Assembly: GCF_013214165.1 (NCBI RefSeq)
Contig: NZ_JABSSM010000021.1
Location: 62,001 to 126,000 of the forward strand
Origin: Shewanella sp.
GTDB taxonomy: Bacteria; Pseudomonadota; Gammaproteobacteria; Enterobacterales; Shewanellaceae
Direction of reading: 5' to 3'
Length of the DNA: 64,000 bases
Shown: positions 1 to 64,000 of the stretch, one piece after another
Layout of the letters: each line of letters starts with the position of its first letter
Numbering within the stretch: the stretch's first letter is position 1
Notes under the pieces: model-generated
Told to the model about the DNA's origin: nothing
What the model saw: only the letters and a program-made list of their open reading frames with translations
Database searches by the model: none
Translations under genes and position numbers: made by a program

Positions 1-197
1 CGAAAGTTTGGTAACGCTCGATAAGCTTTAATAAACGCTTCCTGAGCGACATCGGCGACGTCGGCCTGATTTCGTACATAACGTGAAATCAGGTTCATTA
101 CCTTGTTCTGATACTTGAGCACCAAGAGATTAAATGCATTTTTATCACCCTGCTGAACACGCTCAACTAGTTGTTGATCACTTATTTGTCCACTCAT
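1..197 (-). CDS. rpoE: RNA polymerase sigma-E factor RpoE (5' end only)
   Basis: Partial gene running off the left edge; only the first 65 or so codons are present and it is absent from the ORF track. The reverse complement begins MSGQISDQQLVERVQQGDKN and continues into the region-2 core with VADVAQEAFIKAYRAL, the conserved DxxQE and -10-recognition segment of ECF sigma factors. RpoE directs the response to misfolded outer-membrane proteins. Its position divergent from nadB is the usual gammaproteobacterial arrangement. Start is the ATG at 197. I am confident of the family and of the identity from this synteny. Confidence 0.93.
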   Translation of the reverse strand, partial: MSGQISDQQLVERVQQGDKNAFNLLVLKYQNKVMNLISRYVRNQADVADVAQEAFIKAYRALPNF

Positions 198-261
198 TCG
201 AGCCGACTACTCCTAAATCTAAAATGCTGATTTTTCAGTCGCTCGAATCATATGCACATAT

Positions 262-289
262 GTAGACTAACGAACTTCGAAAAAGTTCT
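262..289 (-). promoter_or_regulatory. Candidate sigma-E autoregulatory promoter of rpoE
   Basis: On the minus strand the sequence AGAACTTTT is followed after about 15 bases by TCTAC, close to the sigma-E pattern (GGAACTT, about 16 bases, TCTRA). It lies about 65 bases upstream of the rpoE start. Autoregulation of rpoE is established in enterics; the match here is imperfect (AGAACTT rather than GGAACTT), so this is a candidate. Confidence 0.42.
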
Positions 290-397
290 AAAAAAATAGC
301 ATCGAAATGAATTTATTTTCTGTTAACTAACAATCTATCCAAAAAAGCTCGCTTGGTTTACCATAGCTAAACCTCACAGAACATACCATGATACCTG

Positions 398-2011
398 ATG
401 AAACAAGTAGTTGAACACCAATCTGACGTTTTGGTTATCGGTAGCGGCGCTGCTGGTTTAACATTAGCACTGCATCTTGCTGAAAAGTCTAAAGTTATTT
501 TACTCTCAAAAGGTCCACTGAGTGAAGGTTCGACCTACTATGCTCAGGGCGGCATAGCGTCAGTCTTCGATAAAGATGACACCATAGAGTCCCATGTGGC
601 CGATACCTTGGTCGCGGGGGCCGGACTTTGCGATGAAGCCGTCGTTAAATTTACCGCCGAAAACGCCAAGGGCGCGATGGAGTGGTTAATCGAGTGCGGG
701 GTGGCTTTCGATAAAGAAGAAACCAGTGACGGTGATAGCGCGAATGCTCCCTATCACTTAACCCGAGAAGGCGGACACAGCCACAGACGCATACTGCATG
801 CGGCCGATGCCACGGGTAAAGAGGTCCAGGTCACGCTACAGGACAGAGCCAGATCCCATCCCAATATCCAGGTATTAGAACGTTACAACGCCATCGACCT
901 CATCACGTCCCGCAAATTAAATTTATCGGGAAACCGAGTCTTAGGGGCCTATGTTTGGAATAGGGATGTCGAGCAAGTTGAGACCGTCAAGGCTAGATTT
1001 GTCGCCCTGGCAACCGGTGGAAGTTCTAAAGTTTATCAATACACCTCCAATCCTGACATAGCTTCGGGTGACGGTATTGCCATGGCCTGGCGCTCCGGTT
1101 GTCGGGTCGCCAACATGGAGTTCAATCAATTTCACCCAACTTGTCTCTATCATGCCGATGCCAGAAATTTTCTCCTCACCGAGGCATTGCGCGGTGAGGG
1201 CGCCTATCTTAGACGCCCCGATGGCACTCGTTTCATGCCTGAATTTGACGAGCGTGCCGAGCTGGCACCCAGAGACATAGTCGCACGAGCCATAGATTTC
1301 GAGATGAAGAGGCTAGGATCGGATTGCGTGTATTTAGATATTACCCATAAGCCAGCAGAGTTTGTCATTAAGCATTTTCCGACGATCCATAAGCGTTGCT
1401 TAGAATATGGTATCGATATCACCACAGACCCTATACCTGTGGTTCCGGCCGCCCACTATACCTGTGGTGGCGTGATGACAGACCTTCACGGACAGACAGA
1501 TCTCAACGGCTTATATGCCATCGGCGAAGTCGCATATACGGGTCTGCACGGTGCCAATCGACTCGCCAGTAACTCCTTGCTCGAGTGTTTAGTCTTCGCC
1601 AGGGCCGCCGGTGAAGATATCGAAGGGCAACTGCATAAAATCCCTATGCCGGGCATATTACCTGCATGGGATGAAAGTAAGGTAGCGAACTCGGATGAGG
1701 AAGTTGTCATCGCCCACAACTGGCATGAACTGCGTCTATTCATGTGGGATTACGTCGGCATCGTTCGCTCAGACAAACGTCTGGAGAGAGCCCGCCGTCG
1801 ATGCGACATGCTACAGCAAGAGATCCAGGAATATTACAGCAACTTCAGAGTGAGTAATAATCTACTGGAACTGAGAAACCTAGTGCAGGTCGCTGAGCTT
1901 ATCATCCGCTGCGCCATGGAGAGAAAAGAGAGTATCGGCCTACATTACAACATAGATCATCCTGAATCTTCGGCTAATCCCACTCCAACCATACTTCAGC
2001 CTGATAGCTAA
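398..2011 (+). CDS. nadB: L-aspartate oxidase NadB
   Basis: Flavoprotein that oxidises L-aspartate to iminoaspartate, the first step of de novo NAD synthesis (with NadA). The 537-residue length is normal. The N-terminal FAD-binding fold is visible as [19 protein letters not shown] (about residues 11-30). The active-site stretch is [11 protein letters not shown] near residue 245, and [15 protein letters not shown] near residue 390 is the fumarate reductase/succinate dehydrogenase flavoprotein signature. Start is the ATG at 398. It is divergent from rpoE and convergent with ygfX, with only 7 bases between the stops. No frameshift or missing catalytic block is seen. Confidence 0.97.
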
Positions 2012-2018
2012 TGTAGAT

Positions 2019-2477
2019 CTAATTAGCGAGGAGCAGACGACACAGGTGCCGATAACTTGTGTCGTCTAGCATGTCCGCCCAAACGATCACTAAACGCCTG
2101 TGCCCAACACTCATATCTTGGGTGTGGACATAGAAAAAAACCACTAATGGTGTGACGATGGGATTCATGACTAGGGTGAACTTTTCCATACTGGTTTCAT
2201 CCACAGACGCGAGTCGACGCTTGACACCCCAAGCTATCTGGCCTTCGCCGTCACGACCCAAGCTGAATCGACAGTGCCAATATGATAATTGCCAAAACTG
2301 ATAAGAGAAAAATACGAGCGTTACGCCGGCTGCGCAGTATTTAATCATCAGGTAGATAAGATTATCTAAGCGAGGCCAGGCGAGAAATGAGCATAAGCAA
2401 ACACTCGCCAGGACGACCAGCGCGAGACGCTGGTCGAAGGATGAAGTCAGTCTGAAACTATGGCGCTGGTCTGCCAC
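2019..2477 (-). CDS. ygfX: YgfX-like inner-membrane protein
   Basis: The ORF track gives 208 residues, but the first 56 overlap sdhE in another frame. I place the start at the GTG at 2477 (VADQRHSFRLTSSFDQRLAL), giving about 152 residues and a 20-base overlap with sdhE. Two hydrophobic segments follow (about 15-35 and 38-58), then a soluble C-terminal part, as in the YgfX/CptA family encoded beside sdhE in gammaproteobacteria. In E. coli YgfX has been described as a membrane toxin affecting FtsZ and MreB. The sequence is divergent, so the call rests on topology, size and synteny. The exact start is uncertain. Confidence 0.75.
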   Translation of the reverse strand: MADQRHSFRLTSSFDQRLALVVLASVCLCSFLAWPRLDNLIYLMIKYCAAGVTLVFFSYQFWQLSYWHCRFSLGRDGEGQIAWGVKRRLASVDETSMEKFTLVMNPIVTPLVVFFYVHTQDMSVGHRRLVIVWADMLDDTSYRHLCRLLLAN

Positions 2478-2709
2478 GGACAAGTACGACCATAGCGGCC
2501 AACTCAGGATCGGGACACTGTTCATGACCCATAAACCAGGCAAATAATTCAGGATCTTCGCCTTCGAGAAGTCGGACAAAAATCCCTTTGTTTTTAACCG
2601 ATAACAGCTCGTAATGATTGTCGACGAAAGGTTGGAAAATAACATCCAATTCCAGCATACCTCGTCGGCATGCCCATCTTACTCTCGATATTTTCATTGG
2701 TTCAGACAC
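2458..2709 (-). CDS. sdhE: FAD assembly factor SdhE
   Basis: An 83-residue protein with the family motif RRGMLELDVIF: the RGxxE block with the acidic residue that contacts the flavoprotein. SdhE promotes covalent FAD attachment to succinate dehydrogenase SdhA and fumarate reductase. Length and motif are typical. The gene overlaps ygfX downstream by 20 bases, which suggests translational coupling. Start is the ATG at 2709. The neighbouring nadB encodes a flavoprotein of the same superfamily, though its FAD is non-covalent. Confidence 0.95.
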   Translation of the reverse strand: MSEPMKISRVRWACRRGMLELDVIFQPFVDNHYELLSVKNKGIFVRLLEGEDPELFAWFMGHEQCPDPELAAMVVLVRGRPAP

Positions 2710-2876
2710 GCAGCTTGCTCCTAGATCTCGTTATGGGGCTAGTGTAACCTTAGTTGTGGCTTGAGTCGATGAAATCACCCCGACCACGCGGATTTTAACA
2801 GTTCAACTTGGGCATTGAGCCTCATGAGGCTGCCACACAAAGCAGCTAAAACGGTTAGTCACAGTCCAACCTCAGG

Positions 2877-3788
2877 CTATAGCAAGCGCTGAACCTGAGC
2901 ATCCCGGCCTGCAAACAGCTCGGTGAAATCCGTTTCTAACAGGCGTTTCACCGCCGGATGTTGGATCATGCGCTCGGCAAACATCACATGATAGACCTCT
3001 TTGATATCTGTAGTTTCACCTAACAGATGCATATCATGGGACAAGATATCTTGTTTGTAGATAGAGGGAGCCACGAAGATCCCCTGCTTGAAATAGCCGA
3101 AGGCCTTCATCATGGCCGCATCATCGAACTCGCCGAGTATAGTGACATTTAAACCATTTTCATCGAACCAGTGGTGCAGCTGTTGGCCGAGGGACGTTCG
3201 CTTCCCAGGAATGAGTAACTTACCTTGCTCTAAACACTCGGGAAACGGCTTGTCGTACTTCTCGGCGGAGAAGAAGGCTATGCCACACTCACCTAACTTC
3301 TTAGATAAGATCTCAGGATATTTAAGCGACTCTCCTGCACAATCAGATAAAATCATATCCAGCTTATGCTCTCTTAAGCGTGTCATCAGGCTTTCGTGTG
3401 TCGCCTCGAAGCAGGCCAGATGCATGGAGCCATCGCTGGGTACAACAGAGAGTAACACTCTACTCGCCAAGGCTTTAGACAAGGCATCAGCAATGCCTAC
3501 CTCGAACAGAATATTCTCATCTTTTTGATAGTTGAGCAGATCCAGCATCTCATAGCTGAGGCTAAACATCTTATCGGCATAGCGAAATACCAGTTCTCCC
3601 AGCTCGGTAGGCTCGAGGGAGCGACCCACTCGCTTGAATAGGCTGCCCTTAAAACGTGTTTCCAGCACCCTTATCTGCCCCGTCACCGTTTGCGGCGCGA
3701 GACACAAGGCCTCGGCAGCTTTCGCTACCGAGCCCTTTTTATGTACCATCCAAAAATAATAGAGGTGGTTATAGTTCAGATGTGACAT
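2877..3788 (-). CDS. nhaR: LysR-family transcriptional activator NhaR
   Basis: A 303-residue LysR-type regulator. The N-terminal helix-turn-helix begins MSHLNYNHLYYFWMVHKKGS, with the hallmark NhaR opening NYNHLYYFW. It is followed by an effector-binding domain from about residue 90. NhaR activates nhaA in response to sodium. Here it lies downstream of nhaA on the same strand with a small periplasmic gene between them, so the linkage is kept but the order is interrupted. The start at 3788 is a good ATG and the length matches E. coli NhaR. Confidence 0.93.
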   Translation of the reverse strand: MSHLNYNHLYYFWMVHKKGSVAKAAEALCLAPQTVTGQIRVLETRFKGSLFKRVGRSLEPTELGELVFRYADKMFSLSYEMLDLLNYQKDENILFEVGIADALSKALASRVLLSVVPSDGSMHLACFEATHESLMTRLREHKLDMILSDCAGESLKYPEILSKKLGECGIAFFSAEKYDKPFPECLEQGKLLIPGKRTSLGQQLHHWFDENGLNVTILGEFDDAAMMKAFGYFKQGIFVAPSIYKQDILSHDMHLLGETTDIKEVYHVMFAERMIQHPAVKRLLETDFTELFAGRDAQVQRLL

Positions 3789-3840
3789 ACATTTTTTAAC
3801 CCGAAGTCGGACCCGTTATTAGTGATGATGGTGAATATTC

Positions 3841-4224
3841 TCACTCGAGTCTCTGACAATCCATCAGACTATGCATCACAGTATTGAGTGACTCGATATT
3901 CTGAATCATTCCGGCTGAAAAGGCATCTGCTAGCCCAGTGACTAACACATGCCTATCCGGAATACGGCTCTCACAATAGGTACGGTTAGCCTCTTGAAAG
4001 CGTTTGCCGCTTCGGTATTTAAGTGCCCTGGACTCGTAGCTATCAGTTTCAAGACGCGCGCCACTCGCATTGGGCTTATACATCATGGCGCCATCGACGA
4101 CGCCTTCGAGATAGTACTGACACACTATACTCTCGACATCTTGATTACAGGCCTGCAATTGCTCGGCTTGAGCCGTTCCTACGAAACCAAGACTGAGTAC
4201 AGATGCTAGAAAGATGATTCTCAT
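3841..4224 (-). CDS. Small periplasmic protein, Rap1a/Tai-like
   Basis: A 127-residue protein with a clear signal peptide (MRIIFLASVLSLGFVGTAQA, cleavage after AQA). Four or more cysteines follow in the mature part (ACNQ, VCQYYLEG, YCESRIP, MDCQRLE). The spacing of CQYYLEGVVDG and YCESRIPDRHV resembles the Rap1a/Tai immunity-protein fold, which occurs widely outside T6SS loci as stand-alone periplasmic proteins. No effector gene is adjacent, so an immunity role is not supported. It sits between nhaA and nhaR on the same strand. Function unknown. Confidence 0.7.
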   Translation of the reverse strand: MRIIFLASVLSLGFVGTAQAEQLQACNQDVESIVCQYYLEGVVDGAMMYKPNASGARLETDSYESRALKYRSGKRFQEANRTYCESRIPDRHVLVTGLADAFSAGMIQNIESLNTVMHSLMDCQRLE

Positions 4225-4252
4225 AATGTATTCTCCTTAACCAAATATCTTG

Positions 4253-5434
4253 TTATTGAGCGTTCTTCGCTGGTGTTTTGGGTAACACTTTATCTAACCA
4301 GAAATAACCGATAACAGCAGACAGCAGAGATCCGACTAAGATGCCCAGTCTGGCAAAATCACCATGGACGGCCCCCTCTCCCACAAACGCCAGAGATGAG
4401 ATAAACATAGACATGGTAAAACCGATACCACACATCACGGCAACTGGGGCAATATGTCTCCAGCCCATGCCTTCAGGAAGCACGGCCCATCTAAGTTTTA
4501 CCGCAATATAACTGAAGAACAGCACACCCAATGGCTTACCCACCAGCAAACCTAAGGCGATACCTACAGGCACAGGTGAGAATAGGTCGCCAAAGCTCAT
4601 ACCAGCGAGACTGACACCCGCATTAGCGAAGGCAAAAATAGGCAAGATGATGAAGGTGCTCCAGGGGTGCAGGCTATGCTCCAGACTCTCGGATGGAGAG
4701 CTGCCATCTTTCGCCCTCAATGGGATACAAAAAGCGATGATCACACCGGCCAATGTGGCATGCACACCTGATTTTAATACGGCTATCCATAGGATTATAC
4801 CCAGTACGCCATATGGACCTAAGGCTGTCACCCCTCGCCTGTTTAAACCGATTAAACCTAATATGGCGACAGCGGCAACCACCAGACTCACCATAGACAA
4901 GTCTGTGCTATAGAAGATTGCAATGATCACCACAACACCCAGATCGTCGATAATCGCGAGCGCGAGTAAGAAGACTTTCAACGCCACCGGCACTCTACTG
5001 CCTAATAGCGCCATGATCCCCAGTGCAAACGCGATATCTGTCGCCGCAGGTATCGCCCAACCAACTTGAGTGAGAGGGTCGCCATAGTTAAACAGCAGAT
5101 AAACGCCGGCCGGAAAGGCCATGCCGCCAATAGCGGCGAAGGTAGGCAAAGATGCCTGTGCCCTGCTCGAGAGCGCTCCTTCGAGCAGCTCTCGTTTGAC
5201 TTCTAAGCCAATCAACATGAAGAAGATCGCCATCAAGCCGTCGTTGATCCAATGAATCAGCGTCTTGTCAATATCCAGGCTACCGACTCTGATCTGCATC
5301 TCGGTATCTAAAAAGCCTTGATATAAACCTGACAGAGGCGAGTTTGCCATTACCATGGCCAGCACAACCGCTACCATGAGCAGGATCCCACCCGCCGATT
5401 CTTGGCTTAAAAAATTCTTTATCGCCTTTTCCAT
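4253..5434 (-). CDS. nhaA: Na+/H+ antiporter NhaA
   Basis: Inner-membrane antiporter exchanging 2 H+ for 1 Na+, for sodium export and pH homeostasis. The paired transport aspartates appear in [13 protein letters not shown] (E. coli D163/D164), and the pH-sensor region is [11 protein letters not shown] (E. coli H225). I moved the start from the track's TTG at 5446 to the ATG at 5434 because GGAG lies 8 bases upstream; this gives 393 residues, close to the E. coli 388. About a dozen hydrophobic segments are visible. nhaR lies downstream. A second sodium antiporter (nhaD) is encoded at 50.5 kb. Confidence 0.96.
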
Positions 5435-5757
5435 AATTCGCTCCAATAAAACTTAATGACTTGAGTGTAGCCGAATACATTTATATTGAATATTCGCTTC
5501 CATCTGCTGTATACATCGGAAATACCGCGCTATTTATTGTAACCAGTGAATGACTAGTTATCAACTGCTCGATTAACCAGCGCTAATAAATAAACAAGAG
5601 AAACAAGTTAGTGACGCTAATGACATAGGTATCAGCGCGACAGGTTGATGATAATTTATGCAGGTAAAACGTATAACGAGTCTAGAAATGGGAATAAATC
5701 TACACTCGTTAACTCTGATAATTCAGTGAATTAAACCAAATTTATCCCTGCGGTCTA
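5435..5757. other. Intergenic region nhaA-thyA
   Basis: About 320 AT-rich bases upstream of nhaA and downstream of thyA (both on the minus strand). It must carry the nhaA promoter. I see no ORF, no strong hairpin and no clear operator here. Confidence 0.6.
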
Positions 5758-6609
5758 TTACACTGAAAAAGGATATTTGATGGCATCATGGTGTTGATAA
5801 TTTGATACTTCAAAGTCATCCAAGGTCACCCAGGTCTCAAGATCTTCGAGGGATTTGATATCTGGATTGATAGACAAGGAAGCTGCCCCGAAGGGCTCTC
5901 GTTGCAACTGAACATCGCGCATCAGCTCCAATTGATCTTCATAAATGTGAGCATTAACGATTTTATGGTAAGCCTGTCCCGGTTTTTTACCGGTAATTTG
6001 CGCAATTAATGCCAAAAGAGTGAACACCTGAACCTGATTAAAATTCAATCCCAGAGGCACATCACAAGAGCGCTGAAAACTATTGAGGTATAATGTGTCC
6101 CCTAACAGAGAGAAATTATGGGTGTGCATACACGGGCGTAAACAGCCCATATGAAATTCACCCGGGTTATAGAAACTGAGGATCTCGCCACGATCGTCGA
6201 CCCCTTTCTTGAGGTTATCGACAATTTTCTTCAGCTGATCTATGCTGCCACCGTCGGGTTTACTCCATGCCCTTCCCTGCACGCCATATACACGGCCCAT
6301 GTCATCCTCTCCTTTACGATGAGGATTATTCAACCAGGCCTGATTGTCATTGGAATTAGCATCCCAGGTCTTAGCACCCAGTTTACGAAAGTCGGCAGCA
6401 TTATCGAAGCCACGAATATATCCCAGCATCTCGGCGATGGCCGCTTTCCAAAAACTTTTACGGGTGGTAATTAGCGGGAACTCATTCTTGTCTACGTTAT
6501 AGACAAGATCGGCATTGATGACAGTGAGACACCTCTTACCGGTACGTTCATTTTCGATCCAGGTGCCTTCATCGATGATTCGATTACAGAGTTCTAAATA
6601 TTGTTTCAT
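5758..6609 (-). CDS. thyA: Thymidylate synthase ThyA (long form)
   Basis: Converts dUMP to dTMP using methylenetetrahydrofolate. At 283 residues it is longer than the 264-residue E. coli enzyme and belongs to the long-form variant. The nucleophile cysteine is in [10 protein letters not shown], so the usual PCH reads PCM. The folate/nucleotide block is [17 protein letters not shown], and the C-terminal DAIKYPFSV keeps the dUMP-contact pattern. Start at 6609 is an ATG. In related genomes lgt lies immediately upstream and is thought to be co-transcribed; here a TSUP gene is 100 bases upstream instead. Confidence 0.96.
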
Positions 6610-6709
6610 TGCAATTGACCTTAATCTGGCACACTAAAATTTCTATTATCTGTGCTAAGCACATAAATAACACTATTCACTATTGCGGTGATCCCTAGAT
6701 GATATCGAC

Positions 6710-7513
6710 TCAAGCCATAGCCAGCTTAATTCCCACCACGATGAGCAGGAGCGCAAATATCCGCTTCAATACTTTAGTCGGCCAGATGCTCGCTGCCTTC
6801 ACGCCCAAGGGGGCACTCAAGACTGATGTCATCACGATACCTAGCAGGGCCGGCAAATACACATAACCTAAGGTCCACTCCGGTAACCCCGATACGTTCC
6901 AGCCTGAAAGCACATAACTGACACTGCCAAATAGCGCGATAAACACTCCCGATGCGGAGGAGAAACCTATGGCATTTCTCATCTGTAATCCACACCAACT
7001 CAGGAAGGGAATAAGTAAAACCCCACCGCCAATCCCCATTAATGCCGCGATAATAGCAATCACCGCCGATGCCGCAAATAATATCGGCATCGAAGGCATC
7101 TGTTTATCAACCAGGTTCACTCGATAGGGAAACATCATCTTAGCCGCCATGCAGATCACAAACACGGCGAAGCTCGTCTGCAGCAATGCGGCGCTAAGGA
7201 AACTTGAAATAAAGCCGGCGCTTAAGGAGCCCAAAATGAGTCCTGGCAACACAGATTTAAGCAGAGGCCAGGGAATATTACCTAGCTTGTGATGAGCGAG
7301 AGCCGAAGACATGGAGGTTAAGATAATGGCGGCTAAGGAGGTCGCGATGGCAACATGGGGAAGAACGGCCTCATCGAAACCAACCGATGGCAACAGATAC
7401 AAGAGTACAGGGACGGCGACTATGCCACCACCTATGCCTAATAACCCTGCCATGAAACCGATCAAACCACCGAGAAGCAGACAGCTTAAGAAGAGTGAGA
7501 ATAGACTATCCAT
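6710..7513 (-). CDS. TSUP (TauE/SafE) family permease
   Basis: A 267-residue polytopic membrane protein with about eight hydrophobic segments in two halves. Each half carries the family's glycine-rich repeat: GLLGIGGGIVAVPVL near residue 25 and ALMGIGGGVLLIPFL near residue 160. TSUP proteins export or import sulfonates, sulfite or other organic anions; the substrate cannot be read from sequence. It lies in the ptsP-thyA interval, where this family is common in Shewanella. It probably shares transcription with ptsP upstream. Confidence 0.9.
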   Translation of the reverse strand: MDSLFSLFLSCLLLGGLIGFMAGLLGIGGGIVAVPVLLYLLPSVGFDEAVLPHVAIATSLAAIILTSMSSALAHHKLGNIPWPLLKSVLPGLILGSLSAGFISSFLSAALLQTSFAVFVICMAAKMMFPYRVNLVDKQMPSMPILFAASAVIAIIAALMGIGGGVLLIPFLSWCGLQMRNAIGFSSASGVFIALFGSVSYVLSGWNVSGLPEWTLGYVYLPALLGIVMTSVLSAPLGVKAASIWPTKVLKRIFALLLIVVGIKLAMA

Positions 7514-7631
7514 TAGTATTGAATAGACTCAGGCCACATAAAATATTGTTTGTGTTCGACAGACTGATCATATTATCCGGGATAAAATCTATATTGAAAA
7601 TATGCGCCCTAGTTTAACCCAAAAACTGAGA

Positions 7632-9857
7632 TTAGTTAACAATGGCACCGAGCTCTCTGGACTCGAAGTACTCCCTCACCAACTCCCTCACTTCCTGACC
7701 ACTGCTCAGCGTCAAAGCCATCTCGAGTAACTCGCTTAGATCCGAATGGGACACACGGCGCAGCAGGTAATTAATCCGAGCCAGACTGCCCTGATTCATA
7801 CTCAGTTGATCATAACCCATAGCCACCAGCAATATCACTCCAATAGGTTCACCCGCCAACTCACCACAGACACTCACGGGAAGGTGATACTGCCAACAAT
7901 CGAATCTGACGCGCTTCAAGGCCCTGAGGATCCCCGGGTGATAACAATCATAGAGTGTACTGACCCTAGGATTATTTCTATCTACTGCCAACATATATTG
8001 AGTCAGGTCGTTAGAGCCTACAGAGACAAAGTCGACCCGTTTAGCCACTTCCGCCAGCTGATATAATAAGGCAGGAACTTCAATCATGATGCCGAGTTTA
8101 GGTCTGACAATATCTTTGCCCAGATCACTTTTCAACTCGAAGTACGCCTGCTCCAGATAGGTGATAGCCTGGTCTATTTCATTTAAATTACTGACCATGG
8201 GCAGGAGAATATGTAACTGGTCACTCTCGGCTCCCGCTTGGATCATGGCTCTGAGTTGTACTAAGAAAAGCTCGGGATGATCCAAAGATAATCTTATTCC
8301 GCGCCAGCCTAAGAATGGATTTTCCTCGTTGATAGGAAAATAGGATAACGGCTTATCTCCACCAACATCGAGTGTTCTCATCACCACAGGCTTACCCCGT
8401 GCGATTTCAAGCACCTCACGATATACTTTCACCTGCTCGGATTCACTGGGAAACCTTTGATGCAACATAAACGGAATTTCGGTTCTGTATAAACCGACGC
8501 CGTCGGATCCTTCTGCAATCTCAGACTCTAGACTGCTCAGTAGACCCGCGTTTAGATAGAGATGTATTCGTTTGCCATCTAAGGTTTCAGCAGGTAGCTT
8601 TAATTCTTGTGCATATCTGTTCTGTAAGGCTTTTTCAGCCGAGATCAGATTTCTGTATTCGGCGATAAGTGCCGGGGCCGGTGAAACCAGTAGTTGTCCC
8701 CGATTTGCATTGATGATCAATAACTTCTTATCGATACCTGCGGTGAGTACCCCTTCAACGCCTATGATGGCAGGGACCCCTAATGCACGAGCTAAAATCG
8801 CGGCATGGGAATTAACCCCGCCCTGCTCTGTCACTATGCCGACCAGCTTATGACGCGGAAACTCGGCTAACATGGTCGCATCGGCTTCTTTGGTGACTAA
8901 GATCACCGGCACATCGGGTTCGAAACCCATTCTTTCCGGTTCAATGAGCAGACGTAATACCCGCAGACCCAGATCACGAATATCTCCGGCTCGCTCTTTT
9001 AAGTAGAGATCTTTCATCTGGGTAAACTCTTCTATATAACGCAAAGAGACCCGACTCACAGCCGAAACGGCGCTCCAGCCCTCGCCTACCTCCTTGATAT
9101 ATTCGCCACCGAGACTGGCGTTATCGAGCAGTGACTGCAGGGCTGAAAATATTGAGACAACTTCATGGTCTTCTTCTAGCTCGAAGCGTTGAGACAAGGA
9201 TGAAATCATGTCTTTACACGCCTCTATAGCAATGTTCAAACGACACACCTCAGCCTTGCTGTCGGTCACTTTTACGTCCGCTTGGGCTAACTCTATCTGA
9301 CCGCCTATGACCAAAGCATGTGCTATGGCAATGCCGTTTGCCGCAGAAGTGCCAGTAAAGTGCAATAGATCCGGTGCTTCGGCTTTCTTGCGCAGGTTTC
9401 TTATCGCCATAGCGAGTTGAGCCGCCAGAGTCATTAAGAACGCTTCCTCCCCCTCACTGAACAGACGGGTATCGGCTTGCTGAACGACCAAGACACCTAA
9501 AATTCGTTTCTGATAGATGATGGGAGCGGCGAGAAATGCCCTAAAACTTGTCTCCTCGGCTTCTTCAAACTGCTTAAATCTAGGATGTTGCTGTGCATCG
9601 GCCAGGTTAATCGGCTCTTCTCGCTCGGCAACCAGGCCCACCAAGCCTTCTGAGAGTGACATCTTTACCTTGCCTACGGCGCTGCGCAATAAGCCATCTG
9701 TAGCACTGAGCACCAGTTGCTCACCCTCTAACAGATATATAGAACAACACTGAGTTGCCATCGCGGTCTTAGTACGAAAAACGAGCATATCTAACGCTGT
9801 GTGGAGATCTTGCGCCCCAGCCACAGCTTGTGTGATATCTCTTAGCATCTTAAGCAC
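7632..9857 (-). CDS. ptsP: PEP-protein phosphotransferase PtsP (EI-Ntr)
   Basis: First enzyme of the nitrogen PTS; phosphorylates NPr with phosphoenolpyruvate. The 741 residues comprise an N-terminal GAF sensor domain (about 1-170, beginning MLKMLRDITQAVAGAQDLHT), the phospho-histidine domain with GGVNSHAAILARALGVPA near residue 355, and a C-terminal PEP-utilising barrel with GSNDLTQYMLAVDRNN and the catalytic cysteine in VSVCGELAGEP. All domains are complete. It lies 58 bases downstream of rppH on the same strand, as in E. coli, so an rppH-ptsP operon is likely. Confidence 0.96.
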   Translation of the reverse strand: MLKMLRDITQAVAGAQDLHTALDMLVFRTKTAMATQCCSIYLLEGEQLVLSATDGLLRSAVGKVKMSLSEGLVGLVAEREEPINLADAQQHPRFKQFEEAEETSFRAFLAAPIIYQKRILGVLVVQQADTRLFSEGEEAFLMTLAAQLAMAIRNLRKKAEAPDLLHFTGTSAANGIAIAHALVIGGQIELAQADVKVTDSKAEVCRLNIAIEACKDMISSLSQRFELEEDHEVVSIFSALQSLLDNASLGGEYIKEVGEGWSAVSAVSRVSLRYIEEFTQMKDLYLKERAGDIRDLGLRVLRLLIEPERMGFEPDVPVILVTKEADATMLAEFPRHKLVGIVTEQGGVNSHAAILARALGVPAIIGVEGVLTAGIDKKLLIINANRGQLLVSPAPALIAEYRNLISAEKALQNRYAQELKLPAETLDGKRIHLYLNAGLLSSLESEIAEGSDGVGLYRTEIPFMLHQRFPSESEQVKVYREVLEIARGKPVVMRTLDVGGDKPLSYFPINEENPFLGWRGIRLSLDHPELFLVQLRAMIQAGAESDQLHILLPMVSNLNEIDQAITYLEQAYFELKSDLGKDIVRPKLGIMIEVPALLYQLAEVAKRVDFVSVGSNDLTQYMLAVDRNNPRVSTLYDCYHPGILRALKRVRFDCWQYHLPVSVCGELAGEPIGVILLVAMGYDQLSMNQGSLARINYLLRRVSHSDLSELLEMALTLSSGQEVRELVREYFESRELGAIVN

Positions 9858-9915
9858 TTAGTCACTCCCTATTACGCCACTTAATTAGTTTCTGGCCAGG
9901 TTATTTATACAAGCG

Positions 9916-10452
9916 TTAACGCCGTCTGTTTCTTCTTTTATTGCTGTGATTGTTACTGTAATGGGATTCTCGCGATTGAAATGGCAATGCCGTCGGCGCA
10001 AATTCCTTCATCGCTTTCCTATATACATCCCGCTTAAAGGACACAACTTGCCTAACCGGGTACCAGTAACTGACCCAACGCCAGTCATCGAACTCGGGGT
10101 GACCACAAGCATTGAGATTGATTGCACTCTCACTACTTTTCAACTGAAGTAAGAACCACTTTTGTTTCTGCCCAATACAGACAGGTTTACTATCTTGCCG
10201 AATCAAACGTTTAGGTAATCTGTAACGCAACCAAGAGCGAGTCGACGTTAAAATCTGAACATGTTCAGGTTTTAACCCCACCTCTTCATAGAGCTCTCTA
10301 TACATCGCCTCTTCAGGCGTTTCACCTTCATCAACTCCCCCTTGAGGAAATTGCCAGGAATGTTGGCCAAACCTTCTGGCCCACATTACCTGCCCAAAGA
10401 GATTACAGATAATGATGCCCACATTTGCGCGAAAGCCGTCACTATCAATCAC
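9916..10452 (-). CDS. rppH: RNA pyrophosphohydrolase RppH
   Basis: Nudix hydrolase that removes pyrophosphate from 5'-triphosphorylated mRNA and triggers RNase E decay. The full Nudix box is [22 protein letters not shown] (about residues 38-59). Flanking family-specific stretches are [17 protein letters not shown] and [17 protein letters not shown]. Length is 178 residues; the arginine/asparagine-rich tail ([13 protein letters not shown]) is variable in the family. ATG start at 10452. First gene of a likely rppH-ptsP unit. Confidence 0.95.
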
Positions 10453-11154
10453 ATGGACTCCGTATTTAACAATTTCAATGTCACGATTGTTTCACAAAGC
10501 CGAGGCTGCGGCAAATGACATATACCTGATTAACTTTGGATAAAAAAGCCAAATGTTCACTTTTATCAACAGAAACCGATAACCAACCCCAATGATATCC
10601 ACAAAATCTGTGGATATCTCTGTTCTTAACTTATATATATGCCTTAAACAGTCAATAAAAAAGCAGGTTGCAATGTGTATTACCATTTAACCAACAGATA
10701 AAATAACGATAAATACCAATCAGTTACAGTCAAAAACAACTTACCAACCTAGTACGCACCTCATTAGAGAGCGTTTTTTAACCATAGTGGCTTTTTGAAT
10801 AACTCATAGCAACATTTTATTTGTTTATTCACAGGCTATGATAAAAGTCGGCTCATTATGATGAAAAATAGCTGTATTTATTGTTTGGCAAGCAATATTT
10901 TCCGACTTGGGTGACTAAAAAGTTGAGTTATCCAATTAATCTGTGGATAACTATGTTGGAAAAGTAGGGGCAAGAATAATGTAATCTAAAAATTGATGAT
11001 CAAGGGCAAAAAATACAGACAAATATATCAATTTTTTTAGTGACTTAAGTAAATATCCTGCGCAATAGTTATTAACAGCCCCCAGCGGGTACACTTATTA
11101 ACCAGATCTTTAAACTAACTGGTATTATCTAATATCTTAGGTAAAATCCATTAA
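10453..11154. promoter_or_regulatory. AT-rich divergent intergenic region with DnaA-box-like sites
   Basis: A 700-base gap between divergent rppH and mutH without a credible gene (the 64-residue minus-strand ORF here is AT-rich noise). It contains two sequences fitting the consensus DnaA box TTATNCACA: TTATTCACA at 10825-10833 and TTATCCACA (minus strand) at 10942-10950. Near-matches are TTATCAACA at 10563, ATATCCACA at 10595, TGTGGATAT at 10609 and TTATTAACA at 11069. Boxes and spacing are seen directly; DnaA binding is inference. Confidence 0.45.
10594..10618. repeat. Perfect inverted repeat (10-bp arms, 5-base loop)
   Basis: GATATCCACA and TGTGGATATC flank the loop AAATC. The arms are head-to-head DnaA-box-like 9-mers, each one base off consensus. 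Located about 140 bases upstream of the rppH start. There is no T tract, so it is more likely a protein-binding dyad than a terminator. Confidence 0.6.
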
Positions 11155-11829
11155 ATGAAAACAACACCCCCCTCTCCCAAAACAATAGAAGAACTGATGC
11201 AACGAGCCAACAGCATGGCAGGCCTGACTCTAGGCCAAGTTGCCGATTCTCACGGATTCACCACTCCAGCCGATCTTAAAAGAGATAAGGGCTGGGTGGG
11301 TCAGTTGATCGAATATGAACTCGGGGCACTTGCAGGTTCTAGACCTGAGCAGGATTTTCTGCATCTAGGGGTAGAGTTAAAGACGATCCCAATCGATGAC
11401 AAGGGGAAACCCCTCGAGACCACCTATGTGACTGTTGCCCCCTTAGTCGGTATACAAGGCCTGACTTGGGAAAAAAGTATTGTCTATCATAAATTGCAGA
11501 CCGTACTCTGGGTTCCGGTACAAGGAAACCGAAACATTCCGGTGGCCCAAAGACAGATAGGCACGCCCATCTTATGGTCTCCAGCACCAGATGAACTCGC
11601 GCTGCTGCAGCAAGATTGGGAAGAAATAATGGAATTCATTGCCATGGGGCAGGTACAAGAACTCACTGCCAGGCATGGTGAAGTGCTACAACTTAGGCCC
11701 AAAGGCGCAAATAGTCGCTCAGTAACCCAGAGCATAGGTAAAGACGGAGCCAAGAGATTGACCAACCCTAGAGGCTTTTATCTTAAAATCCCCTTCACGC
11801 AATCGATACTTAAGCGTTTTTTTAACTAA
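11155..11829 (+). CDS. mutH: DNA mismatch repair endonuclease MutH
   Basis: Nicks the unmethylated strand at hemimethylated GATC sites after MutS/MutL recognise a mismatch. The catalytic D...ExK triad is in [17 protein letters not shown] (about residues 60-76). Further family blocks are [13 protein letters not shown] and [14 protein letters not shown] at the C terminus. Length 224 residues is normal. ATG start at 11155. It implies a Dam-directed repair system in this organism. Confidence 0.97.
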
Positions 11830-11830
11830 A

Positions 11831-11876
11831 TATCATCCGATATCAACCGATATCAACCGATATCAACCGATATCAT
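11831..11876. repeat. 10-bp tandem repeat after mutH
   Basis: About 4.6 copies of TATCAACCGA (first and last copies carry TATCAT) begin 2 bases after the mutH stop. Looks like a simple slippage tract. No coding role. Confidence 0.85.
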
Positions 11877-11981
11877 CTTCATTTGACCAAGATCACAAAT
11901 ACTACTGGAAATCATAGGGTCATTTTCTATAGACTAGCGCATCCTGAACCAATAGACCTACGTTAGGAATAACTAGATACC

Positions 11982-13061
11982 GTGAGAGCACGTATACAAG
12001 CAAAAAAACTTATTTTTGCGATTACCGCCTGGTCAATAGCCATGGTCGCGTTTGTGTTTTTTAGGTATGCCCAAGCTCCGGATCTTCCTCAATGGGCGGT
12101 AGGAAGCGCAGATCTCGCCACACTCGCTATTTATATGGGGATCATATTTGGTAGCCTACATTGGTTGTCTAACCTGATTGCCGACTTCAGTGCTATTAAC
12201 AGGCTTCCATACATATTCTCGGTTATTTTTAAAGGCCTATTTCTACTGCTTGGTGCCACTACGCTCGCTTATATGACCCAGTTTTTGAACATGTGGGCCA
12301 TAGAAAACCATATGTCGACATTGAGGCAGATGTTGACTGCGCATATTCTTTACAGCCCCTCGTTCCAGGCTTTGATCGTCTACCTGGTCGTTGTCAGAGT
12401 CAGTTTAGCCTTTATCGAACAGATGGCACTCCTAGTCGGGCCCAGAGTATTGCTCAATATTGGTCTGGGTAAATACCATAAACCCAGATATGAACAGAGA
12501 TTATTTCTTTATTTAGACATGGTTGCCTCAACGACTCATGCCGAGACTTTAGGCGATTATCGCTTTAGTCGCTTGATCCAAGACAGCTTCAGCCTACTTT
12601 CTGACACTGTTGTCAACAATGAAGCCGAAATTTATCGATATATGGGCGATGCAGTCCTGATCCATTGGCCCTTAGAATACGGCGTTCAGAAAGACCGCAG
12701 CTTCAATATCTACTATGAATTCAGTCAGCAGCTTAAATGGCAACGGAAATATTTTGAAGAGCAATATGGATTTGTGCCTAAATTTAAGTGTGCGGCTCAT
12801 TGTGGTCAGGTTGTGGCTGCCGTCGTTGGCGTGCAGAAGCAAGAGATAAGCTTCTTCAGTGATGTATTAAACACCTTAGCCAGACTACAAGATCAATGTA
12901 ATCCTTTAGGGCAAAGAATGTTGATATCGGGCTCTCTCGCGTCCCGAGTAGATATGGATTCCAGCCAATATGAAATTACCAGCTTAGGACCCATCAAGCT
13001 CAAGGGTAAGCAGCACTCTACTGAAGTATTCAGTGTCGTGCCTAAATCCGATCTTGCTTAA
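11982..13061 (+). CDS. cyaC: Membrane-bound class III adenylate cyclase CyaC
   Basis: A 359-residue protein with four or five N-terminal membrane segments (about residues 8-150), followed by a class III cyclase catalytic domain from about residue 170. Catalytic hallmarks visible are the metal-binding LYLDMVASTTHAE and the RYMGDAVLIHWPL block. The position after mutH and facing oxyR matches the S. oneidensis membrane class III cyclase CyaC, described as feeding cAMP to CRP for anaerobic respiration. Start is a GTG at 11982. I did not test substrate-specificity residues, so guanylate cyclase activity cannot be formally excluded. Confidence 0.88.
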   Translation: MRARIQAKKLIFAITAWSIAMVAFVFFRYAQAPDLPQWAVGSADLATLAIYMGIIFGSLHWLSNLIADFSAINRLPYIFSVIFKGLFLLLGATTLAYMTQFLNMWAIENHMSTLRQMLTAHILYSPSFQALIVYLVVVRVSLAFIEQMALLVGPRVLLNIGLGKYHKPRYEQRLFLYLDMVASTTHAETLGDYRFSRLIQDSFSLLSDTVVNNEAEIYRYMGDAVLIHWPLEYGVQKDRSFNIYYEFSQQLKWQRKYFEEQYGFVPKFKCAAHCGQVVAAVVGVQKQEISFFSDVLNTLARLQDQCNPLGQRMLISGSLASRVDMDSSQYEITSLGPIKLKGKQHSTEVFSVVPKSDLA

Positions 13062-13112
13062 GGATTAACAAGACGAGTGCCATCAAGCAACCCAGTCAGA
13101 TGGCGATATAAA

Positions 13113-14024
13113 TTAGTTATCTTTCTGTTCCAATATATTTTGAATCGCTAAGCCTAAGGTTCTAAAGGTCAAGATACGACTCGATGTCTGACGCCACACC
13201 AGACCAATCTCTCTGTAAGGGGCTTCACCCGGAGGCTGCATCACTCTCAATTCAGTATCATTTAAGATCCCGGCATCGATAGCCATCTGAGGCAGAAAAG
13301 TCGTTCCAAGCTTACTGTTCACCATCTGCACTAAGGTATGCAGACTCGTTGCGGCAAACGGATTGACCTTAGCGCTATTAGCTAGCTCACAGGCGCTCAC
13401 GGCATGACCGGTAATACAGTGCTCAGCCTGTAGCAAAAAAATACTCTGATCGGGCAGAGATTTATAATCCAGGGGTTCGTGTATGACATCCGTCAGCTCC
13501 TCATGAACAACAAGCTTAAACGGGTCTATCCCCACCTTCATACTATGAAAGCCACTGGTATCCACGGGTAGAGCCAGCAGTAACAGGTCTAACTCGCCCT
13601 TCCCCAAGGCATCCAACAAACGCTCAGTGGTATCCTCTTTCAAGAATAAGGTTAAATCAGCATAGGTACTCTGACAATGCTTAACCACCTTACTCAACAA
13701 GAAGGGTGCTATCGTTGGAATACAACCGAGTCGGATATCTCCGGTCATAGGCTCGCCCTGATGTTTCACAAGCTCTACCAGATCGTCTACATCGGTCAGT
13801 AATTTTCTCGAACGCTGTACGACTTCCTCTCCAATGGCGGTGAAGATAAATGACTTATGATCACGCTCAATCAACTGATGCCCGAGTTGCTCTTCTAAAT
13901 TTTGAATACCACTCGAAAGCGTTGATTGGCTGACATGACTCACCTTGGCAGCTCTATTAAAATTCTGTTCTTGATGCAAATTAACCAAATAGAAAAGGTT
14001 TTTCAAACTGGGTAAATGTTTCAT
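13113..14024 (-). CDS. oxyR: Hydrogen peroxide-responsive regulator OxyR
   Basis: LysR-family regulator. The redox cysteine pair is visible in EHCITGHAVSACELA, with the 9-residue spacing of E. coli C199 and C208. The N-terminal helix-turn-helix is FNRAAKVSHVSQSTLSSGI. I take the ATG at 14024 (MKHLPSLKNLFYL, 303 residues) rather than the track's TTG at 14039; neither has a strong ribosome binding site. OxyR controls catalase and peroxidase genes, and in Shewanella acts as repressor and activator. Neighbours cyaC and hptA match the known Shewanella order. Confidence 0.93.
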   Translation of the reverse strand: MKHLPSLKNLFYLVNLHQEQNFNRAAKVSHVSQSTLSSGIQNLEEQLGHQLIERDHKSFIFTAIGEEVVQRSRKLLTDVDDLVELVKHQGEPMTGDIRLGCIPTIAPFLLSKVVKHCQSTYADLTLFLKEDTTERLLDALGKGELDLLLLALPVDTSGFHSMKVGIDPFKLVVHEELTDVIHEPLDYKSLPDQSIFLLQAEHCITGHAVSACELANSAKVNPFAATSLHTLVQMVNSKLGTTFLPQMAIDAGILNDTELRVMQPPGEAPYREIGLVWRQTSSRILTFRTLGLAIQNILEQKDN

Positions 14025-14171
14025 AAAATCGATTACCAATCACAATGTATATCCAAAATATCAATTTAACTTTACCACATAGGCCAAGTAAAGCGACTAA
14101 GCCTTAGCTCAAATATGTGAACAGAATCGACTTAAACCGTTAAAAAGAGGCCAAAATGTGATGCCACCTGT

Positions 14172-14420
14172 CGATACGATGGTGAAGAGTTCGACATCTT
14201 ACTGCCTAATACCTATATACAGGGAGCGGCACATGTTGCCCACCAGCTCAGCATGGCTGATAAGCAGCAAGCCCATTCTAACTTATATAGGTGTCAGCAT
14301 AAGCCAAGGGGTAGCCTACGTTTAGTACCAGGTGGTTTTTGAAGAGATGAAGCTTAGCGGATAAAGCCCTGTATCGAGCCAAAACTTAGGTCGTGATAGA
14401 TTCGAACGCACAACATTGAA
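14172..14420 (+). pseudogene. Remnant of a GGDEF diguanylate cyclase domain
   Basis: No ORF is called here, but frame-shifted translation gives RYDGEEFDILLPNTYIQG (the GG[DE]EF active-site strand and following helix), then after shifts GVSISQGVA (family VSIGVA) and ADKALYRAKT followed by LGRDRFE (family ADxALYxAKxxGRNR). The order and spacing are those of the C-terminal half of a GGDEF domain. It has at least two frameshifts, a stop and no start. A diguanylate cyclase gene has decayed between oxyR and hptA. Boundaries approximate. Confidence 0.75.
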
Positions 14421-14484
14421 GCCTCTCATATAAAAAGAGCAAGCCGAGTTCAATATTCTACGCCATCAGGATTGGTACCCAGGA

Positions 14485-14538
14485 CAAAAAAAGCCCCGAT
14501 GACCCAGTCTGTATCTCGGGTCATCGGGGCTCTTTTTT
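14485..14538. terminator. Bidirectional rho-independent terminator
   Basis: Perfect 14-bp stem AGCCCCGATGACCC / GGGTCATCGGGGCT (14492-14531), with A7 on the left and T6 on the right, so it works on both strands. It ends hptA transcription on the minus strand and would have ended the lost GGDEF gene on the plus strand. Confidence 0.93.
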
Positions 14539-14579
14539 ACCCCATACTTTAGCAAGAGGTAAGAATGCTTATTTAATGA

Positions 14580-14945
14580 TTAAGCTTTAGACTCTAAGTA
14601 TTGCTTAAGCTCGGCTAAGTCTTGGCTAGCATGATCGACGATGGCTTGTAACCAGACATCATGTTCAGTAGCCCAAGCAGCCTCTTCACCGTGTTGGAGT
14701 AACTGAGCAAATTGCTGTATTCGCTTTAGACCGACAGAACCCGCAGCCCCTTTAAATTTATGAGCTTCTGAGCATAATGTATCTTTATCTTGGGCTTCTT
14801 TGGCATTAACCAGATTACCAACATATTCTGGCATGAGTTGCTCAAATAACACGACACTCTTCAACAAGGTACCAGCACCTATGGCACTACAGTATTGTTC
14901 TAGTGTATTAAGATCCAAAATTGATTCTATTTCAGCTGTTGCCAT
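14580..14945 (-). CDS. hptA: Orphan histidine phosphotransfer protein HptA
   Basis: A 121-residue single-domain HPt protein with the phospho-acceptor histidine in SEAHKFKGAAGSVGL (about residue 62). Surrounding helices form the expected four-helix bundle. In S. oneidensis a stand-alone HPt next to oxyR (HptA) supplies the phosphotransfer step missing from the Arc sensor and passes phosphate to ArcA. Same neighbour and length here, so I infer the same role. It has its own terminator downstream. Confidence 0.88.
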   Translation of the reverse strand: MATAEIESILDLNTLEQYCSAIGAGTLLKSVVLFEQLMPEYVGNLVNAKEAQDKDTLCSEAHKFKGAAGSVGLKRIQQFAQLLQHGEEAAWATEHDVWLQAIVDHASQDLAELKQYLESKA

Positions 14946-15669
14946 CTTCAGGCACCTCTCAAAAATTTTGACTAGATTAAAGACGATTTACCACATAATA
15001 CCCGCTATAATTACTGGTGCAACTAATTGAGTGATATGTCAGTAAAAACCAATACTTTTTAACCATTCATTAACAGGTTGTTAATTAAATCTATTATTTA
15101 ACTGTAACTTCTTAGATTTAGAGGCGAGTTTATCTTAAAAGTTAAATAGCGGCCTTGTTCCCCCTTTGCTCTCAAGTCATTCACGATCGCCACCAGCCAA
15201 TCCCAACGAAATGCACACCATTGAGGGGCCTTTCGCATCTAAGATTAATTTTTTAAGCTTGCCACCAAATTGCTTCTTGCAAGTAACACCTAAGGTATTG
15301 ACCTAACGATCCAGTCCCACTCTTGACTCTATTATCCAAGAAAACAATCACCATATTTTAAGGCATTCACCCATAGCAAACATTGTGTTATATCAAACTC
15401 CTGACAGTCGAAAAGTTTTACTGTCAAACTTTTCGATTTAACTAAAAATAATGAGCTCGAGTTCCAAGTCAGGTTCACAATGTTACTTAAAGCACTCGTT
15501 ATGCATAAGTAATCACGCGATGAATTTAAGAATAATTCACTGCACATGCAAAAAAAATCACTTTCAATAAAATAATATATGAGCTTAGTTTTGTTAAAAT
15601 TTAGTAAAGCAAAAACAAGAAAAAGCTAAAATTCTTTTTATTCATAACGTTATACAGCAACTTCCACAG

Positions 15670-15685
15670 TTTACGTTAACGTAAA
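15670..15685. promoter_or_regulatory. 16-bp perfect palindrome, candidate LiuR-type operator
   Basis: TTTACGTTAACGTAAA is a perfect 16-bp dyad 163 bases upstream of the gltB start. It resembles the palindrome (ACGT-NN-ACGT core) described from memory for the MerR-family regulator LiuR, whose regulon in Shewanella has been proposed to reach amino-acid metabolism genes. The palindrome is certain; the regulator is inference. Confidence 0.55.
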
Positions 15686-15740
15686 GTGATTATCAAACCT
15701 GTATCTAACTGGCGGCAACTACCATATTTTATGCAATCAT

Positions 15741-15757
15741 TTGGTTTGACCTTTGCA
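15741..15757 (+). promoter_or_regulatory. Candidate sigma-54 promoter of gltB
   Basis: TTGGTTTGACCTTTGCA has GG and GC exactly 10 bases apart, matching the -24/-12 pattern (TGGCAC-N5-TTGCA) except in the CAC part. It lies about 90 bases upstream of gltB, a nitrogen-assimilation gene for which RpoN control is plausible. A chance match in AT-rich DNA cannot be excluded. Confidence 0.35.
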
Positions 15758-15847
15758 GTATCTAGGGGTAATTTGAATGGTTCGGGTGCATATATATAAC
15801 AAAAAATTCCCCGAGTAGTATTTTAGTTATAGTTTATGGAGTCGTGT

Positions 15848-18800
15848 ATGAGCTTGTATCACCCCAGTTTCGAGCGAGACAATTGCGGTTTTGGCCTAAT
15901 AGCCCAGATGGACGGTGAACCCAGCCACCGCATAGTAAGAACAGCAATTCAGGGGCTGGATCGTATGAAGCACCGCGGTGGTATTGCATCCGACGGTCGC
16001 ACAGGTGATGGCTGTGGCTTACTCATGCAAATGCCCGTTAAGTTCTTTGAAGCGGTTGCCGCAGAGAATGATTGGCATTTGAGTCGGAAATTTGCGGTCG
16101 GTGTATTTTTCCTCAATCAAGATGACAAATTAGCTCAAGCAGCCAAAGAACTTCTTGAGCGTGAGCTAGAAAAAGAAACTTTAAGTGTTGCCGGCTGGAG
16201 AAAGGTCCCCGTCAACCCTGAGGTGTTAGGTCCTATAGGTAAAGCGAGCCAGCCACAAATTTACCAGGCACTGATTAACTCCCCCATAGGTTGGCGGGAG
16301 AAGGATTTAGAACGTCGTCTTTATATGGCCAGACGACGTTTGGAGCAGCAACTGACTCACGATGAAGAGTTTTACGTTGCAAGTTTATCTGGTCAGGTAA
16401 TCGTCTATAAAGGCTTGATGATGCCGGCGGATCTACCGGAATTTTACCTCGACTTAGCCGATATCCGTCTCCAAAGCTCTATCTGTCTATTCCACCAGAG
16501 ATTTTCCACTAATACATCACCTAAATGGCCCTTGGCTCAGCCTTTTAGATATCTGGCCCACAACGGCGAGATCAACACCATAACCTGTAACCGTCAATGG
16601 GCACGTGCACGAGCCTACAAGTTCAATGCGCCTCTCTTGCCTGATCTTCAGCAAGCGGCGCCCTTCGTCAATGAAACGGGATCGGACTCCTCTTCTCTGG
16701 ATAACATGCTGGAGATGTTACTCGCCGGCGGCATGGACCTATATAGAGCCATGCGCTTGTTGATCCCACCAGCATGGCAAAGTAACCCGGAAATGGATGA
16801 AGAGCTCAAAGCCTTCTACGATTTCAACTCCATGCATATGGAGCCTTGGGATGGACCCGCTGGGATAGTGATGACTAACGGTAGGCATGTGGCCTGCGCG
16901 GTCGATCGCAATGGCCTGCGCCCATCACGCTATGTGATTACCAAGGATAGAATACTCACATTGGCCTCCGAAGTCGGAATATGGGACTACGCTCCAGACG
17001 AAGTCGTCGAAAAGGGTCGAGTCGGCCCAGGTGAGCTACTGGTGCTCGATACACTCAATGGTCAGCTGTATTCTTCATTTGAGATAGATAACGACCTTAA
17101 ACGTCGCCACCCATACAAGGAATGGATGGCCAAAAACAGTCGCACCCTGACACCTGCAGAAGATTTACCCAATGAGGCACAGGGAGTGAGTGAATTCAGC
17201 GATGAACAACTGCTGCAATATCACAAGCAATTTGGCTATTCGCGGGAAGAGTTGCAAGATGTCATCTGGGTCCTCGCCCAAAAAGGCGAAGAGGCCACGG
17301 GATCTATGGGTGACGATACGCCTATGGCCGTATTGTCGAAGAAATCCCGTACTATATACGACTATTTCAGACAAAAATTCGCCCAAGTCACTAACCCTCC
17401 CATAGATCCATTGAGAGAGAAGCACGTGATGTCTCTCACCACATGCGTCGGCAGAGAGCAGAACTTATTTAATGAGACGACTGGGCATGCCTATCGTGTC
17501 ATGTTTAACTCACCGGTATTACTTTACAGTGATTTCAATCAGCTCATGGCCTTGGACTCTATGTATTATCGTGCCAACACCATAGATCTGAACTATGACT
17601 TGAGTGAAGGATTAGAGCAGGCAATCACTCGAGTCTGTGACGAATCCGAGAGACTGGCCAGAACAGGAACCACCCTACTCATCTTATCCGACAGAGCCAC
17701 CGACAAGTCTAAACAGGTTATTCCTGCTGCCATGGCCGTAGGGGCCATACAGCACGTACTCGTCAACAAGAGTCTACGTTGTGACACCAATATCGTGGTT
17801 GAAACCGCGACCACGAGAGATCCGCATCATTTTGCCGTGCTGCTCGGATTCGGTGCCACAGCCATCTACCCCTATCTGGCCTATGAATCTATCTGCGCCC
17901 TTGCGAGGAAGAGCAATATTGCCGACACTCGCAAATTGATGCTCAATTTCCGTCAGGGCATCGATAAGGGTCTGAGAAAGATCATGTCGAAAATGGGCAT
18001 TAGCACAGTTGCCTCATACCGTTGTAGTCAACAATTTGAGGCCATAGGCCTGGCAAGCGAAGTTGTTGATCTCTGTTTCAATGGCGTGATAAGCCGTATC
18101 CAAGGGGCCAGCTTTGACCTGCTTGAGCAAGATCAGGTCAAGCTGCATAAAATCGCGTTCCAGGCACATCAGCCTCTCAGCCAAGGGGGATTGTTAAAAT
18201 ATGTCGCAGGGGGCGAGTATCACAGCTTCAACCCAGATGTAGTCAACACGCTTCAGGCTTGCTTGAAAGACAAGGATTACCCCACTTATAAGCGCTTCAC
18301 CGAGCTGGTAGACCAGCGTCCGGTCGCGACACTAAGAGATCTCATCGAAGTTAAGGGAGAGCTGCCAGCGGTCGCACTAGACAGTGTCGAGCCGGCCACT
18401 AATTTATTCACCAGATTTGACAGTGCGGCCATGAGTATTGGCGCACTCAGCCCTGAGGCGCACGAAGCGCTCGCTGTTGCGATGAATCGACTCGGCGGCC
18501 GTTCTAACTCGGGTGAAGGCGGAGAAGATCCACGTCGTTTCAACACCGAAGGCAACTCCAAGATCAAGCAAATAGCCTCTGGGCGCTTCGGTGTCACGGC
18601 CCATTATTTGGTTAATGCCGAAGTGTTACAGATCAAGATCGCCCAAGGGGCAAAACCCGGTGAAGGCGGTCAGCTCCCCGGTGATAAGGTGAGCGTCGAG
18701 ATCGCGGGTCTGCGTAACGCCAAACCAGGAGTCACATTAATATCGCCACCACCGCACCATGATATTTACTCGATTGAAGACTTAGCCCAGCTGATTTTCG

Positions 18801-20296
18801 ATCTTAAACAGATTAATCCTAAGGCGCTGATCTCGGTTAAGTTGGTTTCAGAGCCTGGTGTTGGCACCATAGCCACTGGAGTGGCCAAGGCTTACGCCGA
18901 TATGATCACCATCTCAGGTTACGATGGTGGTACCGGTGCCAGCCCAATCACTTCCGTTAAATATGCCGGCAGCCCGTGGGAGCTAGGACTTGCCGAAGTG
19001 CATCAGTCTCTGGTGAAGAATGGATTGCGGCATAAGATCCGCCTCCAGGTCGATGGGGGGTTAAAGTCGGGCAGAGACGTCATCAAGGCAGCCTTATTAG
19101 GCGCGGAAAGCTTCGGTTTCGGTACTGTGCCTATGATAGCCCTAGGATGTAAATACCTGCGTATTTGTCACCTCAACAACTGTGCCACAGGCATAGCAAC
19201 TCAGAATAAACAACTCAGAAACGAGCATTATCACGGCCTTCCCGAGCGTGTGATGACCTATTTCGAGTTCGTTGCCAGAGAGATTCGCGAAGAGATGGCG
19301 GCCTTAGGCGTCACCGAATTTGAGCAACTAGTGGGTCGCAGCGACTGGTTACATGCACTAGAAGGCGAGACTCCCAAGCAACAAGGTCTCGACTTAAGCC
19401 CTATCTTGTACACCCCAGAGGTCCCAGAGGGCAGCGCTGTCACCTGGAAAGAACTCAATCCACCCACAGATATTGGTAAGCTAAACCAAGAGATCTTAGC
19501 CAAGTGCAGAGACGCCGTTGAACAAGGCGAGTCATTCTCGGCTCGCTTCGAAATAGGCAATATAGACCGCTCTGTTGGCGCTGCACTGTCGGGATTCGTG
19601 GCCACCACTATGGGTAAAGAGGGAGCTAAGGCCCCCATTCGCCTGCAATTTAATGGCAGCGCGGGCCAGAGCTTCGGTGTTTGGAACAGTCCTGGCATAG
19701 AGCTAACTGTCTGTGGCGATGCCAACGATTATGTCGGTAAGGGCATGTCTGGCGGTAAGATCACCATACACCCTCCTCTGGGTAGCAACTTCCAGAGTGA
19801 GCGCTCATCGATCATAGGTAACACTTGTCTCTATGGCGCTTCTGGCGGCAAGTTATTTGCGGCCGGTATCGCCGGTGAACGCTTCGCGGTAAGAAACTCA
19901 GGAGCACTTGCAGTCGTTGAAGGCCTAGGCGATAACGGTTGTGAATATATGACTGGCGGAATTGTCCTGGTGCTGGGTAAGACAGGAGTTAACTTTGGCG
20001 CGGGTATGACAGGAGGTTTTGCCTATGTCTTCGACCGTTTTGGCCGCTTTAACCGCAGAGTCAACACCGAACTGGTCGATACTCAAAAACTCGACTCCCC
20101 CATACATCAACAGCACCTGAAGGGTCTCATAGAGGAACACCTGGCAGAAACGGGCAGTGAACACGCAAAAATGCTGTTGAATGATTTCGAAAATTGGCTC
20201 GACTGCTTCGTGTTAGTCAAGCCTAAGAATATCCCGGTCTCGGATCTATTGAGACTCGAGCAGCAACAACCTGAACTAAAAGTGATCGCGGGGTAA
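15848..20296 (+). CDS. gltB: Glutamate synthase (NADPH) large subunit GltB
   Basis: With GltD converts 2-oxoglutarate and glutamine to two glutamates. I start at the ATG at 15848 (GGAG 6 bases upstream) rather than 15836, giving 1482 residues. The glutaminase nucleophile is the cysteine of ERDNCGFGLIAQ, exposed after removal of a short propeptide. The FMN/synthase barrel includes GGRSNSGEGGEDPRR, and the 3Fe-4S cysteines are in LGCKYLRICHLNNCATG. The C-terminal glycine-rich beta-helix (GGKITIHPP) is complete. gltD follows 85 bases downstream. Confidence 0.97.
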   Translation: MSLYHPSFERDNCGFGLIAQMDGEPSHRIVRTAIQGLDRMKHRGGIASDGRTGDGCGLLMQMPVKFFEAVAAENDWHLSRKFAVGVFFLNQDDKLAQAAKELLERELEKETLSVAGWRKVPVNPEVLGPIGKASQPQIYQALINSPIGWREKDLERRLYMARRRLEQQLTHDEEFYVASLSGQVIVYKGLMMPADLPEFYLDLADIRLQSSICLFHQRFSTNTSPKWPLAQPFRYLAHNGEINTITCNRQWARARAYKFNAPLLPDLQQAAPFVNETGSDSSSLDNMLEMLLAGGMDLYRAMRLLIPPAWQSNPEMDEELKAFYDFNSMHMEPWDGPAGIVMTNGRHVACAVDRNGLRPSRYVITKDRILTLASEVGIWDYAPDEVVEKGRVGPGELLVLDTLNGQLYSSFEIDNDLKRRHPYKEWMAKNSRTLTPAEDLPNEAQGVSEFSDEQLLQYHKQFGYSREELQDVIWVLAQKGEEATGSMGDDTPMAVLSKKSRTIYDYFRQKFAQVTNPPIDPLREKHVMSLTTCVGREQNLFNETTGHAYRVMFNSPVLLYSDFNQLMALDSMYYRANTIDLNYDLSEGLEQAITRVCDESERLARTGTTLLILSDRATDKSKQVIPAAMAVGAIQHVLVNKSLRCDTNIVVETATTRDPHHFAVLLGFGATAIYPYLAYESICALARKSNIADTRKLMLNFRQGIDKGLRKIMSKMGISTVASYRCSQQFEAIGLASEVVDLCFNGVISRIQGASFDLLEQDQVKLHKIAFQAHQPLSQGGLLKYVAGGEYHSFNPDVVNTLQACLKDKDYPTYKRFTELVDQRPVATLRDLIEVKGELPAVALDSVEPATNLFTRFDSAAMSIGALSPEAHEALAVAMNRLGGRSNSGEGGEDPRRFNTEGNSKIKQIASGRFGVTAHYLVNAEVLQIKIAQGAKPGEGGQLPGDKVSVEIAGLRNAKPGVTLISPPPHHDIYSIEDLAQLIFDLKQINPKALISVKLVSEPGVGTIATGVAKAYADMITISGYDGGTGASPITSVKYAGSPWELGLAEVHQSLVKNGLRHKIRLQVDGGLKSGRDVIKAALLGAESFGFGTVPMIALGCKYLRICHLNNCATGIATQNKQLRNEHYHGLPERVMTYFEFVAREIREEMAALGVTEFEQLVGRSDWLHALEGETPKQQGLDLSPILYTPEVPEGSAVTWKELNPPTDIGKLNQEILAKCRDAVEQGESFSARFEIGNIDRSVGAALSGFVATTMGKEGAKAPIRLQFNGSAGQSFGVWNSPGIELTVCGDANDYVGKGMSGGKITIHPPLGSNFQSERSSIIGNTCLYGASGGKLFAAGIAGERFAVRNSGALAVVEGLGDNGCEYMTGGIVLVLGKTGVNFGAGMTGGFAYVFDRFGRFNRRVNTELVDTQKLDSPIHQQHLKGLIEEHLAETGSEHAKMLLNDFENWLDCFVLVKPKNIPVSDLLRLEQQQPELKVIAG

Positions 20297-20301
20297 ATAA
20301 T

Positions 20302-21788
<1,487 letters not shown>

Positions 21789-21854
21789 AGTAAAATATAG
21801 CAACATAACCTAATGTAATACCGATGGGTATTAACAAAGCTTTGCTTGTGATTT

Positions 21855-21880
21855 GCACATCGATTGATGTGCTTTTTTTT
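21855..21880 (+). terminator. Rho-independent terminator of gltBD
   Basis: Stem GCACATC / GATGTGC with a 4-base loop and a T8 tract, 66 bases after the gltD stop. Confidence 0.9.
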
Positions 21881-22365
21881 GCCTTTCAAAAAGTGAGTGT
21901 TTTACATTATTAATGCGGTGGCTATCAACAAGCAACTAGCTATGGCTCCTCACTACCTAGCAGGTATAAAACTAAAGCAACAGCTTACGCGTAATTATCA
22001 TCCGCTAATTTAATCGTTATTTTCAAATACTGGCTTTATGAGTAATATCTATAGATCGCCATCTAAATAACACTCAAGCAGTATTTGAGTAACCCGTTCA
22101 TCAGGATGGTTACATCTAGCCTGATAAGAAAACAAAATCAAAACAGTAACTCCCTCAGCTACCATTATATGTAGCGTGTACCAGATGACTCGATAACAAT
22201 GTAGAGCGAATTAATTTAAAATTCACTATTTTATAATCTTTTTCCCGGGTAAAAATCGCATACTGCATATGATGACTCAAGTTTGAAGTCATTATCGATT
22301 AGGGTTTGATCGGCTTATAGAAGAGGGATTTTAATCAGAGAACAATTAAGGTATCAATAAAGTTT
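21881..22365. other. Intergenic region, no gene recognised
   Basis: About 480 AT-rich bases between the gltD terminator and the next gene. I see no ORF with coding character, no strong hairpin and no repeat. Confidence 0.6.
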
Positions 22366-23430
22366 ATGACTACAAAAACAGCAACGAGTGCAGCAATTCT
22401 ACTCTTCATATCGACTAACGCTTTTTCACATAATCATGATAAACCAAACCTAGATCCGATTGAACAGCTTCAAAAGAGGCTTCAATTCTGTGCTAATGTG
22501 CCACTGGAAAAAAAATGTTTACAAGCTTGTGATGGTGCCCGAGGCACTGATTCTGAAGCAATCATGTGCGATGTGATAGATGACTTGATGGCCGATGGAG
22601 AAAACTCCAGCGGAGGCTCTCTCGATATTTTAAGATATACCATTAAAGGATTGGAGATATATCAAAAAGATGAACAGACATCCCCTAACCTTGCTGTAGG
22701 CAGCCACAGACGCCTGTATGTAGAAGGCACCTTCATGGACCGTTCTAAGAGGGATATTTCTAAAGCAGTAACATGGACATCATCGGATAGTATTTTAATA
22801 GTGGATGCCCCTTTAACAGGGAAAGACCTATATATGACTCATATCAGTACTATGCGTGCTGTTCGTCCAGATGCCGATGCATGGGTTGAAGCAAAATGGG
22901 GGAATAAATCTCAGAGGTATTTCCTTGAAATATTACCTGTTAATCTAGGTGCCGAATGCGCCACTTTGCAAGTACAAACCGATATTGAAGGAGTTATCAC
23001 GACGTTTGCTTGTCCTGAGACTTTTGAATTTGGAACTTCAGGCCAAGGAGATGGTTACAAATACTACAGAAATGAATCGATCAATAAATACACCAGCATC
23101 TATCTGATGACAACCAAGCGCATGGACTTAACCACGGCCAACGAGTACTGCGCTGCACAGGGTTATCGTCTGCCGACAAGAACCGAGCTTACCACACTCG
23201 CAGATGAGATGACGACCCCAGGCTACTTCAATGTTACTAGTAGCGTTTACGAAGCCGAATCTACCTTGGGTCCCACTGTGAATTATGGTTGGTCGGTAGA
23301 TGAATTTTATTGGTCAAGTACGCCATCGCCACTAGATGATGGTGATTTTATGACAGTGGGTTTACAGCTGGGTGGAGGTATGAAAACGGCGCCATCAGAT
23401 CTCAGAGAAGTGACTTGTGTCATTGATTAG
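22366..23430 (+). CDS. Secreted protein with C-terminal DUF1566/Lcl-like domain
   Basis: A 354-residue exported protein (signal peptide MTTKTATSAAILLFISTNAFS). The middle part (about 95-200) looks like a bacterial Ig-like fold (LAVGSHRRLYVEGTFMD...AVTWTSSDS, the Big_2 pattern of sequence plus WxSSD). The C terminus (about 230-354) has the DUF1566/Lcl-type pattern ANEYCAAQGYRLPTRTEL...FYWSST...VTCV, a C-type-lectin-like fold common in secreted Shewanella and Vibrio proteins. Single gene with long flanking gaps. Probably a surface or extracellular binding protein; function unknown. Confidence 0.72.
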   Translation: MTTKTATSAAILLFISTNAFSHNHDKPNLDPIEQLQKRLQFCANVPLEKKCLQACDGARGTDSEAIMCDVIDDLMADGENSSGGSLDILRYTIKGLEIYQKDEQTSPNLAVGSHRRLYVEGTFMDRSKRDISKAVTWTSSDSILIVDAPLTGKDLYMTHISTMRAVRPDADAWVEAKWGNKSQRYFLEILPVNLGAECATLQVQTDIEGVITTFACPETFEFGTSGQGDGYKYYRNESINKYTSIYLMTTKRMDLTTANEYCAAQGYRLPTRTELTTLADEMTTPGYFNVTSSVYEAESTLGPTVNYGWSVDEFYWSSTPSPLDDGDFMTVGLQLGGGMKTAPSDLREVTCVID

Positions 23431-23714
23431 TTCTGATTGATAATTATTATTTAAGTATCAGTCAATTCCCTCTCACCTAGTCTGGGGGTTGACTGAATTG
23501 AGACCTACCTCCAACCGATTCACCTAGCCTAATACCATATAATTTCTCCAATTCATTTGTTAATATTGATCTTAAGTTTTCAAACTTAACCGAGTCTGGC
23601 TAAAATTAAGGCCTAACCTAGGAATGTATTAATGTTTGTTCACTCAATTTCATTACCCCATGTTATATTGGCGCCCATTAACTTCCCAACGTCAACATAA
23701 ATTAAGGTCATTCA

Positions 23715-23780
23715 ATGAAATTTGGTATTTATACTAGCCTACATCGAATTTGGCTTAACGAATTTAAGGTTACTCAATGA
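23715..23780 (+). CDS. 21-residue upstream ORF overlapping the mtnN start
   Basis: ATGAAATTTGGTATTTATAC encodes [21 protein letters not shown] and stops at a TGA that overlaps the mtnN ATG as ATGA. The start region (ATTAAGGTCATTCAATGAAATTTGGTATT) is a degenerate copy of the mtnN start (TTTAAGGTTACTCAATGAAAATCGGTATT) 62 bases downstream, including the ribosome-binding AAGG. This looks like a tandem duplication that left a translated leader. Whether it is expressed is unknown. Confidence 0.45.
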
Positions 23781-24469
23781 AAATCGGTATTATCGGCGCA
23801 ATGGAGCCAGAGGTTGTTCATCTTATCGCTGCTATGTCGTCTGCACAGTCACAGACGATTGCGGGCATCGAGTTTATCCAAGGTACGCTAGATGGCACCG
23901 AGGTGATCGTCACCCGCTCCGGCATAGGAAAAGTCGCCGCCAGCATCGCCACCACCTTACTCATCGAGAAATATGCTCCCGATGCCGTGATCAATACCGG
24001 CTCAGCCGGTGGTTTCGTCGATGAACTGGCTATCGGTGATATCGTTATCTCCACGGAGGTCAGGCACCATGATGTTGATGTCACCGCATTTGGCTATGAG
24101 ATAGGCCAGATGGCCAGCCAACCCGCCGCTTTCGTTGCCGATGAGAAATTAATACACGCAGCTAACAAGGCGGTTGCCAGTCTTGACGATGTGAAAGCCA
24201 TCCAAGGTTTGATCTGTACCGGTGACAGCTTCATCTGTGATCCTGAGCGTACTAAGACCATGCTCAGCCATTTTCCGACCATGGCAGCTTGTGAAATGGA
24301 AGCTGCCGCCATAGCTCAAGTCTGCCACCAGTTTAAGGTGCCTTTTGTGGTCATTCGCTCACTGTCAGATAATGCCAATAATGACTCTCCGGTCGATTTT
24401 GACGCTTATCTAGTCAAGGCGGGCCGCCAGTCAGCCTTGATGGTGATGGCTTTACTGAAACAATTATAA
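23777..24469 (+). CDS. mtnN: 5'-methylthioadenosine/S-adenosylhomocysteine nucleosidase
   Basis: Hydrolyses MTA and SAH (and 5'-deoxyadenosine), feeding methionine salvage and removing methyltransferase inhibitors. 230 residues beginning [16 protein letters not shown]. Catalytic and binding blocks are NTGSAGGF (about residue 75), [13 protein letters not shown] (glutamate near residue 174) and [17 protein letters not shown] (aspartate near residue 197). Complete and typical. The start codon is shared with the stop of a 21-codon upstream ORF. Confidence 0.96.
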
Positions 24470-24536
24470 ATACGAGTGTTTATGACTAATGTTTTTAGAG
24501 TTTAGTCATTACTAAAAATCCAGCAAGGTCATTATC

Positions 24537-25520
24537 ATGGTTCCAGAGTTTGCCCAACTGCTGCTCAACGACAGTGTGTTTTATCAAGGAGCCATGATCC
24601 TTCTTGTCAGTTTATTACTGTCTCGCCTAGCCTCACTGCCCAGAGAATTTCAGCCCATAGCCTGGTTCGGCTTGCTTGCTAAGGAATTAGCAAAAAAAGT
24701 GGCCCACAGTAACCGGTCGCCCTCTCAACAAGTTATTGCCGGCACCATGGCGACAATTCTCTTGATATTGCCTTTCTGGGCCATCATCTACTTCTTGTTA
24801 CAACTTGCCGCCTTCCCCTGGTTTTTCGAATTTATCATTCTCTATATCTGCTTAAATGATGACAATTTTAAACAGGTCGCCGCTGAGGTGAGGCAGGCAT
24901 TGAGCAGAGAAGATAAAACTGGCGCCAGACAGTTACTCACTGTGTGGTTAAATCGGGATACTCAACAATTAAGCAGTGTTGGCATAAGCAAGGCGACCAT
25001 AGAAAAATTGGTCACAACACCGGTTTACGGCACAGTTTCAACGATAATGTTTTTTAGCATCGGCGGTGCGCCTCTGGTACTCGCCACACGAATGATAAAG
25101 AAGCTTGAGCTATGTTGGCCGGCGATTAACCCTAAATTTAAGCATTTCGGTCAACCGATTTACCTGCTTAGCACCGCCTTGTTTATCGTCCCTAGCTGGC
25201 TGTGGAATTTCACCCTGGCGATTCAAGGTGGTCCTAACAGCATACTTTTGCTGTTTAAACCCTTATCTAATAAGGGCTCACTCTATAACTGCACTAACAC
25301 CTGTACGATAGCCGCATCCGTGCTTAAGGTCGAGCTGGGAGGGCCGATGAAGTTTAACAAGCAGCGTATCGAAGTCACCAAGCTGGTTTATGGCCCGAAA
25401 CCCGACAGCCAGACTATCTCTGCAGCCATAAAATTAGCCAGCACTGGGTATACGCTCTGGCTCAGTTTTTTGATCCTCATCCCACTGATTTGGGCTACAC
25501 TGCGCTATTTGCAGACTTAA
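24537..25520 (+). CDS. CbiB/CobD-like cobalamin biosynthesis membrane protein
   Basis: A 327-residue polytopic membrane protein of the CobD/CbiB family. It has hydrophobic segments at about 15-30, 75-105, 200-220 and 300-325, with conserved-looking blocks VTTPVYGTVSTIMFFSIGGAPL and a C-terminal GGPMKFNKQRIEV. CbiB makes adenosylcobinamide phosphate. No other cobalamin genes are nearby and the sequence is divergent, so it may be a CbiB-like paralogue in salvage or another role. It follows mtnN by 67 bases. Confidence 0.72.
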   Translation: MVPEFAQLLLNDSVFYQGAMILLVSLLLSRLASLPREFQPIAWFGLLAKELAKKVAHSNRSPSQQVIAGTMATILLILPFWAIIYFLLQLAAFPWFFEFIILYICLNDDNFKQVAAEVRQALSREDKTGARQLLTVWLNRDTQQLSSVGISKATIEKLVTTPVYGTVSTIMFFSIGGAPLVLATRMIKKLELCWPAINPKFKHFGQPIYLLSTALFIVPSWLWNFTLAIQGGPNSILLLFKPLSNKGSLYNCTNTCTIAASVLKVELGGPMKFNKQRIEVTKLVYGPKPDSQTISAAIKLASTGYTLWLSFLILIPLIWATLRYLQT

Positions 25521-25603
25521 GTGCCCTGCAGTCTAGACATATATTTATCCATAGGTATCATTCCTAGCATAGACTCAACACACTCCGACATAGGCCATAA
25601 GAT

Positions 25604-25993
25604 TTGTTCGACAATATTCATGTATCTTTAACGACTCCCGCTTTGCTATTCCCGGCAATTTCCTTGCTGTTGCTGGCCTACACCAACCGATTCTTTGCCC
25701 TAGCGGCCCTGATAAGAAGCTTGAGCAGTGACGGCAAGCCAGTTCATAGTGAGCAGTTAAGAAACTTACGTCGGCGCATCAGTATCATCAGACGCATGCA
25801 AGAGGCCGGTGTCATGAGTTTCGCCCTGTGTGTACTCTGCATGATCTTCATCTATGTCGGACTCAATAAAACCGGGTCTTTTGTCTTCGGTTCTAGCTTA
25901 CTCTTACTGCTCTATTCACTGCTGCTGTCAGTGATTGAGATCCGCATCTCGGTCGATGCGCTTAACTTACACCTGAAAGAGATGGACACATGA
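25604..25993 (+). CDS. DUF2721 membrane protein
   Basis: A 129-residue small membrane protein with the DUF2721 opening TTPALLFPAISLLLLAYTNRF, a central basic loop (LRRRISIIRRMQEAGVM) and two further hydrophobic segments near 80-115. The TTG start at 25604 is the only in-frame candidate that keeps this opening. Its stop overlaps the next ATG (ATGA), so it is translationally coupled to the TRIC-type gene. Function unknown. Confidence 0.82.
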   Translation: MFDNIHVSLTTPALLFPAISLLLLAYTNRFFALAALIRSLSSDGKPVHSEQLRNLRRRISIIRRMQEAGVMSFALCVLCMIFIYVGLNKTGSFVFGSSLLLLLYSLLLSVIEIRISVDALNLHLKEMDT

Positions 25994-26610
25994 TTGAGTG
26001 GCTCTACGTCTTCGATTTGTGCGGCACCGCCGTTTTTGCCCTCTCGGGTGCGCTAGCCGCGGGGCGACACCGCATGGACCCTTTCGGAGTCATAGTACTG
26101 GCCTCAGTCACCGCCGTCGGTGGCGGTAGCATACGCGATGCCCTCTTGGGGGCGACGCCGGTATTTTGGATCCGCGATCCCAACTATATCATCGTCATCT
26201 TGATCACAGTGATATTGACCTTGCTTCTGGTGCGAAGGCCTAAGAAGGTTCCACAGCAAACGCTGCCCATAGCCGATGCTCTGGGCTTGGCTCTATTTAC
26301 TGTCATTGGCGCAGAGAAAGCGCTAAACCTGGAGTTAGGTGGCATGATTGCCGTAGTAATGGGCTTGATAACTGGCGTGGGAGGAGGCATTATTCGAGAC
26401 TTGCTATGCCGTCAGGTCCCCATGATATTGAGAACCGAGATCTATGCTACCGCATCTATCTTAGGTGGGATCTGTTACAGCGTCGGCATCTATTTAGGTG
26501 TCGATAATATGCATGCGGTGCTAGTCGCCATGACGGTGGCGCTTTGCATCAGACTCGCCGCCATTAGATGGCACCTGTCTCTGCCTGCATTCGATTTGAA
26601 GAAAAACTGA
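25990..26610 (+). CDS. TRIC-type cation channel family protein (UPF0126)
   Basis: A 206-residue membrane protein made of two similar halves, each with a GGGxxRD motif: AVGGGSIRDALLG near residue 40 and GVGGGIIRDLLCRQ near residue 126. This is the hallmark of the bacterial UPF0126/YicG group, now grouped with trimeric intracellular cation channels. About seven transmembrane helices. It overlaps the DUF2721 gene by 4 bases. Ion specificity cannot be read from the sequence. Confidence 0.9.
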   Translation: MIEWLYVFDLCGTAVFALSGALAAGRHRMDPFGVIVLASVTAVGGGSIRDALLGATPVFWIRDPNYIIVILITVILTLLLVRRPKKVPQQTLPIADALGLALFTVIGAEKALNLELGGMIAVVMGLITGVGGGIIRDLLCRQVPMILRTEIYATASILGGICYSVGIYLGVDNMHAVLVAMTVALCIRLAAIRWHLSLPAFDLKKN

Positions 26611-26621
26611 AAGAATTAACT

Positions 26622-27104
26622 ATGACGATCTTACGCTACCTTTGCCTTGTTCTTGCTTTTATCTGCTTACCTTCGGTAGCCAACACTGGAGAGATGCCAC
26701 TCGAACAACAATTGGCGGTAAAGTATATTCGAGCCGTCACAGATCACGATTACAAGGCATTATACGCCTTCTATGACAGAGATAGCGTCTTCAAAGACAG
26801 AACCGCAAGCAAGACCTATACAGGCCGCAGGTATATCATTAACTTTCTGAGACGCGCCCATCAGGGCGTGCTCGAATACGGCTTTAATATCGAACATATG
26901 TTTAACTCTGGCTCTCTGGTCGTGATGATAGGCAGCTATCACTACAAGGGACCCGGAGATCAATTTGGTAAACCCGGTAAGATTATCGAGTTGGCAATCC
27001 CGGGTGTCACCACGGTCAAACTCGATATGGATAATCACAGGGTCGAGGAACATGAAGACCTGATGGATTATCAAACCATGGCCGATCAGCTCGCAGTGCA
27101 GTAG
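26622..27104 (+). CDS. Exported NTF2/SnoaL-like protein
   Basis: I use the ATG at 26622 (MTILRYLCLVLAFICLPSVA, a signal peptide) rather than the track's 26568, which overlaps the previous gene. The mature part, about 140 residues, has the NTF2-like layout: a helical pair (LAVKYIRAVTDHDYKALYAFYDRDSVFKDR) followed by a curved beta-sheet (FNSGSLVVMIGSYHYKGPG...TTVKLDMDNHRVEEHEDLMDY). Probably a periplasmic ligand-binding or enzyme-like domain; substrate unknown. It follows the TRIC-type gene by 11 bases. Confidence 0.7.
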   Translation: MTILRYLCLVLAFICLPSVANTGEMPLEQQLAVKYIRAVTDHDYKALYAFYDRDSVFKDRTASKTYTGRRYIINFLRRAHQGVLEYGFNIEHMFNSGSLVVMIGSYHYKGPGDQFGKPGKIIELAIPGVTTVKLDMDNHRVEEHEDLMDYQTMADQLAVQ

Positions 27105-27753
27105 ATCCGATTATCATAAGGCTCGGCGATTAACCCAGTTTAATCCTGCCGAGCCTAGACTAGCCCCTATGCTCAGCATGCTTCTAAGCTCGCTTTTCAT
27201 CCCAATTCACGTGTTCAAACCCACCAGGAAAGTTAACTGGTCATATTCACCCAGCCTCTCGATCGGAGAGTTTCATTGAGTGAAACCTCGCCCTTTTTTG
27301 CAAGCTCGCAGCCGCATCTACACCCGCTGTGACTTCGAGAAAATTATCTGTTCGATTTAGCTTTGCTAATTGTCGAGACCTAAGGTTCGGCATTGCCGCA
27401 ATTCAATACTTGTCCAGTTGCTTGGGCGAGTCTTCGAATGAAGACAGATTACATTTTCTGTTTTAGCTTCTGGCTGAGTGGGTATTGGCCAGTGTTTTGA
27501 AGGTCGTACCTTCATTGTTATCTATAGCCTGCAGTGAGTGCAGGGTCTTGTATGTTCCAGGCATACAGGAGTCAGATGAGCAGTCCCCCTTGCCCGATTC
27601 TCAGCAACACAAGGGGGCAGGCTCTGGACTTTCACTCAAGCCTAGCTTCTGCTGGGTTTTCGTATGACAGCAAAATATGGGATCGACAATGAAAATCCCC
27701 TCCATGTACTAGTATTGATACCAAACAATGCGCAAAAGTTGTGGGGTCGATTT
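27105..27753. other. Intergenic region upstream of the POT transporter
   Basis: About 650 bases with no supported gene. A GC-rich stem GGCTCGGC/GCCGAGCC at 27120-27155 lacks a T tract and may be a weak terminator. The rest is GC-richer than most gaps here and contains several short self-complementary stretches. I cannot assign it to a known riboswitch or sRNA. The 60-residue ORF at 27485 shows no coding character. Confidence 0.4.
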
Positions 27754-29388
27754 ATGGAGCCAACTCAAGATTCGCCAAGCAAGGTACCGTTAATCAACGA
27801 TGATTTTTTAGGCCACCCTAAAGGATTATATGTCTGCTTCGCCACCGAGATGTGGGAGCGATTCTCCTTCTATGGCATGAAATACCTGCTACTTCTTTAC
27901 CTGACTAAATATCATCTGTTCGCCGACGGTGCGGGGCTGGAAGTATTAGGTTCTTACGCAGGCCTGGTCTATTCACTTCCTGTCATAGGTGGACTGTTGG
28001 CCGACAGGTACCTAGGCATGCGCAAGGCGGTCATATTCGGTGGTATTCTCCTGTGCATGGGACACTTCTTGATGGCAGTAGAAGGACACCAAGCGGTACA
28101 GTACGCCGCAGGGAGTCAACTTAGCGCCGATATCACCCTCAATGACGGTAGCGTCTTACTCGCAGGTACTGTGCTGTCCGAAACCGTCCAGATCCGCGAT
28201 CTGGCCGCACTCAATGTTTTTTATCTGGCGCTGGCATTGATCGTCGTCGGCGTCGGCTTCCTCAAGCCCAACATCTCCACTATCGTCGGTCAGCTCTATG
28301 ATAAGGATGATCCCCGTCGAGAGTCCGGCTTCACCATCTTCTACATGGGGATCAATATCGGCGCCTTCGCCGCAACGATCATCTGCGTCTACCTGGGGGA
28401 AAACTTCGGCTGGGGTTACGGCTTCGGCGCAGCCGGGGTCGGCATGTTGCTAGGCCTGTTTACCTTCCTCAAGGGACAGAAACACCTCAGAGGCCTGGCA
28501 GAGCCGAACGATCCTAGCCTGCTTAGGGAGAAGGTGATATGGCGCTTGAGCCGGGAACACCTCATCTATCTGACCGCCCTGCTCAGCTTATCCATGTTCT
28601 GGTTTATCATCCAACATGAGCCCGTTGTATTCGCCGCCCAGCAGGTATTATTACTAGTTTCAGGCGCCGGCCTGATTGGCTACGCCGTCTTAAGAGGCAC
28701 CAAGGAGGAAATGCACCAGATGATTGTATTGATGGTCCTCATCGGCTCCACCATAGTATTTTGGGCCTTATTCGAACAGGCTGCAGGCTCCATGACCCTG
28801 TACGCCGATCGCGTGGTCGACAGAAATCTGGGGGGCATAGAGATAGCCGCGGGGCAATTTGGCTCCCTCAATGCCGGCTTTATCATGCTGCTGGCCCTGC
28901 CCTTCGCCGCATTATGGGTCTGGTTGGATAAACACCAGTTAAACCCCAATATCCCGGTCAAGTTCGGCCTGGGGATCATTCAGGCGGGTCTAGGTTTCGG
29001 CGCTCTGGTCATAGGAGCCTGGTACCCTAACGAGGCTGGGCAAATCAGTCTCTGGTGGTTGGTGCTGGCATACCTGCTCCACACCACAGGCGAGCTCTGC
29101 CTGTCACCGGTCGGCCTGTCTGCCGTGACTAAACTGGCCATTCACCGAGTCGTGGGCCTGTCCATGGGAGTCTGGTTTCTGGCCACGGCCCTGTCTGAAA
29201 CCGTCGCCATGCGCTTGGGGAAACTGGCCGCCATAGACACATCCGAGCCTCAAAATATGGACATAAGTCAGGCCGTCAGCACTTACACTCAACTGTTCGA
29301 ATTCTTGATGTGGACGGGTATAGGTTGCGGTATCTTGATGCTGCTCATCTCTCCTATCTTGAAGAAATACATGCACGGGGTGCGTTAA
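27754..29388 (+). CDS. Proton-dependent oligopeptide transporter (POT/PTR family)
   Basis: A 544-residue MFS-type peptide/proton symporter with about 14 membrane segments. Family signatures are the proton-coupling ExxERF motif in EMWERFSFYGMKYLL (about residue 30), GLLADRYLGMRKAVIFGG (about residue 75), and the PTR2 signature FTIFYMGINIGAF (about residue 195). I use the ATG at 27754 with GGGGT 8 bases upstream instead of the track's 27664, whose extra 30 residues look non-coding. Imports di- and tripeptides. Confidence 0.92.
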   Translation: MEPTQDSPSKVPLINDDFLGHPKGLYVCFATEMWERFSFYGMKYLLLLYLTKYHLFADGAGLEVLGSYAGLVYSLPVIGGLLADRYLGMRKAVIFGGILLCMGHFLMAVEGHQAVQYAAGSQLSADITLNDGSVLLAGTVLSETVQIRDLAALNVFYLALALIVVGVGFLKPNISTIVGQLYDKDDPRRESGFTIFYMGINIGAFAATIICVYLGENFGWGYGFGAAGVGMLLGLFTFLKGQKHLRGLAEPNDPSLLREKVIWRLSREHLIYLTALLSLSMFWFIIQHEPVVFAAQQVLLLVSGAGLIGYAVLRGTKEEMHQMIVLMVLIGSTIVFWALFEQAAGSMTLYADRVVDRNLGGIEIAAGQFGSLNAGFIMLLALPFAALWVWLDKHQLNPNIPVKFGLGIIQAGLGFGALVIGAWYPNEAGQISLWWLVLAYLLHTTGELCLSPVGLSAVTKLAIHRVVGLSMGVWFLATALSETVAMRLGKLAAIDTSEPQNMDISQAVSTYTQLFEFLMWTGIGCGILMLLISPILKKYMHGVR

Positions 29389-29482
29389 GCAAGAGGCGAG
29401 GGATGGATCGAGAAAGACGAGCGCTAATGCAGCAGCCTAGGCTAGGCTAGGGGCGGACAGGGTTCTAAATGGCATTAGCAAA

Positions 29483-29510
29483 AGCCTCTAGCACCTGAGT
29501 CCTAGAGGCT
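29483..29510 (-). terminator. Probable terminator of tyrS
   Basis: Stem AGCCTCTAG / CTAGAGGCT with a 10-base loop lies just beyond the tyrS stop; on the minus strand it is followed by TTTTG. The T tract is short, so efficiency is uncertain. Confidence 0.65.
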
Positions 29511-29517
29511 AATAAGG

Positions 29518-30714
29518 TTAAACCAAGGTCACCTTGGCAAACTTACGTTTACCGACCTGGAAGACACCGCTCGTACCGGCAGTTAACTGCAGGCGTGTGT
29601 CTTCAATCTTCACGCCGTCTATCTTGGCCGCGCCCTGCTTGATCATACGCATGGCGTCCGAGGTCGACTTGACGAAACCTAGCTCCTTGAGCAAGTTGGC
29701 GATGGCGATACCTTCACCCACACTCAGTTCAACCTCTTCAATATCATCCGGGATGGCGCCCTTCTGAAAACGATTGATGAACTCCTGATGGGCAGCTTCG
29801 GCAGCGGCTTCATCATGGAAACGAGCGATGATCTCTTTCGCCAAGGCTATCTTGATATCACGGGGATTGGCTCCGGCTTCGATATCGGCCTTAAACTGCT
29901 CAATTTCACCGAGAGGGCGGAATGACAACAGCTCGAAGTAACGCCACATGAGCACATCTGAGATAGACATGATCTTACCAAACATCTCACCGGCAGGCTC
30001 ACTCACACCAATATAGTTGTTTGCAGACTTGGACATCTTCTTTACGCCGTCCAGGCCTTCAAGCAGTGGCATCATGATAACGGTCTGAGGCTTTTGTCCC
30101 TCAGATTTCTGTAACTCGCGTCCCATCAGCAAGTTAAACTTCTGATCGGTACCACCCAGTTCGACGTCAGCTTCCAAGGCTACCGAGTCATAACCCTGTA
30201 GCAAGGGATACATAAACTCATGAATGGCTATCGACTGACCCGAAGCATAACGCTTCTTAAAGTCATCACGTTCCATCATACGCGCAACCGTTTGCTTAGA
30301 CGCGAGACGGATCATGCCCGCCGCGCCCAATGGTTCTAGCCAGGTCGAGTTAAACACTATGCGCGTCTTGGCAGGATCCAAAATCTTATAGACCTGCTCC
30401 TTATAGGTTTCAGCGTTAGCGAGTACTTGCTCGCGAGTCAGTGGAGGACGAGTGCTATTCTTACCACTGGGATCGCCCACCATGCCGGTGAAATCGCCGA
30501 TCAGGAAGATCACTTCGTGACCTAGCTCCTGAAAAGTGCGCATCTTATTTAAGATCACTGTGTGACCAAGATGAATATCCGGCGCGGTTGGATCGGCTCC
30601 AAGCTTAATACGTAAGGGACGTCCCTCTTTCAATTTTTCCAGCAGATCCGCCTCGAGTAATATCTCATCGGTACCGCGTTTAATCTCTGCAAATGCTTGG
30701 TCTAAATCAGCCAT
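29518..30714 (-). CDS. tyrS: Tyrosyl-tRNA synthetase (TyrZ type)
   Basis: Class I aminoacyl-tRNA synthetase. The HIGH-type motif is [12 protein letters not shown] (about residue 45), followed by [14 protein letters not shown]. The KMSKS loop is [13 protein letters not shown] (about residue 230), and a C-terminal S4 RNA-binding domain ends [14 protein letters not shown]. The start is the ATG at 30714 ([14 protein letters not shown], 398 residues), not the track's TTG at 30744. The sequence belongs to the TyrZ-like subgroup rather than the E. coli TyrS subgroup. Divergent from the M23 gene. Confidence 0.95.
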
Positions 30715-30851
30715 CTCGCCAACTACTCCTAGGAGCTCATTCAAAAATAAAGAGTCATGTTACTTGTTAGCCAGCACAATTGAAAGTGTGTACACTAAGG
30801 GGATCACCATAAGCAAAAAAATTGCGACTGCGCTCAACAGGAAAATGTTCG

Positions 30852-32291
30852 ATGGGAAAGGTTATAACGCTGTTAAAATTACTGCCGAAAATGCACCAAA
30901 TACTCTTGTGTTTCTTAGTGTTAGTGACCTTAATCATAGTTATTTTACCTTCCGGTGATCCCCATGCATCTAAGGATGCTAACTCCAAGCTTTCCGGCAC
31001 CATTAAGCTAGGCAATGGCGACCAAAGTGACAGCTCAAATATGAGTGCCGATAAGTTAGCCCAGCTTAAGGCGCCTCTCTCTTTTCGCACACCGACGCCG
31101 CCCGCGGATCTTTTGCGAGTCGAGCGAAAGAGTAGCGACCCGACTCCCCAGATAGAGCCTCAAGCCGAGAGCTCCATCGACGAATTAACGCGTCAACCAG
31201 CCCAGAAGAAGCACGTTAAGCATTTCAAGGTAAAGAGTGGTGATACCTTAGCGGCGCTGTTTAATCGCGCCGGATTAAGCTCTCGGGATGTCTATGAGAT
31301 AACCCAACTGCCAAAAGCCAAGAAAAACCTGCTGAAGATCCTACCAGGTGAAGAGATCATCATAGTGAAAGATGACGCCGGCGAACTCTTGCAGCTCAGT
31401 TATCATATCGACCCCATCTCTACCCTAGTCATAGACAGAGACCCCAAGGGCTATTTTGAACATATTTCACAGAAGAAAGTTGACAGCCGCAATAAATTTT
31501 CCAGCGCGACCATTAACAATAACTTCTGGAATGCAGGCGTGAGCGCAGGGTTAACCCCAAACCAGATCATGCAGCTAGCGACTATCTTCGGTTGGGATAT
31601 CGATTTTGCCCTGGACATCAGACGCGGAGATAATTTCTCCATCATCTTCGAAGAGGAATATGCCGATGGTGAATTTCTCAGAAATGGTAATATCTTAGCC
31701 GCAGAATTTAGTAACCAGGGTGATCGCTACACAGCAGTTCGCTACACGGATGGCAACTATTACTCGGAAGATGGACGTAGCATGCGCAAGGCCTTCCTGC
31801 GCTCCCCCGTCGATTTCAAATATGTTAGCTCAAGCTTCAACCCTAAGCGCTTACACCCGGTCACAGGTCAAGTCAGAGCCCATAGAGGGGTCGATTATGT
31901 GGCCGCGGTAGGAACCCCCATTAAAGCCGCGGGTAAGGGCCGAGTGATAAAGTCAGCCTACAACCAATACAATGGTAACTATGTCTTTATCAAACATAAC
32001 GACACCTATACCACTAAATACTTGCACCTGAAGAAGCGTAAGGTAAGGCAAGGAGCCACAGTTAAACAGGGACAGATAATCGGCACCCTAGGTTCTACGG
32101 GACGTGTCACAGGTGCGCATCTGCACTATGAATTTATCGTCAATGGCAGCCACAGAAACCCGAGAACGGTCAAGCTGCCAAAATCATTGCCCATCGCCAA
32201 GTCAGAAAAATCTAAATTTTTGGCTCTAAGTAAGCAGATCATGGCTAAACTTCAACAGGACAAGCAGATCCGGCTAGCCTCAATACAATAA
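30852..32291 (+). CDS. M23 murein DD-endopeptidase, MepM-like
   Basis: A 479-residue peptidoglycan hydrolase with one N-terminal membrane anchor (MHQILLCFLVLVTLIIVILP). An OapA/LysM-like domain (FKVKSGDTLAALFNRAGLS, about 130-180) is followed by a LytM/M23 domain with zinc ligands in HRGVDYVAAVGTPI (H..D) and GAHLHYEF (HxH). MepM-type enzymes cleave D-Ala-mDAP crosslinks to allow wall growth. I use the ATG at 30852 (AGGA upstream). It precedes anmK, so wall turnover and recycling genes are adjacent. Confidence 0.9.
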   Translation: MGKVITLLKLLPKMHQILLCFLVLVTLIIVILPSGDPHASKDANSKLSGTIKLGNGDQSDSSNMSADKLAQLKAPLSFRTPTPPADLLRVERKSSDPTPQIEPQAESSIDELTRQPAQKKHVKHFKVKSGDTLAALFNRAGLSSRDVYEITQLPKAKKNLLKILPGEEIIIVKDDAGELLQLSYHIDPISTLVIDRDPKGYFEHISQKKVDSRNKFSSATINNNFWNAGVSAGLTPNQIMQLATIFGWDIDFALDIRRGDNFSIIFEEEYADGEFLRNGNILAAEFSNQGDRYTAVRYTDGNYYSEDGRSMRKAFLRSPVDFKYVSSSFNPKRLHPVTGQVRAHRGVDYVAAVGTPIKAAGKGRVIKSAYNQYNGNYVFIKHNDTYTTKYLHLKKRKVRQGATVKQGQIIGTLGSTGRVTGAHLHYEFIVNGSHRNPRTVKLPKSLPIAKSEKSKFLALSKQIMAKLQQDKQIRLASIQ

Positions 32292-32380
32292 GCGTACAGC
32301 ATTGACACACCCCCTAGCCTAGCCCCGGCAATGACTGATATTCCCGGCTTCTTGTTCGCTACAAAAATGGAAATATTACA

Positions 32381-33502
32381 ATGAGCAGAGACTTGTATAT
32401 TGGCTTGATGTCGGGTACCAGCATGGATGGTGTCGATGCCGTCTTAGTCGACTTTGGCAAGCAACAACCCAGACTCGTAGCCAAGCATAGTGAGGCTATT
32501 CCAAAACATACCTTAAATGGTTTACAGCGCCTCTGCCTCCCGGGCAATGACGAAATAAATCTACTAGGACAACTCGATCGTAGCGTTGGACAGTTATTCG
32601 CTGTGGCCGTCAACGCCCTACTGGCCAAGGCCGGTATTACCAAAGAGCAAGTGATCGCCATTGGCAGCCATGGTCAGACCGTCAGACATATGCCCAATCT
32701 AGATATGGGATTCACCCTGCAAATCGGCGATCCCAACACCATAGCAGTATCTACCGGTATCGATGTCATCGCCGATTTCAGACGCAAAGACATCGCCTTA
32801 GGAGGGCAAGGGGCTCCCTTAGTGCCAGCCTTTCATCAAGAGATCTTTGCCACCACAGACACGCCAAGGATCATTCTCAACATAGGCGGCATCTCCAACA
32901 TCACCTTCTTCCCGTCAAACAAACCTGCTGATGACCGTCAGGTCATAGGCTTCGATACCGGCCCGGGAAATACCTTGATAGATGCCTGGTGCCAACAGGC
33001 GTTACAACAAGCCTACGACGAGAACGGCGCATGGGCTGCAACTGGAACCACGGATGAGAAGCTGCTCAAGCATCTGCTATCTCACTCATACTTCTCTCAA
33101 CACTTCCCCAAAAGCACAGGACGAGAGCTGTTCAATCAAGCCTGGCTCGAGCAGCAGACTGCGGCGTTTGGTTATCTAAACGAAGCCGATATCCAGTCGA
33201 CTCTGCTCGATGTAACCTGCCATAGCATAGCCAAAGATACCTTAGCCTTATCCCAGAGTGGAGAGCTGTTTGTCTGCGGCGGCGGCGCATTCAACGGTGA
33301 GATGATGGCACGTCTGGCTAAACTCTTGCCTAATTACACCATGAGTACCACATCTGAGCTGGGGATTGACCCACAATGGGTCGAAGGCATCGCTTTCGCC
33401 TGGCTTGCCATGCGCTTCCACAACAGGCTGCCAGGGAATCTCCCTGCTGTCACAGGAGCCAGTCGAACGGCGGTGTTAGGCGCGTTATTTCCAGCAGCCT
33501 AG
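32381..33502 (+). CDS. anmK: Anhydro-N-acetylmuramic acid kinase AnmK
   Basis: Converts 1,6-anhydro-MurNAc to MurNAc-6-phosphate in peptidoglycan recycling. The 373 residues start [20 protein letters not shown] (phosphate loop), with [14 protein letters not shown] near residue 192 and the C-terminal nucleotide-binding [14 protein letters not shown] near residue 305. Complete. It lies 89 bases after the M23 endopeptidase gene. Confidence 0.96.
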
Positions 33503-33529
33503 CTCATAAGTTTTTCAACACAAAAGACT

Positions 33530-33797
33530 AATACCATTCCGAGTAAGTATCTGAACATTCAGCGGGAGTTCAAAGCCCTGTAGGCAAGGCGAATGTTTGA
33601 AGCTAATAGTTATTCTATATCGAGAACATTCAACGTAGCATAAAGGGCTTTGAAACCCGCACTGCGTGAGGCTCTCAGTGTTTCCACTTCTGTGTTACAT
33701 TGACTTAAAAGAGAATAACCATTTCCTCATCAATGTGCCTTGAATTGAAAAAACTGAGAGTCTCTGAACTGACCAGATACTTATATGGAATGGTATA
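33530..33797. mobile_element. MITE-like non-autonomous element, about 268 bp
   Basis: Terminal inverted repeats ATACCATTCCGAGTAAGTATCTG at the left and its near-complement CAGATACTTATATGGAATGGTAT at the right (20 of 23 positions match). An internal inverted repeat (CAGCGGGAGTTCAAAGCCCT versus AGGGCTTTGAAACCCGCACTG) would fold the element. No ORF. Flanks read GACTA and AACTA; a target duplication (TA or ACTA) is possible but not certain. Located in the anmK-DUF2750 gap. Confidence 0.72.
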
Positions 33798-33970
33798 ACT
33801 AAGCCTAATGGCCGCGCCGTACTCGACTCGTTCGAGTCGGTGCACTTTTTCATTTATCATTCTTTTCCCCCACAGATAAAAATCTACTCTATATCCTCCC
33901 TGCGAAATGATATGATCGCCCGATAAATGCGTGCTACCAGATTACGTAAACCCAATAAATGAGAGATACC

Positions 33971-34342
33971 ATGAGTAAAAGTGCCAAAGATGCAAGCCAG
34001 ATGACTCCAGAAGCTCGCTACGACTACTTTGTTGAGCAAGTAAAGTCTGAAGAGACACTATGGACCCTTCAGGATGATGACGGCTGCGTAATGCTAACGA
34101 CAGAAGAGGAAGATTGTATTCCTATGTGGCCTAGCGAAGAGGCGGCTAAATCTTGGGCTGTCGATGATTGGGAAAACTGCATCCCGCTCGCAATCCCGGT
34201 ATCTGAATGGTTGGAACGTTGGGTTCCGGGCATGCAGGATGATGATCTATTTGTTGCTGTATACCCAGTGCAAGATGACCTAGGTGTCGTTATTCCTCCC
34301 TATGAGTTAGAGCAGCGTCTAACACCGAAGCAGCGTCACTAA
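33971..34342 (+). CDS. DUF2750 family protein
   Basis: A small acidic cytoplasmic protein (about 123 residues from the ATG at 33971; GAGAG upstream). It has the family layout RYDYFVEQVKSEETLWTLQDDDG followed by IPMWPSEEAAKSWAVDDWENCIPLAIPVSEWLERWVPGM. No catalytic motif is recognised. Present as a single gene before a small membrane-protein gene. Function unknown. Confidence 0.85.
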   Translation: MSKSAKDASQMTPEARYDYFVEQVKSEETLWTLQDDDGCVMLTTEEEDCIPMWPSEEAAKSWAVDDWENCIPLAIPVSEWLERWVPGMQDDDLFVAVYPVQDDLGVVIPPYELEQRLTPKQRH

Positions 34343-34370
34343 TTTAGCCCTCGCTAACAGGAGATCCAGC

Positions 34371-34898
34371 TTGAAAAATGACACCTCAGATCCTTCAATC
34401 GATAATGGCGACGACTTAGATGCAGTCACAAATGGTGAAATTGACAAGGATGAAGCTCTCCAAACACAAGCTAAATCGGCTGCTATACCGGTATTAAAAC
34501 ACGCTCTGCCTAAAAGGCTTGCCGCCCTATGCGCTTTCTTTGCCATCGCCTCAATTAGCGGTCTCATAGCAAAACAAGGCGAACTGTTTTGCATACTGAC
34601 CATAATCATGGTGATTGCCATACTTGGGCGTCAGCGAACGGCTATGTACTTCCTGCAAGGTTATACGGTACTCCAACTTGCTCTCGTCAGTATGTTGCCT
34701 GTCTACCTGTATGATCCAGATAATTTACTCGTCGGCAATCCTTCGACATTTAAGCTAGGTGAACTACAAACAAAGGTACCCGACTTCGTTATCTTCGGCA
34801 TCATAATTGTGCTGGCTATGGTTCAAGTCTGGGTCGCGTTTACCCCTAAGGTTAAAGCCTATTTCAATACCAAGATAAACATGAACATCATGAGTTAA
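34371..34898 (+). CDS. Hypothetical membrane protein
   Basis: 175 residues starting at TTG (34371) with AGGAG 7 bases upstream; the nearby ATG is out of frame. About 45 acidic, probably cytoplasmic residues (MKNDTSDPSIDNGDDLDAVT) precede three or four hydrophobic segments (about 52-68, 73-88, 93-112, 137-155). Codon use looks genuine. It follows the DUF2750 gene by 28 bases, so it may be co-transcribed. I do not recognise the family. Confidence 0.72.
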   Translation: MKNDTSDPSIDNGDDLDAVTNGEIDKDEALQTQAKSAAIPVLKHALPKRLAALCAFFAIASISGLIAKQGELFCILTIIMVIAILGRQRTAMYFLQGYTVLQLALVSMLPVYLYDPDNLLVGNPSTFKLGELQTKVPDFVIFGIIIVLAMVQVWVAFTPKVKAYFNTKINMNIMS

Positions 34899-34960
34899 GT
34901 TCTTAGGTTCTAGGTTCTTAGGTTCTAGGTTCTTAGGTTCTTAGGTTCTTAGGTTCTAGG
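34899..34960. repeat. Short tandem repeat of TTAGGTTC/TAGGTTC
   Basis: About eight units of a 7-8 bp repeat (TAGGTTC with or without an extra T) start right after the membrane-protein stop and end 4 bases before the terminator A tract. Slippage-type tract. Confidence 0.85.
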
Positions 34961-34964
34961 ACAC

Positions 34965-34998
34965 AAAAAAGCCAGTTGCAATGCAACTGGCTTTTTTT
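34965..34998. terminator. Bidirectional terminator
   Basis: Perfect 10-bp stem GCCAGTTGCA / TGCAACTGGC with A6 to the left and T7 to the right. It separates the convergent hypothetical membrane protein gene and erpA. Confidence 0.93.
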
Positions 34999-35019
34999 AA
35001 ATCTTTGTTAGTCTCAGGA

Positions 35020-35391
35020 TTATACTGAGAAGCTCGCTCCACAACCGCAGGTTGTCGTGGCATTGGGGTTCTTCACGAAGAAGCGTGAACCTTCAAGACC
35101 CGAAGTGTAATCGACTTCACCACCTACCAGGTACTGTAGGCTCATAGGGTCGACAACTAACTGGACTCCCTGCTTCTCGACGGTGAAATCACCCTCATTA
35201 ACCTTCTCATCGAAGGTGAAGCCATACTGAAAACCAGAACATCCGCCACCCGTGACGTAGACTCGTAGCTTTAATGCATCATTTTCTTCTTCATCCAGAA
35301 GCGTTTTTACCTTTGAGGCAGCCGCATCGGTAAATCGGATAGGCAAAGCATCGTCCGTTTCTGTCACTTGTTCAGCAGTTTGTTCAGTCAT
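35020..35391 (-). CDS. erpA: Iron-sulfur cluster insertion protein ErpA
   Basis: A-type Fe-S carrier delivering clusters to apoproteins such as IspG and IspH. 123 residues; the three cluster-ligand cysteines are in [13 protein letters not shown] and the C-terminal [11 protein letters not shown]. The N-terminal 20 residues are a variable acidic extension. Start ATG at 35391. Single gene with its own terminator. Confidence 0.96.
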
Positions 35392-35485
35392 GAGTACCTC
35401 TGGATCTAATTACAATGCGAGATTATCTAATACCTGACCAATTTGTTCAAGTAATACCCCGCCGTATTTCGTTTCTATGAATTAA

Positions 35486-36268
35486 TCATAACACCGGCTC
35501 AGTCGAGTGTTGAACTGGTTTCTCGATTTTGTCTGTCGCTACCCGCTTCGTTCCAGAAAGTAGATCGAGGGCAGAAAACTCCATTTCAGTCTGTGAGCCT
35601 TTGGCCCAACGACTCGACTGGACTATGACCTTAGCTATGATTCTGGACAGTTTAAAGCGCTCCGGTAAAGTGACCTCAGTCTCCAACACCTGAAAATATC
35701 GAAACCTAAAATTCAAACTCTGGTCACCCGTGAGTGTCGCTAGGCTAAGTTCGGCAATTTTGCCATCCTGAACCCCCACAAATGTAAATTCGGCTCTGCC
35801 CTTCAGAGGCTGCTTACGCTTCTGCAACTGAGTTAGGATGAGCTTGAGTCGATACTGGTTCGGCAACAGATTAGGGGTAAACTCTAATCCGTGAATGGCC
35901 ACGCCATCGGCAATACTCTCTGGCGCCATGATACTGCGATAGAATGCCAGCTCCCTGAGCAAGTCTTTCTCTTTAGCGTGTTGCTCGGCGAACAAGTCCT
36001 GCATCTTAACGTTAGTTTCTCTGGATAAAGCCAGTTCCAGATTTCTGGCCGCTAAAGTTTGAGCCTGAATATTCAGCTGCTTAGTCAATTTACCTAACTG
36101 TTCTGTGTTACTCTCCAGCGCGGGGCGATTATGGTCAGACCATAAATTATAACTCAGTCCCCCCAAGACAAAGGCGACCGATACCAGTAGCAGTAAGTAA
36201 ACACTCGATGGTCGAACTTTTCGCTCTAACACTTGAATACGATCGAGCCAACGATGGTAATTTGCCAT
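35486..36268 (-). CDS. DUF6776-like single-pass membrane protein
   Basis: 260 residues: a short N-terminal cytoplasmic part, one membrane helix (VYLLLLVSVAFVLGGLSYNL, about 23-42), a coiled-coil stretch (about 50-110, LGKLTKQLNIQAQTLAARNLELAL) and a C-terminal beta-rich domain. The pattern FYRSIMAPESIADGVAIHG fits the uncharacterised DUF6776 family next to erpA in Shewanella and relatives. Topology resembles envelope or division accessory proteins, but no function is shown. Confidence 0.75.
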   Translation of the reverse strand: MANYHRWLDRIQVLERKVRPSSVYLLLLVSVAFVLGGLSYNLWSDHNRPALESNTEQLGKLTKQLNIQAQTLAARNLELALSRETNVKMQDLFAEQHAKEKDLLRELAFYRSIMAPESIADGVAIHGLEFTPNLLPNQYRLKLILTQLQKRKQPLKGRAEFTFVGVQDGKIAELSLATLTGDQSLNFRFRYFQVLETEVTLPERFKLSRIIAKVIVQSSRWAKGSQTEMEFSALDLLSGTKRVATDKIEKPVQHSTEPVL

Positions 36269-36354
36269 TAACTAACAACCTCTTAATATAACTTATGTGT
36301 AAATAATTTCACCGCCAACATGATGGCAGGCAATGTAAATCCAGGAAGGCTCAG

Positions 36355-38064
36355 GTGCAAAACAGAATAAAAAAAACCTACACGCGATGCCAGATGTACC
36401 TGAGAACAGATCTGCAAGACAAGCTATCTCAGGCTAAGCTCAGTCTGCAACTGTGTATGTTAGCCCTGTTCTTTGCCCTCATCGCCTCTGGTGTCATCAT
36501 TCTATTTAGGCTGTTACTCCTCTGGCTAAACAATTACACCCAAACCAGCGAGATCGAGTTTACTGAGATACTTGGCGACTGGCGAGTGCTTTTACCCATA
36601 TTGGGCGCACTTTTAATCTGGCTAGTGGCTCAAATGGGCTCGAAACGCTATAAGCGTATGGGCATCGCCTATGTACTCCACAGAGTGAAGCTTCACTATG
36701 GCAAGGTCCCCCTGCAATCGGCCCCGGGTCAATTTTTTCAGGCACTATTCGCGCTCGCCACTAACTTCTCCGTCGGTCGGGAAGGTCCAGCCATACATCT
36801 GGGGGCTGTCAGTGCCAGCGTCTTGGCTGAAAAATTTAATCTGCCCGACAACAGCGTCCGTATCATGTGTTCCGGAGGGATTGCCGCAGGCATAGCCGCA
36901 ACCTTCAACGCGCCGCTGGCCGGTGTGTTTTTCGTATTCGAGGTCATATTACGGGAATATAAGCTGCATTACTTCTTTCCAATCATGATATCGGCCACCT
37001 GCGGCGCGGTATCGAGCCAGCTGGTTTTCGGTAATATTCATGAGTATGAACAAATTGGTTTCATTCGCATTCCACTGTCCCAATACCCGATCCTGGCTAT
37101 CACGGGAGTGATCATAGGGTGTGTCGCCGCCCTGTTTAACACCTCACTGTTGAGAGTCACCGCCAAGGGACAAGACTGGCCCTTGATTTACCGTCTGCTC
37201 TTGGCTGGTGTGGTCACCACCCTGGTCGGTGTATTCTTACCGGAAGCCTTAGGCAGTGGCGATCTAGCCATCGAGCGGGCAATCAGTGAACACCCAAGCT
37301 TACTCTTTCTCACGGCTCTGCTCATCGGAAAAATCATTGCCACCATAGCCGCTCTCGGCCTGGGTATTCCCGGTGGGATCATAGGCCCGCTATTTGGTAT
37401 AGGCGCTCTGCTCGGTGCCATACTGGCGCTCATAGGTGCCGCGGCGTTCCCTTCCATGGCGCCCTATATCGGCCTCTATACCATAATTGGCATGACGGCC
37501 ATGATGGGCGTCTGCCTGGGCGCACCTTTGGCCGCACTCATTGCGCTGCTCGAATTAACCAACAATGCCTCGATGATCTTACCCGCCATGTTTGTCAGTA
37601 TCCCGGCATTCCTGGTCGCTCACCAAGGATTTAATTCGAAATCATTATTTTATAAGCAACTTGAGATCATGGGCCTCGATTATAAAGTTTCACCTGTCAG
37701 GCAAGGGCTGATGAAAACTGGCGTGCGCGCCTTGATGAATAGACGCTTGGTTATCGTCAAAGATGACGAGAAATTATTGCTAGAAGTATTAAAACGAGCA
37801 GCAGGGCGCTCTGTGCTTGTCCGCAATGCACTGGGGCAGATGGAGATGCTACAACTAGAAATGCAGCGCTATGACTGTGATAGCGCCCTGACTAGGCATC
37901 CTATCGAGGGCTTACCCGATACGGCGACGCTGAATGAAGTCTACCAAATACTTTGCCGAGAACGCCGCGGTGAGGTCTATGTCTATCAAGACAACAGTGA
38001 AAACATCGTCGGCGTGATCAGCTGGGCATCATTGCAACAAGAGATACAGTCTGGACAGGTATAA
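36355..38064 (+). CDS. ClC-family chloride channel/antiporter with C-terminal CBS region
   Basis: A 569-residue ClC protein; the GTG start at 36355 has AGGAAGG 6 bases upstream. About ten membrane helices precede a C-terminal CBS-like pair (about 440-565). The gating-glutamate motif VGREGPAIHLG and the GLGIPGGIIGPLFG motif are kept. The first anion-binding motif GSGIP is not seen: the equivalent region reads YGKVPLQSAPGQFF. It is thus a ClC paralogue with a changed selectivity region. Divergent from the DUF6776 gene. Confidence 0.9.
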   Translation: MQNRIKKTYTRCQMYLRTDLQDKLSQAKLSLQLCMLALFFALIASGVIILFRLLLLWLNNYTQTSEIEFTEILGDWRVLLPILGALLIWLVAQMGSKRYKRMGIAYVLHRVKLHYGKVPLQSAPGQFFQALFALATNFSVGREGPAIHLGAVSASVLAEKFNLPDNSVRIMCSGGIAAGIAATFNAPLAGVFFVFEVILREYKLHYFFPIMISATCGAVSSQLVFGNIHEYEQIGFIRIPLSQYPILAITGVIIGCVAALFNTSLLRVTAKGQDWPLIYRLLLAGVVTTLVGVFLPEALGSGDLAIERAISEHPSLLFLTALLIGKIIATIAALGLGIPGGIIGPLFGIGALLGAILALIGAAAFPSMAPYIGLYTIIGMTAMMGVCLGAPLAALIALLELTNNASMILPAMFVSIPAFLVAHQGFNSKSLFYKQLEIMGLDYKVSPVRQGLMKTGVRALMNRRLVIVKDDEKLLLEVLKRAAGRSVLVRNALGQMEMLQLEMQRYDCDSALTRHPIEGLPDTATLNEVYQILCRERRGEVYVYQDNSENIVGVISWASLQQEIQSGQV

Positions 38065-38332
38065 CTTAAACAATATAACAAATTTAAAACCGCAATAAGC
38101 CAAGTAGACAGCGCTTACATTTTTCAAACAAAATGAGCATTCTGTCACCCCTTTAATATAAATTGCGACTCCCCACTCCCTTTAGAAATTAAATGTTTGA
38201 AAGCGCAACAAAAAATCTATATAACAACAACTTAAGCTACCACTTGGTCAGCAAGTTAGTTTAAACATCTCAACTTATAATACTGACTCACGGAAAGTTA
38301 TCGACTTCAATCAAACATAAAGGAATATTACT

Positions 38333-38881
38333 GTGAAAAAATTCATCTCAGTCGGAATTGCATTATCACTTAGCGTCTGCTTTTCTCCTGCTAGCTTTGC
38401 AGAAACTTGGACACACAGTTTAGGAAATTGCATAACGCAAGCGAACCGCAGCACCATTGTCGAATCCGACAAATTACGCAATATGATCACAGTCAAAGAT
38501 GACCTATACAAGGGCGCATCTTTCACTTGCTTGCTTGACCTGCGTAGTGATAAAGCGATCACTAAGGTTCAAATCGATTTCGATACTGATTCTGCTATCG
38601 CTGTCAGAGACAAGCCCGTTGACCATCCTGACATTCCGTCCCACCTGCCACATTGTGAGCTTACACTTAACTACTCGCCTGGAGGAAGAATCGATTATTT
38701 TAAATTAATACCGACCAGAACGACATTGTTGTATGGAGATTACAGGCATCTCACACTTGAAAATCCAAGAGTACAACATGCAGGTACAGGCCATTTACGA
38801 GCAGGATATCTGAACTGCAGCACAACATGGTTCGGAAATGAAACCCGGTTCTACGGTCTGCGAATTAGCTACGAAGATTAA
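38333..38881 (+). CDS. Hypothetical exported protein
   Basis: 182 residues starting at GTG (38333; AAAGGAA upstream), with a classical signal peptide (MKKFISVGIALSLSVCFSPASFAE). The mature protein has about four cysteines (NCITQ, TCLLD, HCELT, NCSTTW), suggesting two disulfides, and a beta-rich pattern. I recognise no family. Single gene with its own terminator. Confidence 0.75.
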   Translation: MKKFISVGIALSLSVCFSPASFAETWTHSLGNCITQANRSTIVESDKLRNMITVKDDLYKGASFTCLLDLRSDKAITKVQIDFDTDSAIAVRDKPVDHPDIPSHLPHCELTLNYSPGGRIDYFKLIPTRTTLLYGDYRHLTLENPRVQHAGTGHLRAGYLNCSTTWFGNETRFYGLRISYED

Positions 38882-38892
38882 GTGAATAATGC

Positions 38893-38921
38893 CAAAGGCA
38901 GAATAACACCTGCCTTTTGTT
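38893..38921 (+). terminator. Terminator of the exported hypothetical gene
   Basis: Stem AAAGGCAG / CTGCCTTT with an 8-base loop and a T-rich tail (TTTTGTT), 12 bases after the stop. Confidence 0.7.
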
Positions 38922-39279
38922 AAACACCGATAAATGTAGGACATAGGCATCACAAACGATAAACATGCTCGCCAGTCGCTGGCGTCGATAAACTAAGCTC
39001 TCGACGCTGTTACACAAGCCTTAACTCCACTTCTATTCATACGCAAGTTATCCGTACCGTTGCACTTGACTAGAATATATCTAAGGAGGATTGGGCTCAG
39101 AACTCGCTTCACAGTGATGTTAACGGAAAACTAGAGGGAGTCTTCGCTGGTTTTTTACCTCCACAGACATGGCTCGATTGCTCAGAGTGTGAACGAACGC
39201 AATATCTTCGGCTTATAAAGCTGACCATTTCGGTTATCATCCCAGCTAAGCCAGCAACCATTCAATACAGAGGACGTTC

Positions 39280-39837
39280 ATGAGTAAAATCGTCGTAATT
39301 TCAGGTCATCCTAATCTTAATTAGTCGATGGCAAATTCAAAAATCATCCATATACTCGGCTCATTAAATAAAACTCATGTACATTGACTCGATGAGTTAT
39401 ATCAGATTACAAGATTGATATTGCAACGGAGCAGGCCGCGCTGATAGACGCCAATCTGGTGATTTTCAATTCCCTCTCTACTGGTCGACTTATCCGGCCA
39501 TAATGAAAAATGGTTCGATGATGTATTCACCTATAACTTCGCCTTCGGTCCATAGGGAGATAAGTTAAAGAACAAGAAAGTGATACTGTCAATCACGGCT
39601 AGCGCAACGGCAGAGTCTTATAGCGAAGGAGATTTTAACTTTATGCCTCTGGACGACTATCTGGAATCGGCACTTCACCCACTCAAGCAGCCCAAGCAAA
39701 CATAATCGATAGCATAGTAAGCTTTAACATGAACTCAGACATCAATGAAGGCGGCAGTATCGTATACCGTCAACCGCCTTGTCGTCGAACTCGCAGATAG
39801 AGTTAAGGCGAACATATCACAAACGATTAATAGCTGA
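39280..39837 (+). pseudogene. Decayed NAD(P)H quinone oxidoreductase (Flavodoxin_2 family)
   Basis: Starts like an intact gene (ATGAGTAAAATCGTCG: MSKIVVISGHPNLN), then TAG. Frame-jumping translation recovers LDELY, DYKIDIATEQAALIDANLVI, FPLYWSTYPAIM, KWFDDVFTYNFAFGP and GDKLKNKKVILSITASATAE, the KefF/MdaB-type flavodoxin-fold order. There are at least three stops and two frameshifts and the protein cannot be made. The flanking 380 and 250 bases carry no gene that I recognise. Confidence 0.85.
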
Positions 39838-40086
39838 TCCTGTCAATTTTGGCAACACGAAAGTAGAAACAAGCAGTCTAAGCGTCGCGGGTAGATGGCC
39901 CACCACGATGGGCGTTAAGCACTCGCTAACTTAAAAATGCAGCGATTGATTAACGGATCAGGAACGGGTTATGACCCGGATGTGACCAGATAATAAAATC
40001 TGAAGTGACTGATTATATCTAAGCCACTTCAAAATGCTCGTTTCAGAGCTAGCGTAGGATAGCTGAACAAGGCAGAGTTTGAAAAA

Positions 40087-40875
40087 TTAGAGATCCTTTA
40101 TGTTGAGCTGCTGATAGGTCACGCCATTATTCAGGGTAACCACACAAGAACCGCCAATGTTTTTAAGCTGAGCACACGCCTGCGTGGCCTGCTTTTTCTT
40201 GCTGAACTGACCGACTTTTATTCTAAAGTAAGTTTTGCCCTTTACACTAGCCCGTTCATAGGTAGGCGTTACCCCTTCTAGCGCTGACGCATACTTTTTT
40301 TGTAACTTAAGCCAAAATGATTCAATCACCCATGGATTGGTAACCGAAGATAATTGCAGCGCATATTTACCACCTAGATGGCCGTTGGCAAGAAAGCCAT
40401 TCTTGGATGCCAAGCTTACCTCAATGGGTTGCTCGGGCGCCGAAGGGTATGCCGCTGCCGTTTGCACCTTAGGCTGCTGCGAGGCGGGCTCACTCACGGC
40501 GATGACATCTGGAGTAGGTTCTTGGGCCTGCTTAACATCAATCAACACAGGTTTTTCAACGGCCTGCATCATCTCGACTGCAGGCTCTAATTCAGGCTCT
40601 AATGCAGGAGCTAATTCAGGGTCTTCGACCATGGCACCAAGTTGAACGATCAACTCTTTCAAGTCGCTCTCGATCACCACCAAACGAGCCACGCTGGGCT
40701 GCATCAATTGCCATTCGGCCATGCCTTTCTCAAGGCTATCGACCCTAGTCACTATCTCTTGTTGCTGAGTATCTAGCCTTTGGGTGTCGTCGGCCTGCTT
40801 AGTTGAGCTGACACACCCCGTCAAAGTGATGAACAAGCTCAAAAGCAATATGAAATTTGTACTCGCAATATTCAT
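40087..40875 (-). CDS. SPOR-domain lipoprotein of the fimbrial cluster
   Basis: 262 residues from the ATG at 40875. The lipoprotein signal is MNIASTNFILLLSLFITLTGC, with the lipobox cysteine at residue 21. A coiled segment (VDSLEKGMAEWQLMQPSVARLVV) precedes a Glu/Pro-rich linker (about 85-170) and a C-terminal SPOR domain (about 180-260: GKYALQLSSVTNP...TYFRIKVGQFSKKKQATQAC). SPOR domains bind denuded glycan at septa. The coiled segment matches that of the exported SPOR protein at 46.5-47.3 kb, so the two are paralogues. Last gene of the cluster, 215 bases after the usher gene. Confidence 0.82.
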   Translation of the reverse strand: MNIASTNFILLLSLFITLTGCVSSTKQADDTQRLDTQQQEIVTRVDSLEKGMAEWQLMQPSVARLVVIESDLKELIVQLGAMVEDPELAPALEPELEPAVEMMQAVEKPVLIDVKQAQEPTPDVIAVSEPASQQPKVQTAAAYPSAPEQPIEVSLASKNGFLANGHLGGKYALQLSSVTNPWVIESFWLKLQKKYASALEGVTPTYERASVKGKTYFRIKVGQFSKKKQATQACAQLKNIGGSCVVTLNNGVTYQQLNIKDL

Positions 40876-41089
40876 GTTAAATAGAATCACCCAAAACTCA
40901 TCATGTTAAGCAAAGCTTCCGTTACCTGATACAACATCAGGACCAGAAACTAATATCCATTAAGCCTGTAAAAATAGTCCCTAGTAACAACATAGGGTTA
41001 AAGCACGCTACATCATAAATGAAATGGACAAGCTATTATAGTGATACGGCTGGCATTAATGCTCTGTCAGTGGAAATCGCCACTCACCC

Positions 41090-44000
41090 CTAGAGCTCAA
41101 ATTCGAAGGCCTCAACATTACAATAAAGTCCGGCAGCGGCTAGGCTTTGGCAACTATTTTGAGCTTGAACAGACTCTTTATAAAATGCCACATTTAGCAT
41201 ATATTTTTCGTTAGCTTCATTGAAAACATAAAAAGCCTCATATGTAAGTACGTTATCAGGGTTTCGGCGTACAATTCCCCAGTAGGTTTTAAGAATATCT
41301 AACGAGTGAAAATCACCAAGATTAACCACATAGCCTTTGGCAAACTGTATCTGATCTAGGGTAAAATCGGCGCCATTAATAATATCACCGCTCGCCTTAA
41401 AACTCAGCTCAAGCTCATCAGCCCCATGTAGCTTTTTACGACTGATATAGCTGGAATCGATGGACGCACGATAGTGTCCCGGCAAGAGATCGGTAAACAG
41501 ATAGTAACCATCAAATTCAGTTTCTGCCGTAGCAATAAGTTTATCATTGTCATCTACAAGATTGACTGTCACGTAGGCGGCAGGCTTCTCGGTACCCATA
41601 GCATTCTTAACATATACGGTCCCTTCCAGTTCACTGGCGGTTACTACCGGGAAATCCATCACCTCAATGGATCCTTTGCGCGGGGTAATAGAAATCCCTG
41701 GAATCGCCGGCAGTAAGAAGGGATCATCAAAGCTATCTCGATCGAGAACAATATCGGTAGTCAAGTTATTCTGCATACCTTGGAGCATGGCTACCCCATT
41801 TTCATTACTCAAGGCCTGCCGATGGCTCTGCAACCCTTTAACCTTAGCACCTTCTACAATTGGCTCACCCTCATCAAACACACCATTAGCATTTTCATCT
41901 TCGAATACCCTTACCATCATGGATCCCTGATTGGCAAGTGAGTGACGGCTAGTAAAGAATTGACTTGTGATAGGTTCATAGCCAAAGCTGAATCGATAAT
42001 TAACGGCTATTGACCAGTCACCATCATCGTCATAGTTAATATTACTATTAAGGCTGTATTTTTCTTCGTGCCAAGTAAGCCCAAGCTCGGTGTTGTACTT
42101 GTCCGTAATGGGGAAAAAGTCTAGGCTTAACTCTGATTGCAACTGTGATGTTATCGGGATGTAAGAATCCAAACTTAGTATAGTGAGCTCACTCTCAGGG
42201 CTTAATCGGTAACCGGCACTGAAACGGGTTGATACGCGTCCAAAGCTTCTTTGCAAGCGTAAGTTGCCTGTAATCCTTTCATTTTCATCTAATTGACTCA
42301 CACTCTGATACCAAGACAGCTTATTATTAACCAACATGCCATAAGAGTTAAACGTCACTTGCTGAGTTACCGAATCTCGACGTGTGCCAGTGTTCGACAG
42401 AAAGTGATTCCAATTAGTTTGGTAGCTGAGAGGCAGAGCTGAGTCAGCAAATAATCGTCCTGACAAATTTAAATCATATTGATTGGTTTCTGAATCCTGC
42501 AAAATATTATCGGGTAAATTTGTTTGTCGCCAGTTATAACGTAAACCTAAAGAATGATCGCCAATACGAGTTCGTGCCGAGAACAATCCCTGCTGAACAG
42601 CATCTGGTTCAATTTCATAACTGGCTTGTAATAGCAAATTATCAAACAGACTCATATTACTACCTAATGAATAACTCTGCTTATCATCCCCATCTTTAGC
42701 GAGCATACTGGCATGACCCAAGCTAAAAGAAAGCCAATCAGTGACCCCCTGTTGGTATAATCCGGATACCAACCAGCCTTGATGTCCTACTTTGCCGAGC
42801 CCTGAAATACCAAATAGGCTCTTCCCCACCTCAGTGACAGACACACCATAATTACTCTCTTTGGACGTTAAAGCATTGCTATTCACAAATACCTGTTTGC
42901 TCTTGGTCTCCACCTGCCCCTGGGGGCCGTAAAAAATCATCTCAAACTGGTTATCACCAAATAATAACTCGATGTCGTTAAATTCATAACGGCCATTTTT
43001 CAAACTGAGCTGACTCGCTATAAATAGTCCATTTCGGTATAACTCTATGTCCCATCCAGGCTGAATATCACCGTTTAGATTTATTTTGTCATGATCAACA
43101 ACACGGCCGATATCATAATTAGAAAAACGTCCTCCACGACTTAAGCCGCCGGTATTGCCAATGCCAGCGTTTACCGGCGTGATATCGCCTAATTGATATT
43201 GTGTTGCACGCAATGGCCCTAATAAATCTGCTTTAGTAGATTCTTTTGTCAATTTCAAGCGAAGATCGGATATAATATCCGCATCATTACCCCCCATATA
43301 GTATTCGGCATTTAGGTAAGCTAAATCCTGACTTCCCAGTACAGAATAACCTCCGACCAGGCCATTATTAGAGGTACTGCCATAGAGTTGAACATCAACC
43401 AAGGGATGGGAGTATGCCTGATAGGTAGACTCACGCCAGGGGAGTACGGCTATGTTGCTATACGTTGAGCGTGTAGAGCTTTTTCTATTTTTTCTTGCCC
43501 AGCGCCGCTGTACGGGTAAAGGTGTTTCCGGATGTAATTTTAAGGTAAGGTCAACAAAATCGAATTCCATGCCAATGCCAAACCAGTCTGAGAGTATATC
43601 GGCGTCTATATATAAGTCATCGCTTTCAGAACGTAAACTCTGGCTACTGATCACACTAGATTGACCATTGATTATGACCTGTGCAGGTGCAGTCTCAGAA
43701 CTCAGCTCTTCGGGCCAGGTAAGCAGGAAATGTCGATCCTCACTGATAAACCACCCCTCAGCTCTGCGTTGCTCAAGGTCTACCTCAATAGGAAAATCAA
43801 GTAACTCAAGTAGCCCCATAAGCCCCAGTTGAGCATCTTCAGCACTCTTAAAGGCAAAGACTTCAGATAGTGCAATCTTGTCCACAGATAAAGACAGTAA
43901 TAGTTCTTCACCAACGGGAATACGCACCACCGACTCAGAGGCAACAGCAACTTCCGATAGGATGATTTCATCAGTACGCTGATATTGCAAACCGATACGT

Positions 44001-44251
44001 TTTAGCAGTAACTGAACCTTAGGGTTGGTGAGTTTATTAGCAACTGAACTATCGACTGCGGCCTGCAGTGGCCCATGGGTTACTGTTGCCAAGAACAAAA
44101 TCCCAAAAGCCAACATTTTAAACATCAAAACGCTGGAAGCTGAAATAGCAATAAACGCTTTGGACCTAGCCCGGAAGGCATGGGTGACCAAGGTCTTGAC
44201 CCAAGGCTGGGTCAAGACATAAAACCGAAGAGGTAAAGCGCCGATTCGCAT
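41090..44251 (-). CDS. Divergent fimbrial usher with C-terminal SPOR-like domain
   Basis: 1053 residues. An N-terminal region (70-250) precedes a beta-barrel rich in alternating strands (about 270-760), which contains the usher-like stretch GDIQPGWDIELYRNGLFIASQ and FYGPQGQVETKSKQVFVN. Then come carboxypeptidase-like Ig domains (VFEDENANGVFDEGEPIVEGAKV and GYYLFTDLLPGHYRASID). The last 90 residues (FAKGYVVNLGDFHSLDILKTYW...LNVAFYKESVQAQNSCQSL) read as a SPOR fold. The signal peptide is MLAFGILFLATVTHGPLQAA, so translation may start at the ATG at 44125 or 44116; the extra 42 residues overlap an 11-bp hairpin. Follows the chaperone gene by 27 bases. Confidence 0.82.
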   Translation of the reverse strand: MRIGALPLRFYVLTQPWVKTLVTHAFRARSKAFIAISASSVLMFKMLAFGILFLATVTHGPLQAAVDSSVANKLTNPKVQLLLKRIGLQYQRTDEIILSEVAVASESVVRIPVGEELLLSLSVDKIALSEVFAFKSAEDAQLGLMGLLELLDFPIEVDLEQRRAEGWFISEDRHFLLTWPEELSSETAPAQVIINGQSSVISSQSLRSESDDLYIDADILSDWFGIGMEFDFVDLTLKLHPETPLPVQRRWARKNRKSSTRSTYSNIAVLPWRESTYQAYSHPLVDVQLYGSTSNNGLVGGYSVLGSQDLAYLNAEYYMGGNDADIISDLRLKLTKESTKADLLGPLRATQYQLGDITPVNAGIGNTGGLSRGGRFSNYDIGRVVDHDKINLNGDIQPGWDIELYRNGLFIASQLSLKNGRYEFNDIELLFGDNQFEMIFYGPQGQVETKSKQVFVNSNALTSKESNYGVSVTEVGKSLFGISGLGKVGHQGWLVSGLYQQGVTDWLSFSLGHASMLAKDGDDKQSYSLGSNMSLFDNLLLQASYEIEPDAVQQGLFSARTRIGDHSLGLRYNWRQTNLPDNILQDSETNQYDLNLSGRLFADSALPLSYQTNWNHFLSNTGTRRDSVTQQVTFNSYGMLVNNKLSWYQSVSQLDENERITGNLRLQRSFGRVSTRFSAGYRLSPESELTILSLDSYIPITSQLQSELSLDFFPITDKYNTELGLTWHEEKYSLNSNINYDDDGDWSIAVNYRFSFGYEPITSQFFTSRHSLANQGSMMVRVFEDENANGVFDEGEPIVEGAKVKGLQSHRQALSNENGVAMLQGMQNNLTTDIVLDRDSFDDPFLLPAIPGISITPRKGSIEVMDFPVVTASELEGTVYVKNAMGTEKPAAYVTVNLVDDNDKLIATAETEFDGYYLFTDLLPGHYRASIDSSYISRKKLHGADELELSFKASGDIINGADFTLDQIQFAKGYVVNLGDFHSLDILKTYWGIVRRNPDNVLTYEAFYVFNEANEKYMLNVAFYKESVQAQNSCQSLAAAGLYCNVEAFEFEL
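44193..44218. repeat. 11-bp perfect hairpin near the usher 5' end
   Basis: GTCTTGACCCA-AGGC-TGGGTCAAGAC folds into a strong stem. It lies inside the uncertain N-terminal extension of the usher ORF, about 70 bases before the alternative ATG. It could limit usher expression relative to the chaperone, or be part of a small repeated element. No T tract on either side. Confidence 0.6.
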
Positions 44252-44278
44252 AAAAAATCTAACTCGAAAATTTATTCA

Positions 44279-45121
44279 TTATGGCACTGTCTTTATAGAA
44301 TCCAGAGTCACCAGTATCGATTTTTCAGCCAGCAGCACACCATTAAACTCTTTTACGCCCTCAAAGGCCAAGCGTAAGTTCCCTCTCGCTGGAGTATAAT
44401 CAGGCCAAGTTAACTGTATTTTATGCTGTGTAAGCTCAGGGTAAACTGTATAGCCGTGAACTCTTGCAACGATTTGTTCAGGAGCATCTTGAGACGGCTG
44501 CCAGTATGCAATAATATTACCGGTCACGGAATTACGGCCGCTATGGTTAAGCAGCGCCGTAATGGTTGCACGGGGGAATGTTTTCTCTTTTGCCAGCGTT
44601 ACACTAGTTAAAGCCACGCTCGCATCAATTTCGCCTTGGCGCACTATAATGGGGAGCGAGTAACTCATGACGACATTGAGTTTGATTCTGATTCCATTGA
44701 CATTACTAGACTCTGGTGATTTGGGCGGTAATGCTTTTAGTAATAAATGGGAGCGATACTCGCCATCTGCTAAGCCCTTTGGACGACGCACCGCAAGTCT
44801 AATGGTTTGGCGCTCATCGGGTTTGAGAGTCACCTGCTTAGGGCTAAAACGAATCATGCCGCTGGCCGTCGGAAAAGTCTTAGCTTCTTCCTCGGTTAGG
44901 TTATGATAACTACCATTTTCTAGTACTGATTTTTGCTGCCAGCTCAATCGATAAGTACGGGTTTCTTGGCCGGTATTAATTAAGACTAACGACGTGGAAC
45001 GCTCGCGGTCGTTAAGAGTAACCTGTGTTGGGGAAATAAGCAGGCTCGCCTGCAAGTAGCCCGAATGGCAACATATCAATATTAGCGAACACTTTATTAC
45101 TCGAAATAACAGACTATTCAT
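44279..45121 (-). CDS. Periplasmic fimbrial chaperone (PapD-like)
   Basis: 280 residues with signal peptide (cleavage near LQASLLISPT). First Ig domain: SPTQVTLNDRERSTSLVLINTG, then IRFSPKQVTLKPDERQTIRLAVRR, the chaperone G1 strand pattern in which alternating hydrophobic residues complete pilin subunits. A second Ig-like domain follows (about 155-275). Between a DUF4402 pilin gene and the usher gene. The sequence is far from FimC/PapD and closer to chaperones of unusual chaperone-usher systems. Confidence 0.88.
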   Translation of the reverse strand: MNSLLFRVIKCSLILICCHSGYLQASLLISPTQVTLNDRERSTSLVLINTGQETRTYRLSWQQKSVLENGSYHNLTEEEAKTFPTASGMIRFSPKQVTLKPDERQTIRLAVRRPKGLADGEYRSHLLLKALPPKSPESSNVNGIRIKLNVVMSYSLPIIVRQGEIDASVALTSVTLAKEKTFPRATITALLNHSGRNSVTGNIIAYWQPSQDAPEQIVARVHGYTVYPELTQHKIQLTWPDYTPARGNLRLAFEGVKEFNGVLLAEKSILVTLDSIKTVP

Positions 45122-45252
45122 CTCTTCCTCTTAAATTGGCAAAGTAGCTACCGCAAACATGACTTAAAATATATTAATATCAACAGATTAATGTCGACAT
45201 TTAAAATAATCATATGGTAATTAATGTAGGAGTAATTACATTATAATCATGG

Positions 45253-45729
45253 TTAATAATCGATGGTCATTAGCAAACGTGCCTGATATTCAGTATCAAT
45301 ATAATGGCCACGGGGATCTCCCGAGGACTGCAATGTGCCACCAATAAACACACTTGCCATACCATTACTATCGGTAACAACCGACGTGTCGGTTTTGACA
45401 CTGACCAAAGTGAACTGCTGTGTACCGAGCCCCGATGCAACCTGAGTCTGGGCCTGCATAACAGCAGCACCAATGGATAACATCTTATAGCTTGGATACT
45501 GGCTTAATGTGAACTCAGCGGCATGCCCTAGTGTTAACACCCGAAAATGTCGGCTAAAATCGATTTTGCCACTTGGTGTAACACTGATAGTGCCCACTGA
45601 AGAATTATCTATTATCACTATGGTACCGAAGTCAAGAGCCTGTTCGAGCTCCACGGCTGCTTGAGCCGAAGATACAAATAAACAGATTCCAAACAATAAC
45701 TTTATATTAGTGATTCGTATAAAATGCAT
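45253..45729 (-). CDS. DUF4402-type pilin-like subunit (short)
   Basis: 158 residues with signal peptide (FGICLFVSSAQA). The mature part starts AVELEQALDFGTIVI, the LDFGTI pattern typical of DUF4402 subunits, and ends in YQARLLMTIDY. The same layout occurs in the larger neighbour at 45.8-46.4 kb, so both are probably fibre components; this shorter one may be tip, adaptor or minor subunit. Beta-sandwich with no cysteines visible in the mature part. Lies 131 bases upstream of the chaperone gene. Confidence 0.82.
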   Translation of the reverse strand: MHFIRITNIKLLFGICLFVSSAQAAVELEQALDFGTIVIIDNSSVGTISVTPSGKIDFSRHFRVLTLGHAAEFTLSQYPSYKMLSIGAAVMQAQTQVASGLGTQQFTLVSVKTDTSVVTDSNGMASVFIGGTLQSSGDPRGHYIDTEYQARLLMTIDY

Positions 45730-45800
45730 TCAGCTCTCTTATGGTACGTAGAAGGCGTCGGTATACAAACCTGCCTTCTACATACGAAGTTCATTACAGG

Positions 45801-46421
45801 TTAGTACGATACGACGACATCAAAAGTACCAGTATAATCACCATCAACATAAGCAGTAATAGCCCCCTCAGTACCACGTTTGTCGGTTTTCAAGGTTGCA
45901 CCAACCGAAAAGGTAACATTACCTTCTGAATCAGCGGCTAGATTCTTAGCTGCATAGGCTTTTCCTTTGTTTGCACCAGATGTGATATAAGCCTCAAAAC
46001 CACTTAAAAGAAAATTAGATGTTTCACTTGGCGCTGAAGCAGCCTTAAGTGTGACGGCATCATCAGCTGGAAGCGTAAGCTCCAGTTTTGAGAATGGTGC
46101 GACTTTAGCTATGGTATAAGTCGCTGCAGCACCATCAACAATAACCTGTGCCGAAGCCTTTACTTTACTGTCAGCTGAAGGGCTATCGCCATTCGCATAG
46201 ATTGTAACCGTAGCAACTTCAGCAGTAGCAGTAGCAGTGCCGATATCTGAAGTGACACGAATAGTACCGAAGTCAATTCCAGTTACTTGCGCCAGATCAA
46301 AAGCATTTTGGACTTTTACAGTCGCCGTAGAGGGCGCAGTTTCTTCAGCTGTAGCTTGAGTTGAACCCGCCGCTAACAAAGCAATGGCAATAACTTTAGA
46401 TAATGTTTTTACGTTAGTCAT
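45801..46421 (-). CDS. DUF4402-type pilin-like subunit (long, probable major)
   Basis: 206 residues. Signal peptide VIAIALLAAGSTQATA; the mature protein has the subunit motif FDLAQVTGIDFGTIRVT, an alanine/threonine-rich core, the block FSVGATLKTDKRGTEG and a C-terminal YTGTFDVVVSY. The terminal aromatic and alternating hydrophobics fit a subunit captured by a chaperone. First pilin gene of the cluster, hence probably the major subunit. No cysteines in the mature part. Confidence 0.84.
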   Translation of the reverse strand: MTNVKTLSKVIAIALLAAGSTQATAEETAPSTATVKVQNAFDLAQVTGIDFGTIRVTSDIGTATATAEVATVTIYANGDSPSADSKVKASAQVIVDGAAATYTIAKVAPFSKLELTLPADDAVTLKAASAPSETSNFLLSGFEAYITSGANKGKAYAAKNLAADSEGNVTFSVGATLKTDKRGTEGAITAYVDGDYTGTFDVVVSY

Positions 46422-46544
46422 AATTTTATTCCGTATATGAATTTATATTCTGTCGACAATTTTCTTTACGTTAAAATCCATCTCTAATGAGACTTACTTT
46501 GTTATCGACACGATAATACACAACTTTAATATTTATTTCTCTTA

Positions 46545-47303
46545 TTAGTAATATTTTATCATTGACTCTCCATTATATTTAACTGCTCGACAATATTGAT
46601 TAGATTTTTTCAGACCAGCACAGACTTCTTGAGCATGTTTTTTTGACTTAAAGACTCCGGCTAACAGCCTGCGATATCGAGTTTCACCCTTTATAATATC
46701 TGTTGAATATGGCAATAGGTCTTTCAATAGTCCCGGATATCTAGCTTGATAACTCAACCAACTAGACTGTACATTTTTCAGCCTAACAAATGATGCTAAA
46801 TGAATCGAAAATTGTTCGCCCTGCTCTACATTTGTCATTCGTGAGTCAATAAATGATTTAACATTAGTAACAACTAAATTATTTTCTGCTGCTTCATTTT
46901 GTGAAACTGACTTTTTTACAGATAGTTTAGATTGGCCATTAACTGTTTCTTTATTGACCACGAATATATCTTTTTCATTATTCAACTGTTCGGCTGTCGG
47001 GTTAGCCTTGAGCTTAGACATCTTGCTTAACTCAGTGATCAAAAACTCTAAATCAGCCTCACTACTCACTAACCGTTTAATGGCAGGGCGCAACTCTTTC
47101 CACTCTTCCCACTCTTTCAAGTGTTGCTCAAACTTCAAAGAAAGCGCTTCAAACCTTTGATTATCATATCTTTGAAGCGATACATCATCAGCAAAACAGT
47201 TGGAAAAACAGAAGCTGGCCAGCATAAACGCTGATAAACGCAAGCAGTGAAGATCAAACTGCTTAAATAATATTCGCTTAATGTTCTGGCTCATGTTAGC
47301 CAT
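46545..47303 (-). CDS. Exported SPOR-domain protein of the fimbrial cluster
   Basis: 252 residues from the ATG at 47303 (the track's TTG at 47342 is less likely). N-terminal hydrophobic signal (LSAFMLASFCFSNCFADDV), a coiled segment (FEQHLKEWEEWKELRPAIKRLV) and a C-terminal SPOR-type domain (about 165-250: GEQFSIHLASFVRLKNVQSSW...YRRLLAGVFKSKKHAQEVC). The coiled segment and SPOR domain match the lipoprotein at the other end of the cluster. The residue preceding cleavage is in FSNCFA, so lipidation is possible but not canonical. First gene of the cluster; its 5' region carries the CRP site. Confidence 0.8.
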   Translation of the reverse strand: MANMSQNIKRILFKQFDLHCLRLSAFMLASFCFSNCFADDVSLQRYDNQRFEALSLKFEQHLKEWEEWKELRPAIKRLVSSEADLEFLITELSKMSKLKANPTAEQLNNEKDIFVVNKETVNGQSKLSVKKSVSQNEAAENNLVVTNVKSFIDSRMTNVEQGEQFSIHLASFVRLKNVQSSWLSYQARYPGLLKDLLPYSTDIIKGETRYRRLLAGVFKSKKHAQEVCAGLKKSNQYCRAVKYNGESMIKYY

Positions 47304-47453
47304 CTCTGCGCCCTCTAAAATCAACAAATAAAAATAGTTCAATATTCAAACAGAAAAGCCACCATTAAAACTTAACCTTCTCAAAACAAGCTTCACCACT
47401 CATCAAGATAATGCCAAAATGATGCCAACTTATTTATATAACCACGTAACACA

Positions 47454-47468
47454 TGTATCATTGATACA
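47454..47468. promoter_or_regulatory. 15-bp palindrome TGTATCA-T-TGATACA
   Basis: Perfect 7+1+7 dyad immediately next to the CRP-like site, 150-165 bases upstream of the first cluster gene. Probably an operator for an unidentified regulator. Confidence 0.45.
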
Positions 47469-47471
47469 AAT

Positions 47472-47487
47472 TGTGATAAGCATCACA
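47472..47487. promoter_or_regulatory. CRP-type operator upstream of the fimbrial cluster
   Basis: TGTGATAAGCATCACA matches the CRP consensus TGTGA-N6-TCACA exactly in both half-sites. Placed about 170 bases upstream of the first cluster gene (and about 800 upstream of hemL, facing the other way). The perfect half-sites are directly visible; occupancy is inferred. Confidence 0.75.
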
Positions 47488-48284
47488 AAGACGCAGTAAA
47501 TTAAACAGAATTTTTAATAATCAGTAACTATTAACTTGCTTATAATGATTTAACCTGACCTCATAGCGTTTAAAATACCAGCAAAACCTCGTATTAAAGT
47601 AATACATCATTAATTTTAAGTGCTCGAATGTATATTTATTAATCGGCTAACATGTCAAAAAATAATCGTTACCGCTTATTATTTATATCCCGAAGTCATT
47701 TTCATGACAGATATATAAAAGTTTATTAGGTGGCGGGAAACAATTACCACTTATAAATTAAATCTAATATTTAGATCGAACAAACAGAAATCAAACCTTC
47801 ATCACAAAGATGTTTTAAAATTAAATGTTTAAATAAATTTGAGAAACAAACAGCAACAATAAACAGTAAGCTCATAAAGACGATTTATAAATTCTGTCGG
47901 GTATAGGGTTGTCAATATAGGCTCCATCAATAGCCCTGCGGATATTCCACAGCCACACTGTTTTTGCTATAGTGCCAGCCATTCTAGATGAGAGGCTTTA
48001 GACACGGTTCGCTCCCTGTTGTGCCGACTCTGCATGTATTAAAATGTCAGTTTCACGCTCGTCTCCCCCAAGCGCTTGCCTATGCCTGATTTTATGATCG
48101 GGTGCATAGAAATGCTGGGCATAAGATCACAATAACTGATCAACTTGAAGGCAATTTAGGCTGGGCTGATATACTCTAGCGAACACGCATTCAGGCAGAG
48201 CCTTTTCCTTCACGCGAAGCAACCTATGAATTGGTATTCACGAAAGCCTAATTTTAATCAGATGACTGACTTTAAGGATTGATT

Positions 48285-49571
48285 ATGACCCGCTCCGAAA
48301 CGCTATTTGCACAGGCTAAAAAAACGATCCCCGGTGGCGTTAACTCGCCAGTACGTGCTTTCAATGGCGTAGGTGGCTCGCCACTCTTCATCGAGAAAGC
48401 CGATGGCGCCTATATCTATGATGCCGACGGTAAGGCATATATCGATTATGTCGGTTCTTGGGGACCGATGATCTTAGGTCATAACCACCCTAAGATCCGT
48501 CAAGCCGTTTTAGACGCGGTTGAAAATGGTCTATCTTTCGGTGCCCCGACTGAGCTTGAAGTCAAAATGGCGGAGAAGGTCATCGAGATGGTGCCTTCCA
48601 TGGAACAGGTGCGTATGGTGAGTTCAGGTACCGAAGCCACCATGAGTGCGATTCGTTTGGCACGAGGCTTCACTAACCGTGACAAGATCTTGAAATTTGA
48701 AGGCTGTTACCACGGCCACGCCGACTGCTTATTGGTTAAAGCTGGATCCGGTGCTCTGACTCTGGGTCAGCCAAGCTCTCCTGGGATCCCTGAAGATTTC
48801 GCTAAGCACACACTGACAGCCAGCTATAATGAGCTTGATTCAGTCAAGGCACTGTTCGAGCAATATCCAGAAGAGATCTCTTGCATCATACTCGAGCCTG
48901 TTGCCGGCAACATGAACTGTATCCCACCAGTAAAAGGTTTCTTAGAAGGCCTGCGTACTCTCTGTGATCAGTACGGTGCCTTGCTTGTTATCGATGAGGT
49001 AATGACAGGTTTCCGTGTATCTAAGGGCGGCGCTCAAGGCCACTACGGCATCACACCTGATCTAACGACTCTTGGTAAAGTGATCGGTGGCGGCATGCCT
49101 GTTGGCGCATTCGGCGGGCGTAAGGACGTGATGCAGTTTATCGCACCTACGGGGCCGGTATATCAGGCGGGCACACTATCGGGTAACCCAATTGCCATGT
49201 CTGCTGGCCTTGCTCAACTGGATGCACTCTGTGAAGACGGCGTCTACGAAGAGCTTGCCGCTAAGACTAAGCGTATCGCAGAGGGCTTCAAGGCTGCGGC
49301 GAACAAGCACGGCATCCCTATGTCCATCAACTATGTGGGTGGCATGTTCGGTTTATTCTTCACCGAAGAAGAGAAGGTAACAACATTCGCTCAAGTCACT
49401 AAATGTGATGCCGACAAGTTCCCCATCTTCTATCACGGCATGTTAGATGAAGGTGTTTACTTAGCACCGAGTGCTTATGAAGCAGGTTTCCTGTCGATGG
49501 CTCACGGTGAGAAAGAGATCGAAGCGACACTGGCAGCTGCCGATCGTGTCTTTGCTAAGATGGCTAAATAA
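48285..49571 (+). CDS. hemL: Glutamate-1-semialdehyde 2,1-aminomutase HemL
   Basis: PLP enzyme making 5-aminolevulinate from glutamate-1-semialdehyde, an early step of haem synthesis. 428 residues from the ATG at 48285 (AAGGA 6 bases upstream; the track's TTG is less likely). The PLP lysine is in [17 protein letters not shown] (about residue 265); [17 protein letters not shown] and [13 protein letters not shown] are the other cofactor/active-site blocks. The C terminus is normal, but its last 22 codons are repeated downstream. Confidence 0.97.
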
Positions 49572-49594
49572 GTTAACTAAATTTACTAGTACAG

Positions 49595-49621
49595 AAAAGG
49601 ACGCTTCAAGCGTCCTTTTTT
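49595..49621 (+). terminator. Terminator of hemL
   Basis: Stem GGACGCT / AGCGTCC with a TCA loop, AAAA before and T6 after, 24 bases beyond the stop. Confidence 0.92.
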
Positions 49622-49667
49622 ATTGCCAGATTCATATTGGCAGAAGCCAGCTTACCTATCTACAACT

Positions 49668-49736
49668 CACAGCGAGAAAGAGATAGTGGCGATATTGGCA
49701 GCTGCCGATCGCGTATTCGCTAAGATGACTAAGTAA
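49668..49736 (+). pseudogene. Duplicated 3' end of hemL (22 codons plus stop)
   Basis: Translates [20 protein letters not shown].. followed by TAA, against [20 protein letters not shown] at the true hemL end. About 80 percent identity at nucleotide level. It has no start and lies after the hemL terminator, so it is not expressed as such. A partial tandem duplication or the scar of a recombination between hemL copies. Confidence 0.9.
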
Positions 49737-49800
49737 CTCGTTAACTCAATAGCGAGGTCAAATTCCCAAGGAATACCAAGGCAATAGTGAATATTTAAGA

Positions 49801-50001
49801 CTAGAAACCATCTCGGTTTCTCTTTGAGCCCCAAGTCGAGCGTAGGATAAACAAAGCGATAACGCCTTGAATAAGCAGTGGGCTATTATCCATGGCAATA
49901 GAAGGCTTGTTCACAATGCCTAAATTAACGAGCTGTATAGCACAAATCACCAGCCAAACTAAGGAGCCTAACAGCAACACGGCTCGAAATATAAACTTCA
50001 T
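49801..50001 (-). CDS. Small two-helix membrane protein
   Basis: 66 residues from the ATG at 50001 (GGGGGCG just upstream; the track's longer start at 50043 is weaker). Two hydrophobic segments (about 5-25 and 38-52) with a basic tail (WGSKRNRDGF). No family recognised. It could be chance, but composition and the ribosome binding site are consistent with a small gene. Confidence 0.5.
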   Translation of the reverse strand: MKFIFRAVLLLGSLVWLVICAIQLVNLGIVNKPSIAMDNSPLLIQGVIALFILRSTWGSKRNRDGF

Positions 50002-50535
50002 ACGCCCCCAACAAAACACTTCTGCTCTAGGTTTTATCTGCACTCAGGAATTAGAGCCTAAAATGCTAGACCTAGTGGCTATAATAAGTACAAGATACTG
50101 ATTATTTATTGAGCGGTCAATTATTTGACTCTGTCACAAAAAATGACGGGCATACTGATTTTTCAGTTAACTGCATTGGATATCAAACCAATATCGATAA
50201 GCCATTGAACCCAAGTCTTTTATTGGATTACAAATACCATCTAATGATAAGAAATCATTTCACACTTTTCTAAACTTACTCACGTTACTCAAATGTTCAT
50301 ATCAAATGAACAGGATTTAATAAATTAAAAATCAGGCTCAAATTTCGGCTTAACTAGCCTAATGCAAGATGCTCCGCTGCACAAAAACACCGGAAAACAG
50401 AGCCAGTTAACACTTGTGTTATTAACATCTGTGTGGCCTAATCCGCCCGCTCGACACACCAAGCTTAAATAAACCTTAATTCTGGATATTGCTTGCCCGC
50501 ACCAGGCAATAAAAATCTTCTGTAGGAACTGATGT
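50002..50535. other. Intergenic region upstream of nhaD
   Basis: About 530 bases, AT-rich on the left half, presumably with the nhaD promoter. I see no gene, strong hairpin or repeat. Confidence 0.55.
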
Positions 50536-51783
50536 ATGCTCAACATATTCCTGATATCCCTCGCTGTTTTAGCCCTATTAAGTATCATTTTCGAAGAGGT
50601 CACGCACCTCAATAAAACCAAGACAACCCTATTCTTCGGGTGTATCTCATGGATCGTACTATTTATCTCGGCCGGAGATGCTAGCCATGAGAAACTCGTC
50701 GAAGCTGAACTCAACGAAAACCTACTCGAGATAGCAAGCCTCTGGCTGTTCCTCATGTCGACCATGACATTTGTGGCCTATCTCAACGCGAAAGGCATGA
50801 TCCAAATACTGGTACAGAAGCTTTTCCCCCAACGAGTATCCGTACGTTTACTCATGATACAAGTCGCTTTCTTCTCGCTGGTACTGTCCGCTATCTGTGA
50901 CAACGTCACCGCGACTCTGGTCTCACTGGGCTTGTTAACCACCTTTAAGCTCGATAGCCAGATGCGTCGCCGCATGGCGGTGTTAATCATTTTTGCCGTA
51001 AACTCAGGCGGGGTTGCCTTGATCACGGGTGATGTCACTACCTTGATGATCTTTCTCGGTGGCCATGTGCAGATGTCCGAACTCATAGTGCTCTTCATAC
51101 CTGCAACCGTCAGTGTGATGTTGCTAGCCGTGCTCTTCTCTCTCAAGGCTGAAGGACATGTCAGCACCACGCCGATCACGCGGAGTTTTCAAAGGGTCGA
51201 TGTGATAATTGCCATCATATTCTTCTCTACCATAGTGGCGACCATGGCACTGAATGTCTTGTTTGGCATCCCGCCGGTGCTGACCTTCTTAACCGGTTTA
51301 TCTATCATGTTCCTAGTGGGCACCACCTCGCGCACCAATAAAGAAGAGCTACAGATCCTCGAATATATCAGGCAAGTTGAATATGATACCTTGTTATTTT
51401 TCCTCGGTATCTTGCTGTTAGTAGGCATGCTAAAGGAGATTGGTGCCTTAGATCTACTCACTCAGGTCTACGCTCAATTTGATCCAAATATCTCTAATTT
51501 TGTAGCGGGTATAGGCTCGGCATTACTCGATAATGTGCCGCTAACTGCGGCGCTGTTAAAAGCCCAGCCAGTACTCAGCACCCCAGAGTGGCTAGGATTA
51601 ACATACTCGGTTGGTGTGGGAGGTTCACTGCTCGTCATAGGATCGGCGGCAGGCATCATTGCCATGAGCAAGGTAAAGGAACTCACCTTTGTCAGTTACC
51701 TTAAATATGTACCTGCGCTGCTATTGTGCTATAGCGTGGGTTACGGGCTAACCCTATTCCTATCATATAAATTTTTCGGTTAA
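50536..51783 (+). CDS. nhaD: Na+/H+ antiporter NhaD
   Basis: 415-residue ion transporter-superfamily antiporter with 10-12 membrane segments. Family features are IFEEVTHLNKTKTTLFFG near the N terminus, SAICDNVTATLVSLGLL (about residue 120), SGGVALITGDVTTLMIFL (about 155) and ALLDNVPLTAALL (about 330), which hold the polar and acidic residues used for Na+ transport. AGGA lies 8 bases before the ATG. Adds a second sodium exporter to NhaA, fitting a marine organism. Confidence 0.93.
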   Translation: MLNIFLISLAVLALLSIIFEEVTHLNKTKTTLFFGCISWIVLFISAGDASHEKLVEAELNENLLEIASLWLFLMSTMTFVAYLNAKGMIQILVQKLFPQRVSVRLLMIQVAFFSLVLSAICDNVTATLVSLGLLTTFKLDSQMRRRMAVLIIFAVNSGGVALITGDVTTLMIFLGGHVQMSELIVLFIPATVSVMLLAVLFSLKAEGHVSTTPITRSFQRVDVIIAIIFFSTIVATMALNVLFGIPPVLTFLTGLSIMFLVGTTSRTNKEELQILEYIRQVEYDTLLFFLGILLLVGMLKEIGALDLLTQVYAQFDPNISNFVAGIGSALLDNVPLTAALLKAQPVLSTPEWLGLTYSVGVGGSLLVIGSAAGIIAMSKVKELTFVSYLKYVPALLLCYSVGYGLTLFLSYKFFG

Positions 51784-51804
51784 GCCAGCTCAACCGAGCA
51801 GACC

Positions 51805-51834
51805 AAAAGAGGGCGCCAATCGGCGCCCTCTTTT
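51805..51834. terminator. Terminator after nhaD
   Basis: Perfect 13-bp inverted repeat AAAAGAGGGCGCC / GGCGCCCTCTTTT with an AATC loop; A and T tracts make it active in both directions. Confidence 0.92.
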
Positions 51835-51840
51835 ATCTGT

Positions 51841-51935
51841 AAAATCAGAGCCTAAAATCAGAGCCAGCCATTATAAATCAATAACATAATCCATAAAATC
51901 AGAGCCAGCCATTATAAATCAATAACATAATCCAA
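51841..51935. repeat. Tandem direct repeat, 41-bp unit
   Basis: AAAATCAGAGCCAGCCATTATAAATCAATAACATAATCCA occurs at 51854 and again at 51895 (identical except the last base of the unit), preceded by a 13-bp partial copy AAAATCAGAGCCT at 51841. Identity implies a recent duplication. Confidence 0.92.
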
Positions 51936-52128
51936 ACTCAACAGAAATTGGCATCAACTTTAAACTCGACTTGATTAAACGTTGGGTATTCCCGATAGCG
52001 TCACATATTTTTCAGTGAAACTCTAGCGATAGGAGGATTTCAAACAAAATAGCGATTTTCAGGCAGGACTTGTGGCCTCAAGTTATTGAGGAGGGAAAAG
52101 GGAGATAGAGTCTGTTGATGCAGTCTAG

Positions 52129-53109
52129 TTATCTGCTAGTTTCTAGATATTGACAGCACTTAGCAAAGTGCCGTCGTCGCTTATCTAAATGTTCACAATA
52201 GCTGGTGAGCTCTTGCAAGGTTCCTACTGGGCCATGAAATAATTTACCAAATTCAGAAGTCAGTTTTATCCAGTTATCTGCTGAGATATTGATTCTAGTT
52301 AATATCTTAGATGCACTTGAAGATATAGCCCCACGCTTGTCATCACGGATTATCCTGCCAGTTTCATCGACCAGCTCTAGATACTCTTTGAGTGAGAAGT
52401 TTATGCCTTTAGCTTGGTTCAGTTGTTCATTTCCAATAAAAGGCAGGAGTTTTTCTGGTTGTTTACCTTTTAAAGCGGCGTTAACTCGCAATTGGAGACT
52501 CGTATGGTCAGAGTCTTCCGGGGTTTTAGCCATTTTTGCCCTAATAGGATTGAGCTCTACATATGCCATACAAGCCAGCACTGCGGTTTCATCGAGTAAA
52601 GCTTGGCTCTTGAACCGCCCTTCCCAGAAATGCCCCGTGCAGTTATCCTCTTTATTCGCCATCCTCGCGATTGGCTCATTGAGACAGCGCATAAACCAAC
52701 TTATGTCACTTAATCTGCCTCGATATACGGCTATTGAATGTTTGAGGGCGATGATTTCATGGCTTTCAATTATCTCACATTTTACAAATTTCTGAGTGAT
52801 TTCAGTCCCTTTAAACAGTTGATGCCACTGCTCTACCACCTCTCTGTCACTCCACCTATTGGCAAGTTCGATATCAATACGCAGCACCAAGTGAAGATGA
52901 TTACTCATTACCGCATAAGCCGCCACATCAATAGCAAACACGCCCGCTAAATTTAATATCTGATTTTCAATCCATCCACGCCGATGCTCATAAGATTTCC
53001 CTGTAAAATCATCCACTCCCGCAATGAAGGTTTGTCGGACTGTTCGGCTGCAGCAATGGTAGAATAAAGTGTCTTCAATACTAATTTGAGTATTTCGTGG
53101 ACGGGGCAT
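52129..53109 (-). CDS. REP-associated tyrosine transposase (RAYT, Y1 family)
   Basis: 326 residues from the ATG at 53109 (AGGAGG 5 bases upstream). Metal-binding HUH motif AYAVMSNHLHLVLRID (about residue 70), then GHFWEGRFKSQALLDE and AYVELNPIRAKMAK, hallmarks of the IS200/IS605-like RAYT group. RAYTs act on short palindromic REP sequences and are usually single-copy, domesticated elements. The C-terminal third (about 220-326) is an extra domain. Short repeats lie just upstream. Confidence 0.93.
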   Translation of the reverse strand: MPRPRNTQISIEDTLFYHCCSRTVRQTFIAGVDDFTGKSYEHRRGWIENQILNLAGVFAIDVAAYAVMSNHLHLVLRIDIELANRWSDREVVEQWHQLFKGTEITQKFVKCEIIESHEIIALKHSIAVYRGRLSDISWFMRCLNEPIARMANKEDNCTGHFWEGRFKSQALLDETAVLACMAYVELNPIRAKMAKTPEDSDHTSLQLRVNAALKGKQPEKLLPFIGNEQLNQAKGINFSLKEYLELVDETGRIIRDDKRGAISSSASKILTRINISADNWIKLTSEFGKLFHGPVGTLQELTSYCEHLDKRRRHFAKCCQYLETSR

Positions 53110-53202
53110 AGCCACCTCCTACATCAACCAATGTTTAAAGCTTAGTAGGTGGCCCTTGATTCATCAATTAACAATCCCTCTCTCAAGTTTTGCCAATTAA
53201 TA

Positions 53203-53352
53203 ATGCCTGTCTCTATTTTTTAATGGCTGTCTCTATTTTTTTTATGCCTGTCTCTATTTCTTGATTAACAATCCCTGTCTCTATTTTTTTTATGGCTGTC
53301 TCTATTTTTTTTCTGTCTCTATTTTTTTTATGGCTGTCTCTATTTTTTTTCT
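53203..53352. repeat. Cluster of seven CTGTCTCTATTTTTTT repeats
   Basis: Seven imperfect copies of TG[GC]CTGTCTCTATTTTTTT, spaced about 15-35 bases, fill the gap between the RAYT gene and gspB; a degenerate CCTCTCTCAAG at 53178 precedes them. The same strand is pyrimidine-rich throughout. Probably RAYT-associated repeats or a homopurine-homopyrimidine expansion. Confidence 0.88.
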
Positions 53353-54297
53353 CTATATCGCCGGTACCTTAAATTTAGTGCCTTGTATCGATAACACCAC
53401 ATCTCTGGATCTAATTTCAACTATGTCTAGCTTCCCCCCAATCTTATCGCCTTCCTGTAGCTCAGCCCCATCAACATTGAGCCAACGATTGTCAGGATTG
53501 GTGGAATACACATGGGCATTGATATTAAATTCAGGCACCTGCAACTGGAGTCCGCCAGGTAACTGACCATACTTGGGCAGGGTATCTGATTTTTCAGCTG
53601 GCATAAGATCGAGTTCACGCGCAGTCATGGGAGCCGCGAGTGAGTTTCTTACCTCAACCGCTGTTAACGCAGCCTCAAAGGCGGCCAATAAGTTATTTTC
53701 ATCTTGATACTTGTTCGGCGTAGCAGAAGCCAGTTCCAATCCGACCTCAGATGCGGCTCGATTGACTTTGAACTTCAGAGTCGCAAGCATATCTTGACCC
53801 TGCTGATTGGCATTGGCCCCAAGTATGATCGGCTCACTGACCGAACGATGAGTTAAACCAGTCGTTGCCGCTTTAGTTGAAGTCGTGGCGGGCTCAACAT
53901 ATTGCATTTGCTGCGGCCTATTATCAAGATAACGTTCGGCCCTGGGGCGCTCGGTCGCTACAGGCAAGGCCACCTTTCCCGCGAGTCTAATACTCTGCTC
54001 ATTTTCTAATGAACCAAGTTGCGGAGATGTGGCAGGTATTTCATTAGGCTCTTGCTGAAGTGCCAGTGCTAATTTAGGCTCAGATACTTGACTGGAATCA
54101 CCGACAAGATAGCCCTGGCCCAACCAAGCTATGATGGCCAGGAGTATGAGAATGAATCCCACCAAGAGGACGGGTAAATATCTCTGCCTGTTACCAGAGA
54201 AATTATCATACTGAGCCCTAGGCGTTAATACGGGATCGATACCAGCATCCAGCTCCTGGCTTTTAGCACGTGTCACCGCATCGAGTAGAATGGACAT
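53353..54297 (-). CDS. gspB: GspB-like type II secretion assembly protein
   Basis: 314 residues, one N-terminal membrane helix (YLPVLLVGFILILLAIIAWL, about 40-60). A long, low-complexity periplasmic linker is followed by a C-terminal GspB/ExeB domain (about 245-314: QLPGGLQLQVPEFNINAHVYSTNPDNRWLNV...LSIQGTKFKVPAI). GspA/GspB insert the secretin through peptidoglycan. Its ATG overlaps the gspA stop by one base (TAATG), so the two are coupled. The structural gsp genes are not in this window. Confidence 0.9.
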   Translation of the reverse strand: MSILLDAVTRAKSQELDAGIDPVLTPRAQYDNFSGNRQRYLPVLLVGFILILLAIIAWLGQGYLVGDSSQVSEPKLALALQQEPNEIPATSPQLGSLENEQSIRLAGKVALPVATERPRAERYLDNRPQQMQYVEPATTSTKAATTGLTHRSVSEPIILGANANQQGQDMLATLKFKVNRAASEVGLELASATPNKYQDENNLLAAFEAALTAVEVRNSLAAPMTARELDLMPAEKSDTLPKYGQLPGGLQLQVPEFNINAHVYSTNPDNRWLNVDGAELQEGDKIGGKLDIVEIRSRDVVLSIQGTKFKVPAI

Positions 54298-55901
54298 TAG
54301 TAGCTCCTTCTCGCTTCGACTAACCTGGGACCTTCGGCGCTAAGGTAGAGGTTAAGCTGCACTAATGTCTGACTCCCGGCAATGGCATCGGCTCTAAGGC
54401 CATGCTCACGTTGGAAACGCATCAAGTTATCTTCTAATTGCGCATCGAAACCATCGACTAATCTTGGTGCAGTATGATCAATTTTGGCTAAACTGTTTTC
54501 AAGCCATTGGATTTGCTCTGAGTTAGAGCCTTGTCCTATCTCTCTTGGCAGGCTAATTGGTGCTTGCCACAAGATCTCGAACGTACCGCTAAAGTGACGC
54601 GTAAACCAGTCTCTGTCGACCCAAAGTTGCTGTTCATTGAGTTGTAGTAACAGCTGTTCGCCATGACGTGAAACCACAGTGCCATAGAAAGCCTCTTGTT
54701 GACTATCGATAAGATAAACGACTGCGGGGAAGTTAAGGCGAGTTAACGAGTTCCAATTCCCCTGCTGCTGAAAACAGGAGAGGCCCTGTTGCTCTGCCGA
54801 TTGACAGGCAGATAAGCCGATATAGGGCACTCGGTCCCAGAGACCTAAGATGCTGGCATAGGCGGTATCTATGTCTCTACTTTGTGCTATCGCGCCATTG
54901 AGTACCCTTTGATTGGAACTGGAAACCTGGGCCTTATTTTCCTGCACCAAAGATGGTGAAGCTAGACTGCTGCCCGCAGAACTTGCTGCTGAGTTATCAG
55001 GTAAAAGCTTGCCCCATAACATAACCCCTAAAACACAACTAAGCGCCAGCACGGACCCGACAGCGATAGGCAAAAAATAACTTCGCTGTTTGATATCCTC
55101 GCCGAACACTTCAGCTGCAGCCGAGCTCACCATTTCCTGATCGATAGGCACCTTAGACTGAGCATAGCTCGCCATTAATGCACGCTCACAGAGCAAGTTA
55201 ATCAATCTTGGGATGCCGCCACTGTATTTATGTAGCGCCTTGATCGACCTTGGATTAAACAAGGGTTCATGACGCCCTGCCACCTTGAGTCTATGTTGCA
55301 CATAAAGGCCCACCTCTTCGAGCGTAAGCGGAAGTAGATGATAGCGAGCGGTAATTCTTTGCGCGAGCTGGCGAAGCTCTTGTCTTCTCAGTAACTGCTG
55401 CAACTCAGGTTGACCGATCAAGATAACCTGCAAGAGTTTCTTGGTGTCTGTTTCCAGGTTGGTCAATAAACGTAACTGCTCTAGTACTTCGGCCCTGAGA
55501 TGCTGGGCTTCATCTATGATCAGCACAGTATTTCTGCCTTTGTCATGATTTCCCAGCAGGAACTGACTCAGAAGATCCGTTAGCTGCTTCAGGCTAGGGT
55601 CTTTGTCATACACAATACTAAGCTCATCACAGAGGGTGGCCAATAGCTCCTGCTCTGTCAGTGATGGGTTTAGAATGAATGCGGTGTCAGTATTTTCAGG
55701 GAGTTGATTAAGCAGACAACGGGATACTGTCGTCTTACCCGTGCCCACTTCACCGGTTAATAATACAAAGCCACCGGTTTCACCCAACCCATAGGTCAAA
55801 TGAGCCAAGGCCTCACGGTGCCGGTCACTAAGGAATAGATAATGGGGATTAGGTGCGATAGAGAAAGGGTTATCGCTTAAGCCAAAAAACGCCTTGTACA
55901 T
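54297..55901 (-). CDS. gspA: GspA-like AAA ATPase with peptidoglycan-binding domain
   Basis: 534 residues from the ATG at 55901 (MYKAFFGLSDNPFSIAPNP, the ExeA opening; the track's TTG is 45 bases earlier). AAA domain with Walker A LTGEVGTGKTTVSRCL and Walker B TVLIIDEAQHLRAE. One membrane helix (LPIAVGSVLALSCVLGVMLWG, about 280-300), then a C-terminal peptidoglycan-binding domain (FDAQLEDNLMRFQREHGLRADAIAG, about 480-510). Partner of GspB in placing the T2SS secretin. Confidence 0.92.
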   Translation of the reverse strand: MYKAFFGLSDNPFSIAPNPHYLFLSDRHREALAHLTYGLGETGGFVLLTGEVGTGKTTVSRCLLNQLPENTDTAFILNPSLTEQELLATLCDELSIVYDKDPSLKQLTDLLSQFLLGNHDKGRNTVLIIDEAQHLRAEVLEQLRLLTNLETDTKKLLQVILIGQPELQQLLRRQELRQLAQRITARYHLLPLTLEEVGLYVQHRLKVAGRHEPLFNPRSIKALHKYSGGIPRLINLLCERALMASYAQSKVPIDQEMVSSAAAEVFGEDIKQRSYFLPIAVGSVLALSCVLGVMLWGKLLPDNSAASSAGSSLASPSLVQENKAQVSSSNQRVLNGAIAQSRDIDTAYASILGLWDRVPYIGLSACQSAEQQGLSCFQQQGNWNSLTRLNFPAVVYLIDSQQEAFYGTVVSRHGEQLLLQLNEQQLWVDRDWFTRHFSGTFEILWQAPISLPREIGQGSNSEQIQWLENSLAKIDHTAPRLVDGFDAQLEDNLMRFQREHGLRADAIAGSQTLVQLNLYLSAEGPRLVEARRSY

Positions 55902-56110
55902 ACTGAAATCAATCCTTAACCTGTACTTATCGGTTATTAAATACAAAAATCAGTTAAAACTAAAGCTAACCGTTCGCCTTGTCAAAAGATGCTGAACAAA
56001 AAGCGATAAAAGACTGTAAATTAAGCGTCCGAGCGACACTGAATCAAATAGGCGAATACATGTTAAGATCTGACCCATCTGGTCCATACATGAAAACTGT
56101 GATTTAAATT

Positions 56111-57352
56111 GTGAAAATTTACCTCGTTGGCGGCGCTGTCCGCGATAGCTTACTCAAGCTACCGGTCAAAGATAGAGATTACCTGGTAGTAGGTGCAACA
56201 CAAGAGCAGATGTTAGCCAAGGGCTTTCATCGTGTCGGCAAAGATTTCCCGGTGTTTTTACACCCCAAGACTCAGCAAGAATATGCCTTAGCCAGAACGG
56301 AGAGAAAAACAGGTTCAGGCTATGGCGGCTTCACCTGTCACGCCAGCCCGGATGTGACCCTAGAGCAAGATCTGCTCCGTCGGGATCTCACCGTCAACGC
56401 CATAGCTCAAGATGATGATGGTAAACTCTATGATCCCTATGGCGGTGTAGACGACCTAAACAACAAGGTGCTGAGACATGTCTCCGATGCCTTCATCGAA
56501 GACCCTTTAAGAGTACTCAGAGTCGCCAGATTCGCCGCTAGGTTCCATGCCCAAGGTTTCACCATCGCCGATGAAACCCTCACCATGATGGCCAACATAA
56601 GTCAAAGCGGTGAATTAGAAGCCCTAACTGCAGAAAGAGTATTTCAAGAACTAGACAAGGCCCTGAGTACCGACAATCCACACATCTTTATCGACGTACT
56701 CCACCAATGTGGCGCTCTTAGGGTCCTCTTTCCCGAGATACACGCCCTGTTCGGTGTACCTCAACCTGCAAAATGGCACCCTGAGATAGATACAGGCATA
56801 CATACACTCATGGTACTCGAGCAAGCTGCTAAGCTCACCAAAGATAACTCGGTGCGATTTGCAGCCCTGGTACACGATCTCGGTAAAGCCCTGAGCCCCA
56901 AGGAACACTTGCCTAAGCACCATGGCCACGGACAGAAAGGCTTAGCGCCAATTAAGGCCCTATGCGCGCGAATAAAGGTCCCCAACGACTACCGGGATTT
57001 AGCAATGCTCGTCAGCGAGCTGCACCAAAACATTCACAATATTGACCAGTTACGCCCCGAGACTCTGATTAAGCTCTTCGATAAGGCCGATCTCTGGCGT
57101 AAGCCCCAACGCCTGCAACAGATAGCCCTAGCCTGTGAAGCCGATGCCAGAGGCCGACTCGGGTTAGAAGGTCAAGCGTATCCCCAGGCCAACTACTTTA
57201 CCCTCACCTTCGAAGCTGCGAATGCCGTTGCGGTAAAACCTATTATTGACGCCGGTTTTAGAGGGGCTGAGATAAAGCAGCAACTACACATAAAGCGTAT
57301 CGAGATTGTCTCAGAAGTGAAAAATAACGTTAATAAAAATGCTGCACTCTAG
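56111..57352 (+). CDS. cca: Multifunctional CCA tRNA nucleotidyltransferase
   Basis: Adds or repairs the 3' CCA end of tRNAs. 413 residues; GTG start at 56111. Nucleotidyltransferase motifs [25 protein letters not shown] and [15 protein letters not shown], with the RNA-contact [12 protein letters not shown]. The C-terminal HD domain is [12 protein letters not shown]...LVHDLGKAL (about residues 228-265), giving the phosphohydrolase activity typical of the gammaproteobacterial enzyme. Divergent from gspA. Confidence 0.97.
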
Positions 57353-57516
57353 CCTTTAGTGAACACGGCTTTGTCTCTGACTTGGTAAAATTCTACGCGA
57401 ACAGCTTACTATTCAGGCACTAAACTTGCATTAAATAATGCATTAGCTAAGCTATTCAGGCCTTAGGGTGAAAATTCGTAGCAATATGCATCAGCTATGA
57501 CATAATCTAGTCGTTG

Positions 57517-57535
57517 CAGCTGTATGGTACAGCTG
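57517..57535. promoter_or_regulatory. Hairpin in the lpp upstream region
   Basis: CAGCTGTA-TGG-TACAGCTG, an 8-bp stem ending 37 bases before the lpp ATG and just outside the ribosome binding site. It may stabilise the lpp transcript 5' end. Function inferred from position only. Confidence 0.35.
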
Positions 57536-57572
57536 TTCCATATCTATCCAACCTATCTAAAGGGATTTCCCA

Positions 57573-57839
57573 ATGAACAAAAAAGTACTGATGATTGCTG
57601 GTGTAGCAATGACTGCCCTACTAGGTGGCTGTGCAAACACTACTGCTCTAGAAGAAAGCATTTCAAACCTAGGTAACAAGGTTGATCAACTGTCTTCTGA
57701 AGTTAGCTCTCTAAAGTCTGAGCAAGGTGCTCTTTCTGCAGACGTTAAAGATGCAAAAGCGGCAGCTATGGACGCACAAGCTGAAGCTAAGCGTGCTAAC
57801 GATCGCATCGACAACGTTGCTTCTTCTTACAAGAAGTAA
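57573..57839 (+). CDS. lpp: Major outer-membrane (Braun-type) lipoprotein Lpp
   Basis: 88 residues with lipoprotein signal ending LLGGC (lipid cysteine at residue 20). Mature chain of heptad-type coiled coil (LEESISNLGNKVDQLSSEVSSL) that would trimerise, then an alanine-rich helix and C-terminal YKK, whose last lysine is the residue crosslinked to peptidoglycan in this family. AAAGGGA ribosome binding site. The next gene encodes an L,D-transpeptidase, the enzyme class that makes this link. Confidence 0.93.
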   Translation: MNKKVLMIAGVAMTALLGGCANTTALEESISNLGNKVDQLSSEVSSLKSEQGALSADVKDAKAAAMDAQAEAKRANDRIDNVASSYKK

Positions 57840-57847
57840 TTTGTCTG

Positions 57848-57875
57848 TATCGGCAACACATATGTGTTGCCGATA
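57848..57875 (+). terminator. Strong hairpin after lpp
   Basis: Perfect 28-base palindrome TATCGGCAACACA-TA-TGTGTTGCCGATA, 8 bases after the lpp stop; no long T tract follows. Probably terminates or stabilises the abundant lpp mRNA. Confidence 0.7.
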
Positions 57876-58015
57876 TGTTCGCCTCCTTCTAAGCTAAATC
57901 CCCCCACACAAGTTCAAGTAGCTGTAAGCATCAGTAAGATTAAGCTCATTGCAGTCACGCTTATCACTTATCGCTTAAAAATATCATTCTTCAAACTTCA
58001 ACAAATTCCGCCCAC

Positions 58016-58038
58016 AAAAAAGCGCCCTCTGGGGACGC
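58016..58038 (-). terminator. Terminator of the L,D-transpeptidase gene
   Basis: On the minus strand, GCGTCCC-CAGA-GGGCGC followed by TTTTTTG; one unpaired base in the stem. About 90 bases beyond the stop. Confidence 0.75.
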
Positions 58039-58129
58039 ATCTTCACACTGTTCAGCTAATTTTCTTTCCTAGCCACTAGCCACTAGTCACTCCCTCGCCT
58101 AGCTACTAGCTCCGAACGACACACCTTAT

Positions 58130-59032
58130 CTACAGCGCTATATTCACCGGCAGGCCGTTTTGAGTCAGCAAGGCATCGTTAGCCTTGAAGCTGTCTACAT
58201 TGTCCTGGCTGATGAACTTGACTATGTTAGCGCTCATGGTCACCACTTTCTCTTGCTGCATCTCTAGCTCAGATTTAGACAGGGCAGAATGCACCTCTAT
58301 GATGTGACGGCCATCGGGCTCGGTAGAGATCTTGACTGTCTGATTGATCACCCGCACAGGATCGCCATACTTTGTCTGGTAAAACAGCCACTCGATATCA
58401 TCGGGATTAAGACGCACGCAACCTGAGCTGACACGCATGCCGATGCCAAAGTCTTGATTAGTCCCGTGGATCAAATAACTGCCATCACCGTAAGACAGCT
58501 GCATGGCGTAGTCACCCAAGGGATTGTCCGGTCCGGCCGGTACTATGGCGGGCAAGACTTCGCCGCGCTCCAGATGTTCCTTACGTATGCTGGCAGGTAC
58601 CGTCCAACTCGGGTTAGGGATCCTCGCCTTTATCTTAGTGACCATCTCGGGCGTTTCACGGCCTATACGACCTATCCCCACAGGAAATACATGGACTTGC
58701 TTACCATTTTTAGGAAAATAATAGAGTCTCAATTCCGGTAAGTTGAGTACTATCCCCTCTCTTGGCACATCCGGTAGCAACATCTGGGTCGGTATGATGA
58801 GTACAGTCCCCGGCGTCGGTAAAAATGGGTCCACGCCTGGATTTGACTCCATCAGTTCCAGAATGCCGACATTGTACTGTTTGGAAATCGTCTGAAAAAA
58901 ATCCCCCTTCTGTACCAGATGCTCCTGAAGTTCACCGATGAGACGACTGCCCTTTTCTGGCAGATCATACACGTTGGCCATACTAATGCCTGGGATCACA
59001 CTTAAGATGAACAACAGCAATATTCTCATCAT
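58130..59032 (-). CDS. L,D-transpeptidase with LysM (YbiS/ErfK type)
   Basis: 300 residues from the ATG at 59032 (the track start adds 20 upstream residues that precede the signal peptide). Signal peptide MRILLLFILSVIPGISMA. LysM region EHLVQKGDFFQTISKQYNVG...PTPGTVLIIP (about 35-85). YkuD catalytic domain with HGTNQDFGIGMRVSSGCVRL, carrying the active-site His and Cys. These enzymes link Lpp to peptidoglycan or make 3-3 crosslinks. Convergent with lpp, so the substrate and enzyme genes are neighbours. Confidence 0.93.
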   Translation of the reverse strand: MMRILLLFILSVIPGISMANVYDLPEKGSRLIGELQEHLVQKGDFFQTISKQYNVGILELMESNPGVDPFLPTPGTVLIIPTQMLLPDVPREGIVLNLPELRLYYFPKNGKQVHVFPVGIGRIGRETPEMVTKIKARIPNPSWTVPASIRKEHLERGEVLPAIVPAGPDNPLGDYAMQLSYGDGSYLIHGTNQDFGIGMRVSSGCVRLNPDDIEWLFYQTKYGDPVRVINQTVKISTEPDGRHIIEVHSALSKSELEMQQEKVVTMSANIVKFISQDNVDSFKANDALLTQNGLPVNIAL

Positions 59033-59225
59033 AGGTATCTCTATTTCCTTCTTCTCTACTATCAAATCGAATGTGACGACTGCTAACACCAATTAATATA
59101 AGGACCAGCAGATAACTCAAATACTCATATTCAGCTTAAATGTTAACCCCTACTGCCACGATATCCTAGCCCTATCGAGGGATAAAACCAAACCGTTCAG
59201 CCGAGGTTAATTTGCCACGCTAGCC

Positions 59226-60170
59226 TTATATTTTCTTCGACAGGGTAACAATAAAGTCGATCTCTAACCCTTCGAAGTTAGCCGAGGCGATCTTCTTACG
59301 TATTTTATCATTGGCCCGCCACGCATACGGCGTCATTTCCAGCAGTATCAGGGCTTGCTCACCGTCAGCATTGAGCTTAAATGTCACTCTCTGACTCGCT
59401 AATAATTCGAGTCCACTTACTTGACCCGATTGTATCGCCTTCTCTTTCATATCTGGATAGATATAGCCTTTCAACTGCCAAAGGTGCCGTGGGGCGGGAG
59501 AGACCTGCAATAGATAACCCGCTTGCTTGAGGACACGTAGCGGCTCTTTGCCCTTGAGCTGCTTATCGATCAGTGTGATCAGATCGAAGCTAGCATCTGC
59601 GAAAGGAAGTGCTCTTAGGCTACTGACAATTAAGGTGCTTTTTTCTGCCTGCTCACTGGTACTAGTTGAATCACTATTTGAGTCGTTAGTAGCATCACTG
59701 CTAGTTTCAGATTCAGATTCAGATTCAGCCTCAGCTTCAGCTTCAGCGTCGATCTTAGCCGCCGAGAAGAGTGCATTCTCGGCTTCATTGATCCCATGCT
59801 GCAGCAGATTTAATCCGGCTTGTTGCAAGGATCCACTGAGGGCCGACTTTATCGCTCTCAGATAGTAGCCTTCGCCACAATCATATTCCAGATGCGCAAT
59901 GACCTCTTCTGACGCCATATGCGCCAGCTCAGGCTTGAGCATCTCGGCTAAGGTGTCGACCAGCGGTGAGAATACGCCAGACTCGAGTAAGAAACGCTTA
60001 CCCCGCATCACCTGCCTAGAGTCAAATTTGGGCTTTTTAGCCAGACTAAATACCCAGTAACCCTTATCATTCTTGTCGAAATGATGCTTATTACTACAGT
60101 GTAATCCTTGAGATTCCTCATGGATCATCAGAGGCTGGTTACACACAGGGCATAGATAAATACTTTTCAT
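59226..60170 (-). CDS. rlmA: RlmA-like 23S rRNA guanine-N1 methyltransferase, atypical
   Basis: 314 residues. N-terminal zinc motif CPVCNQPLMIHEESQGLHC followed by the RlmA segments (QVMRGKRFLLESGVFSPL, PAPRHLWQLKGYIYP, ALILLEMTPYAWRAND). Two oddities: the SAM-binding LDIGCGEGYY reads LEYDCGEGYYLRAI, and a low-complexity Ala/Glu/Ser-rich insert of about 40 residues (AEAEAEAESESESETSSDAT) sits where the family has a short loop. It may be a diverged or inactive paralogue. The family's G745 methylation of 23S rRNA is not assured here. Confidence 0.78.
   Translation of the reverse strand: MKSIYLCPVCNQPLMIHEESQGLHCSNKHHFDKNDKGYWVFSLAKKPKFDSRQVMRGKRFLLESGVFSPLVDTLAEMLKPELAHMASEEVIAHLEYDCGEGYYLRAIKSALSGSLQQAGLNLLQHGINEAENALFSAAKIDAEAEAEAESESESETSSDATNDSNSDSTSTSEQAEKSTLIVSSLRALPFADASFDLITLIDKQLKGKEPLRVLKQAGYLLQVSPAPRHLWQLKGYIYPDMKEKAIQSGQVSGLELLASQRVTFKLNADGEQALILLEMTPYAWRANDKIRKKIASANFEGLEIDFIVTLSKKI
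59705..59746. repeat. Hexamer repeat inside rlmA
   Basis: Seven NNTCAG hexamers (three ATTCAG, two CTTCAG, with TTTCAG and CCTCAG) encode the Ser/Glu/Ala-rich insert on the minus strand. In-frame units, so expansion changes length without frameshift. Confidence 0.85.
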
Positions 60171-60191
60171 AATGTCTCTTTAACGATGAAG

Positions 60192-60221
60192 CTGTGGCTT
60201 CCTGTAGCCCAGGAAGTCACA
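60192..60221. other. Imperfect hairpin between uppP and rlmA
   Basis: CTGTGGCTTCCT / AGGAAGTCACAG arms with a 6-7 base loop, in the 62-base gap after uppP. Without a T tract; possible weak terminator or processing site. Confidence 0.4.
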
Positions 60222-60232
60222 GTTTGTGATAA

Positions 60233-61033
60233 TTAAGCGAATATAAACACACACAAGAGTGCGCCCAGTGCCAGTCGATAAACGACAAAGGGAGTCATTC
60301 CAATGCGGCTGACCAGCTTTAAAAATACATGAATACAGGCGTAAGCGGCGAGGAAAGAGACCATAATACCCAGTGACATGGCCTGATAATCTATCGCCTC
60401 ACCACTGGATATCAGATCCTTAGTCACCAGAATTGCCGCCCCTAAACTAATAGGTACCGACATCAGGAATGAAAAGCGCGCCGCGGCCTCACGTCCTAGG
60501 CCCAGCATCAAGGCCGCCGTAATGGTCGCACCGGAGCGGGATGTGCCAGGGATCAGCGCCATGGCCTGAGCCACACCTATGATCAACGCCTTCTTCCAAC
60601 CCACTTGAAACTCAGTCAGCCCCTTGTTGGTCATTCTATCGGCCCACCACAGCAAGAGTCCAAACACGATAGTGGTCGTCGCTACCACCTCGATATTTCG
60701 CAGATGAGTAGAAATAAAATCTTTAGCGGCGAAGCCGACTATGACCGCCGGTATAGTCGCCAGTATGATCCACCAGGCGAGTTTACTCTCATCATTGTGC
60801 TCGCCCTTGAACATGCTGCCACCCCAGGCAATAAACATCGACCACAGCTCACGCCTGAAATAGATGATAACGGCGCACAAAGAACCAGTATTAACGGCGA
60901 CATCGAAGGACAGGCCTTGATCTTCCCAGTCAAGGAGTTGCGCAGGCAAGATGAGATGCGCCGAGCTTGAGATGGGTAAAAATTCGGTCAAGCCCTGAAT
61001 TAAGGCTAATACTATGACCTGAAATGTGTCCAT
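60233..61033 (-). CDS. uppP: Undecaprenyl-diphosphatase UppP (BacA)
   Basis: Recycles undecaprenyl pyrophosphate to the lipid carrier for peptidoglycan and polysaccharide synthesis. 266 residues with about eight membrane helices. Both catalytic motifs are present: [16 protein letters not shown] (about residue 17) and [16 protein letters not shown] (about residue 160). Start ATG at 61033. It follows folK by about 70 bases on the same strand. Confidence 0.96.
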
Positions 61034-61104
61034 GCATATTTCCTGTTTAATGAATCTACACCTAGTGGTTAAATGTGTACTTAGGTGAGAGCCAAGATTT
61101 GTAC

Positions 61105-61635
61105 TTAGAGTGAGTTAAGAGTCGAGGCTTCATCCGCCAAAGTCTGAGTCCAGACAAAGGGTATAGGCCAAAGTTTTTGCTGAGTTTTATCGTATTCATG
61201 CCACAAGGTTTGATAACGCGTGTTCACCGAAGGATGGGCCAAATCGGGAGCAAGCTCAGCCATGGGCCAGAGAACGAAGGCATTAGTTAAGATTTCAGCC
61301 CTCGGCAACTCGACAGGATCGAGCGTTACCTTGTCACCATAGAGCAGCAGATCCAGATCCAATGTTCTGGGAGCAAACTTTTTAGCCCCCACCAGACGGC
61401 CATTGTCTTGCTCGATCTGCTTAAACAGCGATACTAGTTCACCTATGCTCAAATCGGTATCGACGCCAACGACCATATTTAAAAAGTTACTGCCTTTAAA
61501 GCCAACCGCTTCACTTTCATACACAGAGGAGAGCAAGAGCTCACCAAAGTGATAGCTTAGGTCACTTAATCCCGACTTAAGGAAGCGCTCAGGCTCAATA
61601 TTACTGCCTAGGCTGATATAAACACGAGATAACAT
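61105..61635 (-). CDS. folK: 2-amino-4-hydroxy-6-hydroxymethyldihydropteridine pyrophosphokinase FolK
   Basis: Transfers pyrophosphate to the pterin in folate synthesis. 176 residues: N-terminal [11 protein letters not shown], signature [17 protein letters not shown] (metal-binding aspartates at about residue 97) and [22 protein letters not shown]. Start ATG at 61635 directly follows the folB stop with no spacer, so the two are a coupled unit. Confidence 0.95.
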
Positions 61636-61989
61636 CTAACAATAACCCCGCTCAATCTCGACACCGACGGCCGCAACACCAGGCACGGCTCCTGGTTTCA
61701 TCACAGTCACCTTGACCCAAGGCACATCAAACTCATCCATTAAACAGCTAGCGATCATCTCGGCTACGGTTTCGATGAGTTCAATTGGCTTTTCGGTTAT
61801 CAAGGCCGTTAATCGATTCGATACCGTCTCATAACACAAGGCATACTGATAATCATCGCTATCCGCGGCAGGCTTGTTATCCCAAGCCATATCCAGATCG
61901 ATCAACAAGTTCTGATGGATCTTCTTCTCCCACTCATAGATCCCGATAACAGTTTCTATTTTTAACTGTCTTATTAATACTCTGTCCAT
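61636..61989 (-). CDS. folB: Dihydroneopterin aldolase FolB
   Basis: 117 residues from the ATG at 61989 (GGAGA 5-6 bases upstream; the track's start adds 10 residues). Typical FolB opening DRVLIRQLKIETVIGIYEWE; the general-base lysine and pterin-contact glutamate region is WVKVTVMKPGAVPGVAAVGV. Provides the 6-hydroxymethyl pterin used by FolK. Confidence 0.95.
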   Translation of the reverse strand: MDRVLIRQLKIETVIGIYEWEKKIHQNLLIDLDMAWDNKPAADSDDYQYALCYETVSNRLTALITEKPIELIETVAEMIASCLMDEFDVPWVKVTVMKPGAVPGVAAVGVEIERGYC

Positions 61990-62273
61990 GATCTCTCCAA
62001 AACCAGACTCGTTCCTCATCGATGAGGGCTCATTTGCGCCCTTCGGCTCAAGAGGTCTGATAAGCGTTTACGGATAAAAAAGATATAATGCCAATCTTAT
62101 CTATTAATTTGCTAAATGCCTCTTTCTAACGGTACAAATCCCAAGTAGGATAAGGCCCTGTAGAAGGATTTTACCTCTCAGGCAAAGCAGATAAAATAGA
62201 AAGTTGTGATTATGGCTTAGCACTGAAAAATATTGTGGCGCGATGATACCTTAAGACGGATAAGGAAACCAAT

Positions 62274-62882
62274 TTGACCATAACAGTACTCACTCTGGTA
62301 ATGATATTGACCGCCTATCTGGCTGGCTCAATTTCCAGCGCCGTGCTCGTTTGTCAAATGCGTGGGCTTCCCGACCCAAGAACAGCAGGCTCAGGCAATC
62401 CTGGGGCGACCAATGTCCTGCGCATAGGCGGAGCCAGCTCAGCTGCCATGGTGCTATTCTTTGACATGTTAAAAGGTGCCCTGCCCGCTTACTTAGCCTT
62501 CCGCATAGGGGTCGACCCTGTCTCCCTTGGCCTGATTGCTATCGCCGCCTGCCTCGGCCATATTTTCCCTATCTTCTTTAAATTTAAAGGTGGCAAAGGC
62601 GTCGCGACCGCATTCGGCGCCATGGCCCCAATTGGTCATGACTTAGCACTTTCTCTGATAGGCACATGGATCCTCATGGTACTGATCTGCCGCTACTCCT
62701 CACTCGCCGCCATTATCGCAGCCATACTCGCCCCCGCGTATACCTGGTACCTAGACGACAGATTCATCATCCCGGTCTCCATGCTCTCGGCCTTGATAGT
62801 CATCAGACACAAGGACAATATTAGCAGGCTGATAAAGGGTGAAGAATCTAAGGTGTCACGCAAGAAGAAAGATAAAATTTAA
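62274..62882 (+). CDS. plsY: Glycerol-3-phosphate acyltransferase PlsY
   Basis: Acylates glycerol-3-phosphate with acyl phosphate in phospholipid synthesis. 202 residues with five or so membrane helices; motifs [12 protein letters not shown] (about residue 38), [12 protein letters not shown] (about residue 100) and a C-terminal [16 protein letters not shown]. Starts at TTG (62274) with AAGGA 7 bases upstream; the next Met would remove the first transmembrane helix. Divergent from folB. Confidence 0.95.
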
Positions 62883-62910
62883 GCCGTAGCGAGCCTAGAC
62901 ACCAAACATA

Positions 62911-62950
62911 AAAAAACACCTGTTTGCATCTGCAAACCAGGTGTTTTTAT
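62911..62950. terminator. Bidirectional terminator plsY/tsaD
   Basis: AACACCTG-TTTGCA / TGCAAA-CC-AGGTGTT stem (two-part, small bulge) with A6 left and T5 right, between the convergent plsY and tsaD. Confidence 0.9.
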
Positions 62951-62992
62951 TACTTGCCACTTATCGCTTAACACTTGCAGCTTATTTAGCGT

Positions 62993-64000
62993 CTATAGCG
63001 GAGGCAGCGAGTCTAACGACCAGCGTGGCATACCTTTGACGCCTAAATCTTCGGTATGACCCGCCTTGAGTCTCTGCAAACCGGCATAGGCGATCATGGC
63101 ACCATTATCGGTACAAAACTCGCCTCTGGGATAGAAGACTTCTCCGCCTAAATTTTTCATCATCTCGGCTAGCGAGCTGCGCAGGCGTGAATTTGCACTC
63201 ACCCCTCCGGCAATGACTAAGCGAGTATAACCGGTTTGTTTCAATGCACGGCGACACTTGATAGAGAGTGTATCGACAACCGCTTCTTCGAACGCCAGGG
63301 CGATATTGGCACGGGTCTGCTCATCGTCTGGCTCTTTGGCAATCGTATTGGCGGCGAAGGTCTTCAAACCAGAAAAGCTGAAATTTAGCCCAGGTTTATC
63401 CGTCATAGGACGCGGAAAACGGTAGTGACCAGTCTCGCCTTTCTCTGCCAGCTTAGCTAACCTTGGCCCACCTGGGTAATCTAGCCCCATGAGTTTCGCG
63501 GTTTTATCGAATGCTTCACCTGCGGCATCGTCAACAGACTCGCCGAGCACTTCATATTGTCCTATACCTTCGACGGCCACCATCATAGAGTGCCCGCCGG
63601 ATACTAACAGCGCAAGAAAAGGAAACTCAGGCACATTATCCTCTAGCATAGGGGCTAAGAGATGACCTTCCATATGGTGCACGCCAACGGCAGGCTTATC
63701 CCATGAATAGGCTAATGAGCGTCCCACACAGGCACCGACTAATAAGGCACCGACCAGACCTGGGCCTGTGGTATAAGCCACACCATCTATGTCATCCATG
63801 GTGCTGTTAGCATCGGCGAGTGCCTTCTTGATCAAGGGCACAACCTTTCTCACGTGATCGCGAGATGCCAGCTCGGGGACAACCCCACCGTAATCGGCAT
63901 GTAGCTTTACCTGGCTATATAATGTGTGAGATAACAAGCCTAGCTCGTCGTCATAAACGGCTATTCCTGTTTCATCGCAAGATGTTTCAATACCTAAAAC
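62993..64000 (-). CDS. tsaD: tRNA N6-adenosine threonylcarbamoyltransferase TsaD (5' end cut)
   Basis: Makes the t6A37 modification with TsaB/C/E. The ORF track stops at 63937, but the frame stays open to the window edge: the reverse complement of the last 63 bases reads [21 protein letters not shown], the TsaD N terminus, so only about two codons are missing. Metal-binding [10 protein letters not shown], the nucleotide loop [23 protein letters not shown] and [13 protein letters not shown] are intact. Confidence 0.96.

Follow-up and report, generated by a model that had tools for sequence, protein, structure and literature searches.

A divergent chaperone-usher locus of Shewanella with three SPOR-fold domains and its possible tethering to peptidoglycan

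The window analysed here, a stretch of 64,000 nucleotides from a Shewanella sp. genome, holds six minus-strand open reading frames (ORFs) at 40087-47303, and the ORF list returns the same coordinates for them as the first-pass annotation. All lie on one strand in the order S1, subunit 1, subunit 2, chaperone, usher and lipoprotein, with 27 to 199 bases between them; the start of S1 at 47303 is an internal ATG, and an ORF with a TTG start extends to 47342. That annotation had read the six genes as an exported SPOR protein, two DUF4402 pilin-like subunits, a PapD-like chaperone, a divergent usher and a SPOR lipoprotein, an identification that the ORF list, Pfam, and profile and structure comparison together bear out. 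The features are the following.

46545-47303, minus strand: S1, exported SPOR protein with a helical stem and a C-terminal SPOR domain (ORF list)
46572-46823, minus strand: SPOR domain of S1, in which His replaces the glycan-contacting Gln and the Arg is retained
45801-46421, minus strand: DUF4402 subunit 1, probable polymerising pilin (Pfam DUF4402, 1.6e-5)
45253-45729, minus strand: DUF4402 subunit 2, probable tip or capping subunit (Pfam DUF4402, 1.1e-8)
44279-45121, minus strand: PapD-like periplasmic chaperone (PapD_N, 1.6e-6)
41090-44251, minus strand: divergent outer-membrane usher of 1053 aa with a C-terminal SPOR tail (AF2 and Foldseek)
41354-41926, minus strand: C-terminal Ig-like domains of the usher, SdrD_B or carboxypeptidase-regulatory-like (SdrD_B, 1.6e-13; strands in the model)
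41096-41344, minus strand: SPOR tail of the usher, residues about 970-1052 (hhalign, AF2, Foldseek and residue counts)
40087-40890, minus strand: SPOR lipoprotein (lipobox LTGC with Val at +2; Pfam SPOR)
40138-40374, minus strand: SPOR domain of the lipoprotein, glycan-site Gln, Arg and Lys conserved (Pfam SPOR, 8.1e-10)
40633-40740, minus strand: helical stem motif W...(K/Q)P....RL...E.DL..LI..L, common to the lipoprotein and S1 (alignments and hhalign)

Around the locus no RNA element was found at the gathering threshold, and scans for promoter-like sites (31 against 19.9 expected) and terminator-like sites (6 against 7.1 expected) are uninformative in this AT-rich DNA.

An usher is an outer-membrane protein that combines a 24-strand barrel, a plug, and periplasmic domains at its N- and C-terminal ends. 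The protein of the window matched neither the Pfam Usher family (PF00577) nor the ushers of the PDB by sequence search, and a search of the window's whole genome with PF00577 returned zero usher matches. Its assignment to the chaperone-usher ushers comes instead from the overall fold of its AF2 model (pLDDT 82.5, alignment of 35 relatives), for which the top Foldseek matches are FimD and PapC (E 3.7e-26 to 1e-12), so that the divergent usher of the first-pass annotation is upheld by predicted structure where Pfam missed it. The TM-scores against these structures, about 0.4-0.57, reflect divergence and domain arrangement. Pfam recognises SdrD_B at residues 888-938 (1.6e-13), and in the predicted structure Ig-like domains occupy the place of the periplasmic C-terminal domains. 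The NCBIfam model CPR_pilus_PamR touched residues 382-464 with an E of 0.0015, far under its cut-off, and was rejected; the match is weakly repeated in four ushers and gave no lead. Since Pfam, NCBIfam and PDB sequence searches all miss this usher and its tail, structure and profile-profile comparison are needed to recognise them.

The remainder of the secretion core was within reach of Pfam, which calls DUF4402 in both small subunits and, in the chaperone, PapD_N, the N-terminal one of the two domains of PapD-like chaperones; two subunits and their chaperone thus stand as first described. By a regular-expression survey of 103 loci, many of them unscorable, the stretch from the end of the signal peptide to the FG(T/E) motif has a median length of 25 residues in subunit 1, and subunit 2, with a short extension or none, a median of about 10 residues before its first conserved motif. 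Given this long N-terminal stretch in the one and short stretch in the other, subunit 1 probably carries a candidate donor strand and polymerises, and subunit 2 probably caps the tip.

Three SPOR folds distinguish the locus. In the usher tail, where Pfam makes no SPOR call, the last 84 residues align with the SPOR profile of the lipoprotein (hhalign, 98.1% / 7.6e-14) and, taken as a set, with SPOR domains from elsewhere (92.5% / 4.9e-7). Modelled alone, the tail adopts a beta-alpha-beta-beta-alpha-beta topology (AF2, pLDDT 85.9), for which CwlC and DedD SPOR domains head the PDB matches, those of RlpA and DamX coming lower; the best Foldseek E, 3.8e-3, is weak, and the argument rests on the identity of the matches. 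Relatives point the same way: an usher in G187 has two SPOR domains by Pfam (3.6e-17), others in G419 and G129 have one Pfam-called domain each, and Pfam SPOR matches at E up to 0.01 are found in 14 of 33 SPOR-candidate ushers. The SPOR fold proposed for the C terminus of the usher is in this way corroborated by profile comparison, predicted structure and relatives. A SPOR model built only from the non-pilus SPOR segments of the genome was too poor to call anything. The lipoprotein, one of five SPOR matches in the window's genome, is recognised directly (8.1e-10; 6.2e-10 in the genome-wide search), as are all 19 of its 19 homologues. The SPOR segment of S1 by itself scores 18.9 bits, under the Pfam cut-off of 21 bits; its assignment comes from its homologues, 10 of 12 of which match SPOR, and from its relation to the lipoprotein, of which it is a paralogue as judged by a full-length alignment (hhalign, 99.9% / 7e-37). 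In both proteins a conserved helical stem precedes the linker. Three SPOR-fold domains are thus indeed present.

Whether they all bind glycan is a different matter. RlpA contacts denuded glycan through Gln270 and an arginine patch, and the equivalent Gln matters in DamX and FtsN (PMC6895207). The lipoprotein keeps this site: Gln is found in 63 of 71 loci and, among 19 residue-checked homologues, Gln in 16, Arg in 16 and K or R in all 19. In the usher tails of the clade Gln is retained in 2 of 29, mostly replaced by Asn or Ser, and every one of the 29 has Leu or Ile at the Arg position; the Cys pair is invariant there (29/29), as it is in all three SPOR domains of the locus. The Gln position of S1 is His in the window and, over 12 proteins, His in eight, Gln in three and Lys in one. 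The first-pass annotation had let all three domains bind glycan, a reading that the residues support for the lipoprotein with its Gln, Arg and Lys but not for the usher tail, which has lost Gln and Arg, or for S1, which usually has His for Gln. Having kept the fold and the Cys pair and lost Gln and Arg, the tail of the usher more likely serves for docking; alternatively, the loss could be degeneration. The lipoprotein is probably anchored in the outer membrane, as its lipobox LTGC and +2 Val suggest, and is a strong candidate wall binder, at least one in the locus, and S1, with a signal-peptidase-I-like leader, is probably soluble in the periplasm.

A further proposal made at first is that the accessory proteins open the wall for usher insertion; put more broadly, they would let the usher or the fibre pass. 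Some SPOR proteins, RlpA and CwlC among them, are indeed wall enzymes, but domain searches of the six proteins returned no catalytic domain of any kind, neither a hydrolase nor a transglycosylase. Ushers, moreover, are outer-membrane proteins that export their substrates away from the cell, and the fibres have no need to cross the wall; we consider this explanation highly improbable. Another is that the SPOR folds serve as protein-protein modules only, S1, the lipoprotein and the usher tail making up a periplasmic scaffold, out of contact with glycan, by which the usher is gated or complexes of chaperone and subunit are stored. The lost Gln in the usher tail and S1 would suit it, and the conserved Cys pairs and helical stem suggest structural roles, but the retention of Gln (63 of 71 loci), Arg and Lys in the lipoprotein is hard to explain without glycan binding, which makes such a scaffold unlikely.

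It could also be argued that nothing connects these genes but chance, a pilus operon having come to lie beside unrelated SPOR genes and the usher tail being spurious; after all, Pfam alone places just one of the three SPOR domains of the window above its cut-off. The distribution of the locus leaves this next to no probability. A SPOR-tailed usher occurs in 6 of 130 genomes of the same genus, the full six-gene order is identical in the five other carriers, and the same or a rearranged set is found in dozens of other marine Gammaproteobacteria. From an usher alignment with 412 relatives in named genomes, 79 loci were kept, among them loci of Psychromonas, Thalassomonas, Paraglaciecola, Pseudoalteromonas, Rheinheimera, Bowmanella, Alteromonas, Ferrimonas, Marinomonas, Vibrio sp., Colwellia, Glaciecola and others. 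Gene order is mostly conserved, with rearrangements in Glaciecola-type loci, and its recurrence from Shewanella to Psychromonas, Thalassomonas, Pseudoalteromonas and further genera, with other families of the order included, is not a matter of chance; the co-occurrence of the gene set elsewhere, which the first-pass annotation had put forward for checking, is real. With the fold of the tail confirmed by profile and model, chance neighbourhood is refuted by conservation. Ushers ending in what look by eye like SPOR tails are also found in Desulfobacteraceae MAGs.

Presence of a SPOR tail on the usher is linked to the presence of separate SPOR genes. In a non-random sample, gathered with a SPOR-tailed query and including some species in two collections, a separate SPOR gene is found in 88 of the 97 loci whose tail was detected by HMM. 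In 37 loci no tail was detected; 24 of these lack any SPOR, FlgO or FlgT gene in their neighbourhood, and the other 13 mostly hold ushers whose tail looks SPOR-like by eye or is cut or masked in the record. Searches at the level of order, class and phylum likewise found no SPOR gene near the short tail-less ushers of the broad family. On a tree of the usher core, built with the tail excluded and by a quick search that left some long branches, presence and absence of the tail require at least four changes, an approximate count, and two SPOR-tailed groups are split by tail-less ushers, suggesting more than one origin of the tail or several losses. SPOR tails are present on quite distant ushers of the family.

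FlgO lipoproteins of the outer membrane, like FlgT proteins, are familiar from flagella. Members of the FlgO family (PF17680, down to 2e-45), often three of them, adjoin SPOR-tailed ushers in many relatives, including Pseudoalteromonas, Paraglaciecola and G129, and were detected by HMM in 56 of the 97 SPOR-tail loci; FlgT-like lipoproteins adjoin a few, those of G187 and G419. In Paraglaciecola loci of the L197 type, FlgO lipoproteins stand in the usual place of S1, and one protein (L197:6534-7625) fuses the helical stem of S1 and the lipoprotein to a FlgO domain, a fusion that ties the SPOR and FlgO accessories together. The window, unlike these relatives, has neither FlgO nor FlgT in its locus, and its genome gave zero FlgO matches in a search that was positive in relatives.

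Set beside the chaperone-usher machines of type 1 and P pili, the locus is alike in its PapD-like chaperone, in the modelled barrel, N-terminal domain and C-terminal Ig-like domains of its usher, and in small subunits that differ in whether they carry an N-terminal extension. It differs from FimD and PapC in an usher that PF00577 and PDB sequence searches do not recognise, and in having a SPOR tail on the usher, two SPOR accessories and DUF4402 subunits. With FtsN, DamX, DedD and RlpA it shares the SPOR fold and, in the lipoprotein, a lipobox-linker-SPOR layout with glycan-site residues; unlike theirs, its SPOR genes form part of a pilus operon and encode no recognised domain for catalysis or divisome activation, and its usher tail lacks the glycan-site residues. 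Within the genus itself, a DUF4402 chaperone-usher system adjacent to ruvABC (G000:C102 and others) has DUF4402 subunits, a chaperone and an usher of about 25% identity, but that usher ends after the Ig-like domains, and the system has no SPOR tail or SPOR genes. In the open-access literature we found no description of a SPOR-linked chaperone-usher system, no paper on DUF4402, and none of relevance joining an usher with SPOR, FlgO or FlgT. By structure the secretion core is an ordinary one, unlike its proposed coupling to the wall.

The most parsimonious interpretation of a chaperone-usher system that carries three SPOR folds is that it is linked to peptidoglycan. Since the lipoprotein keeps the Gln and Arg tied to denuded-glycan binding (PMC6895207), it would be the lipoprotein that provides the wall tether, and we infer, with a probability of roughly one half, that the chaperone-usher platform is tethered to peptidoglycan through it, the usher tail docking to the lipoprotein. 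The chaperone would hand the DUF4402 subunits to the usher; subunit 2, apparently lacking an N-terminal donor strand, would form the tip and subunit 1 would polymerise behind it. The lipoprotein would tether the platform to peptidoglycan, and the periplasmic SPOR tail of the usher, following the Ig-like domains, would most likely dock on the lipoprotein or on S1, which would make the link between usher and wall an indirect one. Such a platform would be load-bearing and may be enriched at denuded glycan, that is, presumably at the septum and new poles.

This last point, the main idea of the first-pass annotation, may also be turned into a reading of its own, in which the SPOR domains are addresses and not anchors, bringing the usher to the septum or to new poles and placing the fibres on display at those sites. 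Denuded glycan, which SPOR domains recognise, is enriched at the septum (PMC6895207), and the lipoprotein retains the binding residues; the usher's own tail, however, lacks them, and different SPOR subtypes on separate usher lineages suit anchoring equally, so that we hold the address function to be conceivable but doubtful. Going beyond the tethered platform favoured above, it is tempting to speculate that these loci form a distinct class of cell-wall-coupled chaperone-usher machines, in which ushers have repeatedly gained SPOR tails and, together with SPOR and FlgO-type lipoproteins, form a collar on the periplasmic side of the outer membrane, tying pilus assembly to septal or polar sites of wall remodelling, a proposal that we regard as decidedly tentative.

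To our knowledge, the well-studied ushers have no link to peptidoglycan, and little is understood of what puts pilus platforms in their place and lets them resist pulling forces. The locus described here would represent a wall link built into the usher itself and recurring across many marine genera. SPOR domains would gain a known use outside cell division, and the FlgO lipoproteins, familiar from flagella, would be connected with a second type of appendage on the cell surface.

Directly downstream of the six-gene locus lies a degraded reading frame with several stops, whose translation, read by eye only, resembles a flavodoxin-like NAD(P)H oxidoreductase. The same genome also encodes an additional DUF4402 chaperone-usher system, devoid of SPOR domains, whose position beside ruvABC/aspS is kept in several genomes of the same genus.

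Features in the window and in other loci (L)
window:39280-39720, decayed reading frame
L023:7575-12710 (G000:C102, the window's own genome), DUF4402 system without SPOR
L090:7786-11400 (genome G187), double-SPOR usher
L264, L265, L269 (Desulfobacteraceae/Desulfobacterales MAGs), ushers with SPOR-like tails
L197:6534-7625 (Paraglaciecola mesophila), stem-FlgO hybrid protein
L210, L204, L197, L098 and others, FlgO-family lipoprotein genes beside a SPOR-tailed usher

The G187 usher carries both SPOR domains at its C terminus and is adjoined by a glycine-zipper protein, with a FlgT-like lipoprotein nearby; SPOR-like tails also occur far outside Gammaproteobacteria, on the MAG ushers of about 1320-1350 aa. 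In P. mesophila, a FlgO domain is fused to the stem motif common to S1 (the exported SPOR protein) and the SPOR lipoprotein. In Gayadomonas joobiniege (L243), the replicon that carries the system is 770 kb long and is listed as plasmid pG7, a hint of mobility.

In many marine genera, FlgO-family lipoprotein genes, typically three and at most four, adjoin SPOR-tailed ushers. Alongside flagella, these usher systems are a second type of appendage associated with FlgO proteins.

Follow-up and report, generated by a model that had tools for sequence, protein, structure and literature searches.

A divergent SPOR domain forms the last ~85 residues of a 1053-residue open reading frame, predicted to be an usher, in the window analysed here, a stretch of 64,000 nucleotides from a Shewanella sp. 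genome. The gene lies within an operon which codes for two further SPOR-domain proteins, flanking the usher; these had escaped the earlier note on this DNA, where the fusion was proposed. Rather than a machine of a new kind, the operon is a variant of the chaperone-usher pathway to which SPOR modules belong. All its genes are on the minus strand and are listed here in operon order, starting from the head:

46545..47342, minus strand: SPOR protein heading the operon, secreted or a lipoprotein (Pfam SPOR; orthologue profile)
45801..46421, minus strand: DUF4402 pilin-like subunit, 206 aa (DUF4402 E 1.6e-5)
45253..45729, minus strand: DUF4402 pilin-like subunit, 158 aa (DUF4402 E 1.1e-8)
44279..45121, minus strand: PapD-like periplasmic chaperone, 280 aa (PapD_N E 1.6e-6)
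41090..44251, minus strand: whole usher ORF, 1053 aa (translation)
40087..40890, minus strand: SPOR lipoprotein, with a C-terminal SPOR domain keeping Gln and Arg/Lys (Pfam SPOR 8e-10)

The heading protein scores 18.9 bits against Pfam SPOR by itself and 21.2 bits together with its frame neighbours, while the lipoprotein features an LTGC lipobox and a coiled-coil-like N terminus. The whole 4.8-Mb genome contains six places matched by Pfam SPOR, two of them within this operon. The operon goes unrecognised in public annotation: the NCBI labels are "carboxypeptidase regulatory-like domain-containing protein" for the usher and "hypothetical protein" for the chaperone, and such labels keep it hidden in the databases. 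No Rfam RNA was found within the operon, and scans for promoters and terminators stayed near the shuffle level. Past its end, about 1.2 kb (window 38882-40086) contain no ORF over 52 aa.

The usher assignment comes from structural models. The domains located in the ORF, whose start may be M43, preceding a signal-peptide-like stretch, are the following:

41975..43402, minus strand: 24-strand barrel, residues 284-759 (DSSP strand count; FimD/PapC best matches)
42884-43087, minus strand: plug domain after strand 6, residues 389-456 (DSSP of the model)
41687..41926, minus strand: CTD1, residues 776-855 (DSSP; the alignment with FimD by VIA extends to residue 964)
41351..41668, minus strand: CTD2, an SdrD_B-like sandwich, residues 862-967 (Pfam SdrD_B E 1.6e-13; DSSP)
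41093..41344, minus strand: SPOR-type domain, residues ~970-1053 (AlphaFold/DSSP; Foldseek/VIA; hhalign; Pfam SPOR 17 bits)

The AlphaFold model of the full protein (66 sequences) has a pLDDT of 84.5. Its 18 best Foldseek matches are all FimD or PapC, with E down to 6e-27, and VIA aligns it to FimD across residues 272-964 with a Z of 21.2. By DSSP, six strands are followed by the plug, placed as in ushers, and then by eighteen more. As for a periplasmic, chaperone-binding domain at the N terminus, a folded region is modelled there (~110-255), and structural alignments begin at ~265. At the sequence level the Pfam Usher model (PF00577) does not match the window ORF, for which Pfam sees only the SdrD_B-like C-terminal domains; among relatives its matches are weak, the best reaching 17.4 bits against a cut-off of 27.1 (E 0.0021 in L057, 0.015 in L142). 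Phmmer against sequences of solved structures returned SdrD only, and the usher profile against PDB sequences returned SdrD and antibody chance matches only. The plug weakly matches the new NCBIfam model "CPR_pilus_PamR" (E 0.0015 in the window, 1e-4 in L069); nothing on this system was found under PamR or CPR pilus in the open-licence literature. Since an even number of strands leaves the C terminus on the same side as the N terminus, the SPOR tail is predicted to face the periplasm, in line with the orientation proposed earlier.

The residues pointed out in the earlier note do end this ORF, and the view that they form a SPOR-like domain, rather than an ordinary usher CTD, holds: two CTDs precede the domain, and Pfam, hhalign, AlphaFold and VIA/Foldseek agree on its nature, the SPOR itself covering about residues 970-1052. 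In the AlphaFold model of the tail (pLDDT 82.8), DSSP assigns beta1 to 970-981, alpha1 to 984-995, beta2 to 1007-1011, beta3 to 1016-1024, alpha2 to 1027-1039 and beta4 to 1045-1052. This is the beta-alpha-beta-beta-alpha-beta order of SPOR domains. One detail of the earlier description differs: the last strand is not flanked by cysteines. Two such residues lie nearby, spaced by 10 residues, C1034 within helix 2 and C1044 just before the last strand:

41150..41152, minus strand: Cys1034, invariant among 66 aligned ushers
41120-41122, minus strand: Cys1044, invariant among 66 aligned ushers

The upstream and the downstream SPOR protein family of the operon both show the same C-x9-C arrangement without exception, and the two cysteines of the usher tail likely form a disulfide. 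The tail is under purifying selection, omega ranging from 0.04 to 0.26 across 14 close pairs.

Homology to SPOR was evaluated against the possibility that the tail is an ordinary ferredoxin-like (RNP-fold) domain, unrelated to SPOR. Such a reading may appeal to the score of the isolated window tail against Pfam SPOR (PF05036), 17.0 bits (E 0.0077), which is under the curated cut-off of 21 bits, and to the PII-like and S6 folds ranking close behind in Foldseek. SPOR is, however, the sole family matched by the tail. It is matched by the tails of 15 out of 60 relatives (best 6e-9), any other Pfam family by at most one of the 60, and the low score of the window tail reflects a detection limit, not a defining feature of SPOR membership. 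The comparison with known SPOR structures, suggested in the earlier note, placed RlpA, DamX, DedD and CwlC above unrelated folds: all four were matched by Foldseek with the tail model, and the top of the VIA ranking is held by six SPOR-type or SPOR-like structures (BPSS2145 residues 81-166, CwlC, two of RlpA, DedD and DamX; Z 10.6-6.2), set apart from the next row, at 4.7. Profile comparisons by hhalign point the same way, with E 1.9e-13 to the downstream lipoprotein family and 1.7e-13 to the upstream one; the best of ~106 non-usher ORFs recruited from these loci by the tail HMM, with no iteration, are SPOR genes. A search of PDB sequences with the tail profile gave no meaningful match. A non-SPOR, ferredoxin-like tail is disfavoured, and regarded as extremely improbable.

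The association is conserved. A scan of named genomes yielded 80 loci, from Shewanella, Pseudoalteromonas, Paraglaciecola, Psychromonas, Colwellia, Bowmanella, Glaciecola, Marinomonas, Vibrio and Desulfobacterales. In their most frequent layout a SPOR gene leads, followed by two pilins, the chaperone, the usher/SPOR and another SPOR gene. As counted with domain-only SPOR HMMs, 75 of the 80 loci have one or more separate SPOR genes; iterated full-length HMMs also caught FlgO-like lipoproteins (L073, L074, L076, L077, L109, judged by eye). The five loci lacking it are two short contigs (L118, L144) and three Desulfobacterales ushers. All the 46 downstream orthologous domains match Pfam SPOR. In more distant ushers, CTD2 is followed by two or three SPORs in tandem, above the Pfam cut-off (E 3.6e-17 in L058, 2.5e-15 in L142, 5.5e-11 in L143).

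Different arrangements are also encountered. Six loci (L127, L128, L137, L138, L140, L146) feature a rearranged operon, opening with the usher-SPOR and a SPOR gene, followed by pilin, chaperone and pilin. Near some distant SPOR-tailed ushers, FlgO-domain lipoproteins replace the SPOR ones (L154 12381-13732; L155 3936-5408 and 13408-14034; L156 11534-12292), and a FlgT_M protein is found near another (L153 5161-6186).

The genome under study contains a second pilin/PapD-chaperone/usher operon without SPOR, beside ruvABC (contig C102, L025, 4078-9210); the SPOR-less paralogous operon is carried by other genomes of the genus (L019-L024), in most of which it adjoins ruvABC. Its ushers end a few residues past CTD2, and no SPOR gene was found near it, either in the same genome or within the genus; the same is true of other no-tail ushers with flanks available (L060, L037, L041). 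On an unrooted tree of barrel and CTDs the state of the tail changes at least four times, whether by gain or by loss.

The counterparts of RlpA Gln270 and Phe274 were located in the tail by VIA alignment (offset model 25 = RlpA 266). In RlpA, side-chain contacts to denuded glycan are made by Gln270 and Arg302/309/311, and Phe274 bends the glycan, most other contacts being main-chain (PMC6895207). In the usher tail the phenylalanine is conserved as F981, while R309 and R311 correspond to M1018 and N1020, and Gln270 to an asparagine:

41321..41323, minus strand: Asn977, counterpart of RlpA Gln270 (VIA alignment)

Gln or His occupies the Gln270 position in 45/46 downstream and 38/42 upstream SPORs, against only 6/60 usher tails; Gln/His together with a basic residue is found in 45/46, 31/42 and 3/60, respectively. 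The placement of the domain on the wall, made in the earlier note, finds partial support: the SPOR fold and the periplasmic orientation hold, but a wall seat of its own is weakened by N977, by the Met/Asn in place of Arg309/311 and by the rarity of Gln/His plus a basic residue in the usher tails. The position corresponding to RlpA 274, in turn, is Phe or Tyr in 59 of the 60 tails. Gln or His is kept in the SPORs of seven ushers (L142, L143, L057, L058, L038, L042, L044) having no SPOR partner genes in their flanks, which were checked, whereas only 4 out of 57 ushers with SPOR partners keep it. The sequences thus suggest that Gln/His retention tracks the absence of partner genes; as the seven ushers sit in three clades, they are not independent counts, and the pattern is suggestive. 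A charge-driven docking of the tail is not borne out across relatives: the charge of the window tail, -4 against +9 and +11 for its partners, would suit it, but the mean of relatives' tails is +2.3.

The following scheme may account for these observations. The outer-membrane usher of a divergent chaperone-usher operon would have gained a SPOR-type domain after CTD2. Its barrel would export DUF4402 subunits, delivered by the PapD-like chaperone, and, judging from gene content, the operon would make a pilus. The tail would hang in the periplasm beside the two co-encoded SPOR proteins, one of them an outer-membrane lipoprotein according to its lipobox; these, keeping the glycan-contacting side chains, would grip peptidoglycan. 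With two more SPOR proteins present in the usher-SPOR operon, the pilus machine may well be tethered to the wall: the SPOR set would fasten the assembly platform to peptidoglycan, in the way other outer-membrane machines are held by AMIN or LysM domains, either against pulling force or where bare glycan is rich. Fibre export, binding of the lipoproteins to peptidoglycan and wall tethering are all presumed. The usher SPOR, given the loss of its Gln/Arg contacts, is most likely a docking module or a weak, backbone-mediated glycan binder. The simplest reading of the conserved residues is a division of labour, in which wall contact would have passed to the separate SPOR proteins, leaving docking or weak binding to the usher SPOR. 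That it docks to the SPOR lipoproteins is a guess. As a whole, a usher-SPOR operon with a wall-held platform is judged, with moderate confidence, the best explanation, and tethering of the platform to the wall by at least some member of the SPOR set seems somewhat more likely than not.

Two other roles may be envisaged for the tail. It could bind denuded peptidoglycan directly, mostly through its main chain, and position pili where amidase action exposes bare glycan, namely at the septum or new poles. The prevalence of main-chain contacts in RlpA, the aromatic residue kept at the glycan-curving position and the Gln/His of partner-less relatives all fit this idea, against which stand the scarcity of Gln/His in the tails as a group and of their basic partners; it is considered possible, with the odds somewhat against it, and the same is true of the narrower claim of glycan binding by the usher tail as such. 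Alternatively, the domain could be a structural cap or a dimerisation module with no link to the wall, as its missing ligand side chains and the helix-1 motif SLxxLKxYW, conserved in usher tails, might indicate. This seems unlikely, in view of the strong linkage to separate SPOR lipoproteins which do keep the ligand side chains, and of the tandem SPORs of distant relatives. Returning to the wall-held platform, its fullest version is a class of pili whose platform would be anchored, and perhaps positioned, at denuded septal peptidoglycan via three SPOR proteins, glycan binding having been handed over from the usher SPOR to the lipoproteins, with SPOR acting beyond division and morphogenesis; this version is put forward tentatively, at slightly less than even chances.

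According to PMC6895207, the functions of known SPOR proteins all lie in division or morphogenesis. If the proposed scheme is true, SPOR extends beyond division proteins, and the operon provides a natural case of a SPOR without ligand side chains beside partners retaining them. No report of a usher-SPOR fusion, and no mention of DUF4402, was found in the open-licence literature covered; both absences are weak.

Classical ushers are not known to carry wall-binding domains. A conserved operon, present in several families, where SPOR travels with the usher makes it possible to test by deletion how chaperone-usher pili withstand pulling force and whether usher and wall are in contact.

When compared to known systems, the window usher shares with FimD and PapC the 24-strand barrel, the plug after strand 6, the two C-terminal sandwich domains and an operon including a PapD-like chaperone and subunits. 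It differs from them in lacking a Pfam Usher match, in its SdrD_B-like CTDs, in the extra SPOR and in the DUF4402 subunits. With the ruvABC-adjacent operon of the genus it shares a homologous usher core, chaperone and subunits; unlike the window operon, that one has neither SPOR tail nor SPOR genes. The tail resembles the SPORs of RlpA, DamX, DedD, FtsN and CwlC in fold, length and the Phe ending strand 1; it is distinguished from them by its location on an usher, by the loss of the glycan-contacting Gln and Arg and by the C-x9-C pair. Finally, the AMIN domains of PilQ and the LysM of TsaP are peptidoglycan-binding modules of wall-attached outer-membrane machines. What the usher-SPOR operon would have in common with them is the principle of equipping an export pore of the outer membrane with a module that binds peptidoglycan; both fold and pore are different, and the likeness is one of role only.
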